From: Herbiconiux sp. SALV-R1
Lineage (GTDB): Bacteria; Actinomycetota; Actinomycetes; Actinomycetales; Microbacteriaceae
Direction: 5' to 3'
Length of the DNA: 64,000 nt
NCBI RefSeq assembly: GCF_013113715.1
Contig: NZ_CP053344.1
Location: forward strand, 3,906,001 to 3,970,000
The notes under the pieces are model-generated. The model was not told the origin of the DNA. It saw nothing but the letters and a program-made list of their open reading frames with translations, and searched no databases. Every line of letters begins with the position of its first letter. Within the stretch, counting starts at the first letter, position 1. The position numbers and the translations under genes are program-made. This document shows, piece by piece, positions 1 to 64,000 of this stretch.

Positions 1-121
1 CGCGCAGGTTCACCAGCACCCCGATGAACCCCGCCACCACGCTCAACACGAGCAGCACGCCGAGCGCCTTCGCCATGAACGGCAGGGCGAAGGGGTCGAT
101 GAAGAAGGCGCCGAGGTCCAC
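1..121 (-). CDS. Metal ABC transporter permease, N-terminal fragment (ABC-3 family)
   Basis: Only the first 40 codons are inside the window; the gene runs off the left edge. It reads from a GTG (119-121) and starts with VDLGAFFIDPFALPFMAKAL, then a hydrophobic stretch typical of the first membrane helix of ZnuB/MntB-type permeases. It begins directly after the stop codon of the ATPase gene (one base between), so it is the third gene of the operon and would form the membrane channel for zinc or manganese import. Function is inferred mainly from position; the family assignment from the visible N terminus alone is modest. Confidence 0.75.
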   Translation of the reverse strand, partial: MDLGAFFIDPFALPFMAKALGVLLVLSVVAGFIGVLVNLR

Positions 122-122
122 C

Positions 123-899
123 TCAGCGCACCTCGTCGTGGGTGGGCGGCTGCAGCGGCTCCCCGTCGGGCCCGAGCTCGACCTCGCTGAAGGTGTTGTG
201 CACGTTCGGCATGGTGAGCACGCTCTCCCGCTCGCCGAAGGCGACCTGGCGGCCGTTCAGCAGCATCACCCGGTCGCACACCTGCCGGGCGAGGTCGAAG
301 TCGTGGGTCGAGACGACGATCGCCACCCCCTGCGCCTTGAGCGCGAGCAGGGTGTCGATGAGGGCGGCCCGGTTGTCGTGGTCGAGGCCGTTGAACGGCT
401 CGTCGAGCAGCAGCAGCTTCGGGTTCGACACGATCGAGCGGGCGAGCACGCCGCGCTGCTGCTGACCACCCGAGAGGTCGCCGAAACGGATGCGCGCCCG
501 CTCGGTGAGCCCGACGGCGGAAAGCGCCGACGCGACTGCCGCGCGGTCGGCGGCCCCCGGCATCCTGAACCAGCCGATGGAGCGGTAGCGCCCCATCATC
601 ACGACCTGTTCGAGCGTGACGGGGAACTGCGGGTCGAGCTCGTCGTGCTGCGGCATGTAGCCGATCGCGGAGGCGTAGCGGCGCCGCGAGTCGCCGCCGT
701 CGACGATGAGCCGGCCCGCCACCTGCGGCACGAGCCCGAGGATGCCTTTCAGCAGGGTCGACTTGCCGGCGCCGTTGGGGCCGATGAGGGCGACGGCCTC
801 CCCGGCCCGCACCTCCATCGAGATGCCGGAGAGCGCCACCGTCGGCCCGTAGGCGAACGACGCGTCGTTCACCTGCAGGACGGGGGCGCTCTGGGTCAC
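123..899 (-). CDS. znuC: Metal ABC transporter ATP-binding protein (ZnuC-like)
   Basis: Cytoplasmic ATPase of a metal importer, 258 residues, the usual family size. Walker A GPNGAGKS is at residues 40-47, the Q loop and the signature LSGGQQQRG lie near residues 140-150, followed by the Walker B LLLLDEPFNGLD and the switch histidine in STHDFD. I chose the GTG at 897-899 because it begins 4 bases after the znuA stop and gives a normal ABC N terminus; an upstream start would add about 50 residues of low-complexity sequence lying inside znuA. Metal identity (Zn or Mn) rests on the His-rich binding protein and the Zur box upstream. Confidence 0.92.
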   Translation of the reverse strand: MTQSAPVLQVNDASFAYGPTVALSGISMEVRAGEAVALIGPNGAGKSTLLKGILGLVPQVAGRLIVDGGDSRRRYASAIGYMPQHDELDPQFPVTLEQVVMMGRYRSIGWFRMPGAADRAAVASALSAVGLTERARIRFGDLSGGQQQRGVLARSIVSNPKLLLLDEPFNGLDHDNRAALIDTLLALKAQGVAIVVSTHDFDLARQVCDRVMLLNGRQVAFGERESVLTMPNVHNTFSEVELGPDGEPLQPPTHDEVR

Positions 900-903
900 C
901 GCG

Positions 904-1974
904 CTAGTCTTCCAGGTCTGCGGGGAGCGCGCTCGGCGTGGCCCCCCACGACTCCAGGATGACCGTGGCGTTGTGGATCTGCGAGTCGAGGTAGGTGGCG
1001 CCGTCGCTGCCGGCGGGGCCGAGCGAGTCGCCGTAGAGAGCCTCGTCACCCGAGTACACCGTCACGCCTGCCTCGCTGGCGATGGTGTCGGCGGCCTTCG
1101 GCGAGATGGAGGCCTCCGAGAACACGGCCTTCACGCCGGTGGCCTCGATAGCGGCGACGAGCTCGTCGATCTGCGCGGCGCTCGGCTCGGCGTTGTCGTC
1201 GAAGCTCGGGATGACCGAGCCCACGTAGGTGATGCCGTAGGCGTCGACGAAGTAGGTGAAGGCGTCGTGGTTCGACACCAGCAGCCGCTTGTCGGCCGGC
1301 ACCTGGTCGACGTTCTCCCGAATCCAGTCGTCGAGCTCGGCGAGCTTCTTCTCGTAGGCGTCGGCGTTCGCCGTGAAGTCGGATGCGGCGGCCGGGTCGG
1401 CAGCGGCCAGTCCCGATTCGATGGTGGCCACCATCTGCTCGGCGCGCGCCGGGTCTGTCCAGATGTGCGGGTTGCCGCCCTCGTGCGCGTGATCGTGGTC
1501 GTCACCCGCCGCCTCGTCACCCGAGCCCTCCTCGTGCGCGTGGTCGTCTTCGGTGCCCTCTTCGTGGGCGTGCTCGTCGCCCGCCTCCTCCTCGGAGAGC
1601 TGGATGCCGGTCGACGCGTCGATGGTGACGCCGTCGAAGCCGGAGGCCGAGATGGCGTCGTCGAGCCACTCCTCCAGCCCGGCCCCGTTGATGACGAGCA
1701 CGTCGGCCGAGGCCAGCGCCGACAGGTCGGCCGCGGAGGGGTCGTAGCTGTGGGCGCTCTGGTTGGGCTGGATGAGCTGGGTGACGCTCGCCGCGTCGCC
1801 CGCGATCTCGCGGGTGAAGTCGGCGACCTGGGTGGTGGTGGCGACCACCTTCAGCCCGCCGGTGGCGCTGCCGGTGGAACCCGCATTTGTCGACGAGGCG
1901 CCGGAGGCGCACCCCGCGAGGGCGAGCGCGGAGGCCGACAGGAGCACGGGGGCGATGAGCGCGATCTTCTTCAC
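904..1974 (-). CDS. znuA: Metal-binding lipoprotein of zinc/manganese ABC transporter (ZnuA-like)
   Basis: Secreted substrate-binding lipoprotein, 356 residues. It has a signal peptide with lipobox LAGC (cysteine near residue 22), so it should be lipid-anchored outside the membrane. The cluster A-I fold is indicated by VVATTTQVADFTREIAGD and later LLVSNHDAFTYF and AVFSEASISPK. Between residues about 135 and 170 there is an acidic, histidine-rich loop with repeated DHAH and EHAHEE units, typical of zinc-binding ZnuA proteins. The start is GTG at 1972-1974. A Zur-type palindrome and a TATCAT -10-like hexamer lie just upstream, so expression should be derepressed when zinc is scarce. Confidence 0.93.
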   Translation of the reverse strand: MKKIALIAPVLLSASALALAGCASGASSTNAGSTGSATGGLKVVATTTQVADFTREIAGDAASVTQLIQPNQSAHSYDPSAADLSALASADVLVINGAGLEEWLDDAISASGFDGVTIDASTGIQLSEEEAGDEHAHEEGTEDDHAHEEGSGDEAAGDDHDHAHEGGNPHIWTDPARAEQMVATIESGLAAADPAAASDFTANADAYEKKLAELDDWIRENVDQVPADKRLLVSNHDAFTYFVDAYGITYVGSVIPSFDDNAEPSAAQIDELVAAIEATGVKAVFSEASISPKAADTIASEAGVTVYSGDEALYGDSLGPAGSDGATYLDSQIHNATVILESWGATPSALPADLED

Positions 1975-1989
1975 GCCCCCGAGCCTAGA

Positions 1990-2004
1990 TGATAATGATT
2001 ATCA
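1990..2004. promoter_or_regulatory. Zur box upstream of znuA
   Basis: The 15-mer TGATAATGATTATCA is palindromic except for its central base and matches the actinobacterial Zur operator type (TGAWAATNATTWTCA). It ends 15 bases before the znuA start and overlaps a possible -10 (TATCAT, minus strand 1994-1989), so bound Zur would block the promoter. It sits only 8 bases after the end of bkdC. Confidence 0.85.
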
Positions 2005-2012
2005 ACACCAAA

Positions 2013-3434
2013 TCAGTCCAGTAGAAGCGCAGGCTCCTCGATGATCGAGGCGACGTCGGCGACGAAGCGGCTCGCCACGTCTCCGTCGACGACACGGTGG
2101 TCGAAGCTCGCGCCGATGGTGGTGACGAAGCGCGGGCGCACCTCGCCGTCGACCACCCAGGGCTTCTGCTTGATGGTGCCGAGCGCCACGATGCCCACCT
2201 CGCCCGGGTTGAGGATGGGCGTTCCGGTGTCCATGCCGAACACGCCGATGTTGGTGATGGTGATGGTGCCGCCCGCCATGTCGGCGGGAGAGGTGCGGCC
2301 CTCGCGCGCCGTGAGGGTGAGCTGCTCGAGGGCCTCGGCGAGGCCGCGCATCGAGAGGTCGTGCGCGTCTTTGATGTTCGGCACGATGAGCCCGCGCGGG
2401 GTGGCCGCCGCGATGCCGAGGTTCACGTAGTTTCGCACCACGATCTCCTTCTCGGTCCACGCCGAATTCACCATGGGGTTCCGGCGCACGGCCCAGATGA
2501 GCGCCTTGGCCATGATGAGCAGCGGCGAGATCTTCACCCCGGTGAAGTCGGGCGAGCTCTTCAGCCGCTTCACGTACTCCATGGTGCGGGTGGCGTCGAC
2601 GTCGACGAACAGGCTCACGTGGGGCGCGGTGAACGCGCTCGCCACCATCGCCTTCGCGATCTGCTTGCGCATGCCCTTGACGGGGATGTACTCCTCGCGC
2701 ACCGGCGCCCACTGCGGGGTCTCGATGTTGTGGAACACCTTCGCCTGGTCGGCGTGACGGATGACGTCTTCGCGGGTGATGTCGCCGATGAGCCCGGTGG
2801 GCGTCACCTCGTTGAGGTCGACCCCGAGGTCTTTCGCGAGCTTGCGGATGGGCGGCTTGGCGATGACGGGCACGCCCGGGATGGGCTGGTGCACGCGGGC
2901 CTCGCGCGTGGCCGGCCGCTTGGCGTCGGGGCTCTCGCCGATCGCGGGGATGGCGGCGCCGGCGCGGGAGCGGGCGGTGCGACGGCTCGCCACGTGCCCC
3001 TTGATGCCGTAGCCGACGAGCACGGCGCCCGAGGTCTCGGGGGCAGGGGTCGGAGCCGGTGCGGTGGCGGGGGTGCCGGCCCGCGCATCCGTGGCCGTGG
3101 CGGTGCCCGCGGCCGAGGCGGCCGCCGCATCCGGCAGCGTCACGGTGCCGAGGATCTCGGTGGCGGCGACCGCGGGCGGCGCCTCCTGGCCGTCGCTCGC
3201 GTTCACGGCGATGATCGCCGTGCCCACGTCGACGGTCGTGCCCTCGGGCACCAGCAGGTTCTCGACCGTGCCGGCGAACGGCGACGGCAGCTCGACGAGC
3301 GATTTGGCGGTCTCGATCTCGACGATCACCTGGTTGATCTCGATGGCGTCGCCGGGGGCGACCTTCCAGGAGACGATCTCGGCCTCGGTGAGACCCTCGC
3401 CCACGTCGGGCAGATGGAACTGTGCGCTGGTCAT
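2013..3434 (-). CDS. bkdC: Branched-chain alpha-keto acid dehydrogenase E2 (dihydrolipoamide acyltransferase)
   Basis: Core acyltransferase of a 2-oxo acid dehydrogenase complex, 473 residues. Order: one N-terminal lipoyl domain with lipoylated Lys44 in the [10 protein letters not shown] motif, an Ala/Pro/Thr-rich linker, a peripheral-subunit-binding domain ([17 protein letters not shown], about residues 190-225), and a CoA-dependent acyltransferase domain ending with the catalytic FDHRVVDGD. It transfers acyl groups from E1 to CoA. A start further upstream would read through the bkdB-bkdC junction, so I use the ATG at 3434, preceded by GGGAGAA. It is last in the operon; no E3 (lipoamide dehydrogenase) gene is in the window. 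Confidence 0.93.
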
Positions 3435-3454
3435 CGGATTCTCCCGGTGTCGGT

Positions 3455-4504
3455 TCAGTAGGCCATCACCCGGTCGACCGCCTCCATGATGCGGTCGGCA
3501 TCGGGGAGGTACAGCGTCTCGAGCTTGGCCGGCGGGAACGGGGTGTCGAAGCCGGAGACGCGGAGCACCGGCGCCTGCAGCGAGTAGAAGGCGCGCTCGG
3601 CGACGGTCGCGGCGATCTCGGAGCCGACGCTGACGAACCCGGGGGCCTCCTGCGCCACCACGAGCCGGCCGGTCTTCGTGACCGAGTCGAGGATGGGGCC
3701 GTAGTCGACGGGGCTGAGCGACCGCAGGTCGACGACCTCGGCGCTCACTCCCTCGCCCGCCGCGATCTCGGCAGCGGCCATGAGCACGCTCACCATCGCG
3801 CCGTGGGCGAGCAGGGTGACGTCGGTGCCCGTGCGCACCACGCGGCTGGCGTGCAGCGGCGCGGCGGTGCCGGCGAAGTCGACCGGGCCCTTCGGCCAGT
3901 AGCGGCTCTTCGGCTCGAAGAACATGACCGGGTCGTTCGAGGCGATCGACTCCTGGATCATCCAGTACGCGTCGTTCGGCGTCGACGGGCTCACCACGCG
4001 GAGGCCCGCGGTGTGGGCGAAGTACGCCTCGGGGCTCTCCTGGTGGTGCTCGACGGCGCCGATGTGCCCGCCGTAGGGCACCCGGATGACCACGGGCATC
4101 GAGAAGGCGCCCTGGCCGCGGTTCGTCAGTTTCGCCAGTTGCGAGGTGATCTGGTCGAAGCCGGGGTAGATGAAGCCGTCGAACTGGATCTCGCACACCG
4201 GGCGGTAGCCGCGCATCGCGAGGCCGATCGCGGTGCCGATGATGCCCGACTCGGCGAGGGGGGTGTCGACGACGCGGTCTTTCCCGAACTCGGCCTGCAG
4301 GCCCTCGGTGACACGGAACACGCCGCCCAGGGCCCCGATGTCCTCACCCATCAGCAGCACCTTGGGGTCGTCGGCGAGCGCCTGCCTGAGCCCGGCGTTG
4401 AGCGCCCGCGCCATGGGCAGCTCCTCGACCCGGGAGGCCGCGGCAGCAGCATCCGGTGCCGAGGTCGCCGAAGCCCCCGGAGTCGTCGTCGTCTCGATGC
4501 TCAT
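3455..4504 (-). CDS. bkdB: Branched-chain alpha-keto acid dehydrogenase E1 beta subunit
   Basis: Transketolase-like beta subunit, 349 residues, with a Thr/Ala-rich N-terminal tail of about 25 residues followed by the conserved [11 protein letters not shown] and [17 protein letters not shown] segments. [27 protein letters not shown] (pyrimidine-binding region) and the C-terminal transketolase domain ([14 protein letters not shown] onward) are all recognisable. It forms the alpha2beta2 E1 with BkdA. The ATG overlaps the bkdA stop codon by 4 bases (ATGA), which implies translational coupling. Confidence 0.93.
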
Positions 4505-5622
4505 GCCGTCTCCTCCTCGAACGAGGCCTCGTAGCGTTCGAGCCACAGCTTCTGCTCGGCCATCACGGGGTGCGGCTCGGAGTAGACGTGGTCGAACATG
4601 GTGGCGGCCGCCGGCGCCTCGAGGGCGAGCGTGCGGTGGCGGATGTCGGCGGCGAAGTCGTCGGCCTCGGTCTTCACCTCGGCGAAGAAGGCGTCGCCCT
4701 CGCCGAGCGACCTGAGGTACTTCTCGAACCGCGCGATGGGGTCGCGCGACACCCAGAGCGCGTGCTCGGCGGGGTCGGCGTACTTCGTGGGGTCGTCGGA
4801 GGAGGTGTGGGCGCCGATGCGGTAGGTGAGCGCCTCGATGAACTGCGGGCCGTTGCCGCCGCGCGCCTCGTCGAGGTGCTTCGTGGTCACCGCGAAGCTC
4901 GCCAGCACGTCGTTGCCGTCGATCTGCACGCTCGGAATGCCGAAGCCCCGCGAGCGGAGGTAGAGCGGCGTGCGCGACTGCACCGAGACGGGCACCGAGA
5001 TGGCCCACTGGTTGTTCTGCAGGAAGAACACGTTCGGCGACTGGTTCGACGCCGAGAACACGAAGGCCTCGCTCACGTCGCCCTGCGAGGTGGAGCCGTC
5101 TCCGAAGTAGCACAGCACCGCCGCGTCGACGGAGTCGTCGCCCGTGCCCACCACGCCGTCGCGCTGCAGGCCCATCGCGTAGCCGGTGGCGTGCAGCGCG
5201 TGCGAGCCGATCACCAGGCAGTAGCCGTGCACGTTGCCGTTCGTGGGGTCGGTCGGGTCCCATCCGCCGTGCGTGGTGCCGCGGAGGAGCTCGACCACGC
5301 CGAGCATGTCGACCCCGCGCACCTTGGCGACGGAGTGCTCGCGGTAGGAGGGGAAGATGTGGTCTTGCGGGCGGGCGGCGAAGGCCGAGCCCACCTGGGC
5401 GCCCTCCTGCCCGTGGCTCGGCACCCAGAGCGCCATCTGCCCCTGCCGCTGCAGGTTGGTGCCCTCGAGGTCGAAGCGGCGCACGACGGCCATCTGGCGG
5501 TAGAACTCGCGCAGATCGCCCTCGCCGAGGCGGTCGAGGTAGCCGGCGTACTCCTCGGCGGCCTCGGTGGGGGCGAACTGCCCCTCGGTCGTGAGGAACC
5601 TCACGGGTGCGGTGTCGGTCAT
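4501..5622 (-). CDS. bkdA: Branched-chain alpha-keto acid dehydrogenase E1 alpha subunit
   Basis: Thiamine-diphosphate-binding alpha subunit, 373 residues. Visible landmarks are SHGQEGAQVGSAFA, FPSYREHSVA, the ThDP motif GDGSTSQGDVSEAFVFS and NNQWAISVPV, then YRIGAHTSSDDPTKYAD near the phosphorylation-loop region. It decarboxylates branched-chain 2-keto acids to feed branched (iso/anteiso) fatty-acid primers or valine/leucine/isoleucine catabolism. Its start codon overlaps the stop of the upstream aminotransferase gene by 4 bases, and its end overlaps bkdB, so three products are translated from one mRNA. A pyruvate-specific complex is less likely because actinobacterial PDH uses AceE. Confidence 0.9.
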   Translation of the reverse strand: MTDTAPVRFLTTEGQFAPTEAAEEYAGYLDRLGEGDLREFYRQMAVVRRFDLEGTNLQRQGQMALWVPSHGQEGAQVGSAFAARPQDHIFPSYREHSVAKVRGVDMLGVVELLRGTTHGGWDPTDPTNGNVHGYCLVIGSHALHATGYAMGLQRDGVVGTGDDSVDAAVLCYFGDGSTSQGDVSEAFVFSASNQSPNVFFLQNNQWAISVPVSVQSRTPLYLRSRGFGIPSVQIDGNDVLASFAVTTKHLDEARGGNGPQFIEALTYRIGAHTSSDDPTKYADPAEHALWVSRDPIARFEKYLRSLGEGDAFFAEVKTEADDFAADIRHRTLALEAPAAATMFDHVYSEPHPVMAEQKLWLERYEASFEEETA

Positions 5623-6704
5623 GCGATCTCCCTCATGATCTGAGCGGATGCGGCGAGCACGTTCTCGACGGACTCCTCCTCGCCGATGGTGAGCCTGACG
5701 CCGTCGGGCAGGTACGCCCTGGCGATGATGCCGTGGTCGCGGAAGATCCCCAGCGCCCGCTCGGTGTGCTCGCCCGTGGGGTACCAGACGAAGTTGCCGT
5801 GCGGACGGGGGATGGTGGTCCACCCCTGCTCCACGAGGAAGTCGTAGATGGCGTCGCGGCGGGCGGCGATGTCGGCGACGCGGGCGCGCAGTTCGTCGCC
5901 GCGGTCGAGTGAAGCGATGGCGGCGACCTGGGCGTGGTCGGTGAGGCTGAGCGGCATCGCGGCGATGCGGGCGGCGGCGAACACCTCGGCCGGGCCGATG
6001 CCGTATCCGATGCGGAGACCGGCGAGCCCGTAGGCCTTCGAGAAGGTGCGGAGGATGACGAGGTTCGGGTACCGGCGCACCAGCGTGCGGCCGTTCACCG
6101 CCGTGGGGTCGGTGACGAACTCGGCGTAGGCCTCGTCGAGGATGACCAGCACGTCGGCGGGCACCTTCTGCATGAACGACTCGAACTCGGCGGCGGTGAC
6201 GATGGCGGAGGTGGGGTTGTTCGGGGTGCAGACGAGCACGAGCCGCGTGCGCTCGGTGATGGCGGCGGCCATCGCGTCGAGGTCGTGGCGGTGGTCGGGT
6301 GTGTTCGGCACGGCGACCTTCACGGCCGAGGGCAGCACGGTCATCCACGGGTACACCTCGAAGGAGCGCCAGGAGTAGACGACCTCGTCGCCCGGGCCGG
6401 CCGCCGCGAGGGTGAGCTGCACGAGCAGGGCCACCGAGCCCGCGGCGAGGATGACCTCGTCGGGCTCCACGCCCCACTCGGCGGCGATGCGCGCCGTGAC
6501 CTCGGGGGCTGCGGCGTTCGGGTAGCGGTGGAGCGTGCGGGTGGCGGCGTCGACGGCCTCGAGCACTCCGGGCAGCGGGTCGAACGGGTTCTCGTTCGAC
6601 GACAGCTTGAAGCCGGAAGGAGCCGCCTGACCCTGTCGGTAGGCGGGGAGGGCGAGGATCTCGGGGCGCAGCTTGACCGGGCTGCTCGCAGTGCCGGAAC
6701 TCAT
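5619..6704 (-). CDS. hisC: Histidinol-phosphate / aromatic aminotransferase family protein
   Basis: Fold-type I PLP aminotransferase of 361 residues, HisC subfamily. The N terminus has KLSSNENPFDPLP, the central part DEAYAEFV, and the PLP lysine is in the FSKAYGLAGLRIGYG segment; the C terminus contains the usual HGNFVWYP. In actinobacteria, second HisC-like copies often act on aromatic or branched-chain amino acids (Pat type); overlap of its stop with the bkdA start suggests it supplies keto acids to the Bkd complex rather than histidine, but this is inference. A TAAGAT hexamer six bases before the ATG predicts a leaderless mRNA starting at the start codon, inside the end of the GNAT gene region. 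Confidence 0.85.
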   Translation of the reverse strand: MSSGTASSPVKLRPEILALPAYRQGQAAPSGFKLSSNENPFDPLPGVLEAVDAATRTLHRYPNAAAPEVTARIAAEWGVEPDEVILAAGSVALLVQLTLAAAGPGDEVVYSWRSFEVYPWMTVLPSAVKVAVPNTPDHRHDLDAMAAAITERTRLVLVCTPNNPTSAIVTAAEFESFMQKVPADVLVILDEAYAEFVTDPTAVNGRTLVRRYPNLVILRTFSKAYGLAGLRIGYGIGPAEVFAAARIAAMPLSLTDHAQVAAIASLDRGDELRARVADIAARRDAIYDFLVEQGWTTIPRPHGNFVWYPTGEHTERALGIFRDHGIIARAYLPDGVRLTIGEEESVENVLAASAQIMREIA

Positions 6705-6713
6705 CCGTTCATC

Positions 6714-7307
6714 TTAGTTCTCGCTGTGAAAGCGGCTCCGGAATATAGGCCACTCCTCGGCGAGCATCGCGTAGACGAGGGTGTCGGTCCACTCCCCTTT
6801 GAAGAACTCGTCTCTCACGAAGTGAGCCTCGCGACGCATGCCGAGCCGGTCGGCGAGCCGAGCGGATGCGTCGTTCCGCGCGTCGAGCCGGGCGATCACG
6901 CGGTGAAGTCCGAACTCGTCGAAGGCCAGCCGCAGCATCTCGTGCGCGGCTTCGGTGGCGTAGCCGTGGCCTGCCACGTCGGCGGCCATCGCGTAGCCGA
7001 GCTCGCCCCGCGCATCCGTCTCGCTGTCGAACTTCAGCAGCACCTCACCGATGACGCGGCGCTCGGCGCGCAGCTCCATCGCCAGCACCAGCCACTGCCC
7101 GGGGGCGGAGACGACACCCTGCTTCGTGCGGCCGGCGATCGCCTCGCGCACCTGCTCGGGCGTGCGCACCGGCCAGGGGATGTACCGCACCACCTCGGGG
7201 TCGGAGTGGTAGCGCAGCAGGTCGTGGAGGTCGCCCTCCCGGTGCGGCCGCAGGTCGAGGCGGGGCGTCGCGACGGGGTAGTCGGGTGCCCAGAGGGTGC
7301 TCACCAT
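6714..7307 (-). CDS. GNAT family N-acetyltransferase (RimJ/RimL type)
   Basis: 197-residue acetyltransferase. The N-terminal TPRLDLRPHREGDLHDLLRY is the typical RimJ/RimL beta1-alpha1 start, followed by IGEVLLKFD, ELGYAMAADVAGHGYATEA (acetyl-CoA pyrophosphate-binding loop in the V/I-x-x-x-x-x-G-x-G/A position) and HRVIARLDARNDASARLADRLGM. It probably acetylates an N-terminal or small amine, but the substrate cannot be read from sequence. Ribosome-binding site is weak (GAGG one base before ATG). It reads in the same direction as hisC and is only 9 bases from its start codon. Confidence 0.85.
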   Translation of the reverse strand: MVSTLWAPDYPVATPRLDLRPHREGDLHDLLRYHSDPEVVRYIPWPVRTPEQVREAIAGRTKQGVVSAPGQWLVLAMELRAERRVIGEVLLKFDSETDARGELGYAMAADVAGHGYATEAAHEMLRLAFDEFGLHRVIARLDARNDASARLADRLGMRREAHFVRDEFFKGEWTDTLVYAMLAEEWPIFRSRFHSEN

Positions 7308-7367
7308 GCCTCGACTCTGACATCTCCGGCCGTTCCGCGGAACACCCCGACCTGGGATAGTGGGGTC

Positions 7368-7769
7368 ATGCGCAGATTCCTGGTCTCCCTCATCGCGAAC
7401 GCCATCGCCCTGTGGCTCACCACGCTCATCGTCGCCGGGGTCAAGATCGACTCCTTCGGAGACGACGGCGCGCTCGACACCATCCTCACCTACCTCTTCG
7501 TCGCCCTCATCTTCGGCATCGTGAACGGCATCATCGGCAGTGCCATCCGCATCGTCGCGTTCCCGCTCTACATCCTCACGCTCGGCATCATCGCGCTGTT
7601 CGTCAACGCGCTGCTGCTCTGGCTGGTGTCGGTGGTGACCGGCTGGTTCGGCTTCGGCCTCGTGGTCGACGGCTTCTGGAGCACCGTCTTCGGCGCCCTC
7701 GTGCTCGCCATCCTCTCGGCGATCATCGGCGCGATCCTCCGCCCGCTGGCGGGTCGTCGCGACCGCTGA
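7368..7769 (+). CDS. Phage holin family 4-like small integral membrane protein
   Basis: 133 residues with four hydrophobic helices: RRFLVSLIANAIALWLTTLI, a second at about residues 39-60 with GIVNGIIGS, a third FPLYILTLGIIALFVNALLL, and a fourth near the end, closing with RPLAGRRDR. This is the pattern of the widespread bacterial phage_holin_4_2 (YvlD-like) family; despite the name, these are mostly chromosomal membrane proteins of unknown role. A GATAGT hexamer six bases before the ATG suggests a leaderless transcript. No partner gene is apparent. Confidence 0.8.
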   Translation: MRRFLVSLIANAIALWLTTLIVAGVKIDSFGDDGALDTILTYLFVALIFGIVNGIIGSAIRIVAFPLYILTLGIIALFVNALLLWLVSVVTGWFGFGLVVDGFWSTVFGALVLAILSAIIGAILRPLAGRRDR

Positions 7770-7788
7770 GGTCTCCGGGCGCGGGCCC

Positions 7789-8433
7789 TCAGGGTGCGTC
7801 GCCTGGTGCGAGGTCTCCGGGGGCCAGTCCGAGCATCCGTTCCATCACCTGCGCGATGAGCAGCCGCTGACCCCCCGTGCCGCCGCGCAGCACCATGGCC
7901 TGGGCGTTGGCGCCGTCGATCAGCGCGATCACCTGCCTCGCCACCGCGGGTGGGTCGTCGGTCGCCAGGCAGCCGGATGCGACCCCCGCCTCGACGAGGT
8001 CGGTCACCACCGCGTGCCAGGCCGCCATGTGCTCCCGCACCGCTTCGGCGAGCGCCTCGTTGCGCCTGCCGAGACCCCAGGCCTCGACCCAGACCACGGT
8101 CGTCGCGTCGCGCGCCGGGTCGAGCAGGGTGCGGATGAGCGCGGCGAGAGCGGCGACCTCGCCGTCGGCGTGCGCCCCCACGCGCACGGCCGCCAGCAGC
8201 GCGGCGACCTCGTCGAGCTCCGCTCCGACGATCGCCGAGTAGGTGCGGGCGACCAGCGCGTCCATGCTCGGCTCGTAGTGGGCGACGAGGGCCGGGGCCA
8301 CCGCCGCCCGGGCGGCCACGGCTCGCAGCGTGAGGGCGCTGAGCCCCTCCTCGAGGGCGAGTTCGCGCGCGGTGGCGGCGAGCTGCGCGGCCCGCTCGTC
8401 TGCGCTCAGGCGGATGCGCGGGGGTCTTGACAT
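7789..8433 (-). CDS. TetR family transcriptional regulator
   Basis: 214 residues, the normal TetR length. The N-terminal HTH is seen as AQLAATARELALEEGLSALTLRAVAARAAVAPALVAHYEP (about residues 15-55, shortened here to its key parts: LTLRAVAARAAV as the turn-recognition region). The C-terminal ligand-binding helices include VVWVEAWGLGRRNEALAEAVREH and a last helix with ALIDGANAQAMVL. It is divergent from the agmatine deiminase gene and a perfect inverted repeat lies between the two start codons, so it most likely represses both itself and the deiminase-amidase pair. Strong Shine-Dalgarno GGAGGGAT precedes the ATG. Confidence 0.9.
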   Translation of the reverse strand: MSRPPRIRLSADERAAQLAATARELALEEGLSALTLRAVAARAAVAPALVAHYEPSMDALVARTYSAIVGAELDEVAALLAAVRVGAHADGEVAALAALIRTLLDPARDATTVVWVEAWGLGRRNEALAEAVREHMAAWHAVVTDLVEAGVASGCLATDDPPAVARQVIALIDGANAQAMVLRGGTGGQRLLIAQVMERMLGLAPGDLAPGDAP

Positions 8434-8465
8434 GGCGATCCCTCCTTCCGTAGCCTCGGTGCCAT

Positions 8466-8489
8466 CTTATTGATCGCGTGATCAATAAG
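8466..8489. promoter_or_regulatory. Palindromic TetR operator
   Basis: Perfect inverted repeat: left arm CTTATTGATC (8466-8475), 4-base spacer GCGT, right arm GATCAATAAG (8480-8489). It sits between divergent tetR and agmatine deiminase genes, 14 bases before the deiminase ATG and 32 bases before tetR. Arm length and position are typical for a TetR-family dimer operator. Confidence 0.85.
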
Positions 8490-8503
8490 CGAGAGGAGCG
8501 GTG

Positions 8504-9583
8504 ATGACCTGGACGATGCCGGCCGAGTGGGCCCCGCAGGAGCGCATCTGGATGGCGTTCCCGCGCCCCGGCTACACCCTGGGCGACGACCCGGAGTCGG
8601 CCGAGGAGGGCCGCCGGGCCTGGGCCGCCGTGGCCAACGCCGCAGCGGGCTTCGAGCCGGTGACCATGGTGGTCGACCCGAGCTCCCTTGCCGACGCGCG
8701 CCGGCTGCTCTCGGCCGAGATCGAGCTGGTCGAGGCGCCGCTCGACGACTTCTGGATGCGCGACATCGGCCCGAGCTTCGTGCTCGCCGACAACGGCAGG
8801 CTCGGCGCCGTCGACTGGACCTTCAACGGCTGGGGCGCCACCTCGTGGACCACCTGGGACAGGGACTCCCTCATCGGCGAGCGCGTCGGCACCCTCGCCG
8901 GAGCCGAGATCGTCACCTCGGTGCTCGTGAACGAGGGCGGCGGCCTGCACGTCGACGGCGAGGGCACCGTGCTCGTCACCGAGACCGTGCAGCTCGACCC
9001 GTTCCGCAACCCCTACCTCACGAAGGCGCGGGTGGAGGCCGAGCTCCGCCGCACCCTGGGCGCCACCACCGTGGTCTGGCTGCCCCGCGGACTCACCCGC
9101 GACTACCAGGCACCGGGCACCCGCGGCCACGTCGACATGGTCGCCGCCTTCGCCGGCCCCGGCCGGGTGCTGCTGCACTGGCAAGACGACCCCGCGCATC
9201 CCGACTACGGGGTGGTGCGGCAGGTGCGCGCGGTGCTCGAGCAGTCGACGGATGCACGGGGCCGCTCCTTCGAGATCATCGAGCTCCCGGCGCCCACCAC
9301 GCTCCGCGACGCCGAGGGCTTCGTCGACTGGAACTACGCGAACCACCTCGTGGTGAACGGCGGCGTGATCGCCTGCGGCTACGGCGAGCCGGAAGCGGAT
9401 GCGCGGGCGGCGTCGATCCTCGCGGAGGCGTACGGGCGGGAGGTGGTGACCGTCGACGCGCGGCCCATCCTCGAGCGCGGCGGCGGGGTGCACTGCATCA
9501 CGCAGCAGCAGCCCGTGTCGGTTTCTGGGCCGGCATCCGTGTCGGGGCCGGGGTCTTCCCGCGGCGGGCGGGACGTCGCATGA
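8504..9583 (+). CDS. aguA: Agmatine deiminase family protein
   Basis: 359 residues, porphyromonas-type peptidyl-arginine/agmatine deiminase fold. Active-site elements are all present: WMRDIGP with Asp87, NEGGGLHVDG (His149), TRGHVDMVAAF with His209, and GGGVHCITQQQP with the nucleophile Cys331. The family converts agmatine to N-carbamoylputrescine and ammonia. Start ATG 8504 is favoured over the GTG three bases upstream because GAGAGGAG then has good spacing. The C terminus carries a Ser/Pro/Gly tail after the last motif. The stop overlaps the amidase start (ATGA), and expression is probably repressed by the divergent TetR protein. Confidence 0.92.
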   Translation: MTWTMPAEWAPQERIWMAFPRPGYTLGDDPESAEEGRRAWAAVANAAAGFEPVTMVVDPSSLADARRLLSAEIELVEAPLDDFWMRDIGPSFVLADNGRLGAVDWTFNGWGATSWTTWDRDSLIGERVGTLAGAEIVTSVLVNEGGGLHVDGEGTVLVTETVQLDPFRNPYLTKARVEAELRRTLGATTVVWLPRGLTRDYQAPGTRGHVDMVAAFAGPGRVLLHWQDDPAHPDYGVVRQVRAVLEQSTDARGRSFEIIELPAPTTLRDAEGFVDWNYANHLVVNGGVIACGYGEPEADARAASILAEAYGREVVTVDARPILERGGGVHCITQQQPVSVSGPASVSGPGSSRGGRDVA

Positions 9584-11295
9584 GCTTCGACGTCGTGGAG
9601 GCGTCGATCGCCGAGCTGCGGGCGGCGCTCGAGAGCGGCGCGGTGACGAGCGTGGGTCTCGTGGAGGCCTATCGGGCGCGCATCGAGGCCTACGACAGGT
9701 CGGGCATCCGTCTGAACGCGGTGATCGTCGACAACCCCGAGGCCCTCGCCGACGCGCGGGCCTCCGACGCGCGCCGCGCCGCCGGCGCGGTGCTCGGGCC
9801 GCTCGACGGCATCCCCTACACGGCGAAGGACAGCTACCTCGCGAAGGGCCTCACCGCTGCCGCCGGGTCGCCCGCGTTCGAGCACCTCGTCGCTCAGCAC
9901 GACGCCTTCACCATCGAGCGGCTGCGGGCCGGGGGCGCCGTGCTGCTCGGACTCACGAACATGCCCCCCATGGCCAACGGCGGCATGCAGCGTGGGCTCT
10001 ACGGCCGCGCGGAGAGTCCTTACAACGGCGACTACCTCACCGCGGCGTTCGCCTCGGGCTCCTCGAACGGCTCGGGCACCGCCACCGCGGCGAGCTTCGC
10101 CGCGTTCGGGCTCGGCGAGGAGACCTGGTCGTCGGGTCGTGCGCCCGCCTCGAACAACGCGCTGTGCGCCTACACCCCGTCGCGCGGCGTCATCTCGGTG
10201 CGCGGCAACTGGCCGCTCGTGCCCACGATGGACGTCGTGGTGCCGCACACCCGCAGCATGGCCGACCTGCTCGAGGTGCTCGACGTAGTCGTCGCCGACG
10301 ACGAGGAGAGCCGTGGCGACTTCTGGCGGGTGCAGCCGTGGGTTCAGCTGCCGCGTGCCTCGAAGGTGCGGCCGGAGTCGTACCCGGCGCTCCTCGACGA
10401 CCCGCTGCTGCTCGCCGGCCTGCGGCTCGGCGTGCCGCGCATGTACGTGAACGCCGACCCCGAGGCGGGCACGGGGGAGAAGCCGGGGATCGGGGGGCCG
10501 ACGGGGCAGCGCATCCGCACCCGCGCATCCGTCATGGAGCTCTGGGAGGCGGCGCGACGCGACCTCGAGCGGGCAGGGGCCGAGGTGGTGCCGTGCGACT
10601 TCCCCGTGGTGTCGAACTACGAGGGCGACCGCGCCGGCGCGCCCACCGTGTTCACGCGGGGAGTCGTGCCGCCGGAGTTCTTCGAGCGGGAGCTCTGGGA
10701 GCTGTCGATGTGGGCGTGGAACGACTTCCTCGCCGCCAACGGCGACCCGGCCCTCGACCGGCTGGCCGACGTCGACGGGTCGCGCATCTTCCCGCATCCA
10801 CCTGGCGCGCTGCCCGACCGCTACGGCGACTTCGACTTCGATCTCGCGCTCTACGCCGAGCGGGCCCGCCGCGAGGGGATCATGCAGCTCGACGAGATAC
10901 CGGGGCTCGCCGAGGGGTTACTCGGGCTCGAAGAGACCCGGCGGATCGACCTGGAGGACTGGCTTGCAGGGAACGGCTTCGACGCCGTGGTCTTCCCCGC
11001 CGTCGCCGATGTGGGCGCCGCCGACGCCGACGTGAACGAGCTGTCGGCCGAGCGCGCCTGGCAGAACGGGGTGTGGGTCGCGAACGGCAACCTCGTGCCG
11101 CGGCACCTGGGCATCCCGACCGTCACCGTGCCGATGGGCACCATGGCCGACATCGGCATGCCGGTCGGACTCACCTTCGCCGGCGCTGCCTACTCCGACA
11201 CCGCGTTGCTGCGCCTCGCCGCCGCCTTCGAGGCGCTCGCGCCACGGCGCACGGTGCCCCCGCGCACTCCCGCCCTTGGGGGTCGCGCGGGCTGA
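9580..11295 (+). CDS. Amidase-signature family enzyme with atypical signature
   Basis: 571 residues, longer than the common 450-500. The catalytic lysine is Lys83 in GIPYTAKDSY, and the Gly/Ser-rich stretch FASGSSNGSGTA (about 158-169) supplies the cis-serine. The nucleophile block reads GEETWSSGRAPA (179-190) instead of the canonical GTDTGGSIRxPA, so Ser185 is the likely nucleophile but the usual oxyanion-hole glycines are replaced by Trp-Ser. Translationally coupled to agmatine deiminase, it might hydrolyse N-carbamoylputrescine or another amide of that pathway; this role is inference. C-terminal VPMGTMADIGMPVGLTFAG is the normal amidase end. Confidence 0.85.
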   Translation: MSFDVVEASIAELRAALESGAVTSVGLVEAYRARIEAYDRSGIRLNAVIVDNPEALADARASDARRAAGAVLGPLDGIPYTAKDSYLAKGLTAAAGSPAFEHLVAQHDAFTIERLRAGGAVLLGLTNMPPMANGGMQRGLYGRAESPYNGDYLTAAFASGSSNGSGTATAASFAAFGLGEETWSSGRAPASNNALCAYTPSRGVISVRGNWPLVPTMDVVVPHTRSMADLLEVLDVVVADDEESRGDFWRVQPWVQLPRASKVRPESYPALLDDPLLLAGLRLGVPRMYVNADPEAGTGEKPGIGGPTGQRIRTRASVMELWEAARRDLERAGAEVVPCDFPVVSNYEGDRAGAPTVFTRGVVPPEFFERELWELSMWAWNDFLAANGDPALDRLADVDGSRIFPHPPGALPDRYGDFDFDLALYAERARREGIMQLDEIPGLAEGLLGLEETRRIDLEDWLAGNGFDAVVFPAVADVGAADADVNELSAERAWQNGVWVANGNLVPRHLGIPTVTVPMGTMADIGMPVGLTFAGAAYSDTALLRLAAAFEALAPRRTVPPRTPALGGRAG

Positions 11296-11312
11296 GTGCG
11301 AGAATGAGGGCC

Positions 11313-11843
11313 ATGCCCCGTGACCCCGACGAACCCGCAGACGAGGCGTTCCGCATCAGCATGGTCTGCACGGGGAACATCTGCCGCTCGCCCATGGCCG
11401 AGGTGGTGATGCGCGACCTCGTCGATCAGGCCGGTCTCGGCGAGCGCGTCGTGGTGAGTTCGGCCGGCACGGGGGAGTGGCACGTCGGCGAGCACGCCGA
11501 CCCGCGCACGGTCGCCGCCCTGCGGGCACGCGGCTACGACGGGAGCCTGCACCGGGCGCGACAGTTCGACCCGTCGTGGTTCGACCGGCTCGACCTGGTG
11601 GTCGCGCTCGACCGCAGCCACGAGCGGGTGCTGAGGTCGTGGGCGCGCTCCGACGACGACCGGCAGAAGATCCGTCTGCTGCTGAGCTTCGACCCCGAGT
11701 ACGCCGGGCGCTCCGACGTGCCCGACCCGTACTACTCCGACTCCGCGATGTTCGACTCGGTGCTCGCCATGGTGGAGCACTCCTGCCGGGCGCTGTTCCG
11801 GCAGCTCGAGCCCGCGTTCCGGCGGCCGCACCCCGCCCTCTGA
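11313..11843 (+). CDS. Low-molecular-weight protein tyrosine phosphatase
   Basis: 176 residues. The P-loop CTGNICRS gives the C-x5-R nucleophile motif (Cys19 to Arg25) and the general-acid motif DPYYSDS is near residue 135, as in classical LMW-PTPs of the Wzb/PtpA type. It should dephosphorylate phosphotyrosine on cytosolic proteins or, less likely here, arsenate. I chose ATG 11313 rather than 11304 because GAGAAT at 11300-11305 would place transcription start on the 11313 ATG (leaderless). The 3' end of the gene is duplicated immediately downstream (33-bp offset repeat). Confidence 0.9.
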   Translation: MPRDPDEPADEAFRISMVCTGNICRSPMAEVVMRDLVDQAGLGERVVVSSAGTGEWHVGEHADPRTVAALRARGYDGSLHRARQFDPSWFDRLDLVVALDRSHERVLRSWARSDDDRQKIRLLLSFDPEYAGRSDVPDPYYSDSAMFDSVLAMVEHSCRALFRQLEPAFRRPHPAL

Positions 11844-11897
11844 CCACCCGGCCACCGCATCCGCCCAGCCCTCCGACCACCCGGCCACCGCATCCGC
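11835..11897. repeat. 33-bp-offset tandem duplication at the 3' end of the phosphatase gene
   Basis: Bases 11835-11864 recur at 11868-11897 with one change in 30. The first copy contains the TGA stop (11841-11843); in the second copy the same position reads CGA. The rest of the spacer to purB (11898-11960) is pyrimidine-rich and has no other recognisable element. Confidence 0.8.
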
Positions 11898-11960
11898 TCG
11901 GCCACCCGCCCCCAGCCCAAGCCGCACCCCCGCCCCCAGCCCCTCTGCACGGAAGACCTC

Positions 11961-13352
11961 ATGCCCCCTCTGCCTCCCCAGCCCATCAGCCCCCTCGACG
12001 GCCGCTACCGCCCCGCTGTCTCGGAGCTCGGCGAGTTCCTCTCCGAGGCCGGCCTCAACCGCGCCCGCGTGCACGTCGAGATCGACTGGCTGCTCTACCT
12101 CACCGACCACTCGATGTTCGGCTCCGAGCCGCTCGAACCCGAGCTCGCCCGCCGCCTCCGCGCCGTGGTGCAGGAGTTCGGTCAGGCCGACATCGACCAG
12201 ATCGCGACCCTCGAGGCCACCACGCGGCACGACGTCAAGGCCGTCGAGTACTACGTGCGCCGCAAGCTCGCCGACCTCGGGCTCAACCACATCGCCGAGC
12301 TCACCCACTTCGGCTGCACCAGCGAAGACATCAACAACCTCTCCTACGCCCTCACCATCCGCTCGGCGGTGACGGATGTCTGGCTGCCCGCCTTCACCGC
12401 GGTGATCGAGGAGCTCAGGCGGCAGGCTGTGGAGTACCGCGACGTGCCCATGCTCGCCCACACGCACGGCCAGCCCGCCACCCCCACCACCATGGGCAAG
12501 GAGCTCGCCGTCACGGTGCACCGGCTCGAACGGGTGAAGGCGCAGATCGAGGGCACCGAGTACCTCGGCAAGTTCTCGGGAGCGACCGGCACCTTCGCGG
12601 CCGACCTGGTCGCCGACCCCACCGCCGACTGGCAGGCCGTCTCGCGCGGCTTCGTCACCTCGCTCGGCCTCGAGTGGAACCCGCTCACCACCCAGATCGA
12701 GTCGCACGACTGGCAGGCCGAGCTGTACGCGCGTATCAGCCACGCCAACCGCATCCTGCACAACCTCTGCACGGATGTGTGGACGTACATCTCGATGGGG
12801 TACTTCGCGCAGATCCCGGTGGCGGGTGCCACGGGCTCGTCGACCATGCCGCACAAGGTGAACCCCATCCGCTTCGAGAACGCCGAGGCGAACCTCGAGC
12901 TCTCGAGCGCACTGCTCGACTCCCTCGCGGCGACGCTCGTCACCTCGCGGCTGCAGCGCGACCTCACCGACTCCACCACGCAGCGGAACGTCGGCGTCGC
13001 CCTCGGCCACTCGCTGCTCGCCCTCGACAACATCAAGGGCGGGCTCGGGCAGATCTCCCTCGCCGCCGACGTGCTCGCGCGCGACCTCGACGCGAACTGG
13101 GAGGTGCTCGGCGAGGCGATCCAGACCGTGGTGCGGGCCGAGGTGACGGCGGGGCGCTCGTCGATCGCCGATCCGTACGCCCTGCTCAAGGAGCTCACCC
13201 GCGGGCGCCGCATCGGGCAGGCCGAGCTGGTGGAGTTCGTGCGCGGCCTCGACATCGGTGACGAGGCGAAGGAGCGGCTCGTGGCGCTCACCCCGGCCGG
13301 TTACACCGGGCTGGCGTCGGAGCTCGTCGACCACATCCTGCCGCAGCAGTAG
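11961..13352 (+). CDS. purB: Adenylosuccinate lyase
   Basis: 463 residues, full length for the PurB/aspartase superfamily. It performs two purine steps: SAICAR to AICAR plus fumarate, and adenylosuccinate to AMP plus fumarate. Visible motifs: SPLDGRYRP at the N terminus, FGCTSEDINNLSYAL, AHTHGQPATPTTMGKE (conserved histidine), and the fumarate-lyase signature GSSTMPHKVNPIRFEN with the catalytic serine. The start is the ATG at 11961 after GGAAGAC. This long class with N-terminal PISPLDGRY resembles the E. coli-type PurB. It stands alone between the phosphatase and convergent membrane-protein genes. Confidence 0.96.
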   Translation: MPPLPPQPISPLDGRYRPAVSELGEFLSEAGLNRARVHVEIDWLLYLTDHSMFGSEPLEPELARRLRAVVQEFGQADIDQIATLEATTRHDVKAVEYYVRRKLADLGLNHIAELTHFGCTSEDINNLSYALTIRSAVTDVWLPAFTAVIEELRRQAVEYRDVPMLAHTHGQPATPTTMGKELAVTVHRLERVKAQIEGTEYLGKFSGATGTFAADLVADPTADWQAVSRGFVTSLGLEWNPLTTQIESHDWQAELYARISHANRILHNLCTDVWTYISMGYFAQIPVAGATGSSTMPHKVNPIRFENAEANLELSSALLDSLAATLVTSRLQRDLTDSTTQRNVGVALGHSLLALDNIKGGLGQISLAADVLARDLDANWEVLGEAIQTVVRAEVTAGRSSIADPYALLKELTRGRRIGQAELVEFVRGLDIGDEAKERLVALTPAGYTGLASELVDHILPQQ

Positions 13353-13423
13353 CGCGCGGCCGGGTCTGTGCCGGCTGCCGCGCTGGCGGCCTGTCGGCCC
13401 ACCGGTCTCCCGACCTACCGGCC

Positions 13424-13696
13424 TCAGTGCCCGGAGGGGCGTGTGTCCTCTCCGGGTGCCGACCCGGTGCCGTCGTCGTCGATCTCGTGCTGCTCGATCT
13501 CGTTCGGCTTGATCGACAGCGAGAACATCGCCATCACCACGAGCACGACGATGAACGCGATGCCGAAGAAGATGAGCGACAGCACGATCTCGCGCGTCGA
13601 CAGCAGCACCGTCAGCCCCACGAACAGGGCGAGGATGCCGGAGAGCACGAGCAGTTCGACGGGCTTCAGCCGGTCGCGCCTCGAGGGTTGGTTCAC
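13424..13696 (-). CDS. Small two-helix membrane protein, unknown function
   Basis: 90 residues from a GTG at 13694-13696. A basic N terminus (NQPSRRDRLKP) is followed by two hydrophobic helices (VELLVLSGILALFVGLTVLL and IVLSLIFFGIAFIVVLVVMA) and a polar acidic tail ending GEDTRPSGH. The GTG overlaps the stop of the upstream DUF308-like gene by 4 bases, and GGAAAGG precedes it, which supports this start rather than a much longer frame. I do not recognise the family; such proteins are common companions in Microbacteriaceae genomes. Confidence 0.75.
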   Translation of the reverse strand: MNQPSRRDRLKPVELLVLSGILALFVGLTVLLSTREIVLSLIFFGIAFIVVLVVMAMFSLSIKPNEIEQHEIDDDGTGSAPGEDTRPSGH

Positions 13697-14289
13697 GATG
13701 CCTTTCCGCCCCGAGGGGGCTGCCCGGTGGTCGCGGCGGGCACCGCCTGGACTCCCCAGCGCAGCGAGAGGCCGGCGATGACGAGGAACAGCCCGACGAT
13801 CGCGGCGTAAGCGCCCAGCATCCCGACCGCGAAGACGGGGTCGGTGGGGAAGAAGATCAGCACGAGCGCGAACACGACGGTGAGCGCGCCCACGATCGCC
13901 CAGTCGCGGCCCGCGGGGTTCTTGGTGCTGCGGAGACCGGCGTAGAGCTCGAGGAAGCCGCCGATGGCGGAGTTCATGGTCGCGCAGAACAGGAAGAAGC
14001 CGAGCCCGCCCGTGCTGAACGCCAGTGCGAGCGCGCCGAACACGACACCCGAGATGCCGTGCACCAGGAAGACGACCCGGATGCTGCGCTCGGCCACCGT
14101 ACGCCACGACAGCACCGCGACCAGAAGGCCCGAGACGATCGCGAACACGCCGTAGGCGAGGAGGCCCACCTGGGCGGAGTGGTTCGAGACGAAGGTGATG
14201 ACTAGAGCGGTGACGACGAACGGGATCGCCCTGGCCACGGGAACGCCCCAGTAGGGCGACCGCGGAAGAGTTCGGGGTGCGTCGGTCAC
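13693..14289 (-). CDS. HdeD/DUF308-like membrane protein
   Basis: 198 residues with about six hydrophobic segments in paired arrangement (for example VARAIPFVVTALVITFVSNH, LLAYGVFAIVSGLLVAVLSW, VVFLVHGISGVVFGALALAF, FLFCATMNSAIGGFLELYAG, VGALTVVFALVLIFFP and the last near 160-178). The repeated GxxAIxxGxxxxxxA pattern resembles the HdeD acid-resistance/DUF308 family, whose molecular role is unclear. It is the first gene of a two-gene unit with the following 90-residue membrane protein. Confidence 0.7.
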   Translation of the reverse strand: MTDAPRTLPRSPYWGVPVARAIPFVVTALVITFVSNHSAQVGLLAYGVFAIVSGLLVAVLSWRTVAERSIRVVFLVHGISGVVFGALALAFSTGGLGFFLFCATMNSAIGGFLELYAGLRSTKNPAGRDWAIVGALTVVFALVLIFFPTDPVFAVGMLGAYAAIVGLFLVIAGLSLRWGVQAVPAATTGQPPRGGKAS

Positions 14290-14304
14290 GCGGAAAGCCT
14301 CGAT

Positions 14305-16437
14305 TCAGCTAGCTCGTACCCCCAGTTTATTGTGCTCAGCCTGGGAGCCTCTCCCGACCGCGTCCTCCGACGCCCGGCGCGCGGGGCGCGACGGCCACCA
14401 GAAGCGGTCGCCGGTGAGGAACACCAGCGCCGGCACCAGCACCGTGCGCACCACCAGGGTGTCGAGCAGCACGCCGATGCACACGATCACCCCGATCTGC
14501 GTGAGCGCCACCACGGGCAGCACGCCGAGCACCGCGAACACCGCCGCGAGCAGGATGCCGGCGCTCGTGATGACCCCGCCGGTCGAGCTCAGCGCGCGCA
14601 CCATGCCCTCTCGGGTGCCGTGCACCCCCGCCTCCTCGCGCGCTCTCGTGGTGAGGAAGATGTTGTAGTCGACGCCGAGCGCGACGAGGAAGAGGAAGGC
14701 GAACAACACGACGTTGGAGTCGAACGCGGGGAAGCCCATCAGGTTCTGGAAGATGAGGTTCGAGGCGCCGAGGCTGGCGAAGAAGGTCGCCAGTACGCTC
14801 GCGATGAGGAGCACGGGCGCCACGAGCGAGCGCAGCAGCAGGGCGAGGATGACGAACACGATCGCCAGGATGAGCGGGATGATGAGCGCCTGGTCGGCGG
14901 CCGCCGCGGTGTTCTCGTCGAGGGCTGTGGCATCGCTGCCGCCGACGAGGCTCTGCGAGACGTCACCCGGCGCATCCGTCAATGCCGTGCGCAGGGCTTC
15001 GATGGTGGCGAAGGCCGCGTCGCTCTGCGGCTCCGCCGCGAGGGTCACGTCGAGGCGCGTGTAGCCCTCCGCGCTCTCGCCAGCACGCACCGCCTCGACG
15101 CCGTCGACGCCCTCGGCGACGCTCGTCGCGTCGGTGACCGCGTCATCCGGGGTCAGCACGATGGTCTGGCCGGTGAGGCCCGCCGAGAACGAGTCGTCGA
15201 TGACGCGCTGGGCCACCACCGACTCGGGGTCGCCGACGAACTGGTCGACCTGGGAGAGGCCGATCCGCACCCCGAAGAGCCCGAGCGCGAGGGCGCCGAT
15301 GCCGAGGGTCGCCACGATCGCCACCGCGGCGGGGCGGCGGCGCACGCCGCGGCCGAGCCTGGTCCAGAGCGTGGGCTTCTGGGCGGCGTGGTGGTGGTCG
15401 CCCGTGGCGTGCACGCGGGGTACGAACGGCCAGAACAGGCCGCGACCGCAGATGACGAGCGCGGCGGGAAGCACGATGAGAGCGAACAGCACGGCGATGG
15501 CGATGCCGATGGCGCACGCGATGCCGAGGGCGCGGTTGCCGGCCAGCTCGGCGAAGACGAGGGTGAGCAGGCTCAGCGCGACGGTGCCGCCACTGGCGGC
15601 GATGGCGGGCCCGGCGCTCGTGACCGCCGTGAGCATGGCGCGGTGGCGGTCGTTCTCGCGGGTGAGCTCCTCGCGGTAGCGGGCGACGAGCAGCAGGGCG
15701 TAGTTGGTTCCCGCGCCGAAGACGAGCACGGAGAGGATGCCCCCGATGGAAGCGTCGATCGTGACGCCCAGCGGGTCGGCGAGGGCGGTCACCACGACGC
15801 GGGCGAGGCCGTCGGCGGTGCCGACGACGGCGAGCGGCACGATCCAGAGCAGCGGGCTGCGGTAGGTGACGATGAGGAGCACCGCGACCACGATCACGGT
15901 CACGAGCAGGAGGCGGAAGTCGGCGCCGGCGAAGGCGTTGCTGATGTCGGCTTGGAAGCCGAGCGGTCCGGTGAGCAGGGCTGACACGCCGTCGGGGAGG
16001 CCCTCCGACGCGGTGCTGCGCAGGTTCTCGGCGGTTCCCTCGAGGTCGTCTTCCGCGGTGGCGGAGTCGAGCGGCACGACGACGATCGCGGCATCGCCGT
16101 CGTCGCTGAATTGCGGCACGACGGCCTGGGGGGCGATCGAGTCGTCGGCGAGCGCGGTCGCCGACGCGGTGACGGCCTCGCGGTCGGCGTCGCCCAGCGC
16201 CGCGCCGTCGTCACGGCTGTAGACGACGATCGCGGCCGTGCTGTCGGCGCTCGGGAACTCCTCGAGCAGCGCGGAGACCTTCGCGGCGTCGCTGGAATCA
16301 GGAAGGCCCGAGGCCGGGAAGCTCTCGCTCGACCCCTTCGGCAGCAGGCCGAACAGCAGCGCCACGGCGGCGGCCGCCAGACCGAGAACCAGCCATGCCG
16401 TGCCCTTGCCGCTCACGAACCGTGCGACAGCGCGCAT
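14305..16437 (-). CDS. MMPL family RND-type exporter
   Basis: 710 residues. Two repeats, each with one membrane helix, a large extracytoplasmic loop and five clustered helices. The first helix is GTAWLVLGLAAAAVALLFGL; repeat 1 helices carry VVTALADPLGVTIDASIGGILSVLVFGAGTNYALLL in pieces (the GxxxDYxLL-like site is GAGTNYALLLVARYRE), and repeat 2 has ALGVDYNIFLTTRAREE. These are the proton-relay motifs of MmpL/YdfJ lipid or drug exporters. I prefer the ATG at 16437, preceded by GAGGGAGAAG, to one 51 bases upstream. It is divergent from a MarR regulator with a palindrome between, so drug- or lipid-responsive control is likely. Confidence 0.9.
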   Translation of the reverse strand: MRAVARFVSGKGTAWLVLGLAAAAVALLFGLLPKGSSESFPASGLPDSSDAAKVSALLEEFPSADSTAAIVVYSRDDGAALGDADREAVTASATALADDSIAPQAVVPQFSDDGDAAIVVVPLDSATAEDDLEGTAENLRSTASEGLPDGVSALLTGPLGFQADISNAFAGADFRLLLVTVIVVAVLLIVTYRSPLLWIVPLAVVGTADGLARVVVTALADPLGVTIDASIGGILSVLVFGAGTNYALLLVARYREELTRENDRHRAMLTAVTSAGPAIAASGGTVALSLLTLVFAELAGNRALGIACAIGIAIAVLFALIVLPAALVICGRGLFWPFVPRVHATGDHHHAAQKPTLWTRLGRGVRRRPAAVAIVATLGIGALALGLFGVRIGLSQVDQFVGDPESVVAQRVIDDSFSAGLTGQTIVLTPDDAVTDATSVAEGVDGVEAVRAGESAEGYTRLDVTLAAEPQSDAAFATIEALRTALTDAPGDVSQSLVGGSDATALDENTAAAADQALIIPLILAIVFVILALLLRSLVAPVLLIASVLATFFASLGASNLIFQNLMGFPAFDSNVVLFAFLFLVALGVDYNIFLTTRAREEAGVHGTREGMVRALSSTGGVITSAGILLAAVFAVLGVLPVVALTQIGVIVCIGVLLDTLVVRTVLVPALVFLTGDRFWWPSRPARRASEDAVGRGSQAEHNKLGVRAS

Positions 16438-16481
16438 CCGTCTTCTCCCTCGTCCGGTGTCTTTTCCATCGACTTGCCAGA

Positions 16482-16500
16482 TAACCAAGTAACTTAGCTA
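16482..16500. promoter_or_regulatory. Candidate MarR operator between the MMPL exporter and marR
   Basis: Imperfect palindrome TAACCAAGT-A-ACTTAGCTA, 7 of 9 paired positions matching, in the 77-base divergent spacer. It overlaps a TATCTA hexamer (16499-16504) that could be the -10 of marR. Size and centre spacing fit MarR-family sites. Confidence 0.55.
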
Positions 16501-16514
16501 TCTAGTGGATTAGC

Positions 16515-17078
16515 ATGGCACCCGTGGATGTCGACCGCAAACCGGGAACGGAGCGCCCGGCCGCCGAACCGGGCGGCGCCTTCGCCGACCCGGAGGAGCA
16601 GGGCGCACCCTGGTCGCGAGACGAGCTGGAGTCGGCCGGCATCTCGGAGCGCGACCCGATCATCACCGCCCTGCGCGACATCGACACGCACTCGCGGGCC
16701 TTCGAGCGCCGCCTGGCGTCGACCCTGACGGTCAACCAGACCGACCTCACGGCGATGCAGCACCTCATCTCGAGCGGCCCGCTCACCCCGAGCGACCTCG
16801 CCGCGCGCCTCGGCGTCACCACCGCGGCGTCGACCCTCGTCGTCGACCGCCTCGTCGCCCTCGGCCACGCCGAGCGTCACCCGCACGAGCACGACCGCCG
16901 CAAGATCGTCGTCATCCCGGCCCGCAGCTCGGTGCTGCGCGCCATCGACGAGCTCCGCCCCGTCATCGACGGCCTCAGCGACCTCGTCGCCGACCTCACC
17001 CCCGAGGAGCACACCGTCGTCGAACGCTTCCTCCGCGGCGTCGACACCATCTACCGCGACGCCGCCTCCGCCGACTGA
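16515..17078 (+). CDS. MarR family transcriptional regulator
   Basis: 187 residues; the first 45 are an acidic/Pro-rich extension not present in typical MarR proteins, then a winged-helix core: RAFERRLASTLTVNQTDLTAMQHL, LTPSDLAARLGVTTAASTLVVDRLVALGHAERHPH (HTH and recognition helix), and the wing EHDRRKIVVIPA with the conserved DxR. The C-terminal dimer helix runs to the end. It probably represses the divergent MMPL exporter. No Shine-Dalgarno precedes the ATG; a promoter at 16499-16504 would leave a leader of only a few bases. Confidence 0.9.
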   Translation: MAPVDVDRKPGTERPAAEPGGAFADPEEQGAPWSRDELESAGISERDPIITALRDIDTHSRAFERRLASTLTVNQTDLTAMQHLISSGPLTPSDLAARLGVTTAASTLVVDRLVALGHAERHPHEHDRRKIVVIPARSSVLRAIDELRPVIDGLSDLVADLTPEEHTVVERFLRGVDTIYRDAASAD

Positions 17079-17100
17079 CCGCGGCGCTCCGCGCCCCGGG

Positions 17101-17232
17101 TCAGTCCCGGTAGTCGGCCGAGATCATCCAGCGGTCTCGCACGCGGAACGTGGGCAGCGTCTGGCGCTTCGCTCGATTCCCAGCGACGGTCCCTCGCATC
17201 CCCACCTCACGCGCCCACGCAGCGAGCGTCAC
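17101..17232 (-). CDS. Small helix-turn-helix protein (43 residues)
   Basis: From a GTG at 17230-17232 after GGAAGG, the frame reads MTLAAWAREVGM, a turn with GTVAGNRAKRQTLPTFRV and ends RDRWMISADYRD. The pattern LAAWAREVG...RAKRQTLPTFRVRDRWMI resembles excisionase/MerR-like HTH_17 domains in which the recognition helix is followed by a beta-hairpin. It lies directly downstream of the broken fic gene on the same strand and ends 22 bases from the convergent marR end. It may be a complete small regulator or a fragment of a larger one. Confidence 0.55.
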   Translation of the reverse strand: MTLAAWAREVGMRGTVAGNRAKRQTLPTFRVRDRWMISADYRD

Positions 17233-17718
17233 GACCTTCCGGCTGGTGATTCATCACCATGCGCCCGATGCGGCCGTTGCCGTCGACGAACGGATGGATC
17301 ACCTCGAACTCGCAGTGGAACCACGCGATGCGCTCGATCACCCCATCAGGTGACCCACCCGGAAGCGCTCGAGTGCCTCGTCGATCAAGCCGGCGACAAA
17401 CGCGGGATTCGCGCCGAGGTGAGAACCCACTCGCACCCACTCGTCACCGCGCCGGAATCGGCCGGCGGCGTCGTCACGGATGCCGGTGAGCAGCTCCCGG
17501 TGCCACCGCAGGAGCAGGTCGACCGACAGTGGCTCGGTCGAGTTCAGGAGATCATCGGTCACCCTCGCGAGGTTGCTCGCTTCGACGATCTCCCGCAGAT
17601 CCCGAGCGGTCGTCGGAACACCACCCGCCAGGATGCGCTCCGTGTCTTCGAGGGTGAGCGTCGAATTCTCGATGGCATTCGACTGATGCACCGATTCAGG
17701 GAGTTCGGCGAGTGCGAA
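17207..17718 (-). pseudogene. Frameshifted Fic-domain protein remnant
   Basis: Two frames together make a Fic protein. The upstream frame (17718-17338) has an inhibitory-helix motif SNAIEN, then ARDLREIVEASNLARV, LLLRWHRELLTGI and FRRGDEWVRVGSH, and ends shortly after DEALERFR. The other frame continues with GVIERIAWFHCEFEVIHPF and the full Fic motif HPFVDGNGRIGR (17261-17296), then loses similarity and stops at 17207. A stop codon (17719-17721) also lies just before the SNAIEN segment, so the N terminus is missing. An intact enzyme would AMPylate a target protein. A sequencing error could explain the frameshift but not both truncations. Confidence 0.8.
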
Positions 17719-17720
17719 TT

Positions 17721-17758
17721 ACCGTGAATCGACGCCGCCAAGAACATCAATTCACGGT
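17721..17758. repeat. Inverted repeat between fic remnant and dnaB
   Basis: ACCGTGAAT (17721-17729) and ATTCACGGT (17750-17758) are perfect 9-base inverted arms with a 20-base spacer; the right arm continues into the palindrome GGTTAACC. It could be an old operator of the fic gene or a mobile-element scar. No T tract follows, so it is unlikely to be a dnaB terminator. Confidence 0.55.
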
Positions 17759-17801
17759 TAACCTAACGCCACTATGACCGCGACAAGGTGACCTTCTCGG
17801 G

Positions 17802-19187
17802 CTACGCCGGGGGCATGTCCGCGAAGCGGGAGAAGTGGCCGTGGAAGCCGACGGTGATGGTGGCGGTAGGGCCGTTGCGGTGCTTGGCGACGATGAAGTC
17901 GGCCTCGCCGGCGCGCGGGTTGTCTTTCTCGTAGGCGCCCTCGCGGTGCAGCAGGATGACCATGTCGGCGTCTTGCTCGAGCGAGCCCGACTCACGCAGG
18001 TCGCTGATGGCGGGCTTCTTGTCGGCGCGCTGCTCCGGGCCGCGGTTGAGCTGCGACAGCGCGATCACGGGCACCTGCAGCTCCTTCGCCATCAGCTTCA
18101 GCGCACGCGAGAACTCCGACACCTCCTGCTGGCGGCTCTCCACCTTCTTGCCGCTCGTCATGAGCTGCAGGTAGTCGATGACGACGAGCTTGAGGCCCAC
18201 CTTCTGCTTCAGCCGACGGCACTTCGCCCTGATCTCCACCAGGGTCATGTTCGGGCTGTCGTCGATGTAGAACGGGGCGTCGTTGATGCGCCCGCGGGTC
18301 GAGGCGAGGGTGGTCCAGTCGCGCCCCTCGATGCGCCCCTTCCGCATGCTCTGCAGGGGAACGGATGCTTCTGCCGACAGCAGCCTCATCGCGATCTCCG
18401 AGCGCCCCATCTCGAGCGAGAAGAAGATCGACGGCATGTCGTTCTTGATGGAGGCGGCGCGGCAGAAGTCGAGCGCGAGTGTCGACTTACCGAGCGCCGG
18501 ACGGGCGGCGACGATGATCATCTGCCCCGGGTGGAACCCGTTCGTGAGGTTGTCGAGGTCGGAGAAGCCCGTGGGCACCCCGGTCATCTGCCCGTCTTTG
18601 CCGGCCGCCGCCTCGATCTCGTCGATGGCCGCGGTGACGGCGACCGTGAGGGGAACGTAGTCCTCGGTCTCCACACCGCCGTTGACGGCGTAGATCTCGG
18701 CCTGGGCGTTGTTGACCAGGTCGGTCACCTCGCCCTCGCTGGCGTAACCCATCTGCACGATGCGCGTGCCGGCCTCGACGAGTCGCCGCAGCACCGCCTT
18801 CTCCGCGACGATCGACGCGTAGTAGCCCGCGTTCGCAGCCGTGGGCACGAGCCCGGTGAGGGTGTGCAGGTACTCAGCACCACCCGCGCGCACCAGCTCG
18901 CCGGTCTTGGTGAGCTCGTCGGTGACGGCGATCACGTCGGTCGGCTCGCCGTGCGAGTAGAGGTTGAGCAGTGCCTCGAAGATCACCTCGTGCTTCGGCA
19001 CGTAGAAGTCGACCGAGCGCATCACCTCGACGACGTCGGCCACCGCATCCTTGCTGAGCAGCATGCCGCCCAGGGCGCTCTGCTCGGCGAGCAGGTCGTG
19101 GGGCGGGGTGCGGTCGCCGGCCGAACGCGGCTCACGGTCTCCGGGGCGTTGCTGGTCTCCCGCGAGGCCGAGATGGGCGATCGACAC
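17802..19187 (-). CDS. dnaB: Replicative DNA helicase DnaB
   Basis: 461 residues, no intein. N-terminal DnaB domain begins with PPHDLLAEQSALGGMLLS and includes YVPKHEVIFEAL; the RecA-like domain has Walker A ARPALGKST (near residue 230), FSLEMGRSEIAMRLLSAEA, Walker B LVVIDYLQLM, QLNRGPEQRADKKP and the arginine-finger region RESGSLEQDADMVILLHRE. It unwinds DNA ahead of the fork as a hexamer. The start is GTG 19187 after AGGAGGAGA. Three DnaA-box-like sequences lie 70-145 bases upstream, suggesting coupling of helicase expression to DnaA. Confidence 0.97.
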   Translation of the reverse strand: MSIAHLGLAGDQQRPGDREPRSAGDRTPPHDLLAEQSALGGMLLSKDAVADVVEVMRSVDFYVPKHEVIFEALLNLYSHGEPTDVIAVTDELTKTGELVRAGGAEYLHTLTGLVPTAANAGYYASIVAEKAVLRRLVEAGTRIVQMGYASEGEVTDLVNNAQAEIYAVNGGVETEDYVPLTVAVTAAIDEIEAAAGKDGQMTGVPTGFSDLDNLTNGFHPGQMIIVAARPALGKSTLALDFCRAASIKNDMPSIFFSLEMGRSEIAMRLLSAEASVPLQSMRKGRIEGRDWTTLASTRGRINDAPFYIDDSPNMTLVEIRAKCRRLKQKVGLKLVVIDYLQLMTSGKKVESRQQEVSEFSRALKLMAKELQVPVIALSQLNRGPEQRADKKPAISDLRESGSLEQDADMVILLHREGAYEKDNPRAGEADFIVAKHRNGPTATITVGFHGHFSRFADMPPA

Positions 19188-19258
19188 GTGGTCTCCTCCT
19201 GGTCGTTCTCGTTGCTCGCACCAGCAAAGCGGTGGCGGGCGGTCGGATCAAATTCACT

Positions 19259-19333
19259 TGTGGATAACGTTGTGGACGATCTGGGCGAAACGCCGTGGCC
19301 GATGTGCACAAGGTGTGTATTAGTCTGTGGACA
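19259..19333. promoter_or_regulatory. DnaA-box cluster upstream of dnaB
   Basis: In the 343-base gap between rplI and dnaB I see TGTGGATAA (19259-19267, perfect reverse TTATCCACA), TGTGGACGA (19271-19279, one change) and TGTGGACAA (19325-19333, perfect reverse TTGTCCACA, the GC-rich actinobacterial form). The first two are 12 bases apart. The rest of this gap holds the rplI terminator and no gene. Confidence 0.65.
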
Positions 19334-19475
19334 ACCACCGACATCGAACCCTGAAAACGACTCTGACCGGGCCTTTCACGTTCCCACATCCTGTGAGTGG
19401 ATACATCCTTCGATCAACACTTGAATGTTGAGGGACGGCCCTCGTCCTGTGTATAGGCATGGGGATTCCGGGCGC

Positions 19476-19519
19476 GAAAAAGGGGCGCCAAGGGCACGAA
19501 AAAACCCTTGACACCCCTT
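19476..19519 (-). terminator. Rho-independent terminator after rplI
   Basis: On the minus strand AAGGGG-TGT-CAAGGG pairs with CCCTTG-GCG-CCCCTT around a T-rich loop, followed by TTTTT. It ends the rpsF-ssb-rpsR-rplI operon 12 bases after the rplI stop. Confidence 0.8.
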
Positions 19520-19530
19520 GATCGGGTGGA

Positions 19531-19983
19531 CTACTTTGCTGCGACCACCTGAAGGCTGATCGTGGCCGAGATGTCATCGCGCAGACGCACCGTGGCCTCG
19601 TGGTTCCCGGTCGCCTTGATGGCGGTGGGGATCTCGATCTTGCGCTTGTCGAGCGAGCCGATGCCGGCCGCCGCCACCGCGTCGGCGATGTCGGAGGTCT
19701 TCACCGAGCCGAACAGACGACCCTCTTTGCCCGCCTTGACGGTGAGCTTGACGGTCGCGTTCTCGAGCGACTGCTTGATGTGCTGAGCCTCTTCGATGGT
19801 GGCGAGCTCACGAGCGGCACGAGCCGCCTTGATCTGCTCGACCTGCTTCTCGCCACCGCGGCTCCACGCCACGGCGAAGCCCTTCGGGATGAGGTAGTTG
19901 CGGGCGAAGCCGTTCTTGACCTCGACGACGTCGCCGGGGGTTCCGAGACCGGTCACCTCGTGGGTGAGGATGAGTTTCGACAT
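19531..19983 (-). CDS. rplI: 50S ribosomal protein L9
   Basis: 150 residues, normal length. N-terminal [20 protein letters not shown] and [17 protein letters not shown] are the L9 signature (rRNA-binding N domain), followed by the long connecting helix and the C-terminal domain with [16 protein letters not shown]. Last gene of the rpsF-ssb-rpsR-rplI operon, 11 bases after rpsR. The ATG at 19983 is preceded by AAGGAGCAGCAG. Confidence 0.97.
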
Positions 19984-19994
19984 TCTGCTGCTCC

Positions 19995-20258
19995 TTAGCG
20001 GCCCGAGCCGGCGTAGGGCAGGAGTGCCATCTCGCGGGCGTTCTTGACGGCACGGGCGATGAGGCGCTGCTCCTGAACGGAGACTCCCGTGATACGGCGG
20101 GCGCGGATCTTTCCACGCTCCGAGATGAACTTGCGCAGGGTCGCGACGTCTTTGTAGTCGATGACTCCGACGCGGATCGACTTCGCGGGTGCGGCGTTCT
20201 TCGCACCCTTGGCGCCGCGCAGCGGCTTGCGGCGGTCGCCGCTTGACTTTCCAGCCAT
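19995..20258 (-). CDS. rpsR: 30S ribosomal protein S18 (zinc-independent type)
   Basis: 87 residues. Core motif [19 protein letters not shown] and [29 protein letters not shown] are standard S18. There is no cysteine at all, so this is the zinc-free C-minus form. It binds S6 in the 30S platform; in the operon it lies between ssb and rplI. Confidence 0.97.
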
Positions 20259-20288
20259 GGTGATTCCTGTTCTGAAAGAGAAGAGAGT

Positions 20289-20813
20289 TTAGAAGGGGGT
20301 GTCGTCGGCGTACGAGCCCGGAGTGTTCCAGACGTCGCCGCCCGAGCCACCCGACGAGGAGGGAGCGGATGCCGCCCACGGCTCGTCGACGGCGGGCTGA
20401 CCACCGCGGTTGCCGCCCCCGAAGGAGCCGCCGCCACCGCCGCCACCGGAGGTGGCACGGGTGACCTGCGCGGTCGCGTAGCGGAGCGAGGGGCCGATCT
20501 CGTCGACCTCGAGCTCGATCGAGGTGCGCTTCTCGCCCTCTTTCGTCTCGTAGGAGCGCTGACGCAGGCGGCCGGTCGCGACGACACGGCTTCCCTTCGT
20601 CAGCGATCCGGCGACGTGCTCGGCGAACTCACGCCACACCGACGCCCGGAGGAACAGCGCTTCGCCGTCCTTCCAGTCGTTCGACGCACGGTCGAAGGTG
20701 CGGGGGGTGGAGGCGATCGTGAAGTTCGCTACCGCGAGCCCGTTCTGCGTGTAGCGCAGTTCAGGATCGGCGGTGAGGTTTCCCACCACGGTGATGACGG
20801 TCTCGCCGGCCAT
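20289..20813 (-). CDS. ssb: Single-stranded DNA-binding protein
   Basis: 174 residues. OB-fold N-terminal 110 residues ([50 protein letters not shown]), then a Gly-rich flexible linker and the acidic tip YADDTPF, which recruits replication and repair partners. Placed between rpsF and rpsR as in many Actinobacteria; six bases separate it from rpsF. Confidence 0.97.
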
Positions 20814-20819
20814 GATCGA

Positions 20820-21278
20820 CTACTCGGCAGCCTTGGTCGACGCCTTCGACGCAGCGGCCTTGACGGCGGCGGCGGGGGAGGCGGATGCGGCGGGAGCGGC
20901 AGCCGGGGCAGCAGCGGCCTTCGGGTTGGCGGCCTTGCGGGCGGCCTTCTCGTCGGCGAGCTTCTTGGCGGCGGCGACCTGGGCGATTCCCTCTTCGGCA
21001 CGGAGCACCTTGGTGCGCATGACGGCCTCGGAGAGCTTCAGCTGGCGGTCGAGCTCCTTGGTGGAGTCGGCGGTCGCGGTGAGGTTCACCACGGCGTAGA
21101 TGCCTTCGCTCTTCTTGTTGATCTCGTAGGCCAGGCGACGGCGGCCCCAGATGTCGACGTTGTCGACGGTGCCACCGTCGTTGCGGATGACATTGAGGAA
21201 CTTGTCGAGGCTCGGAGCCACGGTGCGCTCGTCGATCTCGGGATCGAGGATGACCATGAGTTCGTACTGATGCGTCAC
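20820..21278 (-). CDS. rpsF: 30S ribosomal protein S6 with Ala/Lys-rich C-terminal extension
   Basis: 152 residues; the S6 fold ([63 protein letters not shown]) ends near residue 100. The remaining 50 residues are an Ala/Lys/Pro-rich tail with no predicted fold, longer than the canonical protein of about 96-100 residues. The start after AAGGAGGTGG is strong. Promoter: TAGGCT on the minus strand at 21394-21389 gives a leader of about 100 bases that contains a CCG-loop hairpin, a possible S6:S18 autoregulatory site. Confidence 0.95.
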
Positions 21279-21306
21279 AAACCCACCTCCTTCGGACTAG
21301 AACGGC

Positions 21307-21321
21307 CACAGACGGTCTGTG
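21307..21321 (-). promoter_or_regulatory. rpsF leader hairpin with CCG loop (possible S6:S18 site)
   Basis: On the mRNA strand CACAGA-CCG-TCTGTG forms a perfect 6-bp stem with a CCG loop 28 bases before the rpsF start. S6:S18 complexes are known to bind a CCG-containing structure in rpsF leaders of several bacteria; whether this simple hairpin is that motif is uncertain. Confidence 0.4.
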
Positions 21322-21387
21322 ACAGGAGGGTTCTGCATCGGCCCGGCACCCGAACGGAGAGTTCCATCGGGCACAGGACAACCTGGG

Positions 21388-21394
21388 TAGCCTA
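21388..21394. promoter_or_regulatory. Overlapping divergent -10 elements of mshA-mshB and rpsF operons
   Basis: TAGCCT (21388-21393, plus) and TAGGCT (21394-21389, minus) are two -10-like hexamers sharing nearly the same bases inside the palindrome GGTAGCCTACC. The plus promoter would start transcription at the mshA-mshB ATG (leaderless); the minus promoter at about 21382 for rpsF. Confidence 0.5.
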
Positions 21395-21399
21395 CCAGA

Positions 21400-23367
21400 A
21401 TGCGCATCGCCCTGGTATCGCTGCACACCTCCCCGCTGGCCCTCGCCGGCTCCGGCGACGCCGGGGGCATGAACACCTTCCTGCTGGGTGTCGCCGACGC
21501 GCTCGTGGCCGCCGGTCACGAGGTCGAGCTGCTGACCAGGGCGACGGATGCGCGCCCCGGCACGCCAGACGCGCTGCGCACGCCGGGCGGTGCGGTGGTG
21601 CGCTTCCTCGAGGCCGGGCCGCGCGCATCGGTGCCTAAAGGGGAGCTCGCCGCGCTGGCACCCGCGTTCGCCGACGCGCTGCGCGCCCTGCCCCCCTTCG
21701 ACGTGGTGCACTCGAACTACTGGCTCTCGGGCCTCGCGGCGCTGCCCGTGGCGGAGGAATGGGGCGTGCCCCACGTGCTCAGCCTCCACACCGTCGCCGC
21801 CCTGAAGAACGCGCGCCTCGCGCCCGGCGACACACCTGAGCCCTCGTCTCGGCTCGACGGCGAGCGGATGCTCGTGCGGGCTTCCGCTCTCACCGTCACC
21901 CACACGGCCGCCGAGCGGGAGGCCGTGGTCGAGCTGCTCGGCGCGGAACCGACCGCAGTGGTGACGGTGCCGCCTGGCGTCGACACCGAGCTGTTCCACC
22001 CGGGTGACGCGACCCCCGGTCGGCCTGTCGTCGCGGTGCTGGCCCGCATCCAGCCGTTGAAGGGGGTCGACCTCGCGATCGAGGCGCTGGCGCGCATCCC
22101 GTCGGCATCGCGGCCGCGGCTTGTGATCGCGGGAGGGGTGAGCCCCGGCCACGACGACTACGCGCACGACCTCCTCTCGCGCACCCGCGAACTCGGGCTT
22201 GAGGGCGACATCGAGTTCCTGCCTGCCCAGGAGAGGGCCGCGGCCGCCGAGCTCCTGCGCGACGCCGCGCTGCTGCTGGTCCCATCCTTCTCCGAGACCT
22301 TCGGGCTCGTGGCCCTGGAGGCGGCGGCCAGCGGCACGCCCGTGGTGGCCGCGCGCACGACGGGGCTCCTCGACGCGGTGTCCGATGGCGAGAGCGGCGT
22401 GCTTCTCGACGGGCGCGATCCCGCACTGTGGGCCGCCACCATCTCGGGGCTGCTAGCCGATCCGGCACGGCTCGCCGCGCTCTCCACCTCCGCAGTCGCG
22501 TTCGCGGCCCGCCACACCTGGCGTGGCACCGCGGTTCGCCTCGCCGGCCTGTACTCCGCCGCCGTCGCGGCGCGCATCGCCCGCGCGGCGTTCGGCGACA
22601 GCCCCGTCTTTCTCCACGCGCATCCCGACGACGAGTCGATCTCGACCGGGGGAGCGATCGCCGCGGTCGTGCGGGCGGGGGGACGGGCGACCGTCCTCAC
22701 GGGAACCCGGGGGGAGCGCGGCGAAGTGGTGCCGGGCCCGTTGCACGCGTTGGAGGGCACGCCACGGCTGGCGCCGCACCGGGAGGGCGAGTTGCGCGCC
22801 GCGCTGGCTGAACTCGCCCTGGCGGGTGACGGCACTCTCGCGCACGCCTACCTCGGGGGTCGTCGGCAGACGTATGCCGATTCCGGAATGCGCTGGGGCG
22901 ACGACGGCTTCGCGGTCGCCGCGGCCGACGCCCCGGCCGATGCGCTGAGCCTCGCACCGCTCGAGGACGTGGTGGCAGACGTGGTGACGGCGCTGGAGGA
23001 GCTCGGCGTGCATCCGTCTTCCATCGTCAGCTACGACGCCCGCGGGGGATACGGGCACCCCGATCATGTGCGCATGCACGACGCGGCCCTCGTTGTGGCG
23101 GCCCGGCTCGGCGTGCCGTTCTTCGCCGTCACCGAGCCCCGCGTCGACGGCGGCGACGGGCCGGAACCGCCCGCCACCGAGGTGCGACTCGAACTCGGGG
23201 CGCTCTGCGCGGCCAAGGCCAGGGCGATGGCCGCCCACGCCACCCAGCTCACGCTAGACGACAGCACCGAGCCGCCGCACTTCGTGCTGAGCGGCGGTCA
23301 GCGGCATCCGCTCGGCGTCATCGAGGGTTTTCGCCGGGAGGAGACCGATACGATCGTTCAGTTCTGA
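21400..23367 (+). CDS. MshA-like glycosyltransferase fused to MshB-like deacetylase (mycothiol synthesis)
   Basis: 655 residues. Residues 1 to about 395 are a GT4 glycosyltransferase: SLHTSPLALAGSGDAGGMN with Asn25, HSNYWLSG, SLHTVAALKN, VLARIQPLKGVD (Arg216, Lys221) and the E-x7-E motif SETFGLVALE (Glu299, Glu307), all as in D-inositol-3-phosphate glycosyltransferase MshA. Residues 402-655 are a PIG-L zinc deacetylase: FLHAHPDDES (His408, Asp411) and GGYGHPDHVRMH, as in MshB. MshA joins UDP-GlcNAc to Ins-3-P; MshB deacetylates GlcNAc-Ins. The two are normally separate proteins. The phosphatase acting between them is not in the fusion. ino1 follows after 26 bases and is probably co-transcribed. 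Confidence 0.88.
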   Translation: MRIALVSLHTSPLALAGSGDAGGMNTFLLGVADALVAAGHEVELLTRATDARPGTPDALRTPGGAVVRFLEAGPRASVPKGELAALAPAFADALRALPPFDVVHSNYWLSGLAALPVAEEWGVPHVLSLHTVAALKNARLAPGDTPEPSSRLDGERMLVRASALTVTHTAAEREAVVELLGAEPTAVVTVPPGVDTELFHPGDATPGRPVVAVLARIQPLKGVDLAIEALARIPSASRPRLVIAGGVSPGHDDYAHDLLSRTRELGLEGDIEFLPAQERAAAAELLRDAALLLVPSFSETFGLVALEAAASGTPVVAARTTGLLDAVSDGESGVLLDGRDPALWAATISGLLADPARLAALSTSAVAFAARHTWRGTAVRLAGLYSAAVAARIARAAFGDSPVFLHAHPDDESISTGGAIAAVVRAGGRATVLTGTRGERGEVVPGPLHALEGTPRLAPHREGELRAALAELALAGDGTLAHAYLGGRRQTYADSGMRWGDDGFAVAAADAPADALSLAPLEDVVADVVTALEELGVHPSSIVSYDARGGYGHPDHVRMHDAALVVAARLGVPFFAVTEPRVDGGDGPEPPATEVRLELGALCAAKARAMAAHATQLTLDDSTEPPHFVLSGGQRHPLGVIEGFRREETDTIVQF

Positions 23368-23393
23368 CAACTACTGAATGAGAGCCGTGCCGA

Positions 23394-24476
23394 ATGAGCA
23401 TCAAGGTCGCCATCGCGGGCGTGGGCAACTGCGCCAACTCGCTGATCCAGGGCGTGACGTACTACGCCGACGCGGATGACACGGAGGCGATCCCCGGGCT
23501 GATGCACACGCGCTTCGGCAGCTACCATGTGGGCGACATCGAGTTCGTCGCGGCCTTCGACGTCGACGCCGCCAAGGTGGGGGTCGACCTCGCCGAGGCC
23601 ATCTGGGCCAGCGAGAACAACACGCTCAAGTTCGCAGACGTCGCGCCCACCGGCGTGACCGTGCAGCGCGGCCCCACCCTCGACGGCCTCGGCGAGTACT
23701 ACGTCGAGATGATCGACGAGTCGCCGGCCGAGCCGGTCGACGTGGCAGAGGTGCTCCGGGCCTCGGGGGCCGACGTGCTCGTGGGCTACCTCCCGGTGGG
23801 CTCGGAGGAGGCCGTGAAGTACTACGCTCAGGCGGCGCTCGACGCCGGCGTGGCCTACGTCAACGCCGTTCCGGTGTTCGTCGCCTCCGACCCGGAGTGG
23901 GCGCAGAAGTTCGTCGACGCCGGGCTCCCCATCGTCGGCGACGACATCAAGAGCCAGGTCGGCGCCACCATCACCCACCGCGTGCTGGCGCGCCTCCTGG
24001 AGAGCCGCGGCATCCGCCTCGACCACACCTACCAGCTCAACGTCGGCGGCAACATGGACTTCAAGAACATGCTCGAGCGCCGCCGCCTCAGCTCGAAGAA
24101 GGTGTCGAAGACCCGCTCGGTGACCTCGAACATCGACATCGAGCTCGACGCCGACGACGTGCACATCGGCCCGAGCGACCACGTGCCGTGGCTCGACGAC
24201 CGCAAGTTCGCCTTCGTGCGCCTCGAGGGCCACGGCTTCGGCGGAGCGCCGCTGAGCCTGGAGTACAAGCTCGAGGTGTGGGACTCGCCGAACTCGGCCG
24301 GTGTCATCATCGACGCGCTGCGCGCCGCGAAGATCGCCCTCGACGCCGGTCTCGCCGGCCCGGTCGAGGCGGCGAGCGCCTACTTCATGAAGTCGCCCGC
24401 GAAGCAGCTGCCCGACGACGTGGCGCGCACGCAGCTGGAGGAGTTCATCACTCGGTACGGGACTGCCACCAACTGA
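23394..24476 (+). CDS. ino1: Inositol-3-phosphate synthase
   Basis: 360 residues, the short actinobacterial type. N-terminal Rossmann motif [17 protein letters not shown], then [43 protein letters not shown] and [14 protein letters not shown] (active-site region), and [22 protein letters not shown]. It converts glucose-6-phosphate to 1D-myo-inositol 3-phosphate with NAD, supplying the acceptor for mycothiol (and phosphatidylinositol). Its position right after the MshA-MshB fusion supports a dedicated mycothiol unit. The 3' end overlaps the convergent CCA-transferase gene by 29 bases. Confidence 0.95.
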
Positions 24477-25890
24477 GGAGCCGCGACGTGGCCTCCTCCT
24501 CCGAGAGGGGGCCCTCGTCGAGGCGCACCTCGAGCAGATAGGCATAGGCCTGGCCCACCTCACGTGACGGCTTGATGCCGAGGATCGCCATGATCTGCTC
24601 ACCGTCGAGGTCGGGCCGCACCGCGGCGAGCTCCTCCTCCTCGGCGAGCACGGCGATGCGCTGCTCGAGGTCGTCGTAGGCGAAGGAGAGCTGGTCGGCC
24701 TTGCGCCGGTTGCGGGTGGTGACGTCGGCCCGGGTGAGGATGTGCAGACGTTCGAGCTGGTCGCCCGCGTCGCGCACGTAGCGTCGCACAGCGGAGTCGG
24801 TCCACGCCCCGTCGGTGTAACCGAAGAAGCGCAGGTGCAGCTCGATGAGCCGCGACACCGCCGCGATGGTGTCGTTGTCGTAGCGCAGGGCGCGCAGGCG
24901 CTTCTTGGCGAGCTTCGCCCCCACCACGTCGTGGTGGTGGAACGTCACCTGGCCGCCGGCCTCGTTGCGCTTGGTCGAGGGCTTGCCGATGTCGTGGAGC
25001 AGCGCGGCGAGCCGCAGCACGAGGTCGGGCGAGGCGATGCCCGTGCCGGCTGCCGCGCGCGACTTCTCGAGCTCGATCGCCTGGTCGAGCACCGTGAGGC
25101 TGTGCTCGTAGACGTCTTTGTGGTGGTGGTGCTCGTCGCGCTCGAGCTGTAGGGCCGGCACCTCCGGCAGCACGATGTCGGCGAGGCCGCTCTCGACGAG
25201 CAGTTCGACGCCGCGGCGGGGCGCATCCGTCTTCAGCAGTTTCGAGAGCTCGTCGTTCACGCGTTCGATCGACACGATGCCGATCGACTCCTTCATCTCG
25301 GAGATCGCGATCGCGGTGTCGACGTCGACGGTGAAGCCGAGCTGGGCGGTGAACCGGATGGCACGCAGCATGCGGAGCGGATCGTCGCCGAACGAGGTCT
25401 CGGGTGCGCCGGGGGTGCGCAGCACACCCGCGATGAGGTCGTCCATGCCGTGCGCGGGGTCGACCAGCACGAGCTGGGGGAGACGCAGGGCCATCGCGTT
25501 CACCGTGAAGTCGCGGCGCAGCAGATCGCCCTCGAGGGTGTCGCCGAACTCCACGGCGGGCTTGCGGCTCTCGCCGTCGTAGGAGTCGGAGCGGTAGGTG
25601 GTGATCTCCACCGTCTCGCCGTCGATGCGCGCGGCGATGGTGCCGAAGGCGCGGCCCACGTCCCACTGGGCCTGCGAGATGGGCGTCACCAGCTCGAGGA
25701 TCTCGTCGGGCCGGGCGTCGGTGGTGAAGTCGAGATCGGTGATGGGTCGGCCGAGGAAGGCGTCGCGCACCGGGCCCCCCACGAGCGCCAGCTCCCGGCC
25801 CGCACTCGAGAAGGCGGCGGCGAGCGTGGCGACAGGGCCGCTCTCCGCCAGGGAGGCGAGGAACGCGAGCGACTGCTGAACCGATTGCAC
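24448..25890 (-). CDS. cca: CCA-adding tRNA nucleotidyltransferase with HD domain
   Basis: 480 residues. The class II nucleotidyltransferase head is clear: [26 protein letters not shown] (G-x-x-R and DxD metal ligands), [12 protein letters not shown] and [21 protein letters not shown]-terminal HD phosphohydrolase domain follows with [23 protein letters not shown] and [16 protein letters not shown]. It repairs or adds the 3' CCA of tRNAs; in this position (next to DUF6049-murJ) it is the actinobacterial PcnA homolog. GTG start at 25890 with TAAAAT ending six bases before, so a leaderless mRNA is predicted. Confidence 0.94.
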
Positions 25891-25968
25891 CGAGTCATTT
25901 TAGCCGCGGCCCCGCGCCGACCGCCTCCCGGTTCTCCCAGCCCGCGTCTCCTAGAATCGCCAGGAGGA

Positions 25969-26007
25969 GTGAGAGCGTCACCGGGCGCGCACTCCGTCGG
26001 CCTATGA
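25969..26007 (+). CDS. Possible 12-codon leader peptide upstream of the DUF6049 gene
   Basis: GTG at 25969 opens a 12-codon frame (VRASPGAHSVGL) whose TGA overlaps the ATG of the next gene (ATGA at 26004-26007). A TAGAAT -10 at 25952-25957 would start transcription about 5 bases before this GTG. The only good Shine-Dalgarno in the area, AGGAGG, lies next to it rather than at 26004. This suggests translation coupling, but the peptide is unproven. Confidence 0.35.
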   Translation: MRASPGAHSVGL

Positions 26008-28253
26008 ACTCACCAGCGCGTCGGATGTCCCGAGTTGCGCCCGCGATCGCAGCCTGCGCGCTCGTCGCCGGTGCTCTGTTCGCGACCCCCGCGCCGAGCG
26101 CGTCGCAGGCGGCCGAGCCGGCGACCGCTGGCGGCAGCGGCACCACCGGGCTCAGCACCGAGGTCGACCTCACGGGGACCTCGGCGGCTGCCCCCACCCT
26201 CACCCTGGCTCCCGCGAACGACGGCGTCGCCGGCCCGGGCTCGGAGCTGCAGCTCGCCGTCGAGATCGCGAACCCGAGTCAGGGCCGCACCGTCGACACA
26301 CCCCTCACCGTCTCGCTCGGTGACACCCCCTTCGACTCGGTGTCGACCCTCGGCTCTTGGCTCGACGGCAGCGACGGTGACGGAGCTGCGCCCGAGCTCA
26401 CCCCGCTCGCCTCGGTGGCGTCCACGGCGGTCTCGCCCGGCGTCACCCACATGGTGCAGCTGAGCGTCCCCGCGGCCCAGCTCGACGCGGCCCTCGATGG
26501 CTGGGGCGTCTATCCCGTCTCGGTGTCGGCGACCATCGACGGCGTCACCACGGTCGCCCGTTCGTCGATCGTCTGGAACGACCCCGCCTCATCCGCCCCC
26601 GCGCCGGCCGACCTCACGGTCATCGCCCCCATCACGACCGTGGCGAGTTCGACCGGGCTCATCCAATCGGCAGCGTTGGAGGCCTTCACGAGCGACACCG
26701 GCGTTCTCACCCGCGAGCTCGACGCGGTGATCGACCAGCCGGTCACCATCGCCGTCGACCCGCGCATCATCGTCTCCATCCGGGCGCTCGGCTCGGCCGC
26801 CCCCGACTCGGCCGTGGCGTGGCTGCAGCGCCTCGACCAGGCGAGCAACCCCATCATCCCGCTCACCTTCGGCGACTCCGACATCTCGGGCGAGCGTCAG
26901 GCCGGCGCGACCCAGGTGCTGCAGCCCACCTCCTTCTCCTACGCGCTGCGCGGCGCCGACTTCACCGACGTCGACGAGCTCATCGAGCCCACCTCGGTTC
27001 CGGATGCGGGGGCCGTCACCGCGAGCCCGTCGCCCACCCCGGCGGCCGCGTCGGTGCCCACTCTCGACCAGCTCCTGGCCTGGGACTACACCTCGAGCAC
27101 CATCGCCTGGCCTCGCGGGGGCACGGTGGTCGGCGACGACCTCCCGGTGTTCGCCTCCTCCGGCTACGAGCGCACCATCATCGACTCGGAGCAGCTCACC
27201 GCGACGCCCCAGGAGAGCGACAGCGGCGAGTCGGGCGCCGCCGACCCCGCGCCCGTCGCGGCCACCGCGCGGCTCGGCGCCCAGCAGGTGCTCGTCTCCG
27301 ACCACGTCGTCTCCGACGCGCTGCAAGACGCCCTCTCCGCCACCACCGACACGAGCCGCGACGCTGCCTACGCCGCGCTCTCGGCCTCGCTCGCGGTGGC
27401 CGCCGAGCACGGCATCGTGCCCTCCGGCGCCCCCGGGGTGAAGGTGCTCGCGGTGCTCGACCGGGAGACCATGAACCTCAGCGACCTGGGTGAGGCGATG
27501 TCCGTGGTGGGTCGAGCCCCGTGGTCGCAGCCCTCTCCGCTTGAGGCCCTCCTCACCGGGGCGTTCGAGCAGCCCCTCACGCTCACCGACTCCCCCCAGC
27601 CCGCCGAGCGCATCGACAGCATCGCCGCGCTGCTCTCCGACGCGCGCGGCGTCGACGCCTTCTCCTCCGTGCTGGTCGACCCGTCGCTGCTCTCAGGCTC
27701 GCAGCAGGCGAACCTGCTCGCCCTGCTCTCGAACGCCTGGACCACCAACACCGGGGGCTGGGACGTCGCCGTCGACGCCGCGCGCGAGACCACGGCGACC
27801 ACTCTCGGCTCGGTGCAGATCGTCGACGGCTCGAACATCAACATGGTGGCGAACCAGGCCAATCTGCCGGTCACCCTGAGCAACGACCTGCCCTATCCGG
27901 TGAACGTGGTCGTGCACGTCACGCCCTCGAACGGCCGCCTGGTCGTGGAGAAGAGCGACATCGAGGTCACCATCGAGGCGAACTCGCGCAAGGGCGCCCA
28001 GATCCCCCTCGAAGCCGGCGTCGCGAACGGACCGGTGACCCTGAGCTTCCAGGTGCTGAGCCCCACAGGCGTGCTCGTGTCGGTGCCGTCCCCCGTGCTG
28101 GTGAACGTGAGTGCCGACTGGGAGACCTGGGGCACGGTGATCGTCGCGATCCTCCTGGTGCTGCTGTTCGGCTTCGGCCTCGTGCGCAACATCCTGCGAC
28201 GCCGCAAGCGCAACCGCGAAGCACCGAGCGAGACGGATGCGTCCCATGGCTAG
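26004..28253 (+). CDS. DUF6049 family secreted/membrane-anchored protein
   Basis: 749 residues. N-terminal signal peptide (RVAPAIAACALVAGALFATPAPSA), a large extracytoplasmic part rich in Ala/Ser/Thr/Asp, a beta-sandwich-like region near the end (LPVTLSNDLPYPVNVVVHVTP), one C-terminal helix (VIVAILLVLLFGFGLV) and a basic cytoplasmic tail RRRKRNRE. This is the pattern and location (between CCA transferase and murJ) of the mycobacterial Rv3909 family; its role is unknown, probably linked to MurJ and cell-wall assembly. The 3' end overlaps the murJ start. Confidence 0.88.
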   Translation: MNSPARRMSRVAPAIAACALVAGALFATPAPSASQAAEPATAGGSGTTGLSTEVDLTGTSAAAPTLTLAPANDGVAGPGSELQLAVEIANPSQGRTVDTPLTVSLGDTPFDSVSTLGSWLDGSDGDGAAPELTPLASVASTAVSPGVTHMVQLSVPAAQLDAALDGWGVYPVSVSATIDGVTTVARSSIVWNDPASSAPAPADLTVIAPITTVASSTGLIQSAALEAFTSDTGVLTRELDAVIDQPVTIAVDPRIIVSIRALGSAAPDSAVAWLQRLDQASNPIIPLTFGDSDISGERQAGATQVLQPTSFSYALRGADFTDVDELIEPTSVPDAGAVTASPSPTPAAASVPTLDQLLAWDYTSSTIAWPRGGTVVGDDLPVFASSGYERTIIDSEQLTATPQESDSGESGAADPAPVAATARLGAQQVLVSDHVVSDALQDALSATTDTSRDAAYAALSASLAVAAEHGIVPSGAPGVKVLAVLDRETMNLSDLGEAMSVVGRAPWSQPSPLEALLTGAFEQPLTLTDSPQPAERIDSIAALLSDARGVDAFSSVLVDPSLLSGSQQANLLALLSNAWTTNTGGWDVAVDAARETTATTLGSVQIVDGSNINMVANQANLPVTLSNDLPYPVNVVVHVTPSNGRLVVEKSDIEVTIEANSRKGAQIPLEAGVANGPVTLSFQVLSPTGVLVSVPSPVLVNVSADWETWGTVIVAILLVLLFGFGLVRNILRRRKRNREAPSETDASHG

Positions 28254-29859
28254 CAGCATCGGTCGCGCCAGCCTCTTCCTCGCCTCGGGCACGATGGTGT
28301 CGCGGGTGCTCGGCTTCGTGCGCACCATCATCCTGGCGCAGACCATCGGTGTGGTCGGAAGTGCGAGCGCTGACGCCTTCGCGGTGGCCAACCAGCTGCC
28401 GAACAACATCTACGCCATCATCGCGGGCGGCACCCTCTCCGCCGTCCTGGTGCCTCAGATCGTGCGGGCGACCCTGCACAGCGACGGCGGCAAGGGCTAC
28501 ATCAACAAGCTGCTGACCATCGCCATGGTCATCCTCGCGGGCACGACCGTGGTCGCGACCCTCGCCGCCCCCGTGCTGGTGACCGTGTCGGCGCCGAGCT
28601 GGTCGCCCGAGCAACGGGCCCTCGGCATCGCCTTCGCGTTCTGGTGCCTGCCGCAGATCTTCTTCTACGGGCTCTACACGGTGCTCGGCGAGGTGCTCAA
28701 CGCCAAGAGCGTCTTCGGGCCGTTCACCTGGGCGCCGCTGGTCAACAACGTGGTCTCGATCGCGGGTCTGGTCACCTTCATCGTGCTGTTCGGCGCCGAC
28801 CCGAGCGGCGAACGACTGGTCAGCGACTGGTCGCCCGACAAGATCGTCGTGCTCGCCGGGAGCACCACTCTCGCCGTGGCCTGCCAGGCCCTGGTGCTGT
28901 TCGTCTTCTGGCGCAGGGCGGGCATCCACTACCGTCCCGACTTCCGCTGGCGCGGGGTGGGCCTCGGTGCCGCGGGCAAGCTCGCCGGCTGGACCTTCGG
29001 CATGCTGCTGGTCACGCAGGCGGCCGGTCTGGTCGAGACGATGGTGGCCTCGATCGCGTCGGGAGACGCAGCGTCGGTGGCGACCATCCAAGCGGCCTGG
29101 CTCATCTTCATGCTGCCCCACTCGATCATCACCGTCTCGATCGTCACCGCCTACTTCACCAAGATGTCGGGCCACGCGAACCGCGGCGAGACCGTCGAGC
29201 TCAGAGGCGACGTCTCGGCCGCCATCCGGGTGACCGGGCTCTTCATGGTGCTCGGCACGGTCGTGCTGATCGTCGTCGCCTATCCCTTCTCCAGCCTGTT
29301 CACCGAGAACGTCGGGCAGTCCGTGGCCATGGGCAACGTGCTCATCGCCTTCGTGGTCGGGCTCGTGCCGTTCAGCGCCCTGTTCGTCCTCCAGCGGGTG
29401 TTCTACTCGCTCAGCAACACCAAGACGCCGTTCTTCCTCCAGGTGCTCCAGGCGACCATCTTCACGGCCCTGGCCATCGGATGCGCGTTCCTTCCCGCCG
29501 ACCTCATCGCCGTCGGTCTCGCCCTCGCGCTCTCGCTGGCCACCGCGATCCAGACCCTGGTCGCGGGCGTCATGATCCGCGGCAAGCTCGGGGGAGTGGG
29601 CGGCCGCACCGTCGTCGTCAGCTTCCTGCGCTTCGCCCTCGCCGCCCTGCCGTCGGCGGCCGCCGGCGTGGGCACGTATCTCGCCCTCCAGGCCCTCCTC
29701 GGTGGCGACTTCCCCACCTCGGGTTTCGTCGGCCCTCTCATCTCCATGGCGGTCATCGGCGTGGTGATGCTGGCCGTCTATCTGGGAGCCCTGTTCCTCA
29801 TCCGTTCGCCCGAGTTGAAAGACGCTCTGGGTCCCCTGAGGGCCCGTCTCGGCCGCTGA
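28237..29859 (+). CDS. murJ: Lipid II flippase MurJ
   Basis: 540 residues with about 14 membrane helices, the MATE-like MOP fold. Typical segments are SSIGRASLFLASGTMVSRVLGFVRTI, ADAFAVANQLPNNIYAIIAGG and the later RVFYSLSNTKTPF. It flips lipid II across the membrane for peptidoglycan synthesis. Unlike mycobacterial MviN it has no cytoplasmic pseudokinase or extracellular C-terminal domain. The start could also be the ATG at 28246; both lie within the end of the DUF6049 gene. Confidence 0.93.
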   Translation: MRPMASSIGRASLFLASGTMVSRVLGFVRTIILAQTIGVVGSASADAFAVANQLPNNIYAIIAGGTLSAVLVPQIVRATLHSDGGKGYINKLLTIAMVILAGTTVVATLAAPVLVTVSAPSWSPEQRALGIAFAFWCLPQIFFYGLYTVLGEVLNAKSVFGPFTWAPLVNNVVSIAGLVTFIVLFGADPSGERLVSDWSPDKIVVLAGSTTLAVACQALVLFVFWRRAGIHYRPDFRWRGVGLGAAGKLAGWTFGMLLVTQAAGLVETMVASIASGDAASVATIQAAWLIFMLPHSIITVSIVTAYFTKMSGHANRGETVELRGDVSAAIRVTGLFMVLGTVVLIVVAYPFSSLFTENVGQSVAMGNVLIAFVVGLVPFSALFVLQRVFYSLSNTKTPFFLQVLQATIFTALAIGCAFLPADLIAVGLALALSLATAIQTLVAGVMIRGKLGGVGGRTVVVSFLRFALAALPSAAAGVGTYLALQALLGGDFPTSGFVGPLISMAVIGVVMLAVYLGALFLIRSPELKDALGPLRARLGR

Positions 29860-29865
29860 CCGCGC

Positions 29866-29891
29866 GGAATAGTGCGCGGTTAGGATGTGTT
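29866..29891 (+). promoter_or_regulatory. Candidate SigR/SigH-type promoter of trxB-trxA
   Basis: GGAAT (29866-29870), 18 bases, GTT (29889-29891): the spacing and hexamer type of thiol-stress ECF sigma factors SigR/SigH. It lies 60-80 bases before trxB, a known target of these sigma factors. An inverted repeat ACCGCGC/GCGCGGT (29859-29880) overlaps it. Confidence 0.5.
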
Positions 29892-29949
29892 GTACCGCTC
29901 GACGGACCCGGCAGCACCGTGCCCGCCCTCATTTCAGGAGACAGTAGAC

Positions 29950-30912
29950 ATGCGCGAGATCATCATCATCGGGTCGGGCCCCGCCGGGTTCACGGCGGCC
30001 ATCTACGCCGCCCGTGCCGGCCTCAAGCCCCTGCTCCTCGCCTCGAGCGTCGAGGCGGGCGGAGACCTGATGAACACCACCGAGGTCGAGAACTTCCCCG
30101 GTTTCCCGCAGGGTGTGCAGGGTCCCGAGCTCATGATGAAGCTGCAGGAGCAGGCCGAGCGCTTCGGCACCGAGGTCGTGCTCGACGACGTCACCCGCCT
30201 CGAGCTCTCGGGCGAGGTCAAGGTCGTCGAGACCGGGTACTCCGGCACCTTCGAAGCCCGCTCGGTCATCTTCGCCACGGGTTCGGCCTATCGCAAGCTC
30301 GGTCTCCACGACGAGGAGCGGCTCTCCGGCCGCGGTGTCTCGTGGTGCGCCACCTGCGACGGCTTCTTCTTCAAGACCAAGACCATCGCCGTGGTGGGCG
30401 GCGGCGACTCCGCCATGGAGGAGGCCACCTTCCTCACCCGCTTCGCGGAGAAGGTCTACGTCGTGCACCGCAAGGATTCCCTGCGTGCCTCGAAGATCAT
30501 GCAGGAACGCGCGTTCGGCAACGACAAGATCGAGTTCGTGTGGAACTCCGAGGTCGTCGGCATCAGCGGCGAGAACGCGGTCGAGGCCCTGCAGCTGCGC
30601 GACACCGTCACGGGCGAGGAGAGCACCCTCGAGGTGCAGGGCCTGTTCGTGGCCATCGGCAACGACCCGCGCGTGCACCTCGTGCACGGTCAGCTCGACC
30701 TCACCCCCGAGGGCACCATCGCCGTGGCGGGCCGATCCTCCAAGACCAACCTCACCGGCGTGTTCGCCGCCGGTGACGTGATCGACCCGCACTACCGGCA
30801 GGCCGTCACCGCGGCTGCCTCGGGCACCGTCGCCGCGCTCGACGCCGAGGAGTTCCTCGCGTCGCTCGACCAGGCCGCCGCCGAAGCCCGCGACCTGGTT
30901 CCGGCCGAGTAG
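29950..30912 (+). CDS. trxB: Thioredoxin reductase
   Basis: 320 residues, low-molecular-weight NADPH-dependent type. FAD-binding GSGPAGFTAAIYAARAG at the N terminus, redox pair Cys133-Ala-Thr-Cys136 in SWCATCDG, NADPH-binding VVGGGDSAMEEATFL, and the C-terminal FAD motif GVFAAGDVIDPHYRQAV. It reduces thioredoxin encoded just downstream. The ATG at 29950 follows AGGAGACAG; 38 bases separate it from trxA. Confidence 0.97.
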   Translation: MREIIIIGSGPAGFTAAIYAARAGLKPLLLASSVEAGGDLMNTTEVENFPGFPQGVQGPELMMKLQEQAERFGTEVVLDDVTRLELSGEVKVVETGYSGTFEARSVIFATGSAYRKLGLHDEERLSGRGVSWCATCDGFFFKTKTIAVVGGGDSAMEEATFLTRFAEKVYVVHRKDSLRASKIMQERAFGNDKIEFVWNSEVVGISGENAVEALQLRDTVTGEESTLEVQGLFVAIGNDPRVHLVHGQLDLTPEGTIAVAGRSSKTNLTGVFAAGDVIDPHYRQAVTAAASGTVAALDAEEFLASLDQAAAEARDLVPAE

Positions 30913-30950
30913 CGCATCCGAACTCCCCCTCCCCACGAAAGAAGGAAGCC

Positions 30951-31274
30951 ATGTCCAACGCCAAGGCAGTCTCCGACTCCACCTTCGACGCCGATGTCCT
31001 GAAGTCCGAGAAGACGATCCTCGTCGACTTCTGGGCCGAGTGGTGCGGCCCGTGTCGTGCCGTCGCCCCGATCCTCGACCAGATCGCCGCCGAGCACGGC
31101 GACAAGATCGAGATCGTGAAGCTCAACGTCGACGACAACCCGCAGACCGCGATGAAGTACCAGATCACCTCGATCCCCGCCCTCAAGGTCTACCAGGGCG
31201 GCGAGGTCGTCAAGACCATCATCGGCGCAAAGCCCAAGGCGGCCCTCGAGGCCGACCTCGCGGCCTTCATCTGA
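30951..31274 (+). CDS. trxA: Thioredoxin
   Basis: 107 residues with the classical active site WCGPCR (Cys32, Cys35), VDFWAEWC before it, and the cis-proline in SIPALKVYQGGE. It is the disulfide reductant partner of TrxB. GAAAGAAGGAAG gives a strong ribosome-binding site. A terminator follows about 55 bases after the stop. Confidence 0.97.
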   Translation: MSNAKAVSDSTFDADVLKSEKTILVDFWAEWCGPCRAVAPILDQIAAEHGDKIEIVKLNVDDNPQTAMKYQITSIPALKVYQGGEVVKTIIGAKPKAALEADLAAFI

Positions 31275-31328
31275 TCGCCTCGACCCCGTCGAACCCCCGG
31301 GAACGCGCCTGACGGCCAGTTCCTGACG

Positions 31329-31363
31329 AGTGGCCCGCCGCATCCTTGCGCCGGGCCACTTTG
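31329..31363 (+). terminator. Rho-independent terminator after trxA
   Basis: AGTGGCCCG (31329-31337) pairs with CGGGCCACT (31352-31360), 14-base loop, followed by TTG/T-containing sequence. The T run is short, so efficiency is uncertain. Confidence 0.6.
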
Positions 31364-31408
31364 TCGTGTTCTACGATGGAATTTCGGTCTACGTCGGGAT
31401 GTACGTCA

Positions 31409-32728
31409 GTGAGCAGCCACAACCCTCCACAGCAGTCAGGTAACAACCTCGATCCCTGGTACTACAACTATGCCGAGCGCACGGCCGGCCTCGCCGCCTC
31501 CGAAGTGCGCGCCCTGTTCGCCGTCGCCTCCCGCCCCGAAGTGGTCTCGCTCGCCGGTGGCATGCCGGCCGTCTCGGCCCTGCCGCAGGAGCTCGTCATC
31601 GACTCCATGAACCGCGTCATGCGCGAGCAGGGCCCCGTCGCGCTGCAGTACGGTTCGGGTCAGGGCGTTCCGAAGCTGCGCGAGCAGATCCTCGACGTCA
31701 TGGCCATGGAGGGCATCCGTGCCAGCGCCGACGACGTCGTGGTGACCACCGGCTCGCAGCACGCGCTCGAGCTGGTGACGAAGCTGTTCATCGACCCGGG
31801 AGACGTCGTGCTCGCCGAAGGGCCGAGTTACGTCACGGCGATGGTGATCTTCAGGTCGTTCCAGGCCGAGACACACCATGTGCTGATGGATGAGCACGGC
31901 ATGATCCCGGAGTCGCTGCGGGAGAACATCGCACGGCTGAAGGCCGCCGGCAAGAAGATCAAGCTGCTCTACACGATCCCCTCGTTCCAGAACCCCGCGG
32001 GTGTGACGCTGAGCTGGGAGCGGCGGCTCGAGATCCTCGAGATCGCCCGTGAGAACGACATCCTCGTGCTCGAAGACAACCCGTACGGCCTGCTGCACTT
32101 CGACGCCCCGCCACCGCCCGCCATGCGCTCGGTCGAGCAGGACGGCGTCATCTACCTCGGCACGTTCTCGAAGACCCTGGCGCCCGGTTTCCGTGTCGGC
32201 TGGGCGCTCGCGCCCCACGCGGTGCGTGAGAAGCTCATCCTCGCCAACGAGGCGGCGGTGCTCTCGCCGAGCTCGTTCAGCCAGCTGGTCGTGTCGGAAT
32301 ACCTCGACTCCATCGACTGGCGCGCCCAGGTCGACCGCTTCCGCGGCGTCTACCGCGAGCGCAAGGAGGCGATGATCTCGGCTCTCACCGAGTACCTGCC
32401 GAATCTCAGCTGGACGAACCCCGACGGCGGCTTCTACGTCTGGCTCACGCTCCCGCCCTACCTCGACTCCAAGCAGATGCTGCCGCGTGCGGTCAAGGAG
32501 CTCGTCGCCTACACGCCGGGTACCGCGTTCTTCTCCGACGGCGGCGGGCGCAACAACATCCGTCTCTCGTTCTGCTACCCGACGCCCGAGGCGATCAAGG
32601 TCGGCATCCGGCGTCTTCAGTCGGTCATCAACGGCGAGCTCGACCTGCTGGAGACCTTCTCGGCGACCGGCCCCCTCGAGACCGTCCGCGATCGCAACTA
32701 CTCCGCGCCCCCGCCCAACCTGGATTGA
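31409..32728 (+). CDS. PLP-dependent aminotransferase, LysN/2-aminoadipate type
   Basis: 439 residues, fold-type I class I/II. The PLP lysine is in YLGTFSKTLAPGFRVGWALAP, the cofactor aspartate region in VLEDNPYGLLHF, and the N-terminal AASEVRALFAVASRPEVVSLAGGMP is typical of the MocR-like aminotransferase half without a DNA-binding domain. Substrates in this group include 2-aminoadipate, branched and aromatic amino acids; I cannot choose. GTG 31409 gives the normal N terminus; an ATG at 31376 would add 11 residues. 11 bases separate it from the ligase gene. Confidence 0.88.
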   Translation: MSSHNPPQQSGNNLDPWYYNYAERTAGLAASEVRALFAVASRPEVVSLAGGMPAVSALPQELVIDSMNRVMREQGPVALQYGSGQGVPKLREQILDVMAMEGIRASADDVVVTTGSQHALELVTKLFIDPGDVVLAEGPSYVTAMVIFRSFQAETHHVLMDEHGMIPESLRENIARLKAAGKKIKLLYTIPSFQNPAGVTLSWERRLEILEIARENDILVLEDNPYGLLHFDAPPPPAMRSVEQDGVIYLGTFSKTLAPGFRVGWALAPHAVREKLILANEAAVLSPSSFSQLVVSEYLDSIDWRAQVDRFRGVYRERKEAMISALTEYLPNLSWTNPDGGFYVWLTLPPYLDSKQMLPRAVKELVAYTPGTAFFSDGGGRNNIRLSFCYPTPEAIKVGIRRLQSVINGELDLLETFSATGPLETVRDRNYSAPPPNLD

Positions 32729-32739
32729 GGATCGACCCC

Positions 32740-33705
32740 ATGTCCGACGAAACCACTCCCCGCACCGTCGTGGTGCTCGCCGGCGGTATCTCCCACGAGC
32801 GCGACGTGTCGCTCCGGTCGGGCCGCCGGGTTGCCGACGCCCTCCTCGAGCGCGGTCACTCGGTCACGCTTCGCGACCCGGATGCGTCACTCCTGCCCTT
32901 CCTCGCCGACAACCGTCCCGACCTGGTGTGGCCCGCCCTCCACGGTGCGAGCGGAGAAGACGGCGCGCTGCGCGCCCTGCTCGGCATGCTCGGGGTGCCC
33001 TACGTCGGATCGCGGTCGAACACGGCGCGGCTGGCCTGGCACAAGCCGACCGCCAAGGAGATCGTGGAGCGCGCCGGTCTCGCCACGCCGCGGTCGATCA
33101 CGCTTCCTCGCGACAGCTTCCGTGAGCTCGGCGCCACGCAGGTGCTCGCCCTGGTGCTGGAATCGCTCGGAGGCGACCTCGTGGTGAAGCCGGCCATGGG
33201 CGGTTCGGCGCTCGGGGTCGGCGTGCTCGAGACGCCCGACGATCTGCCTCGCGCCGTCGTCGACGCCTACACCTACGGTGAGGTGGCGCTCATCGAGCAG
33301 CGCGTGCGCGGTGTCGAGATCTCGGTCGGCATCGTCGACCTGGGGGACGGTCCGTTCGCTCTTCCTGCAGTCGAAATCGATCCCCGATCAGGCATTTATA
33401 GCTTCGAAGCGCGCTACAACGCGGGGGAGACGAGTTTCTACGCCCCCGCTCGCCTCGATGCCGAGACCGCGGCGAACGCTCAGCGCGCGGCACTCGAGAT
33501 CCACACTGCGCTGGGCCTCCGGCACATCTCGCGCGTCGACCTGATCGTCGACGCCGCGGGGGTGCCGTGGTTCCTCGAGGCGAACGTCCTCCCCGGTCTG
33601 ACCGAGACGTCGACGGTGCCGCAGGGCATCCTCGCCGCCGGCTTCACGCTGGGTGCGGTGTACGAGCAGATCGGCGAGGTCGCGCTCCGCGACGAGCGCG
33701 GCTAG
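32740..33705 (+). CDS. D-alanine--D-alanine ligase-like ATP-grasp protein
   Basis: 321 residues, slightly short for Ddl (about 340-370). N-terminal VVLAGGISHERDVSLRSGRR, PALHGASGEDGALRALLGMLGVPYVGS, ATP-grasp lysine in LVVKPAMGGSALGVGV, and the C-terminal RVDLIVDAAGVPWFLEANVLPGLTETS with the metal ligands. It resembles Ddl closely, but many actinobacteria carry their main ddl elsewhere, so this may be a paralog. It ends in a 4-base overlap with convergent parB. Confidence 0.85.
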   Translation: MSDETTPRTVVVLAGGISHERDVSLRSGRRVADALLERGHSVTLRDPDASLLPFLADNRPDLVWPALHGASGEDGALRALLGMLGVPYVGSRSNTARLAWHKPTAKEIVERAGLATPRSITLPRDSFRELGATQVLALVLESLGGDLVVKPAMGGSALGVGVLETPDDLPRAVVDAYTYGEVALIEQRVRGVEISVGIVDLGDGPFALPAVEIDPRSGIYSFEARYNAGETSFYAPARLDAETAANAQRAALEIHTALGLRHISRVDLIVDAAGVPWFLEANVLPGLTETSTVPQGILAAGFTLGAVYEQIGEVALRDERG

Positions 33706-34676
33706 GCCGAACCCTCGCCACCCCCGAAGCCATCTTCTCCGAGCTCGGAGAGGATGCGGTTGAGGTCGCCGATCGTGGCGAAGTCGATGACGATCTGACC
33801 CTTCGTGCGCCCCAGGCTCACTCGCACGCGAGTGTTCAGGCGGTCGCCGAGGCGTTCACCGATCTCGTCGAGGTGGCCGCGCTTCGCCCCCGCGGTCGTC
33901 TTCGCTCGCGACTGCTTGGGGGCTTCTGAGGCGAGCGCCTCGGCCGCTCGCACCGACAGGTCTTCGTTCACGATCTTGTCGGCGAGCTTGGTCATCGCGT
34001 CGACGTCTCCGACGGCGAGCACGGCGCGGGCGTGCCCCGCACTGAGCACCCCAGCTGCGACACGGTTCTGCACCGACGGGGGGAGACGCAGAAGGCGGAG
34101 GGTGTTGGTGATCTGCGGGCGTGACCGGCCGATCCGCTCGGCGAGCTGGTCTTGGGTGATGCCGAAGTCGTCGAGCAACTGCTGGTAGGCGGAGGCCTCT
34201 TCGAGTGGATTGAGCTGGCTGCGGTGCAGGTTCTCGAGCAGCGCATCCCGCAGCATGTCTTCGTCGGCGGTGTCTTTGATGACGGCGGGGATCGTGTCGA
34301 GGCCCACCTCCTTCGTCGCACGCAGACGCCGCTCGCCCATCACGAGTTCGTACTGCTGCTCGGCGCCGTCTTCACGGGGGAGTTCGCGCACGACGATGGG
34401 CTGGAGCACACCGATCTCGCGGATCGAGTGCACGAGCTCGGCGAGGTCGGCGGGATCGAAGACGCTGCGGGGCTGCTTGGCGTTCGGAACAATGGATGCG
34501 GGGTCGAGCTGCGCGAGACGCGCACCGGGCACCGACACGAGCTGCGTGTCGGTCGCCGCGGGGCGGGGGGCGTCGAAGAACACGTCCACCGGGCGGGCAC
34601 CCTCGAGCCGAGGCTCGTCGGTGGGGATGAGGGCTCCGATGCCGCGGCCGAGGCCGGCTCTCTTCTTAGTGGCCAC
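33702..34676 (-). CDS. parB: Chromosome-partitioning protein ParB
   Basis: 324 residues. The CTPase/N-engagement domain contains GERRLRA (residues 114-120) and ENLHRSQLNPLEEA; the HTH with GITQDQLAERIGRSRPQITNTLRLL binds parS; the C-terminal dimer domain ends DLNRILSELGEDG. N-terminal KKRAGLGRGIGALIP is the ParA-contacting tail. It loads on the four parS sites upstream and organises the origin. It overlaps parA by 11 bases. Confidence 0.97.
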   Translation of the reverse strand: MATKKRAGLGRGIGALIPTDEPRLEGARPVDVFFDAPRPAATDTQLVSVPGARLAQLDPASIVPNAKQPRSVFDPADLAELVHSIREIGVLQPIVVRELPREDGAEQQYELVMGERRLRATKEVGLDTIPAVIKDTADEDMLRDALLENLHRSQLNPLEEASAYQQLLDDFGITQDQLAERIGRSRPQITNTLRLLRLPPSVQNRVAAGVLSAGHARAVLAVGDVDAMTKLADKIVNEDLSVRAAEALASEAPKQSRAKTTAGAKRGHLDEIGERLGDRLNTRVRVSLGRTKGQIVIDFATIGDLNRILSELGEDGFGGGEGSA

Positions 34677-35583
34677 GCTGTGACGCTCCTCTTTCTGCGA
34701 TTTCGGCGGCAGCCTCGAGATACGAGATCGAGCCGGGGGAACTGGGGTCGAAGCTGATCACGGTCTGCCCGTAGCTCGGGGCCTCTGAGATGCGCACGGA
34801 TCGCGGGATGACCGCCTGCAACGTCTGCTCGGGGAAGTGCTCACGCACGTCTTCGGCTACCTGGAAGGCGAGTCGGGTGCGGCCGTCGTACATGGTGAGC
34901 AGGATAGTCGAGACCGCGAGTGTCGGGTTGAGGTGGCGCTCGATGAGGCTGATGTTGTTGAGGAGCTGACTGAGGCCCTCCAGCGCGTAGTACTCGCACT
35001 GGATGGGGATGAGAACCTCACGCGCTGCGACGAAGGCGTTGATGGTGAGCAGGCCGAGCGACGGTGGGCAGTCGATGAAGACGTAGTGGAAGGGTTCGCC
35101 TTCGCGCTCCTTCGCGGCGAGGAAGCGGTCGAGCGCGCCACGGAGACGCTGTTCGCGGGCGACCATAGGGACGAGTTCGATCTCTGCGCCGGCCAGGTGG
35201 ATGGTGGCCGGTAGGCAGAAGAGGCGCTCGTTCTCAGGGCTTGCCTGCACCACATCGGCGATGTCTTCGTCACGGATGAGCACGTCGTAGACGCTCGGGA
35301 GCTCACCGCGGTGGTCGACGCCGAGCGCTGTGGATGCGTTGCCCTGAGGATCGAGGTCGATCACGAGAACACGGGCTCCCTCGCGCGCGAGTGCCGCAGC
35401 GAGGTTGACGGTGGTCGTCGTCTTCCCCACACCACCCTTCTGGTTGGCGACCGTCAGCACCCGCGACGAGTGGGGGAGGGGAAACTCTCTCGTCGCCAAC
35501 CGACGACGGCGCTGCGAGAGGTCTGCCAGTTCTCGAGCCAGTGGAGTCGTCGCATCGAAAGCGGTGGAATCACTGGTGGTCAT
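34666..35583 (-). CDS. parA: Chromosome-partitioning ATPase ParA
   Basis: 305 residues. Deviant Walker A NQKGGVGKTTTT with Lys49 and Lys54, DLDPQGNAST, FIDCPPSLGLLT and LIPIQCEYYALEGL are the MinD/ParA hallmarks. A 40-residue basic N-terminal extension precedes the core. It moves ParB-parS complexes to segregate origins. A perfect parS lies 19 bases before its ATG, which suggests ParB autoregulation. Confidence 0.97.
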   Translation of the reverse strand: MTTSDSTAFDATTPLARELADLSQRRRRLATREFPLPHSSRVLTVANQKGGVGKTTTTVNLAAALAREGARVLVIDLDPQGNASTALGVDHRGELPSVYDVLIRDEDIADVVQASPENERLFCLPATIHLAGAEIELVPMVAREQRLRGALDRFLAAKEREGEPFHYVFIDCPPSLGLLTINAFVAAREVLIPIQCEYYALEGLSQLLNNISLIERHLNPTLAVSTILLTMYDGRTRLAFQVAEDVREHFPEQTLQAVIPRSVRISEAPSYGQTVISFDPSSPGSISYLEAAAEIAERGASQRGH

Positions 35584-35602
35584 TCACTTCATCCTGTCGA
35601 CA

Positions 35603-35618
35603 TGTTTCACGTGAAACA
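35603..35618. promoter_or_regulatory. parS site 1
   Basis: Perfect TGTTTCACGTGAAACA, 19 bases before the parA start codon, within its probable promoter. Confidence 0.97.
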
Positions 35619-35724
35619 TCGGGGGCTGTGGAACCGGGAGGGCAGACTTCGATGCTACCCAAGAACGCCGTGCGCTCCCGCGTGTCGCGGCGAAACCTGG
35701 CTGGCTGGTGCCTTGGGGCTGATG

Positions 35725-36375
35725 TCAGGCGGGAACGCTGGCACGGATGACGCGGGTGATCTCCAGATCACGGTCGGCGCCGAGCTCCAGAACCTCGACA
35801 CCAGTCAGTTTGTAGCGACGGATGGCCTTCTCGGCTGCCTCGATCTCGCGCTGCGCGCCGGCGCCCTTCATGAGCACCATCTCGCCGCTTGGATTGAGAA
35901 GAGGAGCGCAGAGAGGAATGAGCTTCGCGAAGGCACTGACTGCGCGGGCGGTGACCTGGTCGAGGGTGGTCTGCCCCCGGTACTCCTCGGCGCGAGCCCG
36001 CACGACCGTCACGTTGTCGAGACCTAGAGCCGCGCGCTGCTCTTCGAGCCACGCCACCCGGCGCTCCATCGGCTCGATCAGCACGAAGTCCACATCAGGT
36101 CGAGCGATGGCCAGAACGACTCCTGGTAAACCGGCGCCACTCCCGATATCGCCGACCATGCCGGGGCGCAGGAGGGGAGCGACAAGAGCACAGTTAACGA
36201 TGTGCCGCGTCCAGATGCGGGATAGCTCGAGCGGACCAATGAGACCCAACTTTTCACCTCGCGCAATCAGATCATCGGTGTACTGCCGCGCCAGTTCGAT
36301 TCGATCGCCAAAAATAACGCGCGCGACCTCTGGTTCTTGCTCCGGCGTCGAGGCTTCATTCTCCGACACGAACAC
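35725..36375 (-). CDS. rsmG: 16S rRNA (guanine527-N7)-methyltransferase RsmG
   Basis: 216 residues. Motif VGDIGSGAGLPGVVLAIARPD is the SAM-binding site of GidB/RsmG; IWTRHIVNCALVAPLL precedes it and NVTVVRARAEEY, DQVTARAVSAFAKLIPLCAPLL follow. It methylates G527 of 16S rRNA; loss gives low-level streptomycin resistance in other bacteria. GTG start 36375 after GAGGGAGC. A parS lies 19 bases upstream. Confidence 0.95.
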   Translation of the reverse strand: MFVSENEASTPEQEPEVARVIFGDRIELARQYTDDLIARGEKLGLIGPLELSRIWTRHIVNCALVAPLLRPGMVGDIGSGAGLPGVVLAIARPDVDFVLIEPMERRVAWLEEQRAALGLDNVTVVRARAEEYRGQTTLDQVTARAVSAFAKLIPLCAPLLNPSGEMVLMKGAGAQREIEAAEKAIRRYKLTGVEVLELGADRDLEITRVIRASVPA

Positions 36376-36394
36376 GCTCCCTCACCACGATACA

Positions 36395-36410
36395 TGTTTC
36401 ACGTGAAACA
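36395..36410. promoter_or_regulatory. parS site 2
   Basis: Perfect TGTTTCACGTGAAACA, 19 bases before the rsmG start codon. Confidence 0.97.
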
Positions 36411-36555
36411 TCGAGCCCGCCGACCAACCCAGCGTCCCTCGCACTGCAGAGGCGCGGGTCCACGAACGCTCAAGTCTAGCGCTCGGAGATTCGCGCACAC
36501 TGGAGCACGCGAGACCTCCGCTGTGAACCAACCAGTCGCGCGAACCTGGTGTCGG

Positions 36556-36571
36556 TGTTTCACGTGAAACA
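36556..36571. promoter_or_regulatory. parS site 3
   Basis: Perfect TGTTTCACGTGAAACA in the gene-poor segment, 145 bases after parS 2. Confidence 0.97.
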
Positions 36572-36928
36572 TTCGTCAGCCGCCCGCCAAGGTGGATATC
36601 TCATTTTTCACGGTGGCAAGGCGCGGGGCGCCGCGTCTAGAACGCAAGGGTCGGGCATCGGCTCCGTGAGTGTTCGGCGGAACATCATCCGGAGATAACC
36701 AGTCGGTTTCCATTCGACCGAACGCACCCGCGCCGCGATAGGACTCGAACCGAACCGACTGATTCAAGGTGCCGGCGCAGTCACCCCAAATTTCCGGCGA
36801 GGTGTCCGACATTGCGCACACGAGCCGCATCCGGGCCGTCGACGTGAACGGGCGGGTCGAACCCCAAACGCGCGCCGGGCCGGTTGAGGTCGGTATGAGA
36901 TGGACCGGGCGACCGCAAGCTGCCGCGA

Positions 36929-36944
36929 TGTTTCACGTGAAACA
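36929..36944. promoter_or_regulatory. parS site 4
   Basis: Perfect TGTTTCACGTGAAACA in the gene-poor segment, about 4 kb from dnaA. Confidence 0.97.
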
Positions 36945-38279
36945 TCTAGGGGAACGGAACCCCATCCCAACGAAATACGAAGCGAGGCATGACAGGAAAT
37001 CATTGGACCGATTGCACCGGCTAGGTAGCGGATTGGCCCGCCCGCAGCCCCTCCCCATCGACACCACCAGCGTTGGCTCCACAACGAGAGTGAGAGGCCG
37101 ACAGCTCGAAGTAGCTCACCGAGAAGTCCCGAAAGCGCAGCGCCGAGCCCGTGAGTGCGGATTGCGACGGGTGAAGGATGATTGTGTCCTTCCACTGATC
37201 GGGATGAATCAGCCGCGGGAGAAGACGAAAGTCGCTCGAAAGTATCGCTCGGCTGCGGCGACCGGGGCAACCGTCAATCCTCTGATCGCAGTCATCAACT
37301 GCCGCTTGAAGGTAGGGGAGGGCGGCGGTTGCGACGGGTCGAAAGGCGCCTGTCACGCCAGGGATCGCGAACACGCCCCGCCTGTCTCTGCGACTGCTGG
37401 TGAAGGGACTGCGGCTCAATATGTGCCGACTCGTTGGACCACGCAGATTGCATGACCTAACCGAGTTTCCCGTCATCGGTCCCTGAGGTCGAATTGCCTC
37501 GACAGCCGCGTCAAGGTAAGGAAGGCAGGTAGGACGTCGTCTGGTTGGCTCGTCACATAGTGCCGCGTCCCGGCACGAGGTGCGGTTCGTGGCCGGGCGA
37601 CAGCTCTCATCGGAGGGGCCCGGGCCAGGTACGCCAGCATGCCGCGCCGCCGCAATGGCGCGAATCAACCACGGCTCACGTGGAACCCGCTAGCCGGATT
37701 TGATCGGAGATCAACACCCACCTCGCCCCTAGCGCGAACGCAAGGGCGAGATGTACTGCCGTGAGGGGGTCTAATGCGACCAGTCGACCGCGGGCCAGGA
37801 CTGGAGACGCCGTCGATTTCGCACCCCCCTTCGCTTTCCTTGCGTCGATGCCGCGGGCTGTTGGAGCGACGGGGCGGCGGATCGGCCCGACGTCCCATGT
37901 GGTGTCGACGAGGCGCAAAGTGCCATCATGACGCGCGCGGGGGTCGACTGCGTGCAGACGATCGTCAGCGACCGGCGCTGACCCGGGTGAAGTTGTGCAC
38001 GTGCGGCGCTGGCACTCGCGGCGATGGAGAAGATCCCGCGCACGACGCGTGGTCACGCCACGGAGCGTCGGGGGTCATACTCGGCTCGGCCGCGATCTCC
38101 CGCGATGAAACAGCCACCGTTGCAAGCGTGTCAAGGAATTAAGGGGGCGGGACGTCCGGCTTCTCTTCGAGTGGGCGCGAAGTGCCGCTTGGAGGCGCTT
38201 GAATGGGCGGTTTGTGCTCTTTCGATGTTACGCGCGCAACGGGCTGATCGAGGAAGGCGACTGCGAGGATGCCTCACGG

Positions 38280-38299
38280 GAATTACACCCATGTAATTC
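38280..38299. repeat. Palindrome GAATTACA-CCCA-TGTAATTC
   Basis: Perfect 8-base arms with a 4-base loop, close to the jag terminator. A related 24-base element with loop CCCG lies at 54185-54208. Purpose unknown; could be a protein site or small hairpin. Confidence 0.6.
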
Positions 38300-38311
38300 G
38301 AGGGCGGGGAC

Positions 38312-38350
38312 GAGAAAGGGCCGGGGCGCCGGAGGCGCTCACCGGCCCTT
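38312..38350 (-). terminator. Terminator after jag
   Basis: Minus strand AAGGGCCGG ... GCGCC-TCC-GGCGC ... CCGGCCCTTT forms a strong G+C-rich hairpin followed by TTTCTC, 26 bases after the jag stop; ends the rpmH-to-jag operon. Confidence 0.8.
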
Positions 38351-38376
38351 CGTCGGGTGGGTGGTAGGGGGAGGGG

Positions 38377-38895
38377 TCAGGCGCGGCGGATGACCGTGTG
38401 GCGGTCGCGGCCCTCGCCCTCGGACTCGGAGGTGAAGCCGCGGTCGGCGACGATGTCGTGCACCAGCTTGCGCTCGTACGACGACATCGGCTCGAGGGCG
38501 GCCGCGCCCGCGCCGGCCTCGATCTCGGCGATCGCCGAGGTCACGAGCTTCTCGAGCTCGCGCTGCCGCTGCTCGCGGCTGCCGCCGACGTCGAGGATGA
38601 GGCGCGAGAACTCGCCGGTCTTCGTCTGCACGGCCAGGCGAGTGAGCTCCTGCAGCGCCGACACGGTGTCGGGCCGCGACAGCAGGCGGAGGTTGCTGTC
38701 GCCCGAGGCGTTCACCGAGATGTACGCGCGACCATCGGTCACCGAGATGTCGATGTCGCCGTCGAGGTCGCAGATGTCAAGCAGCTCTTCGATGTAGTCG
38801 GCAGCGACATCGCCCTCGTCGACGGTGTCGGTGGGCTCGACTGCCGCAGCCGGGGTGGCCTCAAGGTCGATGGTGGTCTCGGTCACGTCGCTCAT
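38377..38895 (-). CDS. jag: Jag/SpoIIIJ-associated RNA-binding protein (KhpB)
   Basis: 172 residues: acidic Thr/Ala-rich N terminus, a KH-like domain (YIEELLDICDLDGDIDISV onward) and an R3H domain at the C terminus with MSSYERKLVHDIVADRGFTSESEGEGRDRHTVI. Probably an RNA-binding regulator of cell division and elongation. It overlaps the yidC stop by 4 bases. Confidence 0.93.
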   Translation of the reverse strand: MSDVTETTIDLEATPAAAVEPTDTVDEGDVAADYIEELLDICDLDGDIDISVTDGRAYISVNASGDSNLRLLSRPDTVSALQELTRLAVQTKTGEFSRLILDVGGSREQRQRELEKLVTSAIAEIEAGAGAAALEPMSSYERKLVHDIVADRGFTSESEGEGRDRHTVIRRA

Positions 38896-39863
38896 TTCTT
38901 GCCGCCTTGCTTCTTCGCGCGGTTCTTGCTCACCGGCTGCTGTCGTTGGGTGGGTTTGGGGGGTTCGGGTGCCGCCTCGATCTCACCGGTGGCACCCTTC
39001 TTGGGCTCCAGCTTGCCGCGTCGAGCGAGTCGCTCCTCACGCGCCTTCGCCGCCTCGCTACCGGGGGTCGGCATGTTGCGGATGACGAGGAACTGCTGAC
39101 CCATGGTCCAGAAGTTCGAGGTGAGCCAGTAGAACATGACACCGAGCGGGAAGGCCACACCCGAGAACACGAACACCAGGGGGAGGATGTACAGCAGGAT
39201 GCGCTGCTGCCGGTACATCGGGCTCTCCTTGGCCTCCGGAGACTGGTTCTTCGCCATGATCTGCAGCTGCGTGTAGAACTGCGACGCCGTCATCAGCACC
39301 ACCATGAGGCCCGCGATCAGCATCACCTGCCACGGTCCGCCGGCGTTCCAGGCACCGATGAAGGTGTCGTGGAGAGGAGCGACACCGAACAGCGTCGCGT
39401 CACCGAACTGCTTGCCGAGTGCGGCATCGAGGGGGCCGACGCCGGCCTGACCCTTCTGCGCGTTGTTGAGCACCGAGAAGAGGCTGAAGAAGATGGGCAT
39501 CTGCAGCAGCAGGGGCAGACAGGAGGCGAGCGGGTTGGTGCCCGTCTTGCGGTAGAGCTCCATCGTCTCGCGCGACATCGCCTCACGCGAGAACTGGTCT
39601 TTCTTGCCCTTGTACTTGTCTTGGATCTTCTTCAGCTGCGGCGCGACCTCGAGCATCTTGCGCTGGCTCTTGATCTGCCGCACGAAGATGGGGATGAGCG
39701 CCGCGCGCACGACGATGACGAGACCGACGATCGACAGCACCCAGGTGAGGCCGGCGGCCGGGTCGAGGCCGATGGCCGTCCACACCCAGTGCCAGGCCAC
39801 GAGGATCAGCTCCACCACCCACTTGATGGGCCAGAGGATGGTATCGATGAACGGGATTTCCAT
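38892..39863 (-). CDS. yidC: Membrane protein insertase YidC
   Basis: 323 residues with five membrane helices. First helix VVELILVAWHWVWTAI, then RQIKSQRKMLEVAPQLKKIQDKYKGKK (coiled C1 region), PLLLQMPIFFSLFSVL, and the later helices ending FPLGVMFYWLTSNFWTMGQQ; basic C-terminal tail SKNRAKKQGGKK. Inserts membrane proteins with or without Sec. Upstream yidD is 8 bases away. Confidence 0.97.
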   Translation of the reverse strand: MEIPFIDTILWPIKWVVELILVAWHWVWTAIGLDPAAGLTWVLSIVGLVIVVRAALIPIFVRQIKSQRKMLEVAPQLKKIQDKYKGKKDQFSREAMSRETMELYRKTGTNPLASCLPLLLQMPIFFSLFSVLNNAQKGQAGVGPLDAALGKQFGDATLFGVAPLHDTFIGAWNAGGPWQVMLIAGLMVVLMTASQFYTQLQIMAKNQSPEAKESPMYRQQRILLYILPLVFVFSGVAFPLGVMFYWLTSNFWTMGQQFLVIRNMPTPGSEAAKAREERLARRGKLEPKKGATGEIEAAPEPPKPTQRQQPVSKNRAKKQGGKK

Positions 39864-39871
39864 GGGTCGGG

Positions 39872-40183
39872 TCAGCCCTTTCCGTGGCTAGCTGGTACGA
39901 CGAAACCGAACGGCGTGAGCCGATATCTCAAGCGGCGAAGCGGCGGCACGTCGTCGACGCCGCCTTTCGCCCAGGGGTGGCAGCGCGCGATGCGGTAGAC
40001 GCCGAGGGCCGAACCCACGATGAGCCCGCGCTGCTGGATGGCCTGCAGAGTGTAGGAGGAGCAGGAGGGGTAGTAGCGGCAGACATCACCGTAGAGCGGA
40101 GAGATCACGGCCCGGTACCCACGCAGCACCAGAACGGCGAGATTGCGGGGGAGGAGCAGCAGCGCGGTCAACACCGACGTCAT
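39872..40183 (-). CDS. yidD: Membrane protein insertion efficiency factor YidD
   Basis: 103 residues. The conserved LYGDVCRYYPSCSSYTLQAI and CHPWAKGGVDDVP segments with four cysteines are the YidD (DUF37) signature; an amphipathic N terminus precedes them. Overlaps rnpA by 4 bases. Confidence 0.95.
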   Translation of the reverse strand: MTSVLTALLLLPRNLAVLVLRGYRAVISPLYGDVCRYYPSCSSYTLQAIQQRGLIVGSALGVYRIARCHPWAKGGVDDVPPLRRLRYRLTPFGFVVPASHGKG

Positions 40184-40521
40184 GCGAGCACGGATCCTTT
40201 GGTGAGAGAACGCGACAGTTCATCGAACAGTACCCGGTAAGGCTGGGACGCGGCTCCGGGTAGCGCCCTCACCACCACGTCGACTCCCGGTCGCACGTGG
40301 GGGAGGAGTTCGTAGCAGGCGGCCTTCATGCGCCGGCGAACCCGGTTGCGCACGACGGCGACGCCGACCGTCTTCGCCACGATGAACCCGAAACGCGCAT
40401 CCGACGACGAATCGGATGCGCGAATGTAGGTGACGGTGTTGGGCCCCACGTGTTTCGAACCACGTCTGACGGTGGCGCGATAGTCACCACCGTGGGTGAT
40501 GCGATTGGCTGAGGCCAACAC
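40180..40521 (-). CDS. rnpA: Ribonuclease P protein component
   Basis: 113 residues. Basic N terminus, FGFIVAKTVGVAVVRNRVRRRMKAACYE is the RNR signature, and VDVVVRALPGAASQPYRVLFDEL closes the fold. Partner of the catalytic RNase P RNA in tRNA 5' maturation. GTG start at 40521, 18 bases from rpmH. Confidence 0.95.
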   Translation of the reverse strand: MLASANRITHGGDYRATVRRGSKHVGPNTVTYIRASDSSSDARFGFIVAKTVGVAVVRNRVRRRMKAACYELLPHVRPGVDVVVRALPGAASQPYRVLFDELSRSLTKGSVLA

Positions 40522-40539
40522 CGCCGGGCGAGGGAGAAC

Positions 40540-40677
40540 TCAGGCGGAGAGCTCGGTGCGGCCCTTGCGGCGGCGAGCCGAGAGGATCGCACGGCCCGCG
40601 CGGGTGCGCATGCGCAGACGGAAGCCGTGCACCTTGGCGCGGCGGCGGTTGTTCGGCTGGAAGGTTCGCTTGCTCAT
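40540..40677 (-). CDS. rpmH: 50S ribosomal protein L34
   Basis: 45 residues: [20 protein letters not shown] followed by [19 protein letters not shown], the invariant L34 pattern. First gene of the rpmH-rnpA-yidD-yidC-jag operon. Confidence 0.98.
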
Positions 40678-40752
40678 CTTGATCTCCGTGATCGGCCGGC
40701 GTTCGAATGGTTCGCCGCCGTGAAGTGGTCGCGTCGTGACGACGTGGGGGTG

Positions 40753-41021
40753 TGTGGACAGAGGTCCACGAGTCAACTGATTAAACCTACGGCCTGAATC
40801 GCCGTGGGTCAAACGGGATGCCGCAAAGAATCAATTATCCACATCCTGTGGACAGAAGTTGTGTAGGACACGCGGCCCGTCAATACAGCGAACTTGCCCT
40901 CCGGCATGGCAGTCACTAGCGTAGCTTCCTACAGTTATTCACAGCCGGCGGGGGCGCGCGAAATCGGCAGCGGTCGAACGGACGGGTTCGGCATGCAATT
41001 GAAGGTTCGACAGGAGTTTCC
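40753..41021. other. rpmH-dnaA intergenic DnaA-box region (origin part)
   Basis: The 344-base gap between rpmH and dnaA holds TTATCCACA (40836-40844, perfect), TGTGGACAG (40753-40761 and 40849-40857, near matches) and TTATTCACA (40935-40943, one change). A weak dnaA promoter may be TTGTGT-16-CAATAC (40860-40887). No gene. Confidence 0.75.
40784..40813 (-). promoter_or_regulatory. rpmH operon promoter
   Basis: Minus strand TTGACC (40813-40808), 18 bases, TAGGTT (40789-40784). A palindrome GTGGAC-AGAG-GTCCAC (40754-40769) in the leader resembles a DnaA box on each arm. Confidence 0.6.
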
Positions 41022-42452
41022 TTGGCTGACGGTGCCGGTTCGACAGAAGACAACTGGCGCTCGGTGCTCGACGTGCTGGCGCACGACGAGCGCATCACCC
41101 CACAGCTGAAGGGCTTCCTCGGCCTCGTGGTGCCGAAGGGCATCTTGGGCGGCTCGTTCTACCTCGAGGTGCCGAACGACTTCACCCGCGACATGCTCGA
41201 GCAACGCGTGCGCCCCTCCTTGCTCACCGCACTCGGCACCCTCGACCCGCGCCTCGCCGTCTCCAACTTCTCGGTGGTTGTAAACCCCGACGTCGACGGC
41301 TTCGAGACCGTCACCGTCACCGACCCGGCCCCCGAGGCGAGCTTCACCGACCCCATCGTGCAGAGCGCACCCGCCGTGCAGGAGACCGTGGGGCCGCTCC
41401 GGAACAACGACACCCGCCTCAATCCGAAGTACAGCTTCGACAACTTCGTCATCGGCGGCTCCAACCGCTTCGCCCACGCGGCGGCGGTCGCCGTGGCCGA
41501 GGCGCCGGCCAAGGCCTACAACCCGCTCTTCATCTACGGTGACTCCGGGCTCGGCAAGACGCACCTGCTCCACGCCATCGGCCACTACGCCATCTCGCTC
41601 TACCCGGGCGTGCGGGTGCGCTACGTGAGCTCGGAGGAGTTCACCAACGACTTCATCAACTCGATCGCGAACAACCGCGGCGCCGCCTTCCACAGTCGCT
41701 ACCGCGACATCGACCTGCTGCTCATCGACGACATCCAGTTCCTCCAGGGCAAGGCCGAGACGCAGGAGGCCTTCTTCCACACCTTCAACACCCTGCACGA
41801 CCACAACAAGCAGGTGGTCATCACCTCCGACCTGCCGCCCAAGCACCTCACCGGGTTCGAAGACCGGATGCGCACCCGCTTCGAGTGGGGACTCATCACC
41901 GACGTGCAGACCCCCGACCTCGAGACCCGCATCGCCATCCTGCGCAAGAAGGCGCAGAGCGAGCGGCTCCGGGTGCCCGACGACATCCTCGAGTTCATGG
42001 CGTCGAAGGTCTCCTCGAACGTGCGGGAGCTCGAGGGCACCCTCATCCGCGTCACCGCGTTCGCCAGCCTCAACCGCACCCCGGTCGACATGCAGCTCGT
42101 GCAGACGGTGCTGAAAGACCTCATCACCCTCGACGACGACAACGTCATCGCCCCGGTCGACATCATCAACCACACCGCCGAGTACTTCAGGCTCTCGGTC
42201 GACGACCTCTACGGCTCGTCGCGATCGCAGGCGATCGCGACCGCACGCCAGATCGCCATGTACCTCTGCCGTGAGATGACGAGCCTGTCGCTGCCGAAGA
42301 TCGGCCAGCTGTTCGGTGGCCGCGACCACACCACGGTGATGTACGCCAACAACAAGATCGGCAAGCTGATGACCGAGAAGCGGTCGATCTACAACCAGGT
42401 CACCGAGATCTCGAACCGCATCAAGCACAACCAGCGCTACAAGGGCGCCTGA
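41022..42452 (+). CDS. dnaA: Chromosomal replication initiator DnaA
   Basis: 476 residues from a TTG at 41022, after GGAG with good spacing. Domain I (NWRSVLDVLAHD...), a variable acidic domain II to about residue 130, AAA+ domain III with Walker A GDSGLGKT (173-180), Walker B LLLIDDIQFLQGK, FEWGLITDVQTPD sensor region, and domain IV HTH with GRDHTTVMYA. It binds the boxes in oriC and melts the DUE. Direction is away from oriC part 1 and toward dnaN. Confidence 0.98.
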   Translation: MADGAGSTEDNWRSVLDVLAHDERITPQLKGFLGLVVPKGILGGSFYLEVPNDFTRDMLEQRVRPSLLTALGTLDPRLAVSNFSVVVNPDVDGFETVTVTDPAPEASFTDPIVQSAPAVQETVGPLRNNDTRLNPKYSFDNFVIGGSNRFAHAAAVAVAEAPAKAYNPLFIYGDSGLGKTHLLHAIGHYAISLYPGVRVRYVSSEEFTNDFINSIANNRGAAFHSRYRDIDLLLIDDIQFLQGKAETQEAFFHTFNTLHDHNKQVVITSDLPPKHLTGFEDRMRTRFEWGLITDVQTPDLETRIAILRKKAQSERLRVPDDILEFMASKVSSNVRELEGTLIRVTAFASLNRTPVDMQLVQTVLKDLITLDDDNVIAPVDIINHTAEYFRLSVDDLYGSSRSQAIATARQIAMYLCREMTSLSLPKIGQLFGGRDHTTVMYANNKIGKLMTEKRSIYNQVTEISNRIKHNQRYKGA

Positions 42453-42817
42453 GCGACTCCTGACACGGTTGTCCACAGATTGTGAAAAGAATGTGGATAA
42501 ACCGGCTCGAGATGTTGATCACTCGAGCGAGGATGTGGATTCGTTCATCGAGACGTCACCCGGGCGTCGACCGCGTCCCCATGTCGTTCACACGGATTCG
42601 ACAACTCACAAAGATGTAGTTTCCGGAATCGGCGCGGTTTAAACAGATTTATCCACATATCCACAGGCGTTAAGACCATTAAAAAATCTCTCTTAATGAA
42701 AATCCCTCCGATAACCTCGACGCGCTTCGGGCGGGTGCGGACGCGACCCGAATGACAAGTCCTCCACCCGATAGCATGGAGCGACCCCAGGTCTCCAACA
42801 CCGACAGAGGTGACTTC
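42453..42817. other. oriC core, dnaA-dnaN intergenic region
   Basis: DnaA boxes: TTGTCCACA (42469-42477), TGTGGATAA (42492-42500), TGTGGATTC (42534-42542, weaker), TTATCCACA (42649-42657) and ATATCCACA (42657-42665, overlapping). An A+T-rich stretch follows at 42666-42710. The arrangement between dnaA and dnaN is the standard actinobacterial origin. Confidence 0.93.
42666..42710. other. Probable DNA unwinding element
   Basis: The most A+T-rich stretch of the window (TTAAGACCATTAAAAAATCT and continuing into TCTTAATGAAAA), directly next to the DnaA boxes at 42649-42665. Expected site of origin melting. Confidence 0.75.
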
Positions 42818-43963
42818 GTGAAGTTCCAAGTAAACCGAGACGTCTTCAGCGAAGCCGTGTCATTCGCCGTCAAGCTGCTGCCGCAGCGCACCACGCTGCC
42901 GATCCTCAGCGGTGTACTCATCGAGGCGAACGACGAGGGTCTCACCCTCTCCTCCTTCGACTACGAGGTGTCTGCGCAGACGCAGATCGCCGCCGACGTC
43001 GAGGAGCCCGGTGTGGTGCTCGTCTCGGGCCGCCTGCTCTCCGACATCGCGAACCGTCTGCCGAACGCCCCGGTGCGTTTCGCCACCGAAGACAGCCGCA
43101 TCGTCGTCAGCTGCGGCTCGGCCCGCTTCACCCTGTTGAGCATGCCGGTCGAGGAGTACCCCACCCTCCCGCAGGTCGGCGCCGAGTCGGGCCTGCTGCC
43201 CGCCGAGCAGTTCTCGGCGGCCGTCTCCCAGGTGGCCGTCGCCGCATCCCGTGACGACGTCACCCCCGTCATCACGGGTGTCCAGCTCGAGGTCACCGAG
43301 AACACCATCTCGCTGGTCGCGACCGACCGCTACCGCGTGGCCGTGCGCAACATCGACTGGGATTCGAACGACTCCGGCACCACGAGCGCGACCGCCCTCG
43401 TGCCGGCGCGCACCCTGCAAGAGGTCGGCAAGACCTTCGGCAACGCCGGCACCATCTCGGTGGCCATCACCAACAGCGACGACCGCGAGCTCATCGCGTT
43501 CAAGTCCGACAAGAAGACCGTCACGACGCTGCTCATCAAGGGCAACTTCCCGCCGGTGAAGCGGCTGTTCCCCGAGACGGTCGACAACTACGCCGTCATC
43601 AACACCGCCGACCTCATCGAGGCGACCAAGCGCGTCTCGCTGGTGCTCGAGCGCGAGGCCGCCCTCCGCTTCACCTTCACCATCGACGGCGTCACCCTCG
43701 AAGCCATCGGATCCGAGCAGGCGCAGGCCTCCGAGTCGATCGACGCGCTGCTCACGGGTGACGACACGGTCGTGTCGCTGAAGCCCCAGTTCCTGCTCGA
43801 CGGGCTCTCCGCCGTGCACTCGGAGTTCGTGCGCATCTCGTTCACGAAGACCGACAACCCGAACAAGCCGGGCCCCGTGCTCATCACGAGCCAGTCGTCG
43901 AAAGACCAGCCCGGTTCCGACGACTACAAGTACCTGTTGCAGCCCAACCTTCTGCTGCGCTGA
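42818..43963 (+). CDS. dnaN: DNA polymerase III beta subunit (sliding clamp)
   Basis: 381 residues. VKFQVNRDVFSEAVSFAVKLLPQRTTLPILSGVLI is the normal N terminus (shown here as its three repeated elements: RDVFSEAV, LLPQRTTLPIL, FDYEVSAQT). Internal EEYPTLPQV and the C-terminal peptide-binding region are present. GTG 42818 after GAGG; starts further upstream would enter the origin. The ring clamp tethers Pol III. Confidence 0.97.
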   Translation: MKFQVNRDVFSEAVSFAVKLLPQRTTLPILSGVLIEANDEGLTLSSFDYEVSAQTQIAADVEEPGVVLVSGRLLSDIANRLPNAPVRFATEDSRIVVSCGSARFTLLSMPVEEYPTLPQVGAESGLLPAEQFSAAVSQVAVAASRDDVTPVITGVQLEVTENTISLVATDRYRVAVRNIDWDSNDSGTTSATALVPARTLQEVGKTFGNAGTISVAITNSDDRELIAFKSDKKTVTTLLIKGNFPPVKRLFPETVDNYAVINTADLIEATKRVSLVLEREAALRFTFTIDGVTLEAIGSEQAQASESIDALLTGDDTVVSLKPQFLLDGLSAVHSEFVRISFTKTDNPNKPGPVLITSQSSKDQPGSDDYKYLLQPNLLLR

Positions 43964-44004
43964 CACCCCCTCCTCACCAACCTCACGCAAGGAGACAGTC
44001 GAAC

Positions 44005-44892
44005 ATGAACATCGGACTCATCGGCCTGGGCAAAATGGGCAACAACATGCGTGCCCGCCTGAAGAACGCCGGGATCGACGTGGTCGGCTACGACACCAAC
44101 CCCGCCGTGAGCGACGTGCCCGACCTCAAGGCCCTCGCTGCGGCCCTGCCGGCTCCGCGCATCGTCTGGGTGATGGTTCCGGCCGGGGCCATCACCGACT
44201 CGGTCATCCACGACCTCGCCGAGGTGCTCGACGAGGGCGACCTCATCATCGACGGCGGCAACTCGAAGTGGACCGAAGACTTCAAGCACTCCGAGTTCCT
44301 CGCGCCGAAGGGCATCCAGTTCATGGACGCCGGAGTCTCCGGCGGCGTCTGGGGCCTCGAGAACGGCTACGGCCTCATGGTCGGCGGCACCGCCGAGAAC
44401 GTCGAGCGCGCCATGCCGATCTTCGACGCGCTGCGCCCGGAGGGTCCGCGCGACGAGGGCTTCGTGCACGCGGGCGAGGTCGGAGCGGGCCACTACGCGA
44501 AGATGGTGCACAACGGCATCGAGTACGGCATCATGCAGGCCTACGCCGAGGGCTACGAGCTGCTCGACGCCAAGAAGGACATCATCAAAGACGTCACGGG
44601 CACCTTCAAGGCCTGGCAGCGCGGCACCGTCGTGCGCTCGTGGCTGCTCGAGCTCCTCGTGCGCGCCCTCGAGGCCGACCCCGAGTTCCACGACATCCAG
44701 GGCTACGTCGAGGACTCGGGCGAGGGCCGCTGGACCCTCGAGGAGGCGATCGAGAACGCCGTGCCGATGCCCGCCATCAGCGCGTCGATCTTCGCCCGCT
44801 TCGTCTCGCGCCAGGAGGACTCGCCGTCGATGAAGGCGGTCGCCGCGCTGCGCAACCAGTTCGGTGGTCACGCGGTCAAGGAGCTCGACTGA
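44005..44892 (+). CDS. gnd: 6-phosphogluconate dehydrogenase, decarboxylating (short, NAD-type)
   Basis: 295 residues, the short form found beside dnaN in actinobacteria. NAD-binding GLIGLGKMGNNMRARL, IIDGGNSKWTEDFKHSE, MDAGVSGGVWGLENGYGLMVGG and catalytic GAGHYAKMVHNGIEYG are present. It oxidises 6-phosphogluconate to ribulose-5-phosphate. A strong site AAGGAGACA precedes the ATG. Confidence 0.95.
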   Translation: MNIGLIGLGKMGNNMRARLKNAGIDVVGYDTNPAVSDVPDLKALAAALPAPRIVWVMVPAGAITDSVIHDLAEVLDEGDLIIDGGNSKWTEDFKHSEFLAPKGIQFMDAGVSGGVWGLENGYGLMVGGTAENVERAMPIFDALRPEGPRDEGFVHAGEVGAGHYAKMVHNGIEYGIMQAYAEGYELLDAKKDIIKDVTGTFKAWQRGTVVRSWLLELLVRALEADPEFHDIQGYVEDSGEGRWTLEEAIENAVPMPAISASIFARFVSRQEDSPSMKAVAALRNQFGGHAVKELD

Positions 44893-44929
44893 CCGCACAG
44901 CCCGCGTCGTCAGCCGAGTTCCGCCGGCC

Positions 44930-46102
44930 GTGATCGTCCGCCACCTCAGCCTCACCGACTTCCGCAACTACGAGACCGCGGAGGTCGAGCTGGCGCCCGG
45001 CCCGAACCTGTTCGTGGGCAGCAACGGGCAGGGCAAGACCAACCTGGTGGAGTCGCTCGGCTACCTCAGCACCCTCGGATCGCACCGGGTCTCGACCGAT
45101 CACGCGCTCATCCGCGCCGGTCGGGACTCGGCGATCGTGCGAGCACGGCTCGGGCACGAGGAGCGAGAGCTGCTGGTGGAACTGCAGCTCAACCGTGCCG
45201 CCGCGAACCGCGCCCAGGTGAACCGTGCGGCCGTCAAGCCCCGCGACCTGCCGCGCTACATCTCGACCGTGCTGTTCGCCCCCGAAGACCTCGCGCTCAT
45301 CAGGGGCGAGCCGTCGACGCGGCGCCGCTTCGTCGACGCACTCCTCGGCGCGAAGACGCCGCGTCTCCTCGGCGTCTTCGCCGACTACGAGCGCGTGCTC
45401 AAGCAGCGCAACGCCCTTCTGAAGTCGGCCCGCGCATCCGGACTCCGCGACGCGAAGCTGCCGACGCTCGAACTGTGGAACGAGCGGCTGGTCGAACTCG
45501 GCGCCGAGATCATGGCTGAGCGCATCGCCGTGGTCGCGGCCCTCGCCCCGTTCGTGCGCGAGGCGTACCAGGCGGTCGCCGGGTCGGAGCAGGAGCCGGC
45601 GCTCGAGGTGGTGCTGAGCGTGCTGGCCGAGCATCCGGAGTCCGACGACGAGGAGACGGGCACCGTCTCGGCCGGATCGCCGACGCGCGAGGCACTCGCC
45701 GAGGCGTTCCGCGTGGCGCTCGAGCGGGTGGCGCGCGCCGAACGCGACCGCGGCATCACGCTCTGCGGGCCGCACCGCGACGACGTGCTGTTCACGCTGA
45801 ACGGCCTGCCGGCGAAGGGGTACGCGAGCCATGGCGAGTCGTGGTCGTTCGCACTCGCGCTCAAGCTGTCGTGCGCCGAACTGCTGCGCTCCGACTCGTC
45901 GACGGGCGACCCCATCGTCATCCTCGACGACGTCTTCGCCGAGCTCGACCAGCGCCGGCGGGCGAGGCTGGCGGATGCGGTGAAGGACTACGAGCAGGTG
46001 CTCATCACCGCGGCGGTGTACGACGACGTGCCTGACGCGCTCACCGCGCACACCGTGCGCATCCAGGCCGGCCGCATCGTGGAGGAGCCCGTCGATGTCT
46101 GA
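44930..46102 (+). CDS. recF: DNA replication and repair protein RecF
   Basis: 390 residues, SMC-like ABC ATPase. N-terminal IVRHLSLTDFRNYETAEVEL, Walker A GSNGQGKTNLVES, LFAPEDLALIRGEPSTRRRFVD, signature-like YASHGESWSFALALKL and Walker B IVILDDVFAELDQRRR. Loads RecA at gaps. GTG at 44930, 37 bases after gnd; the end overlaps the DUF721 gene by 8 bases. Confidence 0.95.
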   Translation: MIVRHLSLTDFRNYETAEVELAPGPNLFVGSNGQGKTNLVESLGYLSTLGSHRVSTDHALIRAGRDSAIVRARLGHEERELLVELQLNRAAANRAQVNRAAVKPRDLPRYISTVLFAPEDLALIRGEPSTRRRFVDALLGAKTPRLLGVFADYERVLKQRNALLKSARASGLRDAKLPTLELWNERLVELGAEIMAERIAVVAALAPFVREAYQAVAGSEQEPALEVVLSVLAEHPESDDEETGTVSAGSPTREALAEAFRVALERVARAERDRGITLCGPHRDDVLFTLNGLPAKGYASHGESWSFALALKLSCAELLRSDSSTGDPIVILDDVFAELDQRRRARLADAVKDYEQVLITAAVYDDVPDALTAHTVRIQAGRIVEEPVDV

Positions 46103-46580
46103 GGCGCAGAACGTCTACCTGCGACTGAAGGGCGTGTTCGGAAACGCGGATGCTCGGGCCGCGCGATGGCGCCAGAAGAAGGGGAGGAGCTCCGGCGACG
46201 ACGACGAGGCGAACGTGCCCTACGGGAAGGGTCGCGACCCGCGCGGTCTCGGCGACGTGATGGCGGGGCTCGAGAGCGAGCTGGGTTGGACGAGCTCGCT
46301 GGCGAAGTCCGACCTGCTGCTGGCGTGGAAGGAGATCGCGGGCCCCGACACCGCGGAGCACTCGACGCCGGTCGGCATCACCGACGCGGTGCTCACCGTC
46401 AGATGCGACTCCACGGCCTGGGCGACGCAGCTGCGCCACATGCGTGTGCTCATCATGACGACCATCGCGCAGAGGTTCCCCGACGCGGGCATCGAGTCGA
46501 TCCGCTTCGAAGCCCCCCACGCCCCGTCCTGGAAACGGGGCTCCAGATCGATTCCAGGCCGGGGTCCTCGCGATACTTAC

Positions 46581-46586
<6 letters not shown>
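46095..46586 (+). CDS. DUF721 family protein
   Basis: 163 residues. The DUF721 (DciA-related) core is WTSSLAKSDLLLAWKEIAGPDTAEHSTPVGI and LTVRCDSTAWATQLRHM. N-terminal RLKGVFGNADARAARWRQKK is basic. Relatives of this family recruit the replicative helicase (DciA), so a role with the DnaB encoded at 18 kb is plausible; not proven for this short form. Conserved between recF and gyrB. Confidence 0.9.
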
Positions 46587-48695
<2,109 letters not shown>

Positions 48696-48730
48696 GCCCT
48701 CGGGCCTCGACAGAGACTGACTACTGACAC

Positions 48731-51262
48731 ATGACGGATGAACTGACCCCCGCGCCCGGCGACCGCATCGAGCAGGTCGACCTGCAGCTCGAGATGCAGC
48801 GCTCCTACCTCGACTACGCGATGAGCGTCATCGTGGGCCGCGCGCTCCCCGACGTGCGCGACGGCCTGAAGCCCGTGCACCGCCGCGTGATCTACGCCAT
48901 GTTCGACGGCGGCTACCGGCCCGACCGCGCCTTCTCGAAGTCGGCGCGCGTCGTCGGCGAGGTGATGGGTCAGTTCCACCCGCACGGCGACTCGTCGATC
49001 TACGACACGCTGGTGCGCCTCATCCAGCCGTGGTCGCTGCGCTACCCGCTGGCGCTCGGCCAGGGCAACTTCGGCTCTCCCGGCAACGACGGTGCGGCTG
49101 CACCCCGGTACACCGAGACGAAGATGGCTCCGCTCGCCCTCGAGATGGTGCGCGACATCCAGGAAGAGACCGTCGACTTCCAGGACAACTACGACGGCCG
49201 CACCCTCGAGCCGATCGTGCTGCCGAGCCGCTTCCCGAACCTCCTGGTCAACGGCTCCGTGGGCATCGCGGTCGGCATGGCCACGAACATCCCGCCGCAC
49301 AACCTGCGCGAGGTCGCCGAGGGTGCGATCTGGTACCTGCAGAACCCCGAGGCCGAGCGGGAGGAGCTGCTGGAGGCGCTCATCCAGCGGATCAAGGGCC
49401 CCGACTTCCCGACCGGCGCGCAGATCCTCGGCGTCAAGGGCATTCAGGATGCGTACCGCACCGGGCGCGGATCGATCACCATGCGCGCCGTGGTGAACGT
49501 GGAGGAACTGCAGGGCCGCACCTGCCTCGTGGTCACCGAGCTGCCCTACCAGGTGAACCCCGACAACCTCGCCATCAAGATCGCCGATCTGGTGAAGGAC
49601 GGCAAGCTCGCCGGCATCGCCGACATCCGCGACGAGACCTCCGGCCGCACCGGCCAGCGCCTCGTCATCGTGCTGAAGCGCGACGCCGTGGCGAAGGTGG
49701 TGCTCAACAACCTCTACAAGCACACGCAGCTGCAGGACAACTTCGGCGCCAACATGCTGGCGATCGTCGACGGCATCCCGCGCACCCTGCCGCTCGACGG
49801 CTTCATCACCGAGTGGGTCTCGCACCAGATCGACGTCATCGTGCGTCGCACCGCCTACCGGCTGCGTGAGGCCGAGGCCCGCATGCACATCCTGCGCGGC
49901 TACCTCAAGGCGCTCGACGCCCTCGACGAGGTGATCGCGCTCATCCGCCGCTCGCCCACCGTCGAAGAGGCCCGCGACGGCCTGATCGACCTGCTCGACA
50001 TCGACGAGCTGCAGGCCCGCGCCATCCTCGAGCTGCAGCTGCGCCGGCTCGCCGCGCTCGAGCGTCAGAAGATCCAAGACGAGGCCGACGAGCTGCAGCT
50101 CAAGATCGACGAGTACAACGTCATCCTCGGCTCGCCCGCGCGTCAGCGCGAGATCATCGTCGAGGAGCTCACCGAGGTCGTCGACAAGTTCGGCGACGAC
50201 CGGCGCACCGAGATCATGTTCGGCTTCGACGGCGACATGAACATCGAAGACCTCATCCCCGAAGAGGAGATGGTCGTCACGGTCACCCGCGGCGGCTACG
50301 TCAAGCGCACGAGGAGCGACAACTACCGCTCGCAGCACCGCGGCGGCAAGGGCGTGAAGGGCGCGCAGCTGCGGGCCGACGACGTGGTGGAGCACTTCTT
50401 CGTCACCACCACGCACCACTGGCTGCTGTTCTTCACCAACCGCGGGCGGGTCTACCGCGCCAAGGCGTACGAGCTGCAGGAGGCCGGGCGCGACGCCAAG
50501 GGCCAGCACGTCGCCAACCTGCTGGCGCTCGCCGCCGACGAGCAGATCACGCAGATCCTCGACATCCCCGACTACAAGACGGCGAAGTACCTCGTGCTCG
50601 CCACCCGCGACGGGCTGCTGAAGAAGACCGCGCTCACCGAGTACGACACGAACCGCACCGGCGGCATCATCGCCATCAACCTGCGCGACGACGACGAACT
50701 GGTGTCGGCGATGCTCGTCGACGAAGACGCCGACCTCCTGCTGGTGTCGAAGAAGGGCATGTCGATCCGCTTCACCGCGAGCGACGAGGCCCTCCGGCCG
50801 ATGGGCCGGGCGACCTCCGGAGTCATCGGCATGAAGTTCCGCGACGACGACCGCCTCCAGGGCGCCTCCGTCGTCTCCGACGAGGGCTTCGTGTTCATCG
50901 TCACCGAGGGCGGGTACGCCAAGCGCACCTCCGTCGACGAGTACCGCGTGCAGGGCCGAGGCGGCCTCGGCATCAAGGTGGCCAAACTCGCCGAGGCGAG
51001 GGGCGACCTCATCGGCTCCCTCATCGTCGGTGAGGACGACGAGGTCCTTGTGGTTCTTGCCAGCGGCAAGGTGGTACGCTCTGCCGTGGCCGAAGTACCG
51101 GCTAAGGGACGCGACACGATGGGCGTGGTCTTCGCCCGCTTCGCGGACGACGACCGCATCATCGCGGTGGCGAAGAACACCGAACGAAACCTTGAATCGG
51201 AGCTCGAAGAGAGCACAGGGGCAGAGTCTGCCCCTGGAGAGGACGTAACGACGGATGAGTAA
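48731..51262 (+). CDS. gyrA: DNA gyrase subunit A
   Basis: 843 residues. Breakage-reunion domain with catalytic Tyr127 in APRYTETKM, and the quinolone region [14 protein letters not shown] with Ser88 and Asp92, the drug-sensitive residues by analogy to E. coli Ser83/Asp87. C-terminal beta-pinwheel repeats include the GyrA-box-like [12 protein letters not shown]. The tail is acidic. Overlaps the DUF3566 gene by 8 bases. Confidence 0.98.
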
Positions 51263-51662
51263 TCTTGGCGACAAATTCGCGAAGAAGACGGCAAGAGTCG
51301 CCACCACCAAGCAGGTTCGGCTGAAGCTGGTCTACATCGACTTCTGGTCGGTGCTGAAGATCTCCTTCCTCCTCGCCATCATCCTCGGCATCGTCACCGT
51401 GGTCGCCAGCTTCCTGGTCTGGTCGGTGCTCAACCAGACCGGTGTGTTCGACTCCGTCAACACCCTCCTGCAAGACATCGCGGGCGCCGGCAACTTCGAC
51501 CTGTTCGACTTCGCCTCGCTGCCGCAGGTGATGGGCTTCTCGATCGTGGTGGCGCTTCTGAACGTCATCGTCATCACGGCGCTCGGCGCGATCGCCGCCG
51601 CGCTCTACAACCTCGCGGTGCGCATCACCGGTGGAGTGATGCTCGGGTTCACCAACAAGTAA
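51255..51662 (+). CDS. DUF3566 domain transmembrane protein
   Basis: 135 residues: basic N terminus ([20 protein letters not shown]), two helices ([20 protein letters not shown] and the later [20 protein letters not shown]) and a central DxFDFASLP loop. Conserved downstream of gyrA across actinobacteria; function unknown. It may be the last member of the gyrB-gyrA operon. Confidence 0.9.
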
Positions 51663-51716
51663 GCCGATTGGGAGATCGGGGCCTCCGTAGGGTAGTCTCG
51701 TCTCTGGTCAAAAAAC

Positions 51717-51790
51717 GGGGCTATAGCTCAGGCGGTTAGAGCGCTTCGCTGATAACGAAGAGGTCCAAGGTTCAAGTCCTTGTAGCCCCA
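51717..51790 (+). tRNA. ileT: tRNA-Ile (GAT anticodon)
   Basis: 74 nucleotides with a full cloverleaf: acceptor GGGGCTA/TAGCCCC, D-arm GCTCAGGCGGTTAGAGC, anticodon GAT at 51751-51753, T-arm GGTTCAAGTCC. CCA is not encoded in full (ends CCCCA then CGA). Confidence 0.97.
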
Positions 51791-51833
51791 CGAGAGATCC
51801 ACAAGAAATCTCCCTCGAACCATGGTTTGATGG

Positions 51834-51906
51834 GGGGCCTTAGCTCAGTTGGTAGAGCGCCTGCTTTGCAAGCAGGATGTCGGGAGTTCGATTCTCCCAG
51901 GCTCCA
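51834..51906 (+). tRNA. alaT: tRNA-Ala (TGC anticodon)
   Basis: 73 nucleotides: acceptor GGGGCCT/AGGCTCC with one G-T pair, D-arm GCTCAGTTGGTAGAGC, anticodon TGC at 51867-51869, T-arm GAGTTCGATTCTC. Forms a pair with the tRNA-Ile 43 bases upstream; no rRNA follows. Confidence 0.97.
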
Positions 51907-51916
51907 CGAATTGATG

Positions 51917-51944
51917 GAAGAGGATGCGTACACGCGTCCTCTTC
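51917..51944 (+). terminator. Hairpin after tRNA-Ala
   Basis: GAAGAGGATGCGT pairs with ACGCGTCCTCTTC (one G-T wobble) around a 2-base loop, 10 bases after the tRNA. No long T tract. Confidence 0.6.
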
Positions 51945-51964
51945 GTCGTTAATGGCTGAGAACA

Positions 51965-52001
51965 CGAAGAAGCCCCCGGTATTGTGCCGGGGGCTTCTTC
52001 G
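51965..52001. terminator. Bidirectional terminator between tRNAs and the membrane-protein gene
   Basis: Perfect 15-base arms CGAAGAAGCCCCCGG and CCGGGGGCTTCTTCG around TATTGTG. Lies between the plus-strand tRNA unit and the end of the convergent minus-strand gene. Confidence 0.85.
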
Positions 52002-52016
52002 TGGGGAAAGCTGGTA

Positions 52017-52568
52017 TCAGCTTTCGGGGTTGGTCTCGGGTTCGGGGTCTTCGTCGGCGATCCAGAGTTCGTCGTCGGCGCGGAAGGTCTGCCAGAGGGC
52101 GTAACCGATGCCGAGCGCGGTGACCACGCCGAGGCTCACGATCACGACCACGCCGGCCTTCGAACCGCCAGAACTCGGAACCTGCTTCTGCAGGGCCTTC
52201 GACGCCTTGGCCGCCTTCTTGCCCGCCTGCTTCAACAGCTCGGGGTTCTTCGACGACTGCAGCACCGACGCCGCGGAGGCGACCGTGCCGGCCAGGGCGG
52301 GCAGCACATCCGTGGCGAACTGGCGCTTGACGGCCTCGCCGGCCACCTTCACCTCGGCCGCCTTACGGCTGATCGTGGGAGCGACGGAGTCGACAGCCGA
52401 CTTCACGCGCGGCTTCACCTCTTCGTCGGCGAGGAAGCTCGCCTGCTTGCCGGCCTCACGCAGGATGGCGTTGGCCCGGTCGATGACCGCCTGCTGGTCG
52501 ACCCACAACTCTTCTGCCGTTCCCTTCAGACGCTTGAGCGCTTTGCGACGCTTGCGGGAAAGACTCAT
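52017..52568 (-). CDS. Hypothetical single-pass membrane protein
   Basis: 183 residues, family not recognised. N terminus is strongly basic (SLSRKRRKALKRLKGTAEELW), the middle is alpha-helical Ala/Lys/Val-rich, reminiscent of YtxH or apolipoprotein-like proteins, then a Ser/Gly-rich linker and one helix AGVVVIVSLGVVTALGIGYAL near residues 141-161, ending with an acidic tail. Probably a membrane-anchored coiled protein. Alone, convergent to the tRNAs. Confidence 0.8.
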   Translation of the reverse strand: MSLSRKRRKALKRLKGTAEELWVDQQAVIDRANAILREAGKQASFLADEEVKPRVKSAVDSVAPTISRKAAEVKVAGEAVKRQFATDVLPALAGTVASAASVLQSSKNPELLKQAGKKAAKASKALQKQVPSSGGSKAGVVVIVSLGVVTALGIGYALWQTFRADDELWIADEDPEPETNPES

Positions 52569-52708
52569 GAGAAACCTCCATCGGCGAGAGCACGGATGTC
52601 TTCATCTTGGCACGCATCGCCCGACCGTAGAAGCTCGGTCACTGATCAGACCCTCAGCAACACCTGGGCCTTCACTGGATGCGATGGCCCGTGTGCGAGA
52701 ATGACGAC

Positions 52709-53248
52709 ATGCCCGTTCACACCCATGTCGCCACGCTCAACACCAACCACGGACCGATCGTCGTCAACCTCTACGGCCACCACGCGCCCAAGACGGTGAA
52801 GAACTTCGTCGGCCTCGCCACGGGTGAGCTGGAGTGGACAGACCCGAAGACCGGTCAGCCCACCACGGCACCGCTGTACGAGGGCATCGTGTTCCACCGC
52901 ATCATCCCCGGCTTCATGATCCAGGGCGGCGACCCGCTGGGCAACGGCACCGGCGGCCCCGGCTTCCGCTTCGATGACGAGATCAACCCCGAGCTCGACT
53001 TCACCGAGCCCTACATCCTCGCCATGGCGAACGCAGGCCTCCAGGGCGGCAAGGGCACCAACGGCTCGCAGTTCTTCATCACCGTCGGCCCCACCACCTG
53101 GCTGCAGGGCAAGCACACCATCTTCGGCGCCGTCGCCGACGACGCCTCGAAGCGCATCGTCGACAAGCTCGCAGGTGTCGCCACCGACGCCTACGACCGC
53201 CCGCTCGACGAGGTCGTGCTCGAGAACGTCACCATCGAGGCGGTCTGA
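52709..53248 (+). CDS. ppiA: Peptidyl-prolyl cis-trans isomerase, cyclophilin type
   Basis: 179 residues. FHRIIPGFMIQGGDPLGNGTGGPG, LAMANAGLQGGKGTNGSQFFIT and HTIFGAV contain the catalytic Arg/Phe/Gln residues of cyclophilins. No signal peptide: cytosolic. GAGAAT six bases before the ATG suggests a leaderless mRNA. Typical actinobacterial neighbour of the rhomboid gene. Confidence 0.96.
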   Translation: MPVHTHVATLNTNHGPIVVNLYGHHAPKTVKNFVGLATGELEWTDPKTGQPTTAPLYEGIVFHRIIPGFMIQGGDPLGNGTGGPGFRFDDEINPELDFTEPYILAMANAGLQGGKGTNGSQFFITVGPTTWLQGKHTIFGAVADDASKRIVDKLAGVATDAYDRPLDEVVLENVTIEAV

Positions 53249-53285
53249 GCACTCCCCACCCTCGACGGGTCGAAGCACACCTCCG

Positions 53286-54128
53286 ATGACCAGCGCCCCG
53301 GCGTCGTCAGACAACTACTGCTACCGGCATCCCGGTCGCCAGAGCTACGTGCTCTGCCAGCGCTGCGCGCGCACGGTGTGCCCGGAGTGTCAGGTGCAGG
53401 CGGCCGTGGGAGTGCACTGCGTGGAGTGCGCGGCCCGTGACCGCCAGCAGGCCCCGCGGGTGAAGCGCGGTCGCCCGGCGATCCTCCAGAACCTCACCGG
53501 CAGCGGGGCACCCGTCGTCACCTACGCCATCATCGCGGTGTGCGTCGTGGTGTTCCTGCTGCAGCTCATCCCCGGTGTGACGGGCGCGCTGCAGTTCGCC
53601 GGTGCCTACGTCATGCCGGCGTCGGGTATCTCGTTCGAGCCGTGGCGCATGCTGACCGCCGTGTTCGTGCACGGGTCGATCCTGCACCTGCTGTTCAACA
53701 TGTTCACGCTGTTCGTCTTCGGCAGCGCACTCGAGCGCCTGCTCGGGCGGGGGCGCTACCTCGCGCTCTACCTCATCTCGGGTTTCGGCGGTTCGGTGGC
53801 CGTCACGCTGCTGACGAACCCGCTGCAGCCGGTGGTGGGCGCATCCGGTGCCATCTTCGGCCTGATGGGCGCGTACTTCATCATCAACCGGCACCTCGGC
53901 GGCAACAGCGTGCAGCTGCTCGTGCTGGTGGCGCTCAACCTCGCCTACGGCTTCTTCGTGCCGGGCATCTCGTGGCAGGCCCACGTGGGCGGCCTCGTCG
54001 CCGGCGCGCTGGTCGCCCTCGTGTACGTGCGCACCCGGCCACGGCGGCTCAAGACCGTGCAGGTGCTGCTGGTTTCGGCGGTCGCGGTGGCTCTCGTGGC
54101 CATCACCGCGGTACGGGTGCTGCTCTAG
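53286..54128 (+). CDS. Rhomboid family intramembrane serine protease
   Basis: 280 residues. N-terminal zinc-finger-like segment with CYRHP, CQRC, CPEC and CVEC (about residues 12-48), then six or more helices. Catalytic Ser lies in VVGASGAIFG, His in SWQAHVGG, and the HxxxNM element as HGSILHLLFNMFTLF. Cleaves membrane proteins; substrate unknown. Starts with ATG 53286, 37 bases after ppiA. Confidence 0.94.
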   Translation: MTSAPASSDNYCYRHPGRQSYVLCQRCARTVCPECQVQAAVGVHCVECAARDRQQAPRVKRGRPAILQNLTGSGAPVVTYAIIAVCVVVFLLQLIPGVTGALQFAGAYVMPASGISFEPWRMLTAVFVHGSILHLLFNMFTLFVFGSALERLLGRGRYLALYLISGFGGSVAVTLLTNPLQPVVGASGAIFGLMGAYFIINRHLGGNSVQLLVLVALNLAYGFFVPGISWQAHVGGLVAGALVALVYVRTRPRRLKTVQVLLVSAVAVALVAITAVRVLL

Positions 54129-54140
54129 TTCTGCACCGGG

Positions 54141-54189
54141 TTATCCACAGGCCGGTACTTATCCACAGAACTTTCCACACTGGGGATAA
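54141..54189. promoter_or_regulatory. DnaA-box cluster downstream of rhomboid and crgA
   Basis: Two perfect TTATCCACA boxes (54141-54149, 54159-54167), a CTTTCCACA (54171-54179) and an opposite-strand TGGGGATAA (54181-54189, one change) within 49 bases, in the space between the convergent ends of the rhomboid and crgA genes. Confidence 0.7.
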
Positions 54190-54208
54190 TCACACCCGTG
54201 TAATTATC
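54185..54208. repeat. Palindrome GATAATCACA-CCCG-TGTAATTATC
   Basis: Ten-base arms with one mismatch and a 4-base loop; the right arm overlaps the crgA stop codon. Related to the palindrome at 38280-38299. Confidence 0.6.
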
Positions 54209-54470
54209 GCCACCGGGTCGTCATGATGAAGCCGATGAAGGCGATGCCGAAGCCGATCAGGATGTTCCAGCTGCCGAGGTCGGGGATGGGGAACAGGCCC
54301 TGGCTCACGTAGAAGACGATGATCCAGAGCAGACCGACGATCATGAACCCGAACATGACGGGCTTGAACCAGACCGGGTTCGGATTCTGCGCCGAGGAGT
54401 CGTCGCTCGTGCGCTGAACCTCACGGTTGCGGCGGGCGACGTCCTTGGTGGATGCTTTGTCTCGAGCCAT
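54204..54470 (-). CDS. crgA: Cell-division protein CrgA
   Basis: 88 residues. Basic N terminus (MARDKASTKDVARRNREV), NPVWFKPVMFGFMIVGLLWIIVFYVS as first helix and GSWNILIGFGIAFIGFIMTTRW as second, the typical CrgA (two-helix, PF06781) pattern. It coordinates the FtsZ ring with peptidoglycan enzymes in actinobacteria. Its -10 (TAGAAT at 54478-54483) ends seven bases before the ATG: leaderless mRNA. Confidence 0.95.
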   Translation of the reverse strand: MARDKASTKDVARRNREVQRTSDDSSAQNPNPVWFKPVMFGFMIVGLLWIIVFYVSQGLFPIPDLGSWNILIGFGIAFIGFIMTTRWR

Positions 54471-54489
54471 GCCGACGATTCTAACGGGC

Positions 54490-54545
54490 TTTCCCACACG
54501 GTTCTCCACCGGTTCTCCACAGGCTCGTCCACACGGTGTGGAGAG
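54490..54545. promoter_or_regulatory. Phased array of degenerate DnaA-box-like 9-mers upstream of crgA
   Basis: TTTCCCACA (54490), TTCTCCACC (54502), TTCTCCACA (54513), TCGTCCACA (54525) and reverse TGTGGAGAG (54537): starts are 12, 11, 12 and 12 bases apart, one DNA helical turn. It includes the exact tandem CGGTTCTCCAC (54499-54520). It lies in the divergent crgA/sortase spacer. Confidence 0.55.
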
Positions 54546-54595
54546 CTGGGGAGTTCGAGGCGGTCGCACAGCCAGCACCTCTTAGGATTGCAGTC

Positions 54596-55426
54596 ATGAC
54601 CGAAGAGCGGCCCGCCATCTCCGTCGATGACGAACCCCCGCTCCGACGTCCCCGCCGCCGCAAACGCAGCCTCGCCAACCGCATTGTCGGAATCGCGGGC
54701 GAGCTCCTCATCACGGCCGGCGTGCTGGTGCTCCTCTTCCTCGGCTGGCAGTTCTCGCTGAACGGCATCCTGCTGAGCAACCAGCAGTCCTCCGACGCAG
54801 GCACCCTCTCCGAGACCTGGGCAGAGCAGGGCGACGGTGGTGCCACCCCAGCGCCTCAAGCCTCCGCCCCGGCCACCGACCCCACCGCCACGACAGCCTT
54901 CGCCTACGGCGAGCCACCCGCTACCGGGCTCGAGGCTCCCGCCGACACCGAAGACTTCGCGGTGATGTACGTGCCGCGGTTCGGCTCCGACTTCAAGAAG
55001 ACCATCGCGCAGGGGGTCGACCCCAAGTCTGTGCTCAACAAGGGCGGCGCGGGGCACTACTCCACCACTCAGATGCCGGGCGAGGTGGGCAACTTCGCCA
55101 TCGCCGCGCACCGCGACGGCTGGGGCAGCCCGTTCCTCAAGATCAACGAGCTCACGGTCGGCGACAAGATCTACATCGAGACGCAGGACGGCTGGTACAC
55201 GTACACCTTCCGCGGACTCGAGTACGTCACGCCCTACGGCGTCGGGGTCATCGACCCGGTGCCCCAGGTGGAGGGCGCCACGCCCACCGACCGCATCATC
55301 ACGCTCACGAGCTGCAACCCGCTCTACATCGCCTCCGAGCGCATCATCGCCTACGGCGTGCTCACCGACTGGACTCCCCGCTCGGCCGGCGCACCCGCCG
55401 CCCTCTCCGGACTCGTAGGAGCCTGA
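54596..55426 (+). CDS. srtE: Class E sortase
   Basis: 276 residues. Cytoplasmic basic N terminus (RRPRRRKRS), one helix (ITAGVLVLLFLGWQFSL), a Pro/Thr-rich spacer, and the catalytic fold with His172 (AIAAHRDGWGSPF), Cys240 (ITLTSCNPLY) and Arg249 (SERIIAYG). Class E sortases anchor LAXTG proteins to the cell wall. TAGGAT seven bases before the ATG suggests a leaderless mRNA. Followed by a small membrane protein and pabA. Confidence 0.94.
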   Translation: MTEERPAISVDDEPPLRRPRRRKRSLANRIVGIAGELLITAGVLVLLFLGWQFSLNGILLSNQQSSDAGTLSETWAEQGDGGATPAPQASAPATDPTATTAFAYGEPPATGLEAPADTEDFAVMYVPRFGSDFKKTIAQGVDPKSVLNKGGAGHYSTTQMPGEVGNFAIAAHRDGWGSPFLKINELTVGDKIYIETQDGWYTYTFRGLEYVTPYGVGVIDPVPQVEGATPTDRIITLTSCNPLYIASERIIAYGVLTDWTPRSAGAPAALSGLVGA

Positions 55427-55431
55427 CACCC

Positions 55432-55593
55432 ATGTATGCAGCGCTCTGGCGTCTCCTTCCCGGCCCCCTGTGGTTGCGCATCCTCATCGTCGTCGTGCTC
55501 GTGGCGGCCGTGCTCGCAGCCCTGGCGTTCTGGGTCTTCCCCTGGATCGACGAGTTGACGGCGCCCTCGCAGGATGTCACGGTGGAGCAATGA
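55432..55593 (+). CDS. Small single-helix membrane protein (53 residues)
   Basis: MYAALWRLLPGPLWLRIL leads into one helix (IVVVLVAAVLAALAFWVFPW) and an acidic tail. ATG 55432 lies 5 bases after the sortase stop and its TGA overlaps the next ATG. Small proteins of this type are conserved at the srtE-pabA junction in related actinobacteria; function unknown. Confidence 0.8.
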   Translation: MYAALWRLLPGPLWLRILIVVVLVAAVLAALAFWVFPWIDELTAPSQDVTVEQ

Positions 55594-56228
55594 CCCGCGT
55601 TCTCGTCATCGACAACTACGACAGCTTCGTCTACACGCTGAACGGCTACCTGCAGCAGCTCGGCGCCGAGACCGACGTGGTGCGCAACGACTCCTTCGAG
55701 GCCGTCGACGCGGCCGAGACGATCGGTGCCTATGACGCGGTGCTCGTGTCGCCCGGCCCGGGCAAGCCCTCCGAGGCGGGGGTGTCGATTCCCGTCGTAC
55801 TCGCCGCGCTCGAGGCCGAGAAGCCGCTGCTCGGCGTGTGCCTCGGTCACCAGGCGATCGCCGAAGCGCTCGGAGCGACGGTGACCAACGCCGAGGAGCT
55901 GATGCACGGCAAGACCTCGGTGATCAGACACGATGACAGCGCCTTCTACGACGGCGTTCCCGACGGGTTCACCGCGACCCGCTATCACTCGCTCGCTGTG
56001 GTCGACGGTACTGTTCCCGACTCGCTGGTCGTCACGTCCCGCACCGACGGCGGCGTCATCATGGGTCTGCGGCACGTGAGCGCTCCGGTGTACGGCGTGC
56101 AGTTCCACCCGGAGTCGGTGCTCACCGAGGGCGGCTACCGCATGCTCGGCAACTGGCTGGCCACCGCCGGGCTCGAGGAGGCGCCGGAGCGCGCCGCGTC
56201 GCTCAACCCGCTGCTGCGCGCCGTCTGA
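55590..56228 (+). CDS. pabA: Glutamine amidotransferase, PabA/TrpG type
   Basis: 212 residues. Class I amidotransferase: VLVIDNYDSFVYTLNGYL, VSPGPGKPSEAG, nucleophile Cys in LLGVCLGHQAIAEALG, and the His-Glu pair in YGVQFHPESVLTEGG. Supplies ammonia to PabB or TrpE. Start overlaps the 53-residue protein by 4 bases. Confidence 0.93.
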   Translation: MTRVLVIDNYDSFVYTLNGYLQQLGAETDVVRNDSFEAVDAAETIGAYDAVLVSPGPGKPSEAGVSIPVVLAALEAEKPLLGVCLGHQAIAEALGATVTNAEELMHGKTSVIRHDDSAFYDGVPDGFTATRYHSLAVVDGTVPDSLVVTSRTDGGVIMGLRHVSAPVYGVQFHPESVLTEGGYRMLGNWLATAGLEEAPERAASLNPLLRAV

Positions 56229-56249
56229 GACCCACCGTCGGCAGACGAG

Positions 56250-56258
56250 TTATCCACA
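56250..56258. promoter_or_regulatory. Isolated perfect DnaA box
   Basis: TTATCCACA in the 51-base space between the convergent ends of pabA and pknB. Confidence 0.6.
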
Positions 56259-56279
56259 GACTTTACGCAGGCTGTGGAA

Positions 56280-57974
56280 TCAGCTCGCGCAGAAGGTGAT
56301 CGTCACGGGCGACTTCTGCGCCAGGTCGCCCATCGCCGACTGACTGCGCACCGTGTTGAGCTCGTTCGGCTGACAGCCGGTGACGGGTTGCCGGGTGACG
56401 GGGATGCCGTCGGCGGTGAGCCGAGCATCCGCATCGTTGATGCCGAGACCGGTGAGGTCGGGCACGGTGACGAGGCCCGTGGAGACCACGAGGTCGATCG
56501 TGTCGCCCGAGAACGAGTCGCTGCCCGCCTCGGGATCGGTGCGGATGACCACGTCGGCCGGCACGTCGGGCGAGTTCTCCTTGATGGTCTGGCCCACCAC
56601 GAAGCCCGCCCCTGACAGGGTCGAGGCGGCGTCGGTGGCGGCCGTGCCCCGCACATCGGGCACGGCGACCGCCTGCTTGCCGAGCGAGACGCGCACCTCG
56701 ATGACCGTGCCCGGACTCACGATGGTGCCCGAGGCCGGATCGGTCTCCACCACCTGCCCGGCCGGAACGGTGTCGCTGTTGACGTCGAAGCGCTGCGTCA
56801 CCAGGTCGAGCTGCTGCAGAGTGGCGTCGGCCGCCTCGAAGCTCTGGCCACTGACGTTCGGCACCTCCCTCGACGTCGACGGCATGGCGTCGGTCGGCTG
56901 CAGGGTGAGCACCCAGAACACGATGGCGACCAGGATGACGGCGACCGAGGCGATTCCCGCCCAGATCCACACCACGGGCGGCCGCGACTGCGTGCGCACC
57001 GAGTACTCGTCGTCGCCGGCGAGCTGGGTGAGCGCCGACTCGTTGCCCTGGGTGAGGCTCGGGGGCGCGCCGAACAGCGACGACTGGAAGTCTTCGGCGG
57101 GCAGCCGCTTCGAGGGGATCTTGCCGGCCCCGGCGACCTCGAGGTCTGCCTTGAACTCGACGGCGCTCTGGAACCGGGCGAACCGGTCTTTGGCGAGCGC
57201 ATGGAGCACCACCTGGTCGATCGCGGGCGACACGAAGGGATTGATGCTCGATGGTGCGACGGGCATCTCGGAGACGTGCTGGTAGGCGACGGCGACCGGC
57301 GTCTCACCCTTGAAGGGCGGCTCGCCGGTGAGCATCTCGAACAGCACGACACCGGTGGAGTAGAGGTCGGTGCGCGCATCGACCGACTCGCCGCGCGCCT
57401 GCTCGGGCGAGAAGTACTGGGCGGTGCCGAGGATGGCGGTGGTCTGTGCGACGGTGGCGGAGGAGTCGGAGATGGCGCGGGCGATGCCGAAGTCCATCAC
57501 CTTCACCTGGCCGCCGTGGGTGACCATCACGTTGCCCGGCTTGATGTCGCGGTGCACGACCCCCGCACGGTGCGAGTACTCCAGTGCGGTGAGGATGCCC
57601 TCGGTGATGCGGATGGCCTCGGCCGAGTCGACCGGGCCCTCCTTGATGATGTCTTTGAGCAGCTTGCCCTCGACGAACTCCATCACGATGAAGGGGACGA
57701 TGCCCTCGAAGCCGCCGGCCTCGGCCACCCGCTCCTCGCCGGCGTCGAACACCCGCACGATGGTGGGGTGCGCCATGCGCGAGGCCGCCTGCGCCTCCTG
57801 GCGGAAGCGGGTGCGGAACACCGGGTCGCCGGCGAGCGACGACTTCAGCAGCTTGATCGCGACCTGCCGCCCGAGCCGCTCGTCGCGCCCCGAGTAGACG
57901 TTCGACATGCCGCCGCGGCCGATCAGCTCACCGAGCCGGTACCTCCCCGCGAGGAGTCGGGTGTCGTCGGTCAC
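56280..57974 (-). CDS. pknB: Serine/threonine protein kinase PknB with three PASTA domains
   Basis: 564 residues. Kinase domain: Gly-loop LIGRGGMSNVY, Lys41 in VAIKLLK, catalytic HRDIKPGN with Asp143, DFGIARA. Juxtamembrane region, one helix (about residues 340-363) and three extracellular PASTA domains beginning VPNVSGQSF, VPDVRGTAA and VPDLTGLGI. Muropeptide-sensing master kinase of cell-wall growth. GTG 57974 overlaps the pknA stop by 4 bases. Confidence 0.96.
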   Translation of the reverse strand: MTDDTRLLAGRYRLGELIGRGGMSNVYSGRDERLGRQVAIKLLKSSLAGDPVFRTRFRQEAQAASRMAHPTIVRVFDAGEERVAEAGGFEGIVPFIVMEFVEGKLLKDIIKEGPVDSAEAIRITEGILTALEYSHRAGVVHRDIKPGNVMVTHGGQVKVMDFGIARAISDSSATVAQTTAILGTAQYFSPEQARGESVDARTDLYSTGVVLFEMLTGEPPFKGETPVAVAYQHVSEMPVAPSSINPFVSPAIDQVVLHALAKDRFARFQSAVEFKADLEVAGAGKIPSKRLPAEDFQSSLFGAPPSLTQGNESALTQLAGDDEYSVRTQSRPPVVWIWAGIASVAVILVAIVFWVLTLQPTDAMPSTSREVPNVSGQSFEAADATLQQLDLVTQRFDVNSDTVPAGQVVETDPASGTIVSPGTVIEVRVSLGKQAVAVPDVRGTAATDAASTLSGAGFVVGQTIKENSPDVPADVVIRTDPEAGSDSFSGDTIDLVVSTGLVTVPDLTGLGINDADARLTADGIPVTRQPVTGCQPNELNTVRSQSAMGDLAQKSPVTITFCAS

Positions 57975-59773
57975 TGGCCGTTCTCGCCGCCGTTGCCGTT
58001 GCCGTTGCCGTTGCCATTCCCGTTTCCGTTGCCGGGGTTGGTGGGCTGGCTGTTCTCGATGGTCAACACGAGCGCGGGCGAGAGGCCCGAGGCCGAGCCG
58101 GAGCAGCTCGCGCTGTACTTCACCTCGATGGTCGAGCCCGCCTCGCCGGTCGCGGTGAGCGACGCCTGCGCGGTCGTGCCGGAGGGCTGAGTGGTGACTG
58201 TCGCGCCGGTCGCCTCGACGGCGTACCCGGAGAGGGTGGTGCCGGAGGGGCAGCTGTACGAGACCCAGTTCACCGTGAACACGCCGTTCACCGGAACCGT
58301 GTCGCCCGAGACGCCCGTGCCCGCGGTGGGCGAGGTGGTGGGCGCATCCGGAACGATCACATCGGTGTAGACCGTGAGCGACACGGTCGTGCCGATCTTC
58401 ACGTTGCCCACCGGTGTGGCCTGGTAGACGATGTCGACCTGGTCGGCGGCGGGTGCCGGGTTGCCGTCGACGCGCGCGGCGCTGAGGCCCATGCCCTCGA
58501 GGATGCCGGCGGCCTCGTCGAACGACTTGCCCTTGAGCTCCGCCTCGCTCACGGCGACCGTGGTGGGGCTCGGGGTCGGAGTGGGGGAGGTCGACGTCGG
58601 CGTGTTGCTCGGGGTGTTCGACACCGTGCTGGCGGGGGTCGTGGCGGGGGCGCCGCTGCCGTTGCCCTGGAACACCAGCGCGACGATGGTGCCGACGAGC
58701 ACCAGCGCCAGAATGATGATGAGCACGATGAGCGGCCACGTCCACGGGCTGCGCTTCTTCGGCTCCTCCGCCTCGGCGGCAGCCGCGGCAGGGGGCACGC
58801 CCGCACCGGGCGGAACGGCGGCGGATGCGGGGGGCTGCGCGAGCACGGTCGTCGCCTGGGTGCTGCCGGGAGAGGGCATCACCGTGGTGGCGACGGTGGG
58901 CGGAAGCGGCTCGTTGCCGAGCACGGCGGGCACCGCGGCCGCCGCCGAGGCGATGTCGCCCCGGCGCAGCGCCATGGCCGCGCGGGCCAGCGCGCTGGTG
59001 GAGGAGGGGCGCTCGTCGGGCTTCTTCGCGATGCAGGAGAGCACGAGGTTGCGCACCGGTGCCGCCACCGTGGTGGGGAGGTCGGGCGGGGTCTCGTTGA
59101 TCTGCGCCATCGCGATGGCCACCTGCGACTCGCCGGTGAACGGGCGCTTGCCGGCGAGACACTCGTACGCGACGATGCCGAGCGAGTAGATGTCGGTCGT
59201 GGGCGACGCCGGCTGACCGCTCGCCTGCTCGGGCGAGAGGTACTGCACGGTGCCCATCACCTGACCGGTCGCGGTGAGCGGAACCTGGTCGGCGATGCGG
59301 GCGATGCCGAAGTCGGTGATCTTCACCCGCCCGTCGGGCGTGATGAGCAGGTTGCCCGGCTTGATGTCGCGGTGCACGAGACCGGCCGCGTGAGCCGCCT
59401 GCAGGGCGAGTGCGGTCTGGGCGATGATGTCGAGCACACGGTCGGTGGAGAGCACATGCTCGCGCTCGAGGATGGTCGAGAGCGCTTCGCCCGGAACGAG
59501 CTCCATGACGAGGTAGGCGCTGCCCTCCTCCTCGCCGTAGTCGAAGACGTTGGCGATGCCCTCGTGGTTGACGAGAGCGGCGTGACGGGCCTCGGCGCGG
59601 AAGCGCTCGAGGAAGCCCGGGTCGCCCAGGTACTCGTCTTTCAGGATCTTGATGGCGACGGTGCGCCCGATCACGAGATCGGTGGCCTGCCAGACCTCGC
59701 CCATGCCTCCGATCGCGATGCGATTGGACAGCTCGTACCGGCCCCCGAAGGTCACCCCTGCTGTGGGTCTCAT
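57971..59773 (-). CDS. pknA: Serine/threonine protein kinase PknA with extracellular PASTA-like and Gly-Asn-repeat tail
   Basis: 600 residues, longer than typical PknA (about 430). Kinase: IAIGGMGEVWQA, Lys42, HRDIKPGN, DFGIARI. One helix (PLIVLIIILALVLVGTIVAL, about residues 345-368). Outside, a Thr/Ser/Pro stretch, a single PASTA-type domain (KSFDEAAGILEGMGLSAARV), an Ig-like Thr-rich region, and a tail of Gly-Asn dipeptides encoded by a hexanucleotide repeat. PknA normally lacks an extracellular sensor. Overlaps pbpA by 4 bases. Confidence 0.93.
   Translation of the reverse strand: MRPTAGVTFGGRYELSNRIAIGGMGEVWQATDLVIGRTVAIKILKDEYLGDPGFLERFRAEARHAALVNHEGIANVFDYGEEEGSAYLVMELVPGEALSTILEREHVLSTDRVLDIIAQTALALQAAHAAGLVHRDIKPGNLLITPDGRVKITDFGIARIADQVPLTATGQVMGTVQYLSPEQASGQPASPTTDIYSLGIVAYECLAGKRPFTGESQVAIAMAQINETPPDLPTTVAAPVRNLVLSCIAKKPDERPSSTSALARAAMALRRGDIASAAAAVPAVLGNEPLPPTVATTVMPSPGSTQATTVLAQPPASAAVPPGAGVPPAAAAAEAEEPKKRSPWTWPLIVLIIILALVLVGTIVALVFQGNGSGAPATTPASTVSNTPSNTPTSTSPTPTPSPTTVAVSEAELKGKSFDEAAGILEGMGLSAARVDGNPAPAADQVDIVYQATPVGNVKIGTTVSLTVYTDVIVPDAPTTSPTAGTGVSGDTVPVNGVFTVNWVSYSCPSGTTLSGYAVEATGATVTTQPSGTTAQASLTATGEAGSTIEVKYSASCSGSASGLSPALVLTIENSQPTNPGNGNGNGNGNGNGNGGENGQ
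57990..58033. repeat. Hexanucleotide repeat encoding the PknA Gly-Asn tail
   Basis: About seven copies of CGTTGC with small variants (plus strand), encoding alternating Gly and Asn on the minus strand. In-frame six-base units could vary in number without a frameshift. Confidence 0.85.
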
Positions 59774-61221
59774 TTACTCAAGCCCGCCTCTAGTACTCGT
59801 TTCGCGATCGGTGCGGCTAGTTCGTTTCCCGTACCGTCCTGGCCCATCCCGCCGCCGTCTTCGACGACGACTGCGACGGCGATCCGAGGATTGTCTGCAG
59901 GAGCGAAGCCGGTGAACCACAGAGTGTAGGGATCGCCCTCCCCGTTCTCCGCGGTCCCGGTCTTACCGGCCACACTGACCCCGTCTATTCTTGCATTAGT
60001 CGCCGCGCCGCTCTCGACGGCCTCGACCATCAGCTCGGAAAGTGTCGAAGCTGTTACCGAAGTCAGCGGGGTGCCGAACTCCTTCGCCTCGAAGCCCTGC
60101 AGAAGACTGAGATCAGGTGCCCTGATCTCGTCGACGAGAGTCGGTGTCATCAGCTTTCCTCCGTTCGCCACCGCTGCCGAGAGCATCGCCACCTGGATGG
60201 GCGTCGCGACGTCGCTGCCCTGACCGAACGAGGCCAGCGCGAGCTGAGCGTCGTCGAGACCCCGCGGGAACACGCTGGTCGAGACATCCATCGGCACCGA
60301 CAGCTCCGAGCCGAAGCCGAAGGCCTTCGCCATGTCGCCGAGCGCCGTCTCGCCCATCTCCATGCCGAGCTCGGCCATCGGGATGTTGCAGGAGAGCACG
60401 AAGGCCGTCTGGATGGTGACCGTGTCGCCCCCTCCGCAGGTGCCCCCGCCGGCGTTCGAGATGGTCGAGCTCGAACCGGGCAGCTGCAGCCGCGCCGGGT
60501 TGGGCTCGGTGTGGTTCACGTCGAGGCCGGCGTTCTGCACGGCAGCCGAGGTGGTGACGATCTTGAAGGTCGAGCCGGGCGGGTTCAGGTCGTTGATGGT
60601 CTTGTTGATGAGCGGGTCGCCCGGGGCGGCGAGCAGCTGGTCGTAGGTGTCGAGCACCTGCTGGCTGTCGTGCACCGCGAGGGCGTTGGGGTCGTAGTCG
60701 GGCTTGGACACCATGGCCAGGATGCGCCCGGTCGACGGCTCGATCGCGACGACCGCGCCCTGCTTGTCGCCGAGGGCGTCGTAGGCGGCCTGCTGGATGA
60801 CGGGGTCGATGGTGAGCTCGACCGAGGCGCCCTGCGGGTTCTGCCCGGTGACCAACCGGTTGAGGTAGTCGAGGAACTGCGAGTCGCTGGTGCCCGAGAG
60901 GTAGTCGTTCAGCGCCTGCTCGATCTGGCTCGAGCCCTGCCCCAGCGTGTAATAGCCCGTGACGGCGCTGTAGAGCGGGCCGTTGGTGTAGGTGCGCTGG
61001 TACTTGAACTCGTCGTTCGTGGGCACCGAGACGGCGATCGGCTGCCCGTCGACGAGGATGGGGCCGCGCTCGGTGTCGTAGCTGGCGTAGATGGTGCGGG
61101 CGTTCCTGGCGTCGCTCGAGAGGTTGTCGGCCTGGAAGAACTGGATGATCGTCGTCGACACGAACAGGGTCGCGAACATGAGGAAGACGACCACGCTCAC
61201 GCGTTTGAGTTCACGGGTCAC
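59770..61221 (-). CDS. pbpA: Penicillin-binding protein PbpA (class B transpeptidase)
   Basis: 483 residues. N-terminal signal-anchor (VSVVVFLMFATLFVSTTIIQF), dimerisation domain, and transpeptidase with STFK (Ser217), SCN motif in FVLSCNIPM and KTG in SVAGKTGTA. Forms the cross-links in septal/elongation peptidoglycan; substrate of PknA/B in relatives. Starts with GTG at 61221, 4 bases after rodA. Confidence 0.96.
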   Translation of the reverse strand: MTRELKRVSVVVFLMFATLFVSTTIIQFFQADNLSSDARNARTIYASYDTERGPILVDGQPIAVSVPTNDEFKYQRTYTNGPLYSAVTGYYTLGQGSSQIEQALNDYLSGTSDSQFLDYLNRLVTGQNPQGASVELTIDPVIQQAAYDALGDKQGAVVAIEPSTGRILAMVSKPDYDPNALAVHDSQQVLDTYDQLLAAPGDPLINKTINDLNPPGSTFKIVTTSAAVQNAGLDVNHTEPNPARLQLPGSSSTISNAGGGTCGGGDTVTIQTAFVLSCNIPMAELGMEMGETALGDMAKAFGFGSELSVPMDVSTSVFPRGLDDAQLALASFGQGSDVATPIQVAMLSAAVANGGKLMTPTLVDEIRAPDLSLLQGFEAKEFGTPLTSVTASTLSELMVEAVESGAATNARIDGVSVAGKTGTAENGEGDPYTLWFTGFAPADNPRIAVAVVVEDGGGMGQDGTGNELAAPIAKRVLEAGLSK

Positions 61222-61225
61222 GGTT

Positions 61226-62629
61226 CTAGATCACCAGCCTCGGCTGATTGCGCACTGTGTCCGACAGGCGCAGCAGCAGTCCGACGATGATCCAGTTCGC
61301 CACGAGCGAGGAACCTCCCGCCGCCATGAACGGCGTCGTGAGACCGGTGAGCGGGATGACCCGGGTGACGCCGCCGATGACGATGAAGCACTGCAGGGCC
61401 ACCGTGAACGACAGGCCCACCCCGAGCAGCCGCCCGAAGTCGTCCTGCCCGGCGAAGCTGATGCGGAACCCGCGCGAAACGAACAGCAGCAGCAGCGCGA
61501 AGATCGCGAACAGGCCCGCGAGCCCGAGCTCCTCGCCGAGCGAGGCCACGATGTAGTCGCTCTGCGCGAGCGGCGTGATGTCGGGGCGACCGCGGCCGAG
61601 GCCGGTGCCGATGAGGCCACCGTTGGCAAGGCCGAACAGCCCCTGCACCAGCTGGTAGCTGCCGCCCACCTCGTCGTAGATGGCGGGGTTGAAGGCGTCG
61701 AGCCAGTTGGTGAACCTGTCGTTGACGTACACCAGCACCTGGCCCGCCACGACGGCGCCGACGAGGAACAGCCCCACGCCGAGCACCACCCAGCTGGCGC
61801 GCCCGGTGGCGACGTAGATCATCACGACGAACAGGCCGAAGTAGAGCAGGGCGGTGCCGAGGTCGCGCTGGAAGATGATGATCGCCATCGACAGCGCCCA
61901 GAGCACGAGGATGGGCCCGAGGTCACGGGCGCGCGGGAAGCGCATGCCGAGCACCTTCGTGCCCACCATCGACAGGCTGTCCCGGCGCGAGACGAGGTAG
62001 CCCGCGAAGAACACGGCGAGGGCGATCTTCGCCACCTCACCGGGCTGGAACGAGAACTCGCCGATGTGGATCCACACCCGCGCCCCGTAGATCTCCTGGC
62101 CGATCACCGGCAGCATCGGGAGCAGCAGGAGCACCGCCGCCACGAGCATGGCGAGATAGGTGTAGCGCTGCAGCACCCGGTGGTTGCGGATGACGACGAT
62201 GACGACCAGTGCCAGCACGATCGCGATGCCGCTCCACACCACTTGGCGCACGGCGGTGCTCTCCCAGCCGGTGAGGTTCTCGGCGATGTCGATGCGGTAG
62301 ATCATCGCGATGCCGACGCCGTTCAGCAGCGTCGCGATCGGCAGGATGAACGGATCGGCGTTCGTCGCCACGAAGCGCAGCGCGATGTGCAGGCCGAACA
62401 CGAGCACCGACAGCCCGGTGCCCAGCGTCACCACGGTGCCGTCGGCGGCCCCCAGCGCGCCGAACTGCACCAGCACGACGGCGAAGGCGTTCACCGCGCA
62501 GACGAAGACGAGCAGGAACAGTTCGAGGTTGCGCAGCTTCTGCGGCACACGGATGCGCCGCACACCTTTCGTGGGAGGTGCGGCGGGGGCCGTGGGTGCG
62601 GTTCCCACGGGAGCTGTGGGGTTCGTCAC
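61226..62629 (-). CDS. rodA: SEDS peptidoglycan polymerase RodA/FtsW
   Basis: 467 residues with about ten helices. Signature regions QVVWSGIAIVLALVVIVVIR, ARVWIHIGEFSFQPGEVAKIALAVF, ALSMAIIIFQRDLGTALLYFGLF and TGLTTPFMAAGGSSLVANW. Glycosyltransferase acting with PbpA. GTG start overlaps the pstP stop by 4 bases. Confidence 0.95.
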   Translation of the reverse strand: MTNPTAPVGTAPTAPAAPPTKGVRRIRVPQKLRNLELFLLVFVCAVNAFAVVLVQFGALGAADGTVVTLGTGLSVLVFGLHIALRFVATNADPFILPIATLLNGVGIAMIYRIDIAENLTGWESTAVRQVVWSGIAIVLALVVIVVIRNHRVLQRYTYLAMLVAAVLLLLPMLPVIGQEIYGARVWIHIGEFSFQPGEVAKIALAVFFAGYLVSRRDSLSMVGTKVLGMRFPRARDLGPILVLWALSMAIIIFQRDLGTALLYFGLFVVMIYVATGRASWVVLGVGLFLVGAVVAGQVLVYVNDRFTNWLDAFNPAIYDEVGGSYQLVQGLFGLANGGLIGTGLGRGRPDITPLAQSDYIVASLGEELGLAGLFAIFALLLLFVSRGFRISFAGQDDFGRLLGVGLSFTVALQCFIVIGGVTRVIPLTGLTTPFMAAGGSSLVANWIIVGLLLRLSDTVRNQPRLVI

Positions 62630-63969
62630 GGTGCGGGACTCCCGCCGGGTGACGGTGTCGGTGTGGGCGTCGGCGTCGACGTGCTGCCGTCGGTCGAGCC
62701 GCCGTCACCCGATCCGCCCTCGGCACCCTCGGCCGCGGAGTCGCTCAGACGCTTCACGATGTCGAGCGCCGCGGTGACCGAGTCGGCGCTGATGGTGTTC
62801 TCGACCTGGCGTTGCGTGTAACCGGGGAGAGCATCCGTCGGGATGTCGGTCTCCTGGAACACGTGCGAGAGCTGGATGGGGCCGACCCCCTGCTGCACGC
62901 CCTGATAGATCGCGACGTTGCCGTTCGACTCGCCCACGTAGTAGCGGGTCTGGGTCCAGCGGTAGCCCGCGTAGAGGCCGAGGGCTACGAGCGCGACCGC
63001 GAGCAGCGCGGCGATCAGCCAGGTGATCTTGCGGCGGCGGCTGCGCCGGCGGTCTTCCTCGATGAGCTCGTCGAGGTAGTCCTCGGAGCCCGGCTCGAAG
63101 TGGCTCGGCTCGGTGGAGGCGGGGCCCCTCGGGTGCAGACGCAGGCCCGGGATGCGCGAGGTGCGTCGGCCCGACGACTGTTCGAACGCGATCGGTCGCG
63201 CCGCCGAGCCCACCAGCACCGGCTCCACCTCGGGGGTGTCGAGCGACTGGTGCACGTCGACCACCACGACGGTGACGTTGTCGGGGGCGCCGTGGTCGAG
63301 GCTCGACTTCACCAGCGCATCCGCCGCATCTGCCGGGGCGATGGAGTCTTTGAGGATCGACTCGATCTCGTCGTGCTCCACGACGCCCGAGAGCCCGTCG
63401 GAGCACAGCATCCAGCGGTCGCCGGGGCGCGTGTCCATCACCTGCAGGTCGACCTCGGGCGCCGCGTCGACGTCGCCGAGCACCCGCATGAGCACGGAGC
63501 GCCGGGGGTGTGTCTTCGCCTCCTCGGGCGTGATGCGCCCGGAGTCGACGAGCCGCTGCACGAAGGTGTGGTCGACCGTGATCTGGGTGAGCGTGTCGTC
63601 GCGCAGGCGGTAGACGCGGGAGTCGCCGATGTGGGCCAGGGCGACGCTGTGGCCCACGCGCACGAGGGCCGAGAGCGTGGTGCCCATGCCGGTGAGCTCC
63701 GGATGCTCGTACACGGTCTCGGTGAGCACCGCGTTGGCTGCGACGATCGCCTCCTGCAGCGCGAACTCGGCGTCGACCGCCGAGCTGTACTCCCCGTCGA
63801 TCTCGGCCAGACGCTTGAGCGCGAGGGCGCTCGCGACGTCGCCGCCGGCGTGCCCGCCCATGCCGTCGGCGACGGCGAACAGGGTCTCGCCGGCGAAACC
63901 GGAGTCTTGATTGTTCGAGCGGATCTTGCCCACGTGGGACACGGCCGCGCTCACGGTCACGATGGCCAC
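62626..63969 (-). CDS. pstP: PP2C-type serine/threonine phosphatase PstP
   Basis: 447 residues. Metal-dependent phosphatase core (about residues 5-235): KIRSNNQDSGF, FAVADGMGGHAGGDVAS, AHIGDSRVYRL, LCSDGLSGVV and GAPDNVTVVVVD. A juxtamembrane region, one helix (ITWLIAALLAVALVALGLYA) and a Thr/Pro/Ser-rich extracellular tail follow. It dephosphorylates the Pkn kinases and their substrates. GTG at 63969. Confidence 0.96.
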   Translation of the reverse strand: MAIVTVSAAVSHVGKIRSNNQDSGFAGETLFAVADGMGGHAGGDVASALALKRLAEIDGEYSSAVDAEFALQEAIVAANAVLTETVYEHPELTGMGTTLSALVRVGHSVALAHIGDSRVYRLRDDTLTQITVDHTFVQRLVDSGRITPEEAKTHPRRSVLMRVLGDVDAAPEVDLQVMDTRPGDRWMLCSDGLSGVVEHDEIESILKDSIAPADAADALVKSSLDHGAPDNVTVVVVDVHQSLDTPEVEPVLVGSAARPIAFEQSSGRRTSRIPGLRLHPRGPASTEPSHFEPGSEDYLDELIEEDRRRSRRRKITWLIAALLAVALVALGLYAGYRWTQTRYYVGESNGNVAIYQGVQQGVGPIQLSHVFQETDIPTDALPGYTQRQVENTISADSVTAALDIVKRLSDSAAEGAEGGSGDGGSTDGSTSTPTPTPTPSPGGSPAP

Positions 63970-63972
63970 GGG

Positions 63973-64000
63973 CTACCGCCGGAGCTCGAAGCTCGTCGCA
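63973..64000 (-). CDS. C-terminal end of a gene, probably FHA-domain protein FhaB
   Basis: The last eight codons ending with SFELRR and a TAG (63973-63975), 3 bases before pstP. In related genomes the gene here is fhaB/fipA, an FHA-domain phosphothreonine reader. Only position supports that. Confidence 0.5.

Follow-up and report, generated by a model that had tools for sequence, protein, structure and literature searches.

A putatively TetR-repressed aguA-aguY operon, probably serving agmatine catabolism, in Herbiconiux sp. SALV-R1

The aguA locus of Herbiconiux sp. SALV-R1 is most probably (at a probability of about 0.87) a catabolic agmatine operon in which a TetR-family protein represses aguA-aguY, agmatine is converted to putrescine, and putrescine is then oxidised. 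In the proposed mechanism, TetR would sit on a palindrome between the divergent genes and block aguA-aguY, and probably tetR as well, until it is released by agmatine or N-carbamoylputrescine. AguY, a Ser-cisSer-Lys amidase unrelated to the nitrilase AguB, would then convert N-carbamoylputrescine to putrescine, and the putrescine would be oxidised by an unlinked putrescine oxidase.

Within the window, which is the whole 64-kb stretch of DNA that was analysed, tetR and aguA are divergent, the palindrome lies between them, and the amidase gene is found 3' of aguA on the same strand (Table 1). Both layout features named in the original prediction were recovered: the 10-base arms of the palindrome (8466-8475 and 8480-8489) are 100% complementary and are separated by a 4-base spacer, and the last four bases of aguA are common to the amidase gene. 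Translational coupling of aguA and aguY would be expected from this overlap. Two starts are available to aguA, and the ATG is likelier than the GTG because of the position of the AGGAG motif. A consensus scan for a sigma-70-type promoter found none in 8380-8560.

Table 1. Features of the tetR-aguA-aguY locus (positions in the window)
Feature	Position	Strand	Basis and remarks
tetR, TetR-family, BetI-type C-terminal domain	7789-8433	-	ORF of 214 aa; PF00440, PF13977
Putative TetR operator, palindrome	8466-8489	no strand	CTTATTGATC-N4-GATCAATAAG; core unique; kept together with TetR homologue
AGGAG, probable ribosome-binding site of aguA	8494-8498	+	5 bases 5' of ATG 8504
aguA, agmatine deiminase family	8501-9583	+	PF04371; candidate starts GTG 8501 and ATG 8504
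aguY, amidase-signature N-carbamoylputrescine amidohydrolase by family (NF005127/PRK06565)	9580-11295	+	Model score
ATGA overlap, aguA stop and aguY start	9580-9583	+	Sequence

The amidase scored 1034.4 bits against NF005127/PRK06565 (cut-off 575), and residues K83, S161, S162 and S185 are retained in all 157 amidase rows of the alignment; K83, S161/S162 and S185 are what we take to be the Ser-cisSer-Lys triad of amidase-signature enzymes. The family was named AguY in 2025 by Li et al., who describe it as a non-nitrilase N-carbamoylputrescine amidohydrolase, and the proteins of S. oneidensis and Microterricola gilva (Microbacteriaceae) were assayed and convert N-carbamoylputrescine to putrescine (PMC12283126). 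Assignment of the window amidase to AguY is supported by family membership as judged by model score, and the reaction is known from homologues. The first of the two options in the original prediction, that an amidase-signature enzyme stands in for AguB in an alternative agmatine-to-putrescine route, matches the AguA-AguY pathway of that paper, which has the same amidase family, gene order and adjacency; the idea was right, yet it had already been published (PMC12283126).

A genome neighbourhood comparison, proposed as a check with the original prediction, bore out the pairing: among 249 genomes of the window's family there were 53 adjacent aguA-aguY pairs, with aguA first and on the same strand in every one of them. 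This count was made without weak or fragmentary aguA rows (G198:C77, G007, G113, G108:C2:1371108 and G239:C31) and without amidase rows well under the cut-off, and split matches were merged by coordinates (G248, G108, G069 and G118). An AguB-like nitrilase adjoined aguA at none of the 53 adjacent loci and at none of 41 other aguA places in genomes with an AguY over the cut-off; where the genome lacks AguY, it did so at 28 of 35 aguA places. These figures cover 78 of the 80 unpaired aguA places (the two left out are both in G142), and a repeat locus of G033 (L276) was skipped. The remaining 7 of the 35 places have neither AguY nor an adjoining nitrilase, so either a further kind of second step operates there or one was overlooked. 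Operons of the order tetR, AguB-like gene, aguA were found at seven loci (L097, L098, L100, L106, L234, L235 and L240); they resemble the window in their TetR homologue, operator and type of AguA, but carry an AguB-like nitrilase upstream of aguA, whereas AguY is downstream of it here.

The TetR protein matched PF00440 (1.2e-7) and PF13977 (6.3e-14) in the domain search and fell under every NCBIfam cut-off among the matches listed. It is the probable local regulator of the aguA operon, and the palindrome is its probable operator. The 24-base palindrome pattern, allowing up to three mismatches, was found at one site in the window and at none in 100 dinucleotide shuffles, and the core TTGATC-N4-GATCAA occurs once, at this same site, in the whole genome of 4,522,361 bases. 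Because the palindrome is conserved upstream of homologous operons (consensus YTRTTGATC-N4-GATCAAYA), it is not a product of chance. TetR homologues scoring above 90 bits are divergent from the aguA operon at 37 of the 53 adjacent loci, some with one intervening gene; TetR homologue and operator core occur together at 30, the homologue alone at 7, and the site alone at none. The other 16 loci lack both, which counts against the proposed mechanism. The site is also present at 10 loci with an AguB-like nitrilase, it precedes aguY at L121, and at L089, where aguY and aguA are separate, each has a site of its own.

The best nitrilase of the genome (L001) reached 254 bits against the AguB model TIGR03381 (cut-off 410), and its nearest solved structures, CG3027 and an N-carbamoylputrescine amidohydrolase, were nearly level. 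Its gene directly adjoins that of a dihydropyrimidinase (543.7 against a cut-off of 393.25). This nitrilase was considered as a hidden AguB, for which its score is ambiguous, and was rejected: its dihydropyrimidinase neighbour and the lack of a second operator core in the genome mean that it does not share the control of aguA-aguY. The alternative route thus survived the search for its named refuter, a co-controlled AguB elsewhere, with no nitrilase in the genome over the AguB cut-off or associated with the operator. The nitrilase adjoining aguA at L106 scored lower than L001, at 202 bits.

AguA is the sole PF04371 match in the genome (349 bits), and its PAD_porph domain has the conserved Cys, His, Asp and Glu residues (C332, H210, D212, E145 and D88). 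It scored 287.9 bits against TIGR03380, under the equivalog cut-off of 381.8, and is filed as agmatine deiminase family only. The amine-binding Asp of MtAIH is Asp220 (PMC6447857); the aligned residue of AguA is Gly206, and Gly fills this column in 79 of 83 rows. Of the 83 rows, 41 have an Arg two positions ahead of the catalytic His. Agmatine is not certain as the substrate, given the sub-cut-off score and the Gly in the amine-binding column, and together with the Arg these features would also fit an AguA whose substrate in this lineage is a different guanidino compound, such as a guanidino acid or a substituted guanidine; AguY would then act on the corresponding carbamoyl compound, and agmatine would be no more than a side substrate. 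Because the loop is of a different length, however, another residue may replace the missing Asp, and acidic residues present in the loop of many rows (YDDFGT) may take over the amine contact. The same type of AguA moreover adjoins an AguB-like nitrilase in relatives, a putrescine oxidase-like gene lies in the operon at three loci, and the Km of the M. gilva AguY for N-carbamoylputrescine is low (PMC12283126), all of which make the use of another substrate quite unlikely. The AguA proteins expressed in that work, as its text describes them, came from P. aeruginosa and E. faecalis, neither being from the window's clade (PMC12283126). The deviating pocket was also considered as a mark of pairing with AguY and was rejected, as Gly is found in nitrilase-paired and unpaired AguA too.

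That the amidase is instead an antibacterial protein like Tse8, or some other amidase, with aguA nearby only incidentally, is very improbable. Tse8 (PDB 6te4) is indeed its nearest solved structure by sequence, at 887 bits, but order and strand are constant in the adjacent pairs, AguY and the AguB-like nitrilase are mutually exclusive, the window row stood apart from the Pseudomonas and Aeromonas rows in a quick tree of 82 of the 157 rows, and Tse8 is nested among AguY proteins in the published tree (PMC12283126). Tse8 is a secreted effector encoded beside an immunity gene and away from aguA (PMC12283126), whereas the window gene is inside an agmatine operon. Alternatively, the same reactions could make putrescine out of arginine instead of degrading agmatine taken up from outside. 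AguA-AguY is regarded as biosynthetic in S. oneidensis, where an arginine decarboxylase is present (PMC12283126). In the Herbiconiux genome, by contrast, there was no match to PF01276, and the single match to PF02784 was lysA. A putrescine oxidase-like gene lies between tetR and aguA at L070, L071 and L075, a homologue with 79% identity is present, unlinked, elsewhere in the Herbiconiux genome, and permease genes occur within the aguA operons of some relatives. The oxidase and permease genes and the lack of an arginine decarboxylase of either family suggest the catabolic direction; with the neighbouring tetR also speaking against it, a biosynthetic role is unlikely. A bypass by agmatinase is possible, since the single arginase-family protein of the genome scores under both the arginase and agmatinase cut-offs.

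The proposed control by a TetR protein has a known counterpart in P. aeruginosa, where AguR, the TetR protein of aguBA, is released by agmatine (PMC4287709). The two systems are alike in combining a TetR gene, an agmatine deiminase and an N-carbamoylputrescine amidohydrolase (PMC4287709), and the window has the AguR-type features of a TetR-family protein, a place adjoining the agmatine operon and a conserved putative operator. The second enzyme of P. aeruginosa is nevertheless the nitrilase AguB, and the regulators are alike at the level of the TetR family. By eye, no tetR-like ORF was seen in 3.8 kb of two Pseudomonas aguA-aguB loci (L228 and L229), and at L229, the one locus searched, no operator was better than chance; AguB was over its cut-off in two of the three Pseudomonas genomes examined. 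A term search of the main text of PMC12283126 gave no TetR, operator, repressor, palindrome or putrescine oxidase, unlike the present analysis, and the legend of its Figure 2 gives a LysR-type regulator where TetR is found here. The additions made here are small: a repressor site that the loci have in common, and the replacement of one enzyme by an unrelated one within the window's family. On balance we favour, with some reserve, a dedicated TetR regulon for agmatine, present in Microbacteriaceae and Micrococcaceae and built on a single conserved operator, in which AguB and AguY are swapped, one per genome, while the repressor, operator and AguA are kept and the amine-binding loop of AguA is rebuilt.

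These results put an alternative enzyme of polyamine metabolism, described only recently, under the putative control of a particular repressor and operator that can be tested, and they offer a natural case of two non-homologous enzymes swapped in one pathway, in part under one operator. Arthrobacter sp. Rue61a grows with agmatine as its source of carbon and of nitrogen, even though the pathway in its genome had been described as incomplete (PMC3534580); AguY is a candidate explanation for this growth despite the seemingly incomplete pathway. The operon also gives a metabolic context for the family that gave rise to the effector Tse8.

Every part that the original prediction had described was found at the coordinates it gave. 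The aguA product belongs to the agmatine-deiminase family PF04371 (349 bits) and is the sole match to it in the whole genome searched; against the TIGR03380 equivalog it scored 288 bits, below the cut-off of 381.8. The aguY product scored 1034 bits to NF005127/PRK06565 (cut-off 575), its residues K83, S161, S162 and S185 were conserved in 157 of 157 rows, and by sequence the solved structure nearest to it is that of Tse8 (6te4), which derives from AguY (PMC12283126). Members of this amidase family, named AguY by Li et al. 2025, from Shewanella oneidensis and Microterricola gilva (one of the Microbacteriaceae) convert N-carbamoylputrescine to putrescine with an efficiency equal to that of the nitrilase AguB, and aguY adjoining aguA was noted in Actinomycetota and Proteobacteria (PMC12283126). 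Because family members, one from Microbacteriaceae, were assayed there, the proposal that the amidase is an alternative second step to putrescine is correct and in print, and the aguA-aguY pair and the AguY reaction are likewise already published (PMC12283126). When that paper's main text was searched by term, no TetR, operator or exchange under the operator came up; no further paper on AguY was found among the top-ranked matches of a literature search, nor, judged by title, any report of the agmatine regulon and catabolic route.

Features of the window and of its genome (G000, contig C1)
Feature	Coordinates	Strand	Remark
tetR	7789-8433	-	divergent
palindrome	8466-8489		perfect
aguA	8501-9583	+	agmatine-deiminase family
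aguY	9580-11295	+	amidase
two tRNA genes, close together	51717-51790 and 51834-51906	+	Rfam
nitrilase (L001)	G000:C1:2248488-2249312		254 bits to AguB model
second NF005127 protein (L117)	G000:C1:3517764-3519419		696 bits, 54% identical, aguA not adjoining

The window's family, probably Microbacteriaceae, was surveyed for the pairing in 249 genomes; an NF005127 match over cut-off was present in 103 of them and an aguA match in 132. Among 138 aguA and 116 amidase places, 53 pairs lay within 400 bases of each other, spread over 52 genomes (one genome had two), and aguA came first on the same strand in 53 of 53. Among the best 80 of at least 596 pattern matches in a species-level collection, aguA lay directly 5' of aguY in 35, including loci of Arthrobacter, Agromyces, Leifsonia, Microbacterium, Kocuria and Aeromonas, and downstream of it in two mycobacterial loci; around 43, mainly Pseudomonas with some Brevibacterium, the stretch searched had no aguA over 150 bits. 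The second NF005127 protein of the window's genome and seven further rows form a separate branch in a quick tree of 82 of the 157 rows, and Val replaces Trp of the EETWSSGR motif in several unpaired rows. At three loci (L090, L091, L092) a long gene of about 960-1050 aa between aguY and aguA resembles, by eye, a phosphotransferase fused with an aminotransferase of class III, and its product might act further on the amine that the pathway yields. Another AguA type, about 40% identical, adjoins genes named by eye as an oligopeptide-type ABC transporter (L088, L093, L094) and in L088 and L093 stands before an aguY. In the aguA of L072 the C-terminal part, which includes the catalytic Cys, seems frame-shifted relative to homologues; a sequencing error may account for this, or the gene may be broken.

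The palindrome is the sole match in the window allowing up to 3 mismatches, and the whole genome of 4.52 Mb contains a single copy of its core, TTGATC-N4-GATCAA. With a TetR homologue taken as >90 bits and a site as at most one mismatch, the 53 adjacent loci comprised 30 with both, 7 with TetR alone, 16 with neither and 0 with the site alone; the 7 carry degenerate palindromes (2-3 mismatches) in the same gap, and in L038 both arms are altered together (TTGAGC-N4-GCTCAA). Of the aguA places without adjacent aguY (78 of 80 examined), 8 had both, 3 had the site only, 0 had the TetR only and 67 had neither; of the aguY places without adjacent aguA (20 of 59 examined), 1 had the site only and 19 had neither. 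The site was present in 17 of 17 TetR-bearing loci (>60 bits) among the best 80 of at least 596 named loci, and once more (L159) without a linked TetR. Across 2.57 Mb of loci, 51 exact and 8 one-mismatch sites were counted, against 0 and 0 for the reversed site and 0+1, 0+1, 0+0 and 1+6 for four other control palindromes; by position, 56 of the 59 stand 5' of an operon gene, the remaining three being in L044, L084 and L159. Sites at genes that lie apart tie aguA and aguY to one regulator: in L089 they lie 3.5 kb apart with a site each, and in L121 a site precedes aguY while aguA and tetR of that genome are on a different contig (L102).

Where aguA has no adjacent aguY, a nitrilase begins just 5' of it in 8 of the first 20 places. 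In one sequence tested its top NCBIfam model was AguB (202 bits, below the 410 cut-off), and its best solved match is a plant N-carbamoylputrescine amidohydrolase. Sought beside aguA only, at 78 of the 80 such places, it was present in 0 of 41 whose genome has AguY over cut-off elsewhere, and in genomes without AguY it lay within 1.5 kb in 27 of 35, with a 28th (L246) at 1.6 kb; it was also absent from all 53 adjacent aguA-aguY loci, although the surveyed genomes are related and the events behind these counts are not independent. Two genomes hold a sub-cut-off AguY (489 and 548 bits), and the nitrilase adjoins aguA in one of them, G214, which would break the pattern should its protein of 489 bits function as AguY. 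Ten nitrilase loci (L097, L098, L100, L105, L106, L234, L235, L237, L239, L240) carry the operator, seven of them with a TetR >90 bits. Because the nitrilase is absent beside AguY (0/41 and 0/53) and frequent without it (28/35), the sequence comparison indicates that these unrelated hydrolases replace each other, partly under the same putative repressor and operator.

The nitrilase L001 scores for AguB at a level compatible with that activity; it is probably a beta-ureidopropionase, because a dihydropyrimidinase gene directly adjoins it, and the two genes probably serve reductive pyrimidine degradation. An arginase-family protein, scoring below the agmatinase cut-off, may provide a bypass. As to AguA itself, Asp220 of MtAIH binds the amine of agmatine (PMC6447857), and the window protein has Gly206 in that column, as do 79 of 83 rows (a few loci giving two), be they AguA proteins paired with AguY, paired with the nitrilase or without either partner. 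Since the loop there is longer in the window protein, another residue may take over the role. Agmatine is the presumed substrate of this AguA.

Accessory genes stand between tetR and aguA at several loci: an NCS1-like permease in L046, L057, L066, L069 and L072 (71 bits to ncs1, below cut-off, in one sequence tested), and in L070, L071 and L075 a flavin amine oxidase whose nearest solved structures are putrescine oxidases and which has a homologue, 79% identical, elsewhere in the window's genome. A search for arginine decarboxylases of the PF01276 and PF02784 families found no PF01276 protein in that genome, and its sole PF02784 match is lysA. Agmatine serves Arthrobacter sp. Rue61a for growth as a carbon source and as a nitrogen source, its genomic pathway being called incomplete (PMC3534580), and in P. 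aeruginosa agmatine releases the TetR protein AguR from the aguBA promoter (PMC4287709). The best reading is that of a catabolic operon, with agmatine or N-carbamoylputrescine as the presumed inducer.
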